A stretch of 30,539 nucleotides of DNA from a virus. The translations under genes were made by a program, and so were the position numbers. Positions 1 through 30,539 of this stretch are shown piece by piece (the stretch's first letter is position 1; each line of letters starts with the position of its first letter). The stretch is taken from IMG/VR virus record IMGVR_UViG_3300009370_000119, positions 1 to 30,539 of that record. One strand, written 5' to 3'. A model generated the notes under the pieces. It was not told the DNA's origin, made no database searches, and saw nothing but the letters and a program-made list of their open reading frames with translations.

Positions 1-84
1 TCTGGTGCAGCTTCTGGTGCAGCTTCTGGTGCAGCTTCTGGTGCAGCTTCTGGTGCTGGTGCAGCTTCTGGTGCTGGTGCAGCT
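1..84. repeat. In-frame minisatellite, 12-bp and 18-bp units
   Basis: Four copies of a 12-bp unit (tctggtgcagct) at 1-48 are followed by two 18-bp variants carrying an extra ggtgct at 49-66 and 67-84, then a decayed copy to about 96. On the minus strand the unit reads Ala-Ala-Pro-Glu, and every unit is a multiple of three bases, so copy-number change would alter linker length without a frameshift. The array continues beyond the left edge. Confidence 0.95.
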
Positions 85-2951
85 TCTGGTGCAGGTGTCG
101 CAGGTTCTTTTCCAATCCAGTTGCCTGCCTTGTCCCGTATACCAAGTATCACGCCGCCTTTAGCAAGGTAGAGGTCACCGTCTGCAACGGCACTGTTCAG
201 GAGTTCTGGTGGTATAACTGGGGATTGCTTGGTTGGCTCCTTCAGCCACTCCTGCATCTGCTTAATGTAACCATCCTTTTGCTCCCGCGTGATCGGGGCG
301 AGTGGCTGGGTAGGAGTCGGGGTCGTGGGTGACGGGGCAGTTGTGGGTACGGGCTGCTCTGCCTCAACTTCATCCTCTGGTCTGCCCTCAACCCGTGCTG
401 CCTGTTGGAATCGGGCGCGGAGTTCTGCGGCACTGAGGGGCGACCCAGCAGTCTGAAGTGCCGCCACTGCACGATTCACTTCCTGATCCCTGAAAAAATC
501 TGGGTCGATGTGGGCAAGGCCGCGAACCTTGCTTACTAAAGCCTTGCCGGAACGCACGACAGGGACACTGGAACCCATGACTGCACCAATCTTGGCGGCA
601 TGCCAGGCATGCATGACCTTATCACGCAGGGGTGTCTTGGAATCCAGTGCAGCATCGCGCACGAAGGAGTTTACAAATTCATCAAGCCCTTCCTCAAACC
701 CCTCATGTACCGCTCCTTTAAATAACTGGACTGGCAGTATGCTCTTTACGATCTCGCCAGTGCGCTTTTTAATATGTTTTTCAAGAGCTTCTTGGTATAT
801 ACTCGACCCAACTTTAGCACCGCCTAGCCGCTCAATGACCCCCTTCATGCTGCCGTAGGATAAGTTGCGTAGGAGGATGTTTTCAAAGCCTCCCATGCCC
901 ATTGCGCTCATCCCCGACACAATGGTTCCGGTAACAACACCCGCGAGAAGTGAATGCCCCAGTGCCTTGTCGTGCTTTTCCTCATGCGACATGTCGTCGG
1001 GAAGGGAAGCGTAGATAGTCCCGTACATCCCACCCGCACTGCGGTTTGCAGACGTAAGGAACAAATTGGAATTAATAACAAACCTATTTTGGACAAGGCG
1101 GTTGAATGACTTTATCGCAGCAGTTGCGCCCCCAACGGCAACACCAGAATTTTCTATGAGTTTCTTGGTAGCAAGTGTTTCGGCAGCCCGCTTCGCACTC
1201 ATCCCAGCAGGCTTATAAAGCAAGCTGCCCGTAAGTGCCTTTACGATTCCCTTATGTGTAGCCCGTGCCGTTAACCCAGCACCCGCTTTCAGGGATGCGT
1301 AGGCAGCACCGCCGTAGCCTGTGGTCATCGTAAGCAACGCAGTTGCCCCAATGTCAGTAACCATAGGTGCAACAGTCGTCGCTACGTCATAGCCAAGCCC
1401 AAGGGGTTTGCCAAAGATTGCAGCAACTTCCTTGCGCCCTGCCTCCGATTTCTGGTGTTCAACTAAATAGTCAGCGGAACCCTTGCTCTTGAATACTATT
1501 GCACCAACACTGTGGATAATGCCCATGACGGCATCCCCAAGGGACGACTTAACGCCGTCCATCACGTTCTCTGTTGAATCGTAGTTTGTCCCCTTGGACA
1601 GGAAATCGTCAATAAACCCGACAGGGTTGTTCTTAAACCCGATGGGGTTGCTGCTCTTCGCCTTTTCCCAGTGGTCTTCGACAGCGTCATAACTACTGAA
1701 CAGTTCATCCAGACTTTCAACACGCCCCTGCATATACAGGGTGCGCTGACCGTTGATTATCTCTTTCTGCTCCTCGCTTAACCGGTCATCATTCTCGACT
1801 GCTTTTTCAAAGCGATCCCGCTGGTTCATGAGCGTGGGGTGTGCAAGGACACTGCCCATCTCAGTAATGCGGATGTTCTTCTTATCGTCCTTCGGGTCTT
1901 CGTAATATTGAAACACCCCTTGCAGGTTTGCATGGCGGGTTGCCAATTCCTTGACCAGTGCCTGGATACGATCACGCGAGTATCTATCCCCCGTGGAAAG
2001 CAGGCTCCTGATCTGCTCCTCGTTGCCAACGCCCGATAACTTTTTCTCCGCTATAAATTTTTCAATTACCCTTTCCTGAACTTCGCCAAGTGCTTCAGGC
2101 AGGTCATCAAGGATCACCTGGTCAATCTCGCTGGGGTCGTCAGCAAGTATCTCCTCCCACCACGTTAAGCCCAGCAGGTGCTGGTTACGATCAGTGATCG
2201 ACTGGAGGGCATCATGCAGCGGGGTTGCTCCACCGTCATCAGCAGCTTGAGCCTCTTCGCCAAGCAGGCGACCAAGGACAGCGGTCAACTCGTCATCCTG
2301 CCGCGCCTGAAACTTGGTGAGACCCGCAAAGCCGGATGCGTTTAACCCCTCATTGACTTGCCACATGTCGCGTGGATCAAGGTAGCCTGACTTATACGCC
2401 TCTATCGCTGCCTTCTCAGACTTGAGTCTTCCAGCACCTTCGGAACTTTGATCGTGGTAGTTACCGCTGCGAACAAGGCCAATATCATCCTTGATCAATG
2501 TTGCATACGATATGTCACCTGTTGCCAGGAGTGCCTCACGGGCATCATTGGACATGCCTAACTGCGTATTATAATCACTGTTGATAAACCGGTTGGCGGC
2601 ATCCGCACCGTATACACTGGCCACAAGATTAGACTCCCTGTTGGGGTCATACCTGTATCCTGTGGATTGAGACGCAATCTTCTGGTATTCCTCATTAGAT
2701 ACCTCTGAGTCGCCAATGATCTCCTCCGCATAGAACTGCTGGATATCGATCTCCTTTTGCTTGTCTAGCTCACCTCGCTCAAGGTAAGTTACCCTGAGAT
2801 AATCAAGGTAATTTGGAAGGTCTTCCGTATACGTTACGGATGGGTCACTGAACAAGGGACTCCACTGATCATATGTATAAATATGATCGTGCAAAGCATT
2901 ATCCGGCAAGGCTTCTGCGGGAGGCTCAAGAGTGGAACTGGGTTCAGGCAC
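1..2951 (-). CDS. Large virion-associated protein, partial (C-terminus beyond window)
   Basis: A continuous reading frame runs from a GTG at 2951 off the left edge, at least 983 residues. An in-frame TAG lies four codons upstream, so GTG (or the GTT before it, not a normal start) is the only early start; no Shine-Dalgarno is visible. The N-terminal half is charged and helical. A region around 860-1500 is Ala/Gly-rich with hydrophobic stretches that could insert in membranes. The visible C-terminal part is a Pro/Ala/Glu linker of repeated A-A-P-E units. I recognise no catalytic domain. Size, composition and position downstream of terL and two other large proteins resemble internal virion (ejection) proteins of short-tailed phages; this is inference. 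It is the last visible gene of the leftward terL block. Confidence 0.8.
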   Translation of the reverse strand, partial: MPEPSSTLEPPAEALPDNALHDHIYTYDQWSPLFSDPSVTYTEDLPNYLDYLRVTYLERGELDKQKEIDIQQFYAEEIIGDSEVSNEEYQKIASQSTGYRYDPNRESNLVASVYGADAANRFINSDYNTQLGMSNDAREALLATGDISYATLIKDDIGLVRSGNYHDQSSEGAGRLKSEKAAIEAYKSGYLDPRDMWQVNEGLNASGFAGLTKFQARQDDELTAVLGRLLGEEAQAADDGGATPLHDALQSITDRNQHLLGLTWWEEILADDPSEIDQVILDDLPEALGEVQERVIEKFIAEKKLSGVGNEEQIRSLLSTGDRYSRDRIQALVKELATRHANLQGVFQYYEDPKDDKKNIRITEMGSVLAHPTLMNQRDRFEKAVENDDRLSEEQKEIINGQRTLYMQGRVESLDELFSSYDAVEDHWEKAKSSNPIGFKNNPVGFIDDFLSKGTNYDSTENVMDGVKSSLGDAVMGIIHSVGAIVFKSKGSADYLVEHQKSEAGRKEVAAIFGKPLGLGYDVATTVAPMVTDIGATALLTMTTGYGGAAYASLKAGAGLTARATHKGIVKALTGSLLYKPAGMSAKRAAETLATKKLIENSGVAVGGATAAIKSFNRLVQNRFVINSNLFLTSANRSAGGMYGTIYASLPDDMSHEEKHDKALGHSLLAGVVTGTIVSGMSAMGMGGFENILLRNLSYGSMKGVIERLGGAKVGSSIYQEALEKHIKKRTGEIVKSILPVQLFKGAVHEGFEEGLDEFVNSFVRDAALDSKTPLRDKVMHAWHAAKIGAVMGSSVPVVRSGKALVSKVRGLAHIDPDFFRDQEVNRAVAALQTAGSPLSAAELRARFQQAARVEGRPEDEVEAEQPVPTTAPSPTTPTPTQPLAPITREQKDGYIKQMQEWLKEPTKQSPVIPPELLNSAVADGDLYLAKGGVILGIRDKAGNWIGKEPATPAPEAAPAPEAAPAPEAAPEAAPEAAPEAAP

Positions 2952-2975
2952 AACAAAATACTACTTGGTTTATTA

Positions 2976-4226
2976 CTAACGTCCAGCAGTCTGTCTAATG
3001 TTACTGGCTCCCGCACTCTTGGCACTTGGGTTAATCTGCTGGGCAACGCCAGCAGATACTGGGTTTCCTGACGCAAAGAACATCCCAAGTATCTTATTTA
3101 CTTCATACACGGCTGCGGTCATTGCACTTTTAAGTGTGTTGCTGGCCTTTTGAACCTGCATCTCCTGTAGCACTGACCCCGACTTACTTGCGGAAGACTC
3201 AGCGGCTTTTATCTCTGCGGCGATTGCCTCCTCAAACTTATTATACGCTTCAGAAGAAGCACCCACAGCAGTTAAAATGTCGCCAAGTTGCTGGCGCACT
3301 TGGTTTACTTTGGCGACAGGCGCATTGACATCAGCAGTGATCTTGTCTGCGTCCTTCCTGGCGATGGTGTAAGCATCGTTAAGGCGTATGTCCTGTAATT
3401 CCTGACGTTTGCCTTTTTCTTTAGCCAACCTGTCTTTCACGCTGATGAGAAGACTTTCCCCGATATCAGGTGCAAGCCTGTGGTCTTGGATAATCTTCTC
3501 CATCCCCGAAACAGAATTAGCGTTGAGGGCTGCATCGACTGCCAGCCTGACCGCAGGGTCAAGCGCGTCTGTCCGCGACCTCAACTGGCTTGTCTGCGGG
3601 ATGGATGTCAGCGCGTTGTTTGCCAACTTGGAGCCTGCCGGTGACGTAAAGAAATTCGGGTTCTTGTTTATAAAGGAGGTAACCCCCTGATATTTACTCG
3701 CGGCTGGCTCGTCGCCGCTCAAAATGTTATCGAGTCGCTCCGCCATCTCAGGCATCATCTCCTCTGCCTCGCGCTCACGTTGAATCTTGTTCTTGGCTTC
3801 AGCCAACTGAAGTTGTGCGTTTTGGTAAGCGAGGTCAGAATTACGAATACTCTGTAGGTTGCTGCGATCCTTTATGGCACGATCCTCAATCGAATCAAAC
3901 TCAGGGGCATACCTGCTGGTAATCATATCCTGCTGGTTGGCAGACAAGCCGGATGTGGCTACACCGCCAAAGAATGCTTGGCGCAGGGGCTTGATATCCT
4001 TCTCGTAATCGAAGGTCGGGTCAGTAGCTACTGTCTGAGCGTAAGAAACCAAGTCATGTGCTTGGCTCTGCTGCGCCCGATACATGGGGGTCATGGTTGA
4101 AGGCTCATTGAGACGCGCAGTCTCAGAAGCCATCATCATCTTACCGGCTTCAGCCGAATAGCCTTTCTTGCGAAGCCTCCGCGCCGCACGTTTCAGCCGA
4201 GAGGATTCTCTATCCAAAGAAGACAT
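2976..4226 (-). CDS. Helical virion-type protein, unknown function
   Basis: A 416-residue protein, starting at an ATG preceded by a good Shine-Dalgarno (AGGAG, about 7 nt upstream). The N-terminus is strongly basic (R/K-rich, residues 10-22). The middle, roughly 130-165 and 270-330, is rich in Gln, Glu, Lys and Ala with coiled-coil character. The C-terminus is Ala/Ser-rich. No signal peptide, membrane segment or catalytic motif is seen. It lies 3 nt downstream of the 623-residue gene and 24 nt upstream of the large partial gene, so all three are probably co-transcribed and may form one virion substructure. An internal or ejection protein is the best guess, by context only. Confidence 0.7.
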   Translation of the reverse strand: MSSLDRESSRLKRAARRLRKKGYSAEAGKMMMASETARLNEPSTMTPMYRAQQSQAHDLVSYAQTVATDPTFDYEKDIKPLRQAFFGGVATSGLSANQQDMITSRYAPEFDSIEDRAIKDRSNLQSIRNSDLAYQNAQLQLAEAKNKIQREREAEEMMPEMAERLDNILSGDEPAASKYQGVTSFINKNPNFFTSPAGSKLANNALTSIPQTSQLRSRTDALDPAVRLAVDAALNANSVSGMEKIIQDHRLAPDIGESLLISVKDRLAKEKGKRQELQDIRLNDAYTIARKDADKITADVNAPVAKVNQVRQQLGDILTAVGASSEAYNKFEEAIAAEIKAAESSASKSGSVLQEMQVQKASNTLKSAMTAAVYEVNKILGMFFASGNPVSAGVAQQINPSAKSAGASNIRQTAGR

Positions 4227-4229
4227 GAA

Positions 4230-6101
4230 TTATCTCCTAGCTGATCTTGACTTGCGCCCCCACTTGCGTATTCGATTGCCGTCAGAGTCATATGCGGGCA
4301 TAGGTACAGGTCGTTTGCCCCCAGGGTCATGTGTGGGCATAGGTACAGGTTTGCCCCCGCCAGTTTCGGATATAACGCCAATGCCGCGACGCGGGTCTGC
4401 ATACTGGGGGCCAGTTTTCCTCCTCACCACAGCGTGAGACCCTCTTGGGTCATCTGGATGAAATATTATGTTACCGTATCTGTCTGTCCCTATCCCGTCT
4501 TTTTTAAACTTGGTTTTGGGAACATACTGCCCCTTGCCAGTGAAGACTCCAGGTTCATTGACGCGACCCCCGCCGCCTCTGCCGCCTCTGCCACCTCTGC
4601 CACCTCTGCCACCTCTGCCACGCTCTTCCTCATCGCGCTTCTTGCCGCGCCTCTTGTCTCCTCTGCCTTCAATCTTTCTCCGACCCCTGGTGAGGCGGCG
4701 TTCCTTCTTGCGCTCGTCTTCATCAGACTCCCTGACAGACTCACGCACCTCTGTTTTGGTAGGAGAAACTTCGCCGGTCTTAAACCGACCAATATTCCTG
4801 CCCCTGGCAGACGGAGTGGGAATACCCATCTGGCCTAGCGAAGGCTGGTCGAGTTTCTCGTTGAGCCAAGCACGACCTTTCGCACTATCGCGCTCATATA
4901 CTCTCTGCCTGTGTAGCCTTTGCCCTTCTTTGTAATTCCGGTTAATGTAATTATTAAATTGGTCAGCAGTTACCCCCAGCTTCCTCGCCCTTTTCCAATA
5001 AAGACCTTTCTCAATTGGGTTATTCTTAAAGAAATCAGGCTCATTCCCCATCGAATTAAGCATTTCATCTGCGAGGGCATGTTTTTCATCGATCACGGTG
5101 GCTGCTTTCCGCTCCTCCTTGCGACCTAATCGTGCCTCCTTCAAGGCCATGCGCTTGTCAAACCTGCGCTGGCTTTCTTCAAAATCTCTGCGTTCCCGTC
5201 TGCGTTCCCGCCTACCTTCCCGCGACTTGCCTGTCTTACCCTTCTTGGTTGGGGTGCTTGGCGGTTCATCGCCAGACAACAAGGGAGCGGCTCCCTTCTT
5301 CGGCTGTTGCTCGTTATTCGCTGCTACCTGCTGCTTTATGTAGTCATCAAAACTATCATACTGCGCTTGCTCTTCGGCAGGGAGAGCGTCAAACTGCTCT
5401 TTGGCTTTTTTATAAACCAAATAACCTTTAATATCCTTATACTTCTCTTTCTGTTCGGCAGAGAGGGCATCAAACTCATCTCTGCCCTCTTTCTGAAATT
5501 CATGATCATCTTCTACCTTTTTCAGATAAGCATTTTTGGAGTCATACTCCTCTTTCTCTTCTGGTGTCAGCCCCCTCCATTGTCGGATAGCCGCATCCCG
5601 CCTCATGGCTGGGGTCAAACCAGAAAGCCCAAGAGCGACATTGAAAGTCTTCCCCCACCCCGACGCACCGCCAATAAATCTCCCAAGTTTCCCTGGCGTA
5701 GTGGTTGCCCCAATGAACCTCCTTGTAAGGGGAGTTGCGGCGAATTGAGAGGCGGCCTTACCGGTACGCGCAGCGGTAGAAAGAGCGGATTGCGCCGTTT
5801 TAAAACCTTTCGCGGCGAGCGTGGGGCGAAAACCGGTCATCGCGGCTTTGTAGGCGACATCCGCTTTTTTTGCAGCCCTACCGGCTCCCAAGGCCAGTTT
5901 ACCTCCCCCGAAAGCCAGCCCAGCACCAGGGATAGCGGCTGCCGCTGAAAGGGCAGCCATCTCCTTGTCCCCCTCCGCCAAATACCAACCGGCATTGGCT
6001 AAGTCAGCTATGTTGCCTATTACAGGAATCATCCCAACAACGTCGAGCGCGGTATGTCCCCAATCTTTTCCTACGTCTACTAAATCATCAAACCATCCCA
6101 T
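4230..6101 (-). CDS. Virion-type protein with pre-toxin-like hydrophobic N-terminus and RGG repeats
   Basis: A 623-residue protein. Residues about 15-85 form a Gly/Ala-rich hydrophobic segment (VVGMIPVIGNIADLANAG, then AEGD and AAAAIPGAG) resembling the PT-TG pre-toxin region of secreted polymorphic toxins. Residues about 170-275 hold three degenerate repeats of the form [WF]-x-x-L-[TSP]-[PA]-E-[EQ]-x-x-x-Y. Residues about 295-350 are extremely Arg/Glu/Lys-rich. A (RGG)n tract lies near 505-520, and the C-terminus has two PVPMP repeats and a basic tail. No toxin or enzyme domain is visible. It follows terL on the same strand after a 164-bp gap. Membrane interaction during DNA delivery is a guess. 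No Shine-Dalgarno precedes the ATG. Confidence 0.75.
   Translation of the reverse strand: MGWFDDLVDVGKDWGHTALDVVGMIPVIGNIADLANAGWYLAEGDKEMAALSAAAAIPGAGLAFGGGKLALGAGRAAKKADVAYKAAMTGFRPTLAAKGFKTAQSALSTAARTGKAASQFAATPLTRRFIGATTTPGKLGRFIGGASGWGKTFNVALGLSGLTPAMRRDAAIRQWRGLTPEEKEEYDSKNAYLKKVEDDHEFQKEGRDEFDALSAEQKEKYKDIKGYLVYKKAKEQFDALPAEEQAQYDSFDDYIKQQVAANNEQQPKKGAAPLLSGDEPPSTPTKKGKTGKSREGRRERRRERRDFEESQRRFDKRMALKEARLGRKEERKAATVIDEKHALADEMLNSMGNEPDFFKNNPIEKGLYWKRARKLGVTADQFNNYINRNYKEGQRLHRQRVYERDSAKGRAWLNEKLDQPSLGQMGIPTPSARGRNIGRFKTGEVSPTKTEVRESVRESDEDERKKERRLTRGRRKIEGRGDKRRGKKRDEEERGRGGRGGRGGRGGRGGGGRVNEPGVFTGKGQYVPKTKFKKDGIGTDRYGNIIFHPDDPRGSHAVVRRKTGPQYADPRRGIGVISETGGGKPVPMPTHDPGGKRPVPMPAYDSDGNRIRKWGRKSRSARR
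4296..4350. repeat. 16-bp direct repeat, two copies
   Basis: The 16-mer gggcataggtacaggt occurs at 4296-4311 and 4335-4350. On the minus strand it encodes the duplicated PVPMP motif at the C-terminus of the 623-residue protein, with a 39-bp period (13 codons). It looks like a recent small tandem duplication in a low-complexity tail. Confidence 0.85.
4573..4617. repeat. 9-bp tandem repeat encoding Arg-Gly-Gly units
   Basis: Five tandem 9-bp units (ccgcctctg twice, then ccacctctg three times) encode R-G-G repeats on the minus strand, flanked by more Gly/Arg codons. The nearly identical codons point to slippage-driven expansion. RGG boxes are known nucleic-acid-binding tracts, so a DNA- or RNA-contact role in the virion protein is plausible but unproven. 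Confidence 0.9.
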
Positions 6102-6125
6102 AAGTCAATTGTGTATATAAAGGTA

Positions 6126-6153
6126 AATTTAAGGTTTCTTAAAGGGAAGTCAA
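6126..6153 (-). promoter_or_regulatory. Candidate sigma70-type promoter for the 6101 leftward gene
   Basis: On the minus strand TTGACT (6153-6148) is followed after 16 bp by TAAATT (6131-6126), about 25 bp before the ATG at 6101. The spacing is slightly short and the -10 box is only a moderate match, so this is a candidate only. Confidence 0.35.
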
Positions 6154-6201
6154 CGCGGGAATAGGCCACCCAAGTGGCACTTATAAAACTCTTCTAACTG
6201 T

Positions 6202-6242
6202 AGTAACTAATTAATTACATTTTCTATAATTAATTAGTTACT
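6202..6242. promoter_or_regulatory. Perfect 16-bp inverted repeat between terL and the next gene
   Basis: AGTAACTAATTAATTA (6202-6217) and its exact reverse complement (6227-6242) are separated by a 9-nt loop. It lies 24 bp past the terL stop. The stem is very AT-rich and neither side continues into a clean run of T, so it is not a canonical intrinsic terminator. It could be a weak bidirectional terminator, an RNA processing hairpin or a protein-binding site. The rest of the 6102-6265 gap also holds a small GCCAC-ccaa-GTGGC hairpin near 6163-6177. Confidence 0.75.
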
Positions 6243-6265
6243 CATTATGTGAGAACTTTTTTATG

Positions 6266-8038
6266 TCAATCAACCGACAAATTGTCGCTCGTTAGGACAG
6301 TCGTTAGACTCTTAATTGTTCGCCGCTGGCGCGGCATTTTTGACTCCCCTTCAGTTGGTGGCTCCACCGCAACGAGGTTGTGCTTCTGTCGCGCCAGATC
6401 GAGACAGAGGAAGGCAGCGTCCGCAAGGTCGGGGCTGTGTCCAAACCGGTTCTTGTATTCCACCTTCGACTCGATCTTTACACGCAGGGTTCCGCCTTTA
6501 ACCATTTCATAGTTGCGGGCTGTAATTTCCTTCGCCAGATCATTGTCGATTCCGAATAATTGTTTTGTCCTTACGAGTTCCTTGCCACAAAACCACAACT
6601 CACTTACCCTGTTCATATACATCTCCTGCCCAATCAGCTTGGAATTTGCTGAAACACGCTTATCTGATGCCTTCCCGCCAAACGAAACCCGCAATATCTG
6701 GTCAGACCACTCACCCGCCAATACATCGCAGAAGGGCGCACCGGCTCCTGTGGCATCCACCGCGACATCCTGGGGGAGAATCTTCCTCTTCACGCAGGCA
6801 TCCTTTACCTGACGAACAATCTGATAGGTGCGCGGCACGGCTTTGTTGGTGGCATCATCATTGAGGTGGATAGCCTCACCCAGTTCACAAACATACTGCC
6901 CTGTCTGGTCATACCCTACCTTTCCAGTATACAAGATTGTGCGGTCACCGCCGTTGGTAAACGCGGGGTCAAGTCCGGCAATCGCTATCGGTTTCCCTGC
7001 CCAATCCACCTTATCCATTGCACCTGAACGACTTAACTCCGCTTCAGAGTAGATACCCTCAGTCTCGTCGCTATCAAAGAAAATTGCCCTGACCATCCTC
7101 ATATACCCCCGTGACTCAGCCCCCAACAATGATCTGTCTTCGGAGAGCTTTTCCTCAGTAGGTAGCCAGGGATACTTTACTTTTCCTTCCAGTATATTGG
7201 GGCTGCGCTCCCCGTCGAAACGGATATATGTCCCTCCCCACTTGGTTACCCACCTGTCGTCCAAGTCTGGATTAATGGAAGACCACCCGTCCAGTGGTTG
7301 GCTCCAACTACCAAAGGCATCAAAACGCGAGTTCGGGTTGCTCATGCCCGTGAGGTAGAAATGGGGGTTCTTGGACAAGTTGGATAAGCCCGCCTGCAAG
7401 ATTGCCTCGCTCAGTTCGGATAGCTCATCGCAGATCAAGAATACCCGTTTCTGCTTGATCCCAATGAACTTACCGACAGCTTCTCTTGTTTTGGATTTCT
7501 CCGCTGCGATAAGCGATAGCCCTGCGCGTTCAATTAAGTTACCCTGCTCGTTCACATAAGCCACGTTCCCTATAGAGTCCCTGATCTTCATTGGAGCATC
7601 CTCGATGACAGAGAGCAAGGAGATAACCGACCCCCATATCCGCTTACGCGCCTCCCGCAATGTGGTTGACGTTAACAACACAAGGGTGTCACGGGGGGCA
7701 GCCAACCAGTTGAGGATGCCCCAAGCTGCCATTGTGTGTGATTTACCGCTGTTTGCCGCGCCGCCCACAGAAACGTATTTATTTTCAATGACGGCGCGGA
7801 TCATTTCTTCCGCCCAAGGATGGCGCACCATCATATGTTCCGGCAGTTCATCGCGGTTCCATAACTCGTCGCATAAACGCCAGAAATAATACTCCCTAGC
7901 TTTGGGCTTCTTATGGTTGGCGAAACCGTAAAGTAATGCGGTCAGCGTATTGGTTACGGGTATCTTGAGTCCACCGACTTCCATCTCTTTGGTGTCGGGA
8001 TTGATACGAGGTTCATATGCGCGGAGCTTGCGTTTCAT
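6266..8038 (-). CDS. terL: Large terminase subunit
   Basis: A 590-residue DNA-packaging motor and nuclease, which would pump DNA into the prohead and cut it. The ATPase domain shows Walker A GGAANSGKS (about residues 95-105) and a Walker B with catalytic acid in VFLICDEL, followed by a SGMSNP-like coupling region. The C-terminal RNase H-like nuclease domain begins at IAGLDPAFTNGGDRT, whose Asp should be the first metal ligand; further candidates are D in VDATGAG and the Asp pair in SPDLADAA near the C-terminus. The length is normal for TerL. It is transcribed away from the HTH gene at 8082, with a 43-bp shared upstream region. No Shine-Dalgarno precedes the ATG. Confidence 0.95.
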   Translation of the reverse strand: MKRKLRAYEPRINPDTKEMEVGGLKIPVTNTLTALLYGFANHKKPKAREYYFWRLCDELWNRDELPEHMMVRHPWAEEMIRAVIENKYVSVGGAANSGKSHTMAAWGILNWLAAPRDTLVLLTSTTLREARKRIWGSVISLLSVIEDAPMKIRDSIGNVAYVNEQGNLIERAGLSLIAAEKSKTREAVGKFIGIKQKRVFLICDELSELSEAILQAGLSNLSKNPHFYLTGMSNPNSRFDAFGSWSQPLDGWSSINPDLDDRWVTKWGGTYIRFDGERSPNILEGKVKYPWLPTEEKLSEDRSLLGAESRGYMRMVRAIFFDSDETEGIYSEAELSRSGAMDKVDWAGKPIAIAGLDPAFTNGGDRTILYTGKVGYDQTGQYVCELGEAIHLNDDATNKAVPRTYQIVRQVKDACVKRKILPQDVAVDATGAGAPFCDVLAGEWSDQILRVSFGGKASDKRVSANSKLIGQEMYMNRVSELWFCGKELVRTKQLFGIDNDLAKEITARNYEMVKGGTLRVKIESKVEYKNRFGHSPDLADAAFLCLDLARQKHNLVAVEPPTEGESKMPRQRRTIKSLTTVLTSDNLSVD

Positions 8039-8043
8039 ATAAC

Positions 8044-8072
8044 TTGAATAACTATTAGAATAATAGTATTAT
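8044..8072 (+). promoter_or_regulatory. Rightward promoter with operator-like palindrome
   Basis: TTGAAT (8044-8049), a 17-bp spacer and TATTAT (8067-8072) form a good sigma70-type promoter (4/6 and 5/6 matches). The spacer region contains the perfect palindrome ACTATTA-GAA-TAATAGT (8051-8067), centred between the two boxes. A protein bound there would block polymerase. The expected transcription start, about 8079, is only about 3 nt before the TTG start of the next gene, implying a leaderless or near-leaderless message. It should drive the replication operon. Confidence 0.6.
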
Positions 8073-8081
8073 TAAAACGGT

Positions 8082-8681
8082 TTGTCGAAGGTTTCCAAAA
8101 AAGAAGAATTACTGCAACGGGCAGTCGCCCTATACAAGCAGGACTATAAACTGATTAGCATCAGCAGGGAATTGGATGTCCATACATCTACGCTTCGACG
8201 CTGGCTGCGTAATGCAGGATATGGGGCTAAGAAAAATCCTCATGGGGCAAACCCCGTTAACGAAGAGAAGAAAGACGCTGATCCTTTACAGGATGCCCTG
8301 GAAGAAAAGCTCGATGAAGCAGTTAAAGAGGAAACACAGCTTAAAGCACACGATGCCAGAATAGCGGAGGACAAGGATTTGCTTGAACTCGCGCAGGCGC
8401 AATCCTCGCCAGGGGAAAAGTATCAGTCTTATGTAGCCGCTACAGCCGTCAAGTTAATGCGGGACTCTGTTAAGAATCTGCGCGGGCCGCGCACTATTAA
8501 AGAGTTGTCAGAACTTGACCAAATCATACGGCGCAACCTGGGTCTCGATAACAGGGGCGGTTCCGGCAAAGTTCAGATAGACATATCTATCCTGAATAAT
8601 ACCAAGGCAGACAAAGGAAAAGGAGCAGTCGATATAGGCTCAAAAAAAGTAATTGATGTAGACCCGCTCGAAGACAAGTAA
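8082..8681 (+). CDS. HTH DNA-binding protein, possible small terminase subunit
   Basis: A 199-residue protein starting at TTG; an in-frame TAA three codons upstream and no ATG nearby leave TTG as the best start. Residues about 11-46 form a resolvase-like helix-turn-helix (RAVALYKQ, then ISRELDVHTSTLRRWL). The middle (55-115) is charged and helical. The C-terminal part includes a beta-like KVQIDISILNN followed by a basic, Gly-containing tail. An HTH plus oligomerising helices beside terL fits a small terminase that recognises the packaging site. Against this, it is divergent from terL and leads the replication operon, so a transcription regulator acting on the adjacent palindrome is a real alternative. 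Confidence 0.6.
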   Translation: MSKVSKKEELLQRAVALYKQDYKLISISRELDVHTSTLRRWLRNAGYGAKKNPHGANPVNEEKKDADPLQDALEEKLDEAVKEETQLKAHDARIAEDKDLLELAQAQSSPGEKYQSYVAATAVKLMRDSVKNLRGPRTIKELSELDQIIRRNLGLDNRGGSGKVQIDISILNNTKADKGKGAVDIGSKKVIDVDPLEDK

Positions 8682-8687
8682 ACCGCC

Positions 8688-8960
8688 ATGTCAGAATCTG
8701 CCGAGGCTTATGAGGAGCCTGAAAGCGTATTGCTTTTATACTCAGGACTACAGGACGCTTTTATAGGGTCAGTAGAAACCTACGGCAAGCCACCAGTTGC
8801 CTGCTACTCCAAGAGGATGACGATTGATATCCTCCAGAAGGATTACGGGCTGAGTGAGGACGATGCTTATAGAAGATACGAATACGAATATCTTCAATCA
8901 GATTACGGAGAGGCAACCCCCGTTTTTTTGGATGACGAATCAATTACAAATGTTTCCTGA
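8688..8960 (+). CDS. Small acidic phage protein, paralogue of the 18686 gene
   Basis: A 90-residue acidic protein of unknown function. From residue about 22 it shares a pattern with the protein at 18686-18955: AF[IV]G, then PP-x-A, a helix with I-x-x-L, G-[LM]-S-x-DDA, aromatic residues and a final GE-x-TP-x-F. Only one gap is needed after the PP. No signal peptide or membrane segment is visible. It begins 6 nt after the HTH gene and overlaps the next gene, so it is part of the replication operon. No Shine-Dalgarno is present. Confidence 0.75.
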   Translation: MSESAEAYEEPESVLLLYSGLQDAFIGSVETYGKPPVACYSKRMTIDILQKDYGLSEDDAYRRYEYEYLQSDYGEATPVFLDDESITNVS

Positions 8961-9189
8961 CAGACTAATCGTCACCGACCCTTGGGTTTTGATTAGGGTA
9001 GAACTCCCCCCGCTTGACTTTAAGTTTGTCGCAGAGATGCAATCGGGTGCTTTCTACTTGGTCAAGCCCTGTGTGGCGAAGGAAGTCTATTACCTGCAAA
9101 TGTTGGGTAAAAATATTGATGTCTTTCTGCCCACAGAGGGGGAAGGTCTGCTTGTGCGTTGTAAAGCAATAGACTCCCTATGGTCATAG
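8932..9189 (+). CDS. Hypothetical protein, 85 residues
   Basis: I chose the ATG at 8932 over one at 8854 because it limits the overlap with the preceding gene to 29 nt; the earlier start would add 26 residues and bury much of that gene. The protein has alternating hydrophobic residues suggesting a small beta-rich fold (VLIRVELPPLDFKFVAEM). I recognise no family. Its end overlaps the resolvase start by 10 nt, so translation may be coupled. Confidence 0.6.
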   Translation: MTNQLQMFPDRLIVTDPWVLIRVELPPLDFKFVAEMQSGAFYLVKPCVAKEVYYLQMLGKNIDVFLPTEGEGLLVRCKAIDSLWS

Positions 9190-9656
9190 GAATTGATAAC
9201 GGGCTATCCGGTGGTCTGGTAGCCATATCTGCCCACACGGGGGCAGTCATCGACAAGACAGTAATGCCGACCATACACCGTCTAAAAAAGAGGGAGGTGG
9301 ACACAAGGAAAGTATACGAGTGGATTACTGCGCTTAATTCCCCTTTTATATTCGCAATAGAGGAACCACTGCACCATGCACGTTCTTCGCAGGCGGTAAG
9401 GTCGATGGCGATTTCTTTTGGTAAACTGTTGGGGCTTGCGGAAAGTCGCCAGTGGGACTCCCGCTGTGTAAGTGTCCACAAGTGGCAAAAGGTCATGCTG
9501 GGAAACACTCCTAAAGGGAAGACAAAGGAAGCTGCTTTAGCTGTAGCTAACGAGCTTGCCCCTGAAGAGTGCTGGTTAAAAAGCAAGCGAGCTACTAAGC
9601 CACATGACGGCATGATTGATGCTTTTTTGATCGCCAGATACATAAGAGGAAAATAG
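9180..9656 (+). CDS. RuvC-like Holliday junction resolvase
   Basis: A 158-residue RNase H-fold nuclease expected to cut branched DNA during recombination or before packaging. The N-terminus reads IGIDNGLSGG with Asp6 as the first metal ligand. Glu61/Glu62 follow strand four (FAIEE), and PHDGMIDA supplies His142/Asp143 and Asp147. This is the RuvC D-E-D/H-D set, and the length matches bacterial RuvC. The surrounding basic stretch (TPKGKTKEAA) fits DNA contact. It lies between a small unknown and a SNF2-type ATPase. Which branched substrate it prefers cannot be read from the sequence. Confidence 0.85.
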   Translation: MVIGIDNGLSGGLVAISAHTGAVIDKTVMPTIHRLKKREVDTRKVYEWITALNSPFIFAIEEPLHHARSSQAVRSMAISFGKLLGLAESRQWDSRCVSVHKWQKVMLGNTPKGKTKEAALAVANELAPEECWLKSKRATKPHDGMIDAFLIARYIRGK

Positions 9657-9698
9657 TTCTGGACAAGAACTTGACTGTCGTTTAAAGTCGTTCCCCAA

Positions 9699-10994
9699 AT
9701 GAAAGCACTGTTTCCCAGACAAAAGGGGACTTGGGCGTTTTTTGTAGAAAAACTAGCCGAAGGAACCAGCACAATTGATACGTCCAGCGTTGGCACAGGT
9801 AAGACTGTCGTTGCCGCCGCGATAGCGGAAACCCTTGAATGTCCTGTCGCGGTGATCTGCCCCAAGGCCGTCATCCCCACTTGGGAGCGCGAACTGAAAG
9901 AGTTTGGCGTTAAGCCAATCTTTGTCCTCAACTACGAAAAGATACGGACGGGGGGAACGCCTCACATGAACAAGCGTGGCAAGATGATAATGGCGTGGAA
10001 TCTGCCAAAGAACACCCTGGTATTCGTTGACGAGATTCACAAGTGTAAAGGCCCATACACACAAAATTGCCAACTGGTTATATCCTTAGTGCAACAGGGT
10101 TACCGTATACACGGCATGAGTGCGACAGCCTGCGAGAACCCCACAGAGATGCGCTCAATAGGGTTCATGCTGGGGTTGCACGGGCTGAACAAGACCGGTA
10201 ACGGTAAAAGCTCTTGGTATCGTTGGATGGCAGAGAACGGGTGCGCTCAAGATCGCTGGAAGCAGTGGAGACTGCTGAGTCGTGCTAAACTGTCTGATGT
10301 TAAAGATTCTATCTACGGTGTAACCGGAAAGAAACTAACGGTGGAAGACTTCCCTGACAGCTTTCGGGATAACAGAGTCTTCGTAGAACCTGTCCAGTTC
10401 GGTGGGGCGAAGAAGATTATCAAGGCATACGACGAACTGGGCATCACACCTGCTATCGTCCAAGAGTATATCGAGAATGGAACTGTAACAGACAATGAGC
10501 ATATACTGGTCAACTTGTTGAGAGCTAGGCAGCTTGCTGAAAGTTTCAAAACGCCAGACATTGCAGAAATGGCAGAAGACCTAGTTGGCCAGGGCAACTC
10601 TGTTGTTATGTTCGTTAACTTCAGAGAGACCGTGGAAGCCCTGTGCGAGAAGCTGCATAAGTGTTACCGGATCGAGGGAGGTCAATCAGCAAAGGAAAGG
10701 CAACAGGTTGTAGACGCTTTTCAGAATGACGAGATAAACCTACTGGCTGTGAACATCGCGGCAGGGGGAACCGGTCTTTCCCTCCACGACATCAACGGCA
10801 AGAGACCTCGTATCTCCCTCATAAGCCCGTCCTTCTCTGCCAAGGATCACTTGCAGACGTTGGGGCGTATCCACCGCAACGGGGCTAAATCTGATGCCAT
10901 ACAGAAGATTCTGGTCGCTGCTGATTCTATTGAGGAAGCAGTGATGAAGTCAATAAAACGTAAGCTAAAGAATCTGGAGGCGTTGCATGGCTGA
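9699..10994 (+). CDS. SNF2-type SF2 ATPase / helicase
   Basis: A 431-residue two-domain SF2 enzyme. Motif I is SSVGTGKT (29-36), motif II is DEIH (111-114) followed by KCKG, and motif III is SAT (141-143). The second RecA-like domain carries VVMFVNF, then AAGGTGLSLHD (motif V) and QTLGRIHRNG (motif VI) with the arginine fingers. The DEIH-K and Q-x-x-GR-x-HR-x-G pattern is that of SNF2/Rad54-like translocases found in many phage replication modules. Likely roles are DNA remodelling or branch migration together with the neighbouring resolvase. The ATG has no Shine-Dalgarno; the 42-nt gap before it holds only a weak GACT/AGTC symmetry. Confidence 0.9.
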   Translation: MKALFPRQKGTWAFFVEKLAEGTSTIDTSSVGTGKTVVAAAIAETLECPVAVICPKAVIPTWERELKEFGVKPIFVLNYEKIRTGGTPHMNKRGKMIMAWNLPKNTLVFVDEIHKCKGPYTQNCQLVISLVQQGYRIHGMSATACENPTEMRSIGFMLGLHGLNKTGNGKSSWYRWMAENGCAQDRWKQWRLLSRAKLSDVKDSIYGVTGKKLTVEDFPDSFRDNRVFVEPVQFGGAKKIIKAYDELGITPAIVQEYIENGTVTDNEHILVNLLRARQLAESFKTPDIAEMAEDLVGQGNSVVMFVNFRETVEALCEKLHKCYRIEGGQSAKERQQVVDAFQNDEINLLAVNIAAGGTGLSLHDINGKRPRISLISPSFSAKDHLQTLGRIHRNGAKSDAIQKILVAADSIEEAVMKSIKRKLKNLEALHG

Positions 10995-11202
10995 TGTCAG
11001 AGACCTACTGAAGCCACTCGCACCAAGGACTCAGCGTCACCACTTGGTTGAGTGTATAACAACCGAGGAAAGCCCACTCAGACTAACCGTTTTCGATGAG
11101 GAAAAACACGACTTTATGCTCGCCCAATTTGGCGCGGCTTGTAATGTGCTACCATCAAGCGTCCCACAAAGGTTAAGCTATCGTACGTCTCGCAAAGGAT
11201 AA
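10987..11202 (+). CDS. Hypothetical protein, 71 residues
   Basis: A small basic protein overlapping the end of the ATPase gene by 8 nt, with a strong Shine-Dalgarno (GGAGG) about 6 nt before its ATG. That signal is one of the best in the operon and supports a real gene. The sequence is rich in Arg and Leu with no motif I recognise. Confidence 0.6.
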   Translation: MADVRDLLKPLAPRTQRHHLVECITTEESPLRLTVFDEEKHDFMLAQFGAACNVLPSSVPQRLSYRTSRKG

Positions 11203-11230
11203 TCACCCAAAAATAACAACAACCAAACCC

Positions 11231-11827
11231 ATGATTGAAGAAACAATAAATACTGCGCTAACAAGAGCATATAACAAAAGCCCTAGAAGAGATGGTCACT
11301 GGCCTTCTTTTGAAACGAGAACCCGTAAATGTATTATCGAGGAATACAGTGAGAATATCACATGTAGCGATATTATAACCGTGTTCTCAGCCATACTTGG
11401 AGACATTGAAGAAATAAAAGAAGGAGTCTTTAAGCAAGAAAAGGATTCAGACAAAGTCGTCTACTTTGTTGAGAACGGTAAATCAGTACAAAAGGAATCA
11501 AAATTCCATATACAATCAGTATTATACTGGAAGCTCTGTGACTTTGTCGCCAACCTCAAGCTCTTGCTCGTTGAAGACAAAACCAAGAGGGGTAACTCAG
11601 AAGAGCAGCAGCACGTTCAGTTTCTTGTAGGTAACATCGAAGAACTTATGGTGCGGTTGCACTCAATTAGAGAAAGCATACGTCAGAGTGACATACACGC
11701 GGGCTGCATCGATGATGAGAATTGCTACAGTGACCTATACTGGCTTGTGAATGATATTATCGCAGACTTGGATGATCGGTTTGAAATGCAAATATACCTG
11801 GCGATGCACTCAAGACTCAACCGATAA
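11231..11827 (+). CDS. Hypothetical helical protein, 198 residues
   Basis: An acidic, mostly helical protein with no recognised domain, signal peptide or membrane segment. Codon use is more AT-rich than in the flanking ATPase and nuclease genes (many AAA, ATA, GAA codons), which suggests a recently acquired accessory gene. The upstream 28 nt is A/C-rich (aataacaacaacc) with no Shine-Dalgarno. The structured element at 11839-11910 follows 11 nt after its stop. Confidence 0.7.
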   Translation: MIEETINTALTRAYNKSPRRDGHWPSFETRTRKCIIEEYSENITCSDIITVFSAILGDIEEIKEGVFKQEKDSDKVVYFVENGKSVQKESKFHIQSVLYWKLCDFVANLKLLLVEDKTKRGNSEEQQHVQFLVGNIEELMVRLHSIRESIRQSDIHAGCIDDENCYSDLYWLVNDIIADLDDRFEMQIYLAMHSRLNR

Positions 11828-11838
11828 GCACAAACAAT

Positions 11839-11910
11839 TAGGCTTCAGGAATAGAGCCGTAAGAGAGCTACGGACGCAGAGCTATCATGTCATTGAACAC
11901 CTGAAGCCTA
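11839..11910 (+). other. Long-range hairpin / structured RNA candidate
   Basis: TAGGCTTCAGG (11839-11849) pairs perfectly with CCTGAAGCCTA (11900-11910), closing a 50-nt interior. Inside, ATAG (11851-11854) can pair with CTAT (11882-11885) and CCGTA (11857-11861) with TACGG (11869-11873), leaving a purine-rich AGAGAGC loop. It fills almost the whole 93-nt gap and ends 10 nt before the next ATG. No T-run follows, so it is not an ordinary terminator. It does not match tRNA layout or a ribozyme or riboswitch consensus that I recall. A regulatory leader or a processing site is possible. Confidence 0.6.
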
Positions 11911-11920
11911 CCTATTTAAA

Positions 11921-12151
11921 ATGAAAGACACACCAGAAACAATACACCTCAGTGAGGAAATGGGGGAAAAGTTATTTAGTATAGCCGCCAGAAAGGTAAG
12001 GCTAACACATCCAGAAACTGGTGAGGAATTCATATTGGGGGATAATTGGAAAACATTCCGCGATCAACTTTCAGGCTATCCGAAACGGGTCTTTGACACA
12101 AAGGTTCTTCAAGTGATAATGGAATTGCTAACCGATGCCTCGCATGACTAA
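11921..12151 (+). CDS. Hypothetical protein, 76 residues
   Basis: A small protein with no recognised family. It is amphipathic, with a central segment rich in Thr/Glu/Gly (THPETGEEFILGDNW) and a helical C-terminus. The ATG sits 10 nt after the 11-bp stem of the upstream hairpin and lacks a Shine-Dalgarno. Its last 17 nt overlap the next gene, suggesting translational coupling. Confidence 0.6.
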   Translation: MKDTPETIHLSEEMGEKLFSIAARKVRLTHPETGEEFILGDNWKTFRDQLSGYPKRVFDTKVLQVIMELLTDASHD

Positions 12152-12605
12152 CGGCAAGGAAACGCAAGTATATCTTATGCTGGATACGACGAACAACTTC
12201 TATAAGATTGGATGTTCAAAGCAACCACGCTACAGAGAAAAGACCCTTCAATCAGAAAAACCCACCATTGAGCTACTCTTCTGTTTTGAGGGTTCCCGTA
12301 AGGATGAGAAATACCTTCACGAACATTTTAAGGAAAAAAGGATACGAGGAGAGTGGTTTCATTTAGATGATGACGGTGTGGCATATATTAAAGAATACGC
12401 TGACAAAATTGTTAAGCCTTGGGACGAGTGGCCTCCCGAAAATGACTTATACGATTTAACATATAACGAACAGGGTAAAATTGATTTTAAATGTAGCCCA
12501 GAAGAATGGGAGGAAGCCAGGAAGGGGTTCAAGTTTTACGAGTGGGGGTCTCCTGAATATAAGGCCGCAGAAAAAGAAAGAATTAAAAATGAACAACCAG
12601 AATAA
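12135..12605 (+). CDS. GIY-YIG-related T5orf172/Mug113-type protein
   Basis: A 156-residue protein whose first 80 residues fit the T5orf172 (Mug113) branch of the GIY-YIG nuclease superfamily. QVYLM (11-15) takes the place of the first GIY strand, YKIG (23-26) corresponds to the YIG strand, Arg residues follow at about 32-34, Glu58 and His62 lie on the next helix, and GEWFHL (72-77) closes the domain. The second half is acidic and aromatic, without a known domain. Members are common in phages, and most have no proven role; DNA cleavage is inferred from the family. An ATG at 12144 is an alternative start. The gene overlaps the nuclease gene after it by 17 nt. Confidence 0.75.
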   Translation: MPRMTNGKETQVYLMLDTTNNFYKIGCSKQPRYREKTLQSEKPTIELLFCFEGSRKDEKYLHEHFKEKRIRGEWFHLDDDGVAYIKEYADKIVKPWDEWPPENDLYDLTYNEQGKIDFKCSPEEWEEARKGFKFYEWGSPEYKAAEKERIKNEQPE

Positions 12606-13716
12606 CACACCAGACCACACCAGCAGAGACCACGCGGAATTCTCACCCTCCAGCCTCAAGTATGTAGCCGCATGTTCCGGTTACAACGGGCGTTCGGGGA
12701 CGAGTGCAGCCGCTGAGAAAGGAACCAGGATACATGAGGCTTTGGAAGTGCGTGACTCTTCCGCGCTCCATAACGAGGAGGAGGTCGAGATATATGAGGA
12801 GACCTGTCGCATGGAGGACAATTTCTTGGCATCCATAATCGGAGACGCAGAGAACAAGGAATACCATGAGATTCAGGTCGATGTGGAACTGGATGGCACA
12901 AGCACATGGGGAACCTGTGACCGGCTTACCACGTTCGGGGACACGGCGATCATGGGCGATTATAAGACAGGTATCAGCATCATCGACGAACCGGAAAAGA
13001 ACTGGCAGGCGAAGACCTATACAGTCGGTGCTTTCCAGAAGTTCCCTGACCTGAAGAAGATTATCTTCGTATTCTATATACCCGTCCGTGGGGAAGTCCT
13101 GCACGGGGAGTTCAAGCGTGATGACTTACCCAGGCTTATCAAGGAAGTATCTGATGTAATCAAGGCCGGTGAGAAGATACGCCCCCAATGGGAGGACGGC
13201 ACACCTGAACTGGAAGCCCTGTCACCTAACGTGAACTGCCGCTTCTGTGCATATGAGGACAAATGCCCTGCGCTGGGTGCTATTGCCTTTGAGGTAGCCA
13301 AGAGAGTGTCGGAAAACACCCTGCCGGATGTAGACATCTCTGACCCTGACAACCCTGAGACCCTGGAGCAACTGTGGCCTATCGCAAAGATTGTGACCAA
13401 CTGGGCTACACGCATCAGGGCGAAGGCTGTGGCGATGGCTAGGGACGGTGCAGAATTCCCATCTTTGCGACTACGCTCTATGGGTGCGTCTCGTAAATGC
13501 AATGACAATACACAACTGCTGGATATCGCGTCACAATTTAACCTGCCTCAAGAAGAAGTAGTAAAATTAGCTAACTTTCCCTTGAAAAAAGTAGCAGAGG
13601 CTGTAGGTAAGGCAGCCCCTGATGGGGAGAAGGGTCGTATGGCTCAAGAATTTATGGATGCTGCTGAAGCAGCAGAAATAATAGACACATCAGATACGCG
13701 GTATACGCTGACCTGA
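12589..13716 (+). CDS. Cas4/RecB-like PD-(D/E)XK nuclease, probable Fe-S cluster
   Basis: A 375-residue protein. I chose the ATG at 12589, since an upstream ATG at 12481 would overlap the preceding gene by 125 nt. RecB-family motifs are GTRIHEAL (His49), GTCDRL with Asp111, and GDYKTG with Asp124 and Lys126. Cys29 near the N-terminus and C217-x2-C220-x5-C226 near the end of the nuclease core match the four-cysteine 4Fe-4S arrangement of Cas4 and AddB-type nucleases. A helical C-terminal region of about 145 residues follows. Between a GIY-YIG protein and a putative ssDNA-binding protein, a recombination exonuclease role is most likely; 5'-3' or 3'-5' polarity cannot be told. Confidence 0.85.
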   Translation: MNNQNNTPDHTSRDHAEFSPSSLKYVAACSGYNGRSGTSAAAEKGTRIHEALEVRDSSALHNEEEVEIYEETCRMEDNFLASIIGDAENKEYHEIQVDVELDGTSTWGTCDRLTTFGDTAIMGDYKTGISIIDEPEKNWQAKTYTVGAFQKFPDLKKIIFVFYIPVRGEVLHGEFKRDDLPRLIKEVSDVIKAGEKIRPQWEDGTPELEALSPNVNCRFCAYEDKCPALGAIAFEVAKRVSENTLPDVDISDPDNPETLEQLWPIAKIVTNWATRIRAKAVAMARDGAEFPSLRLRSMGASRKCNDNTQLLDIASQFNLPQEEVVKLANFPLKKVAEAVGKAAPDGEKGRMAQEFMDAAEAAEIIDTSDTRYTLT

Positions 13717-13750
13717 TTCATTCAAAATAGTAAAATACACAAAATAACAA

Positions 13751-14407
13751 ATGCCTAAAACAAAGGAAAAAAAGGAAGAAATCGTCGAAGTGAACACTGG
13801 AGTAGCTACCCCAGTAGAAAGCAATCTTGAATTTAGGATTGACCCTTCCGACATCAACATCCCCTATTACGCTATCAAGTCTGCTTTGTCGCAGTATGAT
13901 GCCGGTGAACTGGGGGACTTAGTAGTAGACAAAACCCATGTCGTTGCAAAAGGCGGCGAGCCTGTTGAAATCAGCATCATCAAGATGATCAAGGGCTGGG
14001 AAGAGGACGTTAAGTTCGGTAACCCAAAGGAGCGTGTTTACTCTATGGAGGCGCGTGACGAACTTGCGGCACGTTCTCCAAACGAGTTGAAGGAATTCGC
14101 GGAGATTACATTCGCTATTGAGAAGCCAGAGGACGGTGATGACGGGGCATACCCCTTCCCTATCGGGGACAAGTTCTACACTATCGGTATCCTTACCGTT
14201 AAGAACTACGCTCTCGTTAACACATACAAGCGGGTTTGCACTCTGGCATCCTTCAACCCCAGCATGGCACTGGGAGACAAGAAGTGGAAGCTGACTGTCA
14301 ACCATGTCCAAGGTAAGAACAACGACTGGTGGCAGCCGGAACTGGCTGTGACTCAGGAGGAGTCTCCGCAGGCTATCATCGACTTCGTGGCATCATTTAA
14401 CTCCTAA
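13751..14407 (+). CDS. Putative single-stranded DNA-binding or recombination protein
   Basis: A 218-residue protein lying between the recombination nuclease and PolA, the usual place for a phage ssDNA-binding protein. It is acidic with a Lys/Glu-rich head, several aromatic residues (WEED, YPFPIGDKFYTIG, NDWWQPEL) and alternating beta-like stretches compatible with an OB fold. It lacks the acidic C-terminal tail typical of gp2.5 and SSB, ending instead in DFVASFNS. The assignment rests mainly on context. The ATG follows an A-rich segment without a Shine-Dalgarno. Confidence 0.5.
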   Translation: MPKTKEKKEEIVEVNTGVATPVESNLEFRIDPSDINIPYYAIKSALSQYDAGELGDLVVDKTHVVAKGGEPVEISIIKMIKGWEEDVKFGNPKERVYSMEARDELAARSPNELKEFAEITFAIEKPEDGDDGAYPFPIGDKFYTIGILTVKNYALVNTYKRVCTLASFNPSMALGDKKWKLTVNHVQGKNNDWWQPELAVTQEESPQAIIDFVASFNS

Positions 14408-14412
14408 AGTAT

Positions 14413-14619
14413 ATGCCAAGCTCAGAAGAAGAGATTGAAGTAATCGAAGGTGAACAAGCCCTGGCTGAACAGCTTATTGGCGAGGTTACCGAGAAGATCG
14501 AGGAACTGGGGAAGCAGAGGGAGCGTTTGGTCGTTCTTTCCACCGTGTTCACTAGGTCTTTGAAAGACCTTCGGGAGAATCCGGTGCAGAGTGCGCTGGC
14601 TATTGAAAGCGACGAGTAG
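14413..14619 (+). CDS. Small acidic coiled-coil protein
   Basis: A 68-residue acidic protein with a clear heptad-like helix (EQLIGEVTEKIEELGKQRERL), probably oligomeric. It follows the previous gene by 5 nt. Function unknown; its place between a putative SSB and polA suggests an accessory replication role. An opposite-strand open frame covers the same DNA but has the wrong orientation for this operon. Confidence 0.6.
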   Translation: MPSSEEEIEVIEGEQALAEQLIGEVTEKIEELGKQRERLVVLSTVFTRSLKDLRENPVQSALAIESDE

Positions 14620-14630
14620 TCTAAATCCAC

Positions 14631-14684
14631 GGCGTAGCAGGGTTTTATCGTTTTGATCCTGAATCGCCTGCCGCTCCAGCGGCA
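14631..14684 (+). other. Structured leader upstream of polA, hairpins 1 and 2
   Basis: Hairpin 1 pairs GGCG (14631-14634) with CGCC (14665-14668) and CAGG (14638-14641) with CCTG (14658-14661) across a 3x3 internal loop. Hairpin 2 is TGCCGCT-CC-AGCGGCA (14669-14684), a perfect palindrome with a 2-nt centre. They are directly adjacent, and hairpin 2 shares four bases with the terminator-like stem that follows, so full forms of the two cannot coexist. The arrangement resembles an attenuator leader. Confidence 0.5.
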
Positions 14685-14728
14685 CTGAGGTCTTACGCTT
14701 TCTTCCTCAGTGTCGTTGGGGCTTTTTT
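14681..14728 (+). terminator. Terminator-like hairpin immediately before polA
   Basis: GGCACTGAGG (14681-14690) pairs with CCTCAGTGTC (14705-14714), with one G-U pair and a 14-nt loop. Eight bases later comes a run of six T (14723-14728), which directly abuts the first ATG of polA. The distance from stem to T-run is longer than in a classical intrinsic terminator, so termination may be partial. Alternatively it is an RNA-stability or processing hairpin. Confidence 0.5.
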
Positions 14729-16525
14729 ATGGGGATAACCATGTATAAGAAGCACCAGATAGATAGAAATACTTTTGCCGTAGACTTTGAGACCTACTAT
14801 GACAAGGGCTGTTCGATAAAGACTTTAGGGACGCTGGGCTATTTCTCTCATCCCGATTTTGATGCCTACATGGTGTCTGTTGTCGGGGACGATGGAACCA
14901 ACTTTGTAGGTGACCCTAGAGTGTTCGACTGGTCTTCCCTTAAAGGGCATACAGTTCTTTCGCATAACGCTTCATTTGACGAGACGCTTTACCTGTTTGG
15001 TGTCCGCAAAGGGTGGTGGGCTGGGGTGCAACCGGCTGAGTGGCATTGCACGGCAGACTTGGCTGCTTTCTGCGGTATACCGCGCTCATTAAAAGGGGCT
15101 ACGGGGGAACTGTTTGACCTAGAGGTCTCCAAGGAGACCCGCAACAACATGATGGGTAAACGATGGGGGGAAATGACCCCAGAGTTTAAAAAGGAAGTCA
15201 GTGATTACGCCCTAAAAGATTCGGAGTTATGCTTAAAGCTGTGGAAGGAGCTTAAAGAGAGGTGGCCTCAAAGGGAGCGGGATATTAGTAGGGTCAATCG
15301 GAAGAGCGTTCAACGGGGGATTCCCATTGACATAGCCCTCCTGAAGGAACAGCAGGAAAACGTATCGCAACGCCTCTTTGAGGCAGAAAACTGTATCCCG
15401 TGGATTGGTGAATCGCCGCCGCTTTCCCGCAAAGCGTTTAATGAAGAGTGCCGCAAGATAGGTATCGAGCCTCCCGCAAGCCTAGCCCTCTCAAGTGAAG
15501 AAGCAAACGAATGGATATGCCTTCATGGCAAGGACTACCCGTGGATTGAAGCTGTCCGCGACTACAGGCGTATCAATGCATTAAAACGTAAACTGGAGTC
15601 CTTCGATTACGCCACAATGTCAGACGAACGCTATTATGGCGGGTTAATGTATATGGGAGCGCATACTGGACGCTTCAGTGGCAGCGGGGGAAATTTAAAT
15701 TTGCAAAATTTGCCGAGGGGAGAAATGTTCGGTGCTAACCTCAGACATCTTGTTAGCCCAAAGAAAGGCAAGAAACTTATTGTAGCGGACTTATCCCAAA
15801 TTGAGGTTCGCACCTTGTGCTGGTTGGCAGAAGATCAGGGAACCCTGGAAGAGATCAAGAAGTCGGACGATATCTACGAGGCGTTTGCAGTTCGATTCGG
15901 GAAGTGGGACTATGCAAAGGGGTCATTAAAAGACAAAGACCCAAAGCTGCGCCACACGGTGAAGACGATGGTGCTTGGTTGCGGCTACGGGGCTTCTGCC
16001 AAGAAATTTGCAATGATATCAGGGATGTCACTGATGGACGCTCAATCAGCAGTGAGCCTGTATAGGCACAAACTCCAAAAGGTTGTGGCACTATGGAACA
16101 AGCTGCAACGTGATATGCACATAGCGTACGCCCAGAACAAAGACTTTAAACTGAAGCTGCCTTCCGGCAGAGTGTTAAATTACGGAAAAATCACTACCGC
16201 TCTGCAAGGGAACAGGCGTAACTACATAGCTATGCTAACCAAGGGGTCAAAGAAGATACCAATAAGACTTTGGGGTGGGCTGTTAGCGGAAAATATATCT
16301 CAGGCACTCGCCAGAGATATCTTCGCTGATATGCTCCTCCGCATTGACGCGAAAGGCATTAACGTCATCTTCCATGTGCATGACGAATTTGTGATCGAAG
16401 CAGAAGAATCAGAGGCAGATAACGTCCTGAAACAAGTAATAGAAAGCATGTCAAAAGCTCCTGGCTGGATACCGGATATCCCGCTGGCGGCAGAAGGCAA
16501 AATACTAGAGAGATACGAAAAATGA
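14729..16525 (+). CDS. polA: Family A DNA polymerase with 3'-5' exonuclease (Leu762 type)
   Basis: A 598-residue replicative polymerase, compact like other phage PolA proteins and lacking a 5' nuclease domain. The exonuclease domain shows DFETYYD (Asp19, Glu21), SHNASFDE (Asp84) and YALKDSELC (Tyr160, Asp164). The polymerase domain has motif A VADLSQIEVRT (Asp354), motif B RHTVKTMVLGCGYG and motif C HDE (551-553). In motif B the residue aligned with E. coli Phe762 is Leu416 (codon 15974-15976). ATG 14741 is an alternative start: it has GGGG about 7 nt upstream, whereas 14729 has only the T-run before it. The stop overlaps the next gene by 4 nt. Confidence 0.95.
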   Translation: MGITMYKKHQIDRNTFAVDFETYYDKGCSIKTLGTLGYFSHPDFDAYMVSVVGDDGTNFVGDPRVFDWSSLKGHTVLSHNASFDETLYLFGVRKGWWAGVQPAEWHCTADLAAFCGIPRSLKGATGELFDLEVSKETRNNMMGKRWGEMTPEFKKEVSDYALKDSELCLKLWKELKERWPQRERDISRVNRKSVQRGIPIDIALLKEQQENVSQRLFEAENCIPWIGESPPLSRKAFNEECRKIGIEPPASLALSSEEANEWICLHGKDYPWIEAVRDYRRINALKRKLESFDYATMSDERYYGGLMYMGAHTGRFSGSGGNLNLQNLPRGEMFGANLRHLVSPKKGKKLIVADLSQIEVRTLCWLAEDQGTLEEIKKSDDIYEAFAVRFGKWDYAKGSLKDKDPKLRHTVKTMVLGCGYGASAKKFAMISGMSLMDAQSAVSLYRHKLQKVVALWNKLQRDMHIAYAQNKDFKLKLPSGRVLNYGKITTALQGNRRNYIAMLTKGSKKIPIRLWGGLLAENISQALARDIFADMLLRIDAKGINVIFHVHDEFVIEAEESEADNVLKQVIESMSKAPGWIPDIPLAAEGKILERYEK

Positions 16526-18699
16526 GATACCGGTTCATTAAAAACCTTAAAGAAACAAAAACGAATAAAGCGGACTCCCTTTACTCCAAGAAAGTCAGTA
16601 AACCGAAGTTTGCCTCAAAAGCCAAGTATAGAGAATGGTGTGCGGAAACCACAACAGACCATATCTTCTATAGCCTGTGTGAGGGGGACAATCCGAATGT
16701 CCGTATCAGTAATGACAATCCAGTAAATGCCGTCAACGGATTTGCCGCTGACTATGACGCTAGGGTAGACTGGGATGTAGTAGATAAACTCATACAGACC
16801 CAATGTAAGGAATATCTGCCCACTTGGAGGACACGCACACAATCAGGATATATACGCTTGGTGTGGGTGTTTGAAGACCGCCTACCTATTACTCCTGATA
16901 TGTATGATGCCTTTGTTAAAAGGCTTTCTACGCAAATAGGGATTGAGCGTATATTTGCCGGATTCGATACTTCATCATACAAAGCGAGTCAGTATTTCGA
17001 GATAGGTGAAGACTGGGTGAAGACGGGCGACCTGTTACCTAAAGCCGTTTACCGCACGGCATTGATGAAAGCTGCTGGCGATAAACCGCCCCAATCATCG
17101 GATACCTCAATACCCATTGATATCGTTGAAAAGCAGGTTCACAAGAAGTTTGCTAACCGGTGGGAGGGCGAATTCACAATAGGGTCAAGGGGGCCGTTGT
17201 TTTGGATTGATGACGGCATCGAGCGGGAAGGGTGTCAGGTAGTTGACGAGGGTATGGTCTGTTATTCCGATAGGGCTGGAAAGGGGTTTGTATCCTGGAA
17301 AGAGATATTTGGGACGAAGTTTGTAGAGGACTACGAAACCCAAAAGATGGGGAGCCTGCTAGACCAATACTGGTTCAACGGAAAGATGCACTACAAGCTA
17401 TTGCACGGGTCGGCACAACAGATACCCAAAGATCAATTGTGCCTTGAGCTTCGCAAGGCTGGGTTCTCACCGCGCCCGAAAAGGGGGCAACCACTCTCAG
17501 AGATGGAGACTGCCCTGTTGGCTATCGCTAATGAGAACAGAATTGACGAGGTCGCTCCAGTGGTATTTAGCAACGATAGAGTCGTGGAGTATAACAGTCA
17601 CCGGATTCTTAATAACGCTAATATCAACCCCGTTGAGCCAGCGGAAGATGGTGACCCTTCCAAGTGGCCTTTTCTGCACAACTGGCTATCTCAATTATTT
17701 GCTGACGATAAAATACACACGGTTACTTATTTTTATGCGTGGATGAAGAGATTCTACGAGGCCGTTCTCAACAGGGAACCCGCCCAAGGACACGCACTCC
17801 TTTTAGTGGGGGCTACCAACAAAGGCAAAAGCCTGTTATCGAACAGAGTAATTAGTGCATTAGTCGGTGGGTTTGCTGACGCATCGGACTACCTTAGTGG
17901 GCAAACAAACTTCAACAAGGACTTGGCGAGAGTTGCTGCTTGGGTAATTGATGACACGACATCAGCAGCGTCCTTCCAAGACCAGAGGAGGGCAACGGAG
18001 TTAATCAAGAAATGCGTAGCCAACCCTAGAATAGAATACCACGCGAAGTATGTGGATGCCGTCACCATTCCCTGGACGGGGCGGGTTGTCCTGTCTCTTA
18101 ACATGGACGCGAACAGTTTATCAGTTATCCCCGCTCTCGACTCAAGTAATAAGGACAAGTTGATGGCTCTGCGAGTCTCAAAGAAGGCATCCAGTAAATT
18201 CCCTCCCAACGCCGTCCTTGAAGAGACTATACGGGAAGAACTCCCCCACTTTGCACGTTGGTTGCTTGATTGGGAAGTCCCTAAAGAAGTCAAGGGGGAT
18301 GCACGTTTTGGTATCGCTTCTTATATTGACCGTAAGATTGAGTCAGCAGCTTACGACAACTCAAGTCGCTCTACAGTAGCTGAACTGGTTGAGTTCTTTG
18401 TTAAACGCGCAAGAGACCACTATACAGAACCGGCATGGAGAGGAACCCTTACAGAATTTCAGGGGTGCATCCACCTGTTTAACAACGGCAGGAACATTGG
18501 CGTGTCCGGCAACATGGAGTTTGTACGGAGGGGTTTTTTGGTTTTGGAGGAGACAAGTAAGGGGAACAAAAAGTCACGGCCAATAAAATCAATAGGGTCG
18601 GGGCAGGGAAAAACATGGGAAATTGACCTCAATGAAAAATATGATATAGATAAAAGCAGTCCTATCCTAGAAAAGGAAACGGCTGATGCTCATGAGTAG
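16522..18699 (+). CDS. AEP primase - SF3 helicase fusion
   Basis: A 725-residue protein likely to prime and unwind DNA at the fork. The N-terminal region (about 40-190) resembles archaeo-eukaryotic primases of phage type: GFAADYDARV gives the D-x-D pair Asp77/Asp79, TQSGYIRLVWVFE is the motif II region and QYFEIG the motif III region. The motif II histidine is not evident (Arg112 stands there). The C-terminal helicase domain has Walker A GATNKGKS (430-437), Walker B WVIDDT (Asp477/Asp478) and SF3 motif C LSLNMD near 525, as in D5/VirE-type helicases. A Gly/Lys-rich tail follows. The ATG overlaps the polA stop (ATGA). Confidence 0.85.
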   Translation: MRYRFIKNLKETKTNKADSLYSKKVSKPKFASKAKYREWCAETTTDHIFYSLCEGDNPNVRISNDNPVNAVNGFAADYDARVDWDVVDKLIQTQCKEYLPTWRTRTQSGYIRLVWVFEDRLPITPDMYDAFVKRLSTQIGIERIFAGFDTSSYKASQYFEIGEDWVKTGDLLPKAVYRTALMKAAGDKPPQSSDTSIPIDIVEKQVHKKFANRWEGEFTIGSRGPLFWIDDGIEREGCQVVDEGMVCYSDRAGKGFVSWKEIFGTKFVEDYETQKMGSLLDQYWFNGKMHYKLLHGSAQQIPKDQLCLELRKAGFSPRPKRGQPLSEMETALLAIANENRIDEVAPVVFSNDRVVEYNSHRILNNANINPVEPAEDGDPSKWPFLHNWLSQLFADDKIHTVTYFYAWMKRFYEAVLNREPAQGHALLLVGATNKGKSLLSNRVISALVGGFADASDYLSGQTNFNKDLARVAAWVIDDTTSAASFQDQRRATELIKKCVANPRIEYHAKYVDAVTIPWTGRVVLSLNMDANSLSVIPALDSSNKDKLMALRVSKKASSKFPPNAVLEETIREELPHFARWLLDWEVPKEVKGDARFGIASYIDRKIESAAYDNSSRSTVAELVEFFVKRARDHYTEPAWRGTLTEFQGCIHLFNNGRNIGVSGNMEFVRRGFLVLEETSKGNKKSRPIKSIGSGQGKTWEIDLNEKYDIDKSSPILEKETADAHE

Positions 18700-18955
18700 A
18701 GAAGAAATCGAGGATTTCCTTGAAGAGGCTGTCGGCAGCGATGCGTCCGATATACTCCTGCCTGACGGTTTTGAACGGGCTTTTGTCGGTGCTGCTCTTG
18801 ACCCGCCCAGAGCTATATTCAGTATAGACCTCTGCATCAAAAAGCTAATTGAGCAGGGGATGAGCCAGGATGACGCAGAAGAGTATTTCTGGTTTAACGT
18901 GGCTGGTTCACATATGGGGGAGAACACCCCGCTCTTTATATACACCCTTACTTGA
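18686..18955 (+). CDS. Small acidic phage protein, paralogue of the 8688 gene
   Basis: An 89-residue acidic protein overlapping the primase-helicase by 14 nt; ATG 18692 is an alternative start. It shares AF[IV]G, PP-x-A, G-[LM]-S-x-DDA and GE-x-TP-x-F with the product of 8688-8960, so the two are diverged copies. Function unknown. It is the last gene of the rightward operon, and its stop overlaps the convergent nuclease gene. Confidence 0.75.
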   Translation: MLMSREEIEDFLEEAVGSDASDILLPDGFERAFVGAALDPPRAIFSIDLCIKKLIEQGMSQDDAEEYFWFNVAGSHMGENTPLFIYTLT

Positions 18956-19487
18956 ACTGGGCAGGTGGGTTCAATTCGCCAATGGCTATCTGGTATCCAT
19001 TGGACTTGAACATAAACCCTGAGTCCTCTTTATCTCCAACCTTCCTGTATTTGGCTTCGTCGATTAATGTATATGAAGGTAGCCACCCTACCAGAAACAC
19101 ATATGCCAAGTCGCGTCTCACACGGGTGAAGAAGTAAACATCATTCTCAGGAACAGCTATTTTCTTTGTATTTACAAAGGCACTGAATTCCGGTTTGGGT
19201 CTCCCGCTACAAACCTTGGATTTAACTTCCACCTTCTGCTTCTTGTAGACTATGTCATGTGTAAATACTTCGTCACCTACATACCGGCTACGAGGCAAAT
19301 ACGCATTAACCGCAATCTCTCCCAAGCAACCCGTTAGATTTCCCATGCCCCGCGTATAGGAGCCGGGTAGTATCCCCATAGCGCAGGAGCGTTCGTGGGC
19401 TAATGATATATCCTCACTGGACGGGGAAAAAACTACAAATTCCTTGCCGTGTTTGAACCGCTTTCTTCCTCTGTGTGAGCGGCTCAC
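18948..19487 (-). CDS. PD-(D/E)XK-type nuclease-like protein
   Basis: A 179-residue protein starting at GTG 19487, 3 nt after the lysozyme stop; an internal ATG (MGILPGS) is an alternative but would lose conserved-looking sequence. GCLGEIAV supplies Glu57, THDIVYKKQKVEVKSK supplies Asp78 and the Glu87-x-Lys89 core, together the restriction-endonuclease-fold catalytic set. Similar small phage proteins are seen in aquatic phages, but their role is unclear; degradation of host DNA or anti-competitor activity is possible. It ends the leftward late block and overlaps the rightward operon by 8 nt. Confidence 0.65.
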   Translation of the reverse strand: MSRSHRGRKRFKHGKEFVVFSPSSEDISLAHERSCAMGILPGSYTRGMGNLTGCLGEIAVNAYLPRSRYVGDEVFTHDIVYKKQKVEVKSKVCSGRPKPEFSAFVNTKKIAVPENDVYFFTRVRRDLAYVFLVGWLPSYTLIDEAKYRKVGDKEDSGFMFKSNGYQIAIGELNPPAQFK

Positions 19488-19490
19488 GGC

Positions 19491-20030
19491 TTACTGCTTT
19501 TTACGTTTATCTTGGGCTTTTTGTAGCTTTAACCGCTCTTCGACTGCGGTACTAAAATCCCACCCCTCTTGGCGAGCATTGCCTAAGTTAACAATGATGT
19601 CAGCATTGCGCTCCATGCGGGGAGCTATTCCCGTGCCTTCTGCCTGGGACTTTCTATACTCATCGCTATCTAAATACTCTTTTGCAAAGGCAAAGTATTC
19701 TTCATTTTTGAAATGTTCCCTAGCCTTGGGAGACAACTGCCAATCGGTTCTGAAGGCCATATCGGCTAACGCAATTTGTGCTTCGTCCGGGAGAATCCCC
19801 CAGTGCATTTCACCTATATCATTTTTAACTACAGAGATTGCGTGTTTTAAATCTTGATCGAAAAGCTCTTTAATTTTCTTGTCATCAATCTTGCCAAAAT
19901 TCTCTCCCTCCTTTATCAGGTGACCCACGCCTATAGTGGCATTGCCGTAGATGTCGAGATACGGTGTGTGTCGTGTCCCCTCGTTTCTTTCGATATATTC
20001 AAAAAATTTTTGTGTGTCTTCTGTGGGCAT
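19491..20030 (-). CDS. GH24 lysozyme (endolysin)
   Basis: A 179-residue muramidase of the T4/lambdoid lysozyme family that hydrolyses the MurNAc-GlcNAc bond of peptidoglycan at lysis. The catalytic triad spacing E-x8-D-x5-T is exact: Glu17, Asp26 and Thr32 within NEGTRHTPYLD and NATIGVGHL. The length is typical. The N-terminus has no signal peptide or SAR anchor, so it should need a holin for release. The C-terminus is Lys/Arg-rich. It lies five nt after a secreted-protein gene and several genes downstream of an amidase on the same strand. Confidence 0.92.
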   Translation of the reverse strand: MPTEDTQKFFEYIERNEGTRHTPYLDIYGNATIGVGHLIKEGENFGKIDDKKIKELFDQDLKHAISVVKNDIGEMHWGILPDEAQIALADMAFRTDWQLSPKAREHFKNEEYFAFAKEYLDSDEYRKSQAEGTGIAPRMERNADIIVNLGNARQEGWDFSTAVEERLKLQKAQDKRKKQ

Positions 20031-20035
20031 AGTAA

Positions 20036-20389
20036 TTAAAATCTAACAGGTGTTAAAACTTTCCATTTTATAAGGTCTCTTGGTGTCGGGCCAGGTTGAG
20101 TTCTCCTAACCCTGACGCGCCCGATTGCTTTGTTGCCCCAAGTTATGTAGGTGTAGCCGGACATCACAGAATTCCTTGCTGGCCTGATCCATTCGGCAAC
20201 AGTGAACCATCCGAAGTTATCAAACTCATTCACTTCAAGTATGTAGTCGAACTCTGCTCCCGCCGACACCCACCACATCCCAAAAACTTGTTCGGAATGA
20301 TCATAGAAGGTAGTTAACTGCGGCGTTGGTAACTCCTGTGCGCTTGCAATGCCCCAGGATAGCAGTAAGGCGAGAATGATCTTTTTCAT
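20036..20389 (-). CDS. Secreted or periplasmic hypothetical protein
   Basis: A 117-residue protein. ATG 20389 was chosen because AAGAGG lies 7 nt upstream and it begins a textbook signal peptide (MKKIILALLLSWGIASAQ), with probable cleavage after ASA. The mature part is rich in Trp, Tyr and Phe with beta-like alternation, perhaps a small Fn3- or Ig-like fold. The ATG overlaps the preceding stop (ATGA), so translation is coupled. Within a lysis cassette, a periplasmic role is reasonable but unproven. Confidence 0.7.
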   Translation of the reverse strand: MKKIILALLLSWGIASAQELPTPQLTTFYDHSEQVFGMWWVSAGAEFDYILEVNEFDNFGWFTVAEWIRPARNSVMSGYTYITWGNKAIGRVRVRRTQPGPTPRDLIKWKVLTPVRF

Positions 20390-20685
20390 GCTAACCTCTT
20401 TAGAATTGTCTCCCAAGCCGGAAAGAATATCTCCTCCATACACCTGACTACCGCCTCTTGTTCGTACCTCTCTGAAAACCCAACACCACTTATGAGTAGG
20501 GCAGCTTCCATCATTTCATGCCGCAGGGTTTCCAGGGCTACCTTGTCGTCCAGCCCCGTGTTGATTTGGATCAGCTTGTCGTCATGGAAGTATTCCCCAA
20601 ATGTGTCGCTATCTATTCCCTTGAACTCCTCAACAACCAGCTTGATGCGCCTTCCGGCTATCGTAACTGTCTTGGGAAATTTCAT
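20386..20685 (-). CDS. Metallopeptidase-like HExxE protein
   Basis: A 99-residue protein of a phage family that carries an LRHE-helix motif. Here it reads LRHEMMEAAL, that is H-E-x-x-E instead of H-E-x-x-H, followed by a downstream Glu-rich helix (QEAVVRCMEEI). The upstream GEYFHDDKLIQIN strand matches small zinc-peptidase-like phage proteins. The change of the second histidine to glutamate means metal binding or activity is uncertain. The stop overlaps the next gene by 4 nt. Confidence 0.55.
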   Translation of the reverse strand: MKFPKTVTIAGRRIKLVVEEFKGIDSDTFGEYFHDDKLIQINTGLDDKVALETLRHEMMEAALLISGVGFSERYEQEAVVRCMEEIFFPAWETILKRLA

Positions 20686-20691
20686 AGGTAA

Positions 20692-21246
20692 TCACCATTT
20701 GCTGGCTAATTCGTTATAGAGAACTATACCACCTGTAATGGCTGTAGCCAAGCCGTCCTTATGGGCTGTAGCCAATTGCCAATCGTCCTGGTTAGTGCCA
20801 AAGAATGGTTCTGCAATGACCGCAGGACAATGCGTCAGGCGCAGGAAACTAGCCCCGCGAGACCCTTTTCCGCGCCCCTTAATGCCCCTGCTTGTAAACT
20901 GCGGGAATGCGTCCTCCATAGAGTCCCGTAGGGAACGAGCCAGGAGCCTTCCGTTCTCGCTGCCCTGCCAATAAAGCCATTCGTGTCCGGTAGCAGACGG
21001 GCTGGCGGCGTTGAAGTGAAGCTCGATGGCGAACTCTGCGCCATCACTTTTGAGCTTCCTGGCTAACCAGCGCATAGCACTAGTATACCCGTTACCGTGA
21101 TAGGTGTTATAAATGCGGATATCCTGGCGGGTCTTTATGGATATCTGCTGCGCCAGGTCACAGTTATAGTCATACTCAGTGGTTCCATCCACTGAGGATG
21201 CTCCGCTATCACCCTGGCGACTGTGGCCTATGCAGAGGGCTATCAT
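20692..21246 (-). CDS. N-acetylmuramoyl-L-alanine amidase (Amidase_3)
   Basis: A 184-residue zinc amidase that removes the stem peptide from MurNAc. The metal and catalytic set of Amidase_3 is complete: His8 in CIGHSR, Glu24 in TTEYDYN, His77 in AIELHFNA and catalytic Glu146 in AVIAEPFFG. No signal peptide or separate cell-wall-binding domain is present, so it is a single-domain endolysin. It starts with an ATGA overlap to the preceding gene. With the GH24 enzyme it gives this phage two endolysins with different bond specificity. Confidence 0.9.
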   Translation of the reverse strand: MIALCIGHSRQGDSGASSVDGTTEYDYNCDLAQQISIKTRQDIRIYNTYHGNGYTSAMRWLARKLKSDGAEFAIELHFNAASPSATGHEWLYWQGSENGRLLARSLRDSMEDAFPQFTSRGIKGRGKGSRGASFLRLTHCPAVIAEPFFGTNQDDWQLATAHKDGLATAITGGIVLYNELASKW

Positions 21247-21872
21247 TTCTTTAAGCCCATTTCAACAGCCTCCTGAAAAGACGGTTCGGTTGCTAAGTGC
21301 TTCTTCATCCGCTCTAGGATTTCTTTTTGTTTTGGGGTTTGGAACCCCAGCCACTCTTTATTCCCTTTTAGTGGTTCTCTAACACTCGCGTCAGCCCATT
21401 TATAATTCATCCAATCTTCAAACTTTCTATTTTCACGCCCCTCATTCTTCAATTTTGTATAGAAGGCTTCATCAATTTCTTTCTGCTTGTCGTCTCTAGC
21501 CCCCATATATTCCTCTCGTAACGCTCTCCACTCTGGATCAACCCCCTCATCGGATAAACGGTGGAGCATATCCCCCCAGATTAACTTTTTTAACTCGCCT
21601 CTTTCTGTGGGGGCATTTGAGTAAATCTCAATATAAGGTCTTGGGTCACTCGTATTTTTTGTGGGGTTCTTAGGTTCATCCGGTGACATGAACTCTATTG
21701 AACCACCATACCCACTCTCCCCATCCACACGCTTAACGACATAGCCATGCGGCTTTAATCTTGGCATCTCTGAATATATCTCAGACAGAATATCTCCATA
21801 TTCTGATGGGTTCATCGACCCTGGATATGCGTCTCCCCCAACGGCCTCTGTTGCTTTTGGTTTTTCAGGCAT
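21243..21872 (-). CDS. Hypothetical protein, 209 residues
   Basis: A hydrophilic protein of unknown function, rich in Glu, Lys, Pro and Asp. The N-terminal third has a Gly/Pro-rich segment (GESGYGGSIEF) and the remainder is helical with Trp-containing motifs (FEDWMNYKWAD). No signal peptide, membrane helix or catalytic motif is seen. It lies between a 37-residue membrane peptide and the amidase, with a 4-nt overlap to the latter, and so is part of the lysis transcription unit. Confidence 0.65.
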   Translation of the reverse strand: MPEKPKATEAVGGDAYPGSMNPSEYGDILSEIYSEMPRLKPHGYVVKRVDGESGYGGSIEFMSPDEPKNPTKNTSDPRPYIEIYSNAPTERGELKKLIWGDMLHRLSDEGVDPEWRALREEYMGARDDKQKEIDEAFYTKLKNEGRENRKFEDWMNYKWADASVREPLKGNKEWLGFQTPKQKEILERMKKHLATEPSFQEAVEMGLKK

Positions 21873-21875
21873 CGC

Positions 21876-21989
21876 TTATGTCGGCCCCACCCCAAAGAAG
21901 ATCGCGGTTAAGGGGACGATGAACAAGGATGCGATAGCCAGTAGAATGATGGCTATGATGATCAGGGTGTTGACGAGGCGGAAGATCAT
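21876..21989 (-). CDS. 37-residue single-span membrane peptide
   Basis: The short frame encodes a peptide that is almost entirely one hydrophobic helix (LIIIAIILLAIASLFIVPL) after a MIFRLVNT head. The ATG overlaps the upstream stop as ATGA and has GGGGGCGGG just before it. It may assist lysis (pinholin- or antiholin-like) or insert in the membrane for another purpose; no family could be assigned. Confidence 0.6.
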   Translation of the reverse strand: MIFRLVNTLIIIAIILLAIASLFIVPLTAIFFGVGPT

Positions 21990-22222
21990 TTCCCGCCCCC
22001 TATGATGACAGCCCGCCGGTAGCTATAATCCGAATGAAACTTCTGGCCCCGTCCCATCAGTGTTCCCTCAACGAAAGGATATTTAAATCCTTTGATGAGG
22101 GTCACTGTTGGGGGATCATACATCGCGCTCTCGTTCAACGCGCTGCGCGAGCCTTTCAAGCCGCAACTTTGCAGCAGGGCTGCCATCGGCAGCAAGGCGA
22201 TCAATTTCATCTTCCAGGTCAT
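21986..22222 (-). CDS. Small lipoprotein, o-spanin-like candidate
   Basis: A 78-residue protein with a lipoprotein signal: MTWKMKLIALLPMAALLQSC, with the lipidated Cys at residue 20. ATG 22210 is an alternative start, giving a shorter basic head. The mature part is about 59 residues, basic and with Gly/Pro, near the size of Rz1-type outer-membrane spanins. The first 107 nt overlap the preceding coiled-coil gene in another frame, as in classical Rz/Rz1 pairs. It lacks the very Pro-rich body of Rz1, so the spanin call is tentative. A host-surface lipoprotein is an alternative. Confidence 0.55.
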   Translation of the reverse strand: MTWKMKLIALLPMAALLQSCGLKGSRSALNESAMYDPPTVTLIKGFKYPFVEGTLMGRGQKFHSDYSYRRAVIIGGGK

Positions 22223-22301
22223 AAACGTAGGTTCTCTGCCGCCAGTTGGCATACGCAATGTATGCTTCAAGGGCGGCGGTTATTAACCGGAAGAAGTTCA
22301 C
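22116..22301 (-). CDS. Small coiled-coil protein, possible i-spanin
   Basis: A 61-residue protein starting with GTG that overlaps the holin stop (GTGA). It has a moderately hydrophobic N-terminal helix (FFRLITAALEAYIAYANW) and a strongly charged helical remainder (LEDEIDRLAA, KLRLERLAQRVERER). The N-terminal helix contains Arg and Glu, so a true membrane span is doubtful. Position next to holin-like genes and overlap with a lipoprotein gene suggest an inner-membrane spanin. Confidence 0.5.
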   Translation of the reverse strand: MNFFRLITAALEAYIAYANWRQRTYVYDLEDEIDRLAADGSPAAKLRLERLAQRVERERDV

Positions 22302-22462
22302 TTCTTCTTGTTAAGGACAGACCAGACTAAACCGACGAGAGTCACAAGGGCTGATACGCCCGTAGTAACCTGCTCACCAGATGCCAAGCCAGCCTGAGTC
22401 ATGAACCCACCGCCGAAGGTGAGGATGTGACGCACGATTCCTAAAATAGCTTCTTTGCTCAT
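22298..22462 (-). CDS. Small holin-like membrane protein (54 residues)
   Basis: A 54-residue protein with the pattern of tiny phage holins: a short amphipathic N-terminus ending in RHILTFGGGF, a polar turn (ASGEQ) and a second hydrophobic segment (VSALVTLVGLVWSVL) closing in LNKKK. This head, GGG and W-S-x-x-N/K-K-K tail recall the Pam3 gp28-type holins of aquatic phages. It overlaps the upstream gene by ATGA and the downstream one by GTGA. It probably permeabilises the inner membrane to release the endolysins. Confidence 0.7.
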   Translation of the reverse strand: MSKEAILGIVRHILTFGGGFMTQAGLASGEQVTTGVSALVTLVGLVWSVLNKKK

Positions 22463-22638
22463 TTCTTATTTTTGTTTTTTAGTAAATGGTAGAGCGAAAC
22501 CACCGCAACGGCGATTCCTAAAAGCCCTCCCAAAATCTGAATTGTCCATTCCATTTGTTCTTGGTATGGGGAGATGACCGCAAGGGCTGACCCAGCCATT
22601 CCGGTTGCTCCTTTGGTTAAAATTTCTCCGGTGTTCAT
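22459..22638 (-). CDS. Second small holin-like membrane protein (59 residues)
   Basis: A 59-residue protein with an N-terminal semi-hydrophobic segment (GATGMAGSALAVISPY), a polar loop (QEQMEW) and a C-terminal membrane helix (IQILGGLLGIAVAVVSLY) ending in a Lys/Asn-rich tail. The architecture matches the holin next to it, but the sequences are not obviously alike. It could be a second holin or an antiholin setting lysis time. The start overlaps the preceding TAA by 1 nt. Confidence 0.6.
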   Translation of the reverse strand: MNTGEILTKGATGMAGSALAVISPYQEQMEWTIQILGGLLGIAVAVVSLYHLLKNKNKK

Positions 22639-22877
22639 TACTCAAACGGGTTTGGCGGGTGGTTCCAATCGGCGGGTAGCTCATCAACCAATGCCGCTGT
22701 TTCGGTGGGGGTCAGGAGATAAAGATAATCCCCGTTAATCTGCAAATATGCTCTTCCCCCGCCGTGTTCAGTTTCTGCGCTCCAAATGCGTCTGTAATCG
22801 GGGTTGCCCTTCTCCGTAGCTGCTTGCTCAGAGCGTGTTAGAGCATCTTGCTCCGTATTGAATAATAAATATTTCAT
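22638..22877 (-). CDS. Small conserved-type phage protein, 79 residues
   Basis: A hydrophilic protein beginning MKYLLFNTEQDALTRS and ending with a LLTPTETAALVDELPADW-type motif, features of small proteins often found after tail-fibre genes in aquatic phages. Its role is unknown; tail-fibre assembly is possible but not shown. The start overlaps the fibre gene stop, with GGAGG about 6 nt upstream, a strong Shine-Dalgarno. Confidence 0.65.
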   Translation of the reverse strand: MKYLLFNTEQDALTRSEQAATEKGNPDYRRIWSAETEHGGGRAYLQINGDYLYLLTPTETAALVDELPADWNHPPNPFE

Positions 22878-23833
22878 CAGTAGACCTCCAAAGCAGTATT
22901 TATGTCGGATACAATATCAGCATTATTGGATGCTTGATCAGTAGCATATACTATAAACTCCTGCACCTTTCCCGTGGGGCCGGTAGTGAATGTTTTTCCA
23001 ATACCAATGTTTTGTGCTGTAGCCCCTCCAAGGGCTGAAGTTGTCGAGTCTGTAGAGGAGTCAGTGTCGGCTGTCCCATTGATCACCTGGCTCCTCGCAG
23101 ATGTCCCTGCGTGGAATGAATACAGCCTGCGCTTGTCTAACAAACCACCAAGACCATTGTCAACTGCGATAGCTGCGGCGAGACTCGTGTTATAATAAAA
23201 ACGCGAAGAGAGGCTAGTCTGATAATGGGTAAACCATTTTGCGCCAGAGGTTTCATACTTCAAGCACCAAGCTGTGTGGGTCGCAGCGTCAGGTCTATAT
23301 GTCATAAACACCGAGATGTTGCCAAATGAGAGTCCTGAGTCTGTAAAATGCAAAATATCAGCGTCATCAAAAAGTAATGCGGCTCGCGCTGTCCCTGATG
23401 TAACATCTGTAACAAGACTATTGCTGGTGTAAATTTTGGGTTGGTCTGCAATAGTTGGGAAAAAGCTCTCAGCATCTTTATCTACTGCGTTAACTCCGTT
23501 ACCGGACTGATCATACCATGTGTGACAATAAACTTCATTATCTGACCCTACAAAGGTCGCAATAGTATCACCATCAGAACCCCCAGAGGACGGATTGTAT
23601 ATCTTTGAACTGGCAGATACGAAGCCGTCATCGTCAAAGGCTACATCGGCTGTCCGGTCTGATGTAGCATCGACCCTGATTTTCATGGCATACCCCGCAT
23701 AGTCCTTGGATAGCTTACGCACCGAATACGCCCTATGTGCTGGAAAGTTATCAAGCAACAGGTTGGGTGCGCCAAACAACCCACTCGCGGGGTCAGCGGT
23801 TACGCCGCCACCTAATCCTAATCCAGGAGCCAT
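22877..23833 (-). CDS. Putative tail fibre / receptor-binding protein, LamG or AbfB-like fold
   Basis: A 318-residue protein with a Gly-rich head (MAPGLGLGGG). From residue about 33 it follows the concanavalin-like pattern seen in phage fibres related to the arabinofuranosidase B N-terminal domain: AYSVRKLSKDYAG, an acidic DDDGFVS, then TWYDQSGNGVNAV. Later strands (ISVFMTYRP, KVQEFIVYATD) agree with a beta-sandwich. Such domains bind surface glycans; hydrolase residues are not evident. It lies directly upstream of the lysis genes, where fibre genes are often found. Confidence 0.65.
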   Translation of the reverse strand: MAPGLGLGGGVTADPASGLFGAPNLLLDNFPAHRAYSVRKLSKDYAGYAMKIRVDATSDRTADVAFDDDGFVSASSKIYNPSSGGSDGDTIATFVGSDNEVYCHTWYDQSGNGVNAVDKDAESFFPTIADQPKIYTSNSLVTDVTSGTARAALLFDDADILHFTDSGLSFGNISVFMTYRPDAATHTAWCLKYETSGAKWFTHYQTSLSSRFYYNTSLAAAIAVDNGLGGLLDKRRLYSFHAGTSARSQVINGTADTDSSTDSTTSALGGATAQNIGIGKTFTTGPTGKVQEFIVYATDQASNNADIVSDINTALEVY

Positions 23834-23839
23834 TGTTCT

Positions 23840-24157
23840 TTAGGCAGACTTGTATGCAATTACCGCGCCACTAAATAATTGAAATTTAGTAATCTGCCCG
23901 TAAAGGGTAATCCCAGCGGGAACTGTTTGCGGGTCGGTATCGCTAGAGTCAGTATCTTCAGCTAACTTTCTGTCGTCATGGACAACGCCCCCATCTTCGC
24001 CAGCGTCAGTTAGCTCCGGCCATAGGAGCGTATGGAATTGAGCATCTGCTATAATAGTTATAGCGCAAAATTCCCCTGTATGGGCTTGTCCCGCGCGGTT
24101 TTCAAAAATGGCTCCGGCTTCACCGAAGGATTGTTTATCAATGTTGTTTGTAGCCAT
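23840..24157 (-). CDS. Small virion-type protein, 105 residues
   Basis: A hydrophilic protein with a central TIIADAQFHTLLWPEL segment and an acidic Asp/Ser/Thr-rich part (EDTDSSDTDPQ), finishing with a predicted beta-rich IPAG-ITLYGQITKFQLFSGAVIAY pattern (actual text VPAGITLYGQITKFQLFSG). That last part looks like a domain used to build sheets in phage structural proteins. It probably is a minor virion protein, judged by position between the adaptor-like protein and the fibre. No Shine-Dalgarno. Confidence 0.6.
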   Translation of the reverse strand: MATNNIDKQSFGEAGAIFENRAGQAHTGEFCAITIIADAQFHTLLWPELTDAGEDGGVVHDDRKLAEDTDSSDTDPQTVPAGITLYGQITKFQLFSGAVIAYKSA

Positions 24158-24182
24158 AGCTAATTATCTTGTTTGTTTGAAA

Positions 24183-24872
24183 TTAATACATGCCTCTCAT
24201 ACCGCTGCCCACTCCTTCGGGTGCGATAGTGACTTTTGGTCTTGCTCCACCTCTATAGGAGTCAATGTCAGCTTCAAGGAGCTTTTGCGCCGTTTGCCAG
24301 TGGTACTCAGCCCTTTGGACATCGGCATTGTCTTCTGCCAGCTTGCCCAGGAGGCCGTGTTTTATGATCGTGGCTTCGTTGGGTATATACACCAAATCAT
24401 CGTCATCCGTTGATACGGGGACATACTTCCGCCTCAATAAGAGCGTAGCCTTTGTGTCAGAGTCCACTGGAGATATCCTGTATCTCCTGAGTCCCCCAGC
24501 CCCCGAATACCCGTCATCAAATACCCCCGCCATTAATGATGTAACATCCGAAGCGGCTGTCGTGCTTGGTTCCCCAAACATCCGGTAATCGTGCCATATA
24601 GAGTATAGCACTGTTGGGCTGTCGTCCAGGATAGCTGCCAGGACACTGTCATACCCGACTCCTGTTGAGGTAACATCCGCTAAGAGGGTGTAATACCCGC
24701 TACTGACATCCTCCTCATTAAGCGTGGTCATCATATCCCGCCAAAAGCCCATCTGATATATACGGGGCATAATTTCGTCCAAGGCGTTGCGGAAATCGGC
24801 ATCGGTGGCAGCACCTGCGTCCAAATACCCACGGTATTTGGTTCTTAAATTAGCTACGCTTGAAGTTGGCAT
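24183..24872 (-). CDS. Putative head-tail adaptor-like structural protein
   Basis: A 229-residue protein with a helical N-terminus (ADFRNALDEIMPRIYQMGFW), a beta-rich middle (LLLRRKYVPVSTDDDDL) and a second helical section (EATIIKHGLLGKLAED, AEYHWQTAQKLLEADI) ending in a Gly-rich tail. Helical ends around a beta core, with the KLAEDNADVQRAEYHWQ helix, resemble adaptor and tail-tube A proteins that sit under the portal. This fits the position in the virion block but is by pattern only. Confidence 0.55.
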   Translation of the reverse strand: MPTSSVANLRTKYRGYLDAGAATDADFRNALDEIMPRIYQMGFWRDMMTTLNEEDVSSGYYTLLADVTSTGVGYDSVLAAILDDSPTVLYSIWHDYRMFGEPSTTAASDVTSLMAGVFDDGYSGAGGLRRYRISPVDSDTKATLLLRRKYVPVSTDDDDLVYIPNEATIIKHGLLGKLAEDNADVQRAEYHWQTAQKLLEADIDSYRGGARPKVTIAPEGVGSGMRGMY

Positions 24873-24899
24873 GACTTACCAATATAGGTGTTTTAAAAG

Positions 24900-25742
24900 C
24901 TATTTCAAGGGATCAACCAGACCTTGATTAGCTACAATTGCGTTGAATACCGCTGCCGCGTCTTCCCCCGTGTAACTGGCGCAGCCTACAGCAGGAGACC
25001 TTTTACCGTCCCCCTCGTAGGAAACCCTTGGTTTACCTGGCTCTACGGGGTCGTCTGGAGATAACAGGTCATACATAGCCCACATTCTGGTCGCCTGAGA
25101 CTCTTCCGGCATGATATCACTCTTCCCCGCTGCCTGCCCCACGATCCACGATTCGGGGCAGTATGCGCTCCACAGGCCGTCCTTATGGGCGATCTCTACC
25201 TGATGGTCGATATGGTGGTCAAACACGTCTATGAAGTCAGGAGCCTCGTTTATGTGGGTGTAAAATTTCTTGAACGCTTTTTTCCGCAGAGCATAAGCGT
25301 GAAGCCTGCTTGTAGAGGAAACCTTTAGCACACCCTCGTTGGTAGTCGATTTAGGGTTTGATGTATGCTGCCCCCCTAAATACAACTGATCCCAATCGTC
25401 TGGGACGTTCTCCATAAACTGATTAATGCGTTTTTGAGAATCATCTAAAAAATGAGCGTCATCCTCAAGAATCAAGATGCTGTCCAAGGACGGGTTATCC
25501 TCATTAAGGATATCCTCAATAAGCCTGCGGTGGGATTGGAAGCAGCCCCAAGCACCCACACCAGCACCCCAATACTTCGGGGGAGGGGCTAGGACACCCC
25601 TAATGCCCTGATATACAAGCACGTTTGAGCAATCCGCGACACCTGTAGCCTTTATATTTGCCTCAATTGCCTCCAGTCTGTCCGGCCTATGGGTGCAATT
25701 GATTATATAGACACGGTCAAACCAGTCAGTCAGTGTCTTCAT
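24900..25742 (-). CDS. GT25-like glycosyltransferase
   Basis: A 280-residue protein with the GT-A fold pattern of family 25 glycosyltransferases: VYIINCTHRPDRLEAIE at the start, GAWGCFQSHRRLIEDI at 63-78 and the metal/nucleotide-sugar acid cluster ILILEDDAHF (Glu93-Asp95). Family members transfer hexoses in LPS or protein glycosylation. The C-terminal 60 residues (after MWAMYDL) are Pro/Gly-rich and specific. It sits inside the virion block and its start lies in the last 17 nt of the His-rich gene. Modifying virion proteins or host LPS is a possible role. Confidence 0.8.
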   Translation of the reverse strand: MKTLTDWFDRVYIINCTHRPDRLEAIEANIKATGVADCSNVLVYQGIRGVLAPPPKYWGAGVGAWGCFQSHRRLIEDILNEDNPSLDSILILEDDAHFLDDSQKRINQFMENVPDDWDQLYLGGQHTSNPKSTTNEGVLKVSSTSRLHAYALRKKAFKKFYTHINEAPDFIDVFDHHIDHQVEIAHKDGLWSAYCPESWIVGQAAGKSDIMPEESQATRMWAMYDLLSPDDPVEPGKPRVSYEGDGKRSPAVGCASYTGEDAAAVFNAIVANQGLVDPLK

Positions 25743-26982
25743 AGTCAGGGTCTGTCGTAGTCTTAAACATGCTTTTTCTCATCTTGAAAACACCCGCCTG
25801 CTGTTTGCTGTTCGGGTTCAGGCCCGCCTTTATAAGCTGTTCTCGTATGGGGTTAACGCGATCCATCTTCCCGCCAGGAGGTTGATCGGCTACGCCGCCC
25901 CTATTTCCTCCTTTTTGGACATCTTCATGTGCGCCATGTTTCAAGCCCCCTAGAGGAACGCCACCAGGAGGTGCATCGCCCACACCTGGTACTCCGGTAT
26001 TTGGGCCGGAGAATACTGGGCCGCCTACAACGATAGGGGGAAATATATCTGGGCCTTTAATATGTTCAGAGTAGTCTTCATATGTGGTTGTGGGGGGAGA
26101 CCCGCCGGTAGCGTTGCTGCCCTTAACAATTGTAACCGCCCAGTAAATATTATCAAAAACCTTTTGATCGATGGGAGAAGCTCCTTCGTTCTCTTCAAGA
26201 CCCACATCTCGATGTTCTCCAATGAGGAAATAATATTGCCCTTTTGTCTGCTCGCGCTGTAAAGCCGCCCCCGTTTTCTTCAGGTTCGCAATATTGTTAT
26301 TCTGTTCAGGGTCTTCGTCCTCACGCCGTAGGACTAACTGCGCGGACGGAACTGTGGTCTCATTTGCTGTCCATTTCAGGTATACTGATCCAAAGGGCTG
26401 ATCTTCTACATCGGGGTCGTTATCTACATTCTGACCTTTATCATTTACCTGCATGACCTCAGACCCCGCCCATTCTGTATACCTCAACATAACCTGTGGC
26501 CCTACGTCCGCCCCCTGATCATCAACAGCCTGGAAAGTAAAGTCCTTGGGAACAACGGTGTCTATACCTGGGATTTCAGCCTGTGCGCTAATTGGGAAAA
26601 TATTGTGAGTGACCGTGCTTGTATCAACTACCTGAATACCCTCAGTTGCTATGCTGCATATAGAATAAAACAACTCACCATAATAACAGCGCAGGACAAC
26701 AGTCCCCTCTGGGCGTTCTTCCGTTGCATCTTCTTCCCCGACAGTATACGCCTGTAACTCAAAAGGGTGTATATGACGACCCCTGATACCCTCAACCTGA
26801 CTGGGGTAAATCTGAACGCTGCTTTCATCATGCCCATCGGATATTGGCGCATGTAGGTCATGCCGCCCGTGCATCCAGGGATGTTCTTTATGCGCCCCGT
26901 GTTGGATATTAAACGGGTGGCTCTTATGAACCCCATCAGGTAAATCGGGGCCTGGTAACTCTGGCTCAATGGGCTTGGACAT
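25726..26982 (-). CDS. His-rich virion-type protein, 418 residues
   Basis: A protein of unknown function. The first 60 residues hold about ten His in short spacing (HKSHPFNIQHGAHKEHPWMH), suggesting metal binding. The middle (about 70-310) is beta-rich with many Asp/Glu/Gln residues. A Gly/Pro-rich segment (VVGGPVFSGPNTGVPGVG) and a basic C-terminus follow. The start has GAGG about 8 nt upstream. Adjacent to a 519-residue structural-type protein, it is probably a tail or fibre component; a receptor-binding role is speculative. Confidence 0.65.
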   Translation of the reverse strand: MSKPIEPELPGPDLPDGVHKSHPFNIQHGAHKEHPWMHGRHDLHAPISDGHDESSVQIYPSQVEGIRGRHIHPFELQAYTVGEEDATEERPEGTVVLRCYYGELFYSICSIATEGIQVVDTSTVTHNIFPISAQAEIPGIDTVVPKDFTFQAVDDQGADVGPQVMLRYTEWAGSEVMQVNDKGQNVDNDPDVEDQPFGSVYLKWTANETTVPSAQLVLRREDEDPEQNNNIANLKKTGAALQREQTKGQYYFLIGEHRDVGLEENEGASPIDQKVFDNIYWAVTIVKGSNATGGSPPTTTYEDYSEHIKGPDIFPPIVVGGPVFSGPNTGVPGVGDAPPGGVPLGGLKHGAHEDVQKGGNRGGVADQPPGGKMDRVNPIREQLIKAGLNPNSKQQAGVFKMRKSMFKTTTDPDYEDTD

Positions 26983-26984
26983 AC

Positions 26985-28544
26985 TTAATCCTCGCCCCCG
27001 TCAATATTGGAATCATCTGCTTCCCCTTCCCTTCCCCCATCATTTGGTGCGTACGCTGTGATATGCTCCCGCAAGTAGCCCCCCCTATAGGGTTTCTGGG
27101 TGTCTGAGACAACATGAGATTGCCAACTCGTATAATTTGTTGCCTTAAAATTTGCAGTATAGCCCGCATACTCCCACACGGGGTGGTCACTACCAGTAGT
27201 ATACGTTAACGATACATCGCTGTGCAGCGATGCCTTTACATGGACATTGAACATCGGGGTAACAAAATCCATCGGCAGGGGAACCATCGGCTTTATGAGA
27301 GTCAGGTTGCCGGATGTAGCAAGCGCACCGGCATCCCCTGCGGGGGCCCCCCACTCGTCCTTTCTCCAATAAGTGTTTATCTGCATTAATGTTGGCCCGT
27401 TATACGCCTCATGGGAAAAATGGGGGGTTACAACAAGCTCTGAACCACCATCACGCCGCTTCCATATATTTTTGGAGAGGTGACTAAATACAGGGGGCCA
27501 GTAGTAATTCTGATATGTGTAGTATGATGATACCAGAGCATTCGCAATGGTACTACTAGTCGCATCAGGAACCTTTATTACCTCACGCTCCAGCAGGACA
27601 TACCAGTTATCGGATAACTGTTTGCCTGACCGCTCTATGCCAAAATGATCAATGCCCCAGAAATTATACGATGTGCCGCTAATATCATATTCAGTGTTAG
27701 AAAGGCGGAAGGCGGTTTCAGCGTCTACCGTAGAGACGGTTTCCCCAGCATCGGTGTCATCAAAAACTTTAGTCGCTTTTATCGGCTCGTTGGCATGGTA
27801 AAGTGTTTCCTTTGAAGCCAACCCACCTGTGGGGTCATCTAGTGCGGATGATTTTTTCCCGTTATACGGAAAGTCAGGATCGACATCAACGGATGTCATG
27901 GGGACGCGCTTTATAAACACACGCTGTTCGACCACATAGAGCGAGTCTAGTGTCTCGTCACCGGAACGAACCTGCTTCTTTTCAAAGAGGATGTAATCCG
28001 TGTTATACTTAACAGTCCCCTCAGTACCTCCTGACCCACTCAGAACAGCAACAGCCCCCGCCGCATCTGTATCAAAGGGGGTAATAGATGTGTCCCCTGA
28101 AGGCATAAACGTGCATTTGCCATTCTTCTGCCCTAAACTTAATAAGTCATTTGTATCAGATGCCGTATTATACCCTATGAGCGGGGAGGTCTCCTCATAA
28201 GAAGTCCGCAATATAACGTAAGTCCTGACTACTGTGTCATAGCGGGGGTTGGCTCCACCCGCTGCGGAAAACTCCCAATTGTAGTCATCCTGGTTCTCGC
28301 GGTCTTTGACGTAATACCAATCCTGAAACTGTCCCTGGTCGTCATCCCCATTCTTGATGAGGGCTAAATTGAAACCAGGGAACTTGGTCGCATTGGGGTG
28401 GGCTGTCCCGTAAGTCGTATCGTCGGCTGCTCCCGCAGAACTTACGTTCTTACTGGCATCAACGCGCTCGACAACTACGAGATCGGCAACCTTGGGGGTC
28501 GCAAATTCAATAACCCGTTGCCGTCTGTTGGAGGATATAGGCAT
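26985..28544 (-). CDS. Large beta-rich structural protein, 519 residues
   Basis: A protein rich in Tyr, Trp, Asn, Asp and Thr with no membrane segment, typical of phage tail proteins. Motifs include QGQFQDWYYVKDRENQDDYNW near 75-95, repeated beta-like segments, and a C-terminal acidic tail (DGGREGEADDSN). I recognise no named domain. It lies between the tandem paralogues and the His-rich protein, 2 nt from the latter, and is likely part of the tail or baseplate. Confidence 0.65.
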   Translation of the reverse strand: MPISSNRRQRVIEFATPKVADLVVVERVDASKNVSSAGAADDTTYGTAHPNATKFPGFNLALIKNGDDDQGQFQDWYYVKDRENQDDYNWEFSAAGGANPRYDTVVRTYVILRTSYEETSPLIGYNTASDTNDLLSLGQKNGKCTFMPSGDTSITPFDTDAAGAVAVLSGSGGTEGTVKYNTDYILFEKKQVRSGDETLDSLYVVEQRVFIKRVPMTSVDVDPDFPYNGKKSSALDDPTGGLASKETLYHANEPIKATKVFDDTDAGETVSTVDAETAFRLSNTEYDISGTSYNFWGIDHFGIERSGKQLSDNWYVLLEREVIKVPDATSSTIANALVSSYYTYQNYYWPPVFSHLSKNIWKRRDGGSELVVTPHFSHEAYNGPTLMQINTYWRKDEWGAPAGDAGALATSGNLTLIKPMVPLPMDFVTPMFNVHVKASLHSDVSLTYTTGSDHPVWEYAGYTANFKATNYTSWQSHVVSDTQKPYRGGYLREHITAYAPNDGGREGEADDSNIDGGED

Positions 28545-28554
28545 AGGCTAAAGT

Positions 28555-29163
28555 TTACGATGATCTACCAAGGACTACGACATTAAGTTCATCGGCTCCT
28601 CCGGCAGATGTAGGGTCTATGCCAAATGTGATTTGAAGAGTTAAAGCTGCTTCACTATCCGTAAATGGACGGAGGTCGGGAACCACCATAAGGGACTTCA
28701 CATCAGTGCCGCCAATAACAAAATCAAAGTCAGGGAGGAAAAATTCTGCACCATCTCCTGTCTGGGAATTCTTTACCTGAATATTAGATGTATGCTTGTC
28801 TGGATTTGTATACATCAAAAGAGCTACAATACGTCCAGTTGAACCCAGCCCAGTAACATCATTACCCTCTGCGTCCACCAGTGTGCGGTTGGATGCGTCT
28901 CCGTCTACAAAGGCATCACTTATGCTTACGGCTCCCGTGCTGAAAGTAAGTGTGACCACACCATCCTCATCAGCACCAGCAGAACCCTCATTAGTAACCT
29001 TGAATGCGTATAGCACATCGGCATCGGGATTTGAAAGACCGCCGCCAATAGATGGCTGAAAGGTAGCCCCTACCTTGGGGTTAGTGATCGTGTCAGGGCG
29101 AGTCGAGGCAATCGTGGCCTGAAGCTGCTGCCGGACAAGTATACTTGATAAATTCTGAGCCAT
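28555..29163 (-). CDS. Virion-type protein, tandem paralogue A
   Basis: A 202-residue protein that aligns along its length with its neighbour at 29169-29744. Both begin MA-x-NLS-x-I-x-x-x-QQ-x-Q, share AD-V-x-YAFKVT, VDAEG, GRIV-x-x-x-x-YTNP-x-x-H and end ADELNVVVLG. The rest is beta-rich, Gly/Thr/Asp-rich and free of signals. It probably is a capsid-decoration, head-fibre or tail-surface protein; the exact role is not readable. Confidence 0.7.
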   Translation of the reverse strand: MAQNLSSILVRQQLQATIASTRPDTITNPKVGATFQPSIGGGLSNPDADVLYAFKVTNEGSAGADEDGVVTLTFSTGAVSISDAFVDGDASNRTLVDAEGNDVTGLGSTGRIVALLMYTNPDKHTSNIQVKNSQTGDGAEFFLPDFDFVIGGTDVKSLMVVPDLRPFTDSEAALTLQITFGIDPTSAGGADELNVVVLGRSS

Positions 29164-29168
29164 TTTAC

Positions 29169-29744
29169 TTATGCGGATTCGCCTAACACCACCACGTTGA
29201 GTTCATCTGCGGCTGCTGCAAATGTAATCTTTAGGTCTAAGCCAGAGGGGGCTACATGCGGGGTGAACAATATTGTTTTAACCTGGGAGCCGCCTGAAAC
29301 AAAAGTAAACTTTGGTATATGCCTGGAACCCCCACTATCTTCTATAGTTATGTTGCCTCTATGCTCAGTTGGGTTGGTATAACAAAACACAGACACAATA
29401 CGCCCATTGGTAGCATGGAGGCTGGAAACTGCTTTTCCTTCAGCGTCTACCTGCGCTCCAGATGAGGCCGTTCTATTGGTTACAGTAGGGGAACCACTTG
29501 TAAGTGTAGTTACACCGGTCTCTAAATTCAAAGTTACTACGTTAGTAGCAGATTCTCCAGAAGTGCCGCTACAAGTAACCTTAAATGCGTATATCACATC
29601 CGCGCCTGGGCTGGATGTGCCGCCAGTAATCGTAGGGGAAAAGCTCTTACCTAGCCTAAAATTTGTCAGCGTGTTGGAGCGGGAAGCCGCCATAGTTCCC
29701 TGGATCTGCTGCTTGAGGACTATGTTGGATAGGTTATGCGCCAT
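29169..29744 (-). CDS. Virion-type protein, tandem paralogue B
   Basis: A 191-residue paralogue of the next gene downstream, five nt away. Identities are strongest at both ends and in the YAFKVT and GRIVS-x-x-CYTNP blocks, while the middle has diverged in the Ser/Thr-rich segment (TTLTSGSPTVTNRT). This pattern suggests duplication followed by surface change under selection. Function as for its copy: virion-associated, unproven. Confidence 0.7.
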   Translation of the reverse strand: MAHNLSNIVLKQQIQGTMAASRSNTLTNFRLGKSFSPTITGGTSSPGADVIYAFKVTCSGTSGESATNVVTLNLETGVTTLTSGSPTVTNRTASSGAQVDAEGKAVSSLHATNGRIVSVFCYTNPTEHRGNITIEDSGGSRHIPKFTFVSGGSQVKTILFTPHVAPSGLDLKITFAAAADELNVVVLGESA

Positions 29745-29745
29745 G

Positions 29746-30099
29746 CTACTTGCTTAGTTTCTTCTCGATAGAAATAAGGAAACCGCCACCCATGTCGCCA
29801 CCTACGCCTCCGTCATCCCCATGCCCTTTGTCGTCGGTGGCTTCCCTATCATGGACGATATAGTCATGGATGGCGGTTAGATAGTTATCAGCCAGGGTGA
29901 GCTTGGACTGAATCCAACTCTTGGATAGCTTCTCATCGATACCGCCTTCATCTGCCAGCTTAACCAGCGCACAAGCCTTCGCATGAATGGCGCGGAGGTC
30001 ACCGGCAGACATACGGGCATCAGACGAATCATCGTCGTGATGCGGCTCCGACTTACTGGCTACGTCCTTGCTATGGTCGGGTTCAGAAGGGGTCATCAT
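29746..30099 (-). CDS. Small phage protein, 117 residues
   Basis: I took the ATG at 30099 (adjacent ATG at 30096 is equivalent); a TTG at 30126 would extend it by nine residues and overlap the upstream gene by 23 nt. The N-terminus is His/Asp/Ser-rich (HSKDVASKSEPHHDDDSSD). A helical core (LRAIHAKACALVKLAD, IQSKLTLADNYLTAIHDYI) follows, and a Gly-rich linker leads to a Lys tail. The core resembles short phage proteins with an LAxxYL helix often near portal/capsid genes. Function unknown. Confidence 0.6.
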   Translation of the reverse strand: MMTPSEPDHSKDVASKSEPHHDDDSSDARMSAGDLRAIHAKACALVKLADEGGIDEKLSKSWIQSKLTLADNYLTAIHDYIVHDREATDDKGHGDDGGVGGDMGGGFLISIEKKLSK

Positions 30100-30103
30100 C
30101 GGT

Positions 30104-30538
30104 CTAAGCACCAGCGGGTTGTCCAACTGATCTGGTAGCGCGTTTTTCTTCCATCACGCGGTAAAGCTGGATGGCAAATTCGGATACGGATAATTCACCG
30201 GAAGCCAGGGCTGCGGTGAGCCTTGGGTCAGACGACAGTAAATCCATAAGTTGTTGCATCTGCTCTTGAGCTTCGGGGTTGTCAGCGTCAAATGCTGTTC
30301 CAAAGACTACCTCAAAAAGTTGCCCCATGACAGCTTCGTCCGGCATCTCTGCGGGTTCTTCAGTTTCTTCAACAGCCTCTTCGGCTACTTCCTCTTCAGG
30401 GGGTGCTATTTCTTCCTGTGGAAGTTGTGACGCAGCATCGTCGGCCTCTATCTCAAGACCTGTTGCGGCGGCCTCTGCTTCAGCAGCAGCCATCCCCTCT
30501 TCGGTATACGGAAATTCTTTGTCTCCTACTCTTGGCAT
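30104..30538 (-). CDS. Acidic phage protein with MPxVGxxxFPYT head
   Basis: A 144-residue very acidic protein starting MPRVGDKEFPYTEEGM, a pattern seen in small proteins near the structural genes of aquatic phages. Residues about 30-70 are Glu/Pro/Ala-rich, and the C-terminus holds helices (FEVVFGTAFD, AIQLYRVMEEKRA). It starts two bases from the right edge, so an upstream start cannot be excluded. Scaffold-like or portal-associated roles fit the acidity but are not shown. Confidence 0.6.
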   Translation of the reverse strand: MPRVGDKEFPYTEEGMAAAEAEAAATGLEIEADDAASQLPQEEIAPPEEEVAEEAVEETEEPAEMPDEAVMGQLFEVVFGTAFDADNPEAQEQMQQLMDLLSSDPRLTAALASGELSVSEFAIQLYRVMEEKRATRSVGQPAGA

Positions 30539-30539
30539 T

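Follow-up and report, generated by a model that had tools for sequence, protein, structure and literature searches.

A conserved RNA hairpin in the polA leader of a broad group of uncultured phages, with a probable regulatory role

The polA locus and its leader

The window analyzed here, a 30,539-nucleotide stretch of DNA, is a fragment of a virus record (IMG/VR IMGVR_UViG_3300009370_000119). The element of interest sits within a run of same-strand replication genes, in the leader of polA, which encodes a family A DNA polymerase (14741-16525, plus strand; PF00476, E = 1.1e-31; PHROG 17, E = 1.2e-81). The end of polA is overlapped by a primase-like gene with a DUF5906 domain (16522-18699, plus strand) that would share the polA transcript. 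Directly upstream of the leader, the ORF list places a small plus-strand gene (14413-14619) for a protein of 68 aa, probably a coiled coil, for which no PHROG and no confident Pfam family were found. A megablast search of 12-18 kb against phage isolates returned no match, and the best polA relatives from isolates were ~28% identical among the matches listed.

An initial annotation of this DNA had described three successive hairpins and a T6 tract ahead of polA. All were found in place, but the terminator-like stem had been drawn too small. Hairpin 1 (14631-14668, plus strand) folds at -14.6 kcal/mol, with an outer stem at 14631-14634/14665-14668 and an inner stem at 14638-14644/14655-14661 that encloses a TTTATCGTTT-like loop; its stem and T-rich loop are recognizable in near relatives only. 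Hairpin 2 (14669-14684, plus strand) is a 16-nt palindrome, TGCCGCT-CC-AGCGGCA, with 6 pairs. The main hairpin (14673-14722, plus strand) has arms at 14673-14690 and 14705-14722, which form 18 bp including three G.U pairs around a loop (14691-14704) that contains a conserved CTTTC. Its inner ten pairs, GGCACTGAGG/CCTCAGTGTC, are real and lie where the initial annotation had put them, but the full stem measures 18 bp rather than 10 bp. The T6 tract (14723-14728, plus strand) follows directly 3' of the main stem in the position of an intrinsic-terminator tail, and is kept in near relatives.

RNA folding, proposed earlier as a check, gave -52.4 kcal/mol for the leader (14620-14740), compared with -31.8 ± 3.4 kcal/mol for shuffled sequences (z = -6.0; 0/200). 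Most of this energy is carried by the main stem, which alone contributes -32.9 kcal/mol, and the main hairpin is the most stable 70-nt local fold on the plus strand of the window. An Rfam scan of the window yielded nothing at the gathering score, the permissive matches being chance-level hairpin models, and no covariance-model match above the gathering score was obtained for 22 related or R1-bearing loci (R1, a second RNA, is described below).

The T6 tract had been placed exactly before the first polA ATG. The tract is there, but the in-frame ATG that abuts it (14729-14731, plus strand) is probably unused as a start: ATA takes its place in L001 and L028, both close relatives, and the sole in-frame ATG of most relatives lies two codons 5' of the conserved T in (N)T-[FY]-A-x-DFE. 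The polA start is therefore most likely ATG 14741, judged from these alignments, which would place T6 inside the leader. A Shine-Dalgarno-like sequence precedes polA in just 4 of 121 leaders. By eye, such sequences are also rare at gene starts on both strands of the window, hinting at a host with SD-independent initiation. Related contigs carry conflicting MAG labels (Altibacter, Blastopirellula, Verrucomicrobiales and Opitutae).

Conservation and covariation of the main hairpin

About 250 polA loci were collected in four scans of a viral contig collection and one of genome contigs, and 141 non-redundant leaders were each scored for their best hairpin no more than 95 nt from the start. The mean energy of these hairpins was -27.5 kcal/mol, compared with -15.2 kcal/mol in same-size windows elsewhere in the same loci. 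Hairpins of -20 kcal/mol or better occurred in 123/128 leaders whose polA was at least 50% identical to that of the window, and in 2/13 below that identity. Stem conservation, whose absence the initial annotation had named among the observations that would count against its reading, thus holds for the main stem, and the comparison with relatives added covariation. Among 17 distinct stems from the window's own branch, 95.4% of cells were paired, and two-sided changes were seen in 13/17 pairs, amounting to 68 cells as against 23.7 ± 4.7 in a shuffle test, which is inflated by relatedness, and 8-16 in a slid control, which preserves it. The CTTTC loop motif is kept in this branch; the loop sequence is not kept outside it.

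The small upstream gene and the hairpin were both present in 121 leaders, both absent in 13 and mixed in 7. The mixed cases include L152 and L175, which are contigs with little upstream sequence, and L192 and L237, in which R1 stands in place of the hairpin. Largely a product of one common descent, this association does not count as independent evidence for function. Changing gene neighbors as a way to tie the hairpin to polA was set aside; because the small gene is kept almost everywhere, distance statistics were used instead. The main stem ends a median of 16 nt before the start codon (SD 6.5), with a minimum of 9 nt. Its spacing from the stop codon upstream varies widely (SD 75). These distances are rough, since the upstream stop was picked automatically. 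The hairpin keeps its position relative to the polA start.

Five related long records hold few strong intergenic hairpins, and many of those other than the polA hairpin are symmetrical palindromes, in some cases with T-runs. A small number of strong intergenic hairpins in L382, L383, L388 and L389, whether or not they carry a T-run, also stand 12-27 nt before an ATG, so the geometry is not strictly private to polA; one such hairpin in the long relatives follows an apparent structural gene.

The leader element is real, larger than first drawn and deeply conserved, and it probably has a regulatory role. It represents an RNA structure that a broad group of uncultured phages retains at a constant position, where the replicative polymerase gene begins. 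The part of the literature covered gave no account of a conserved hairpin ahead of polA, nor of R1.

The terminator tail varies among relatives

T makes up 49-71% and G no more than 3% at the seven positions 3' of the stem in the 121 hairpin leaders; at position 8, T drops sharply and G rises. Such a T-rich, G-poor seven-base tail indicates that part of the family has a U-tract. Simple counting classed the U-tract as strong in 51 leaders, intermediate in 25 and absent in 45. Within the 43-row polA clade of the window it was absent in 30, intermediate in 9 and strong in 4, the window being among the 4. The strong/none state changed at least ten times on a FastTree polA tree. Because the T-tract is not conserved while the hairpin stays, the family as a whole cannot be conserving termination. 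By this comparison, selection maintains the stem and its spacing from the start codon, but not the terminator tail.

Possible modes of action

The window itself has the anatomy of an intrinsic terminator, with a stable GC-rich stem and a U-tract directly after it. The earlier claim of a terminator-like hairpin directly 5' of polA was borne out, the 18-bp stem and T6 lying inside the same-strand replication genes, and a leader directly before polA is well placed to set its expression apart from that of the upstream replication genes, as had also been suggested. If it is a terminator, it is probably leaky. Our leading interpretation, held tentatively, is that in the window's lineage the hairpin and T6 form a leaky intrinsic terminator before polA. 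The element would be a polA leader acting in cis as RNA: transcripts of the replication operon would pass through it into polA, as the 18 nt from stem to start codon are too short for a promoter. Some RNA polymerases would stop just past the 18-bp hairpin with its T6, and the remainder would read through to give the polA-primase mRNA, so that polA would be expressed at a lower dose than the upstream genes; a ligand-driven switch would not be required. We infer that termination occurs, is partial and lowers polA. As a trait of the family, leaky termination is contradicted by the 45 leaders that lack a U-tract, the 25 with a partial one and the strong tract in only 4/43 of the window's own clade. 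In relatives without a U-tract the hairpin would have to act otherwise, most simply through the 5' end of the polA message, its stability or its initiation. The window and the 51/121 leaders with a strong tract resemble operon-internal intrinsic (Rho-independent) terminators in their GC-rich stem followed by T-rich sequence, T6 in the window. They differ from them in that much of the family keeps the stem without a U-tract, and in the 18 nt that separate it from the start codon.

Of the readings considered, leaky termination is the most likely action in the window, and a purely post-transcriptional role of the leader follows close behind as a plausible possibility in its own right. In the latter case the stem would shield or generate the 5' end of the polA mRNA, possibly as a site of double-strand processing, or serve as a protein operator, for instance for the polymerase itself, and T6 would be incidental. 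This would account for hairpins kept where the U-tract is missing, and agrees with a position tied to the start codon yet at least 9 nt away, just beyond the ground of an initiating ribosome. The CTTTC motif kept in the window's branch and the two leaders with R1 next to the start in place of the hairpin point the same way. Against it, the T-rich, G-poor seven-base tail recurs across the family as a terminator mark, and the loop sequence is not kept beyond the window's branch. In T7-like phages, RNase III processing hairpins are long stems between operon genes, near a start codon. The element described here shares that placement between genes of one operon, but does not recur as a series along it, and in the window its stem ends in T6. 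A precedent for an operator exists in T4, where the gp43 polymerase acts through an upstream hairpin to repress its own mRNA (PMC3014915). The T4/RB69 gene 43 translational operator likewise has a hairpin in the leader of a phage gene for a replicative DNA polymerase, but it belongs to a family B polymerase and overlaps the ribosome binding site, with a short hairpin (16-18 bases) ~40 bases upstream (PMC3014915), whereas here an 18-bp stem precedes a family A polymerase.

The initial annotation had further proposed that hairpin 2 and the terminator-like stem share bases 14681-14684 and partly exclude each other, as in attenuators. The overlap exists, although it covers 12 nt of the 5' arm of the main stem rather than 4. 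Attenuators and terminator riboswitches do share the order of structured leader, terminator-like hairpin and start codon, and in the R1 clade a conserved pseudoknotted domain lies upstream of the hairpin; in contrast, the window has no stable mutually exclusive structure and no known aptamer. Hairpin 2 forms first, with a probability of 0.99 before the 3' arm is transcribed, but is lost between 3' ends 14711 and 14717, giving way when some ten to thirteen bases of that arm have been made. Its equilibrium pairing probability is near 0, and forcing it into the structure gives -40.4 compared with -52.4 kcal/mol, a cost of ~12 kcal/mol, so no alternative of comparable stability is available. Read from alignments rather than counted statistically, its palindrome is weak or gone in relatives and partly kept only in the nearest, and the alternative pairing is not kept in the others. 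On stability and conservation, hairpin 2 was rejected as an antiterminator, being displaced by the 18-bp stem rather than competing with it at equilibrium. A strict attenuator also conflicts with the partial or missing U-tract in 70/121 leaders, and in 39/43 of the window's clade, where the hairpin stays. With no ligand domain recognized in the Rfam scans of the window, a switching attenuator in which a signal selects between hairpin 2 and the terminator is quite improbable.

Slightly less probable again is a reading in which the upstream transcription unit ends in an ordinary full terminator and polA is transcribed from its own promoter. The stem and T6 are of full-terminator quality, but the 18 nt that separate stem and start codon cannot accommodate a promoter, so that full termination would silence polA, and a promoter 5' of the hairpin would itself face the terminator. 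Moreover, no sigma-70-like site is listed in the leader.

Pairing in the stems bears on whether RNA or DNA is the functional form. Across 66 distinct stems, 73 G.T and 14 A.C oppositions were counted, with 42 stems richer in G.T and 3 in A.C; the scoring treats both alike, and the stems are not independent although the direction is uniform. Because G.U far outnumbers A.C, the pattern indicates that the selected form is the sense-strand RNA. A DNA-level element at polA (a cruciform, a single-strand initiation site or a replication origin), to which a long inverted repeat within a replication module might point, is the least credible reading, since neither a DNA nor a minus-strand function explains a fivefold coding-strand excess of G.T.

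Polymerase dose control in these viruses becomes testable with a simple reporter once the conserved stem is told apart from the variable tail.

R1, a pseudoknotted RNA in a sister clade

The comparison of leaders brought a second RNA to light, R1, which is viral, covaries strongly and matched no family in Rfam 15. R1 is a pseudoknotted motif of ~80 nt upstream of the polA hairpin in one leader clade, corresponding to a single change on the tree, with the consensus RGGNAWTGYGGCGG..CTGGTTA..CRCC..GTAAYCRCATAAAAGC. Its stems are P1 (RGGY/RCCY), P2 (CGG/CTG plus a variable stem) and P3, which carries the loop TAAYCRCATAAAAG; the pseudoknot pairs TGYGG with CCRCA. In 67 copies, 97.3% of cells pair, with 220 two-sided changes compared with 62 shuffled and 4-61 slid. 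The three stems, but not the pseudoknot, guided the fitting of the alignment; the central pseudoknot pair is C-G in 46 copies, U-A in 18 and A-U in 1. Examples (A4/A5) lie at L157:2352-2430, L107:2340-2441, L310:217-299 (minus strand) and L302:6734-6812 (minus strand).

A pattern scan of viral contigs added 79 loci, 71 of them with a convincing R1. The downstream gene was polA by protein comparison in 21; the rest were not recognized as polA or were cut off. R1 also precedes unrelated viral genes, often 10-15 nt ahead of the ATG. It is rare in the sampled bacterial genomes (1/388 and 3/395), occurs once in each of five long polA-clade records that carry it, and was not matched in the window. 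A blastn search of one copy against phage isolates gave only a 22-nt match at chance level. R1 bears a loose resemblance to twister core sequences, but it is not put forward as a known ribozyme of this kind, a permissive Rfam scan of one copy giving no twister match.

In the widest reading, the polA leader would be an RNA module that sets polymerase dosage in a large uncultured phage group and is inherited with the small coiled-coil gene, R1 would be the sensor in one sister clade, and the window would carry the same output hairpin under another sensor. Taken as a whole, this scheme is unlikely, though less so than a switching attenuator.

Other features of the window

An AT-rich perfect 16-bp palindrome (AGTAACTAATTAATTA..TAATTAATTAGTTACT) at 6202-6242 lies upstream of minus-strand genes beside terminase, and is kept in a 58-kb relative of L008. 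Two small proteins, encoded at 8688-8960 and 18686-18955, both match PHROG 13182 and flank the replication module on either side. Among the replication genes, 12135-12605 encodes a GIY-YIG-like protein (MUG113 / T5orf172 domains). The second most striking long hairpin-forming stretch of the window, foldable on both strands, is located at 22046-22115 near a region of small ORFs.
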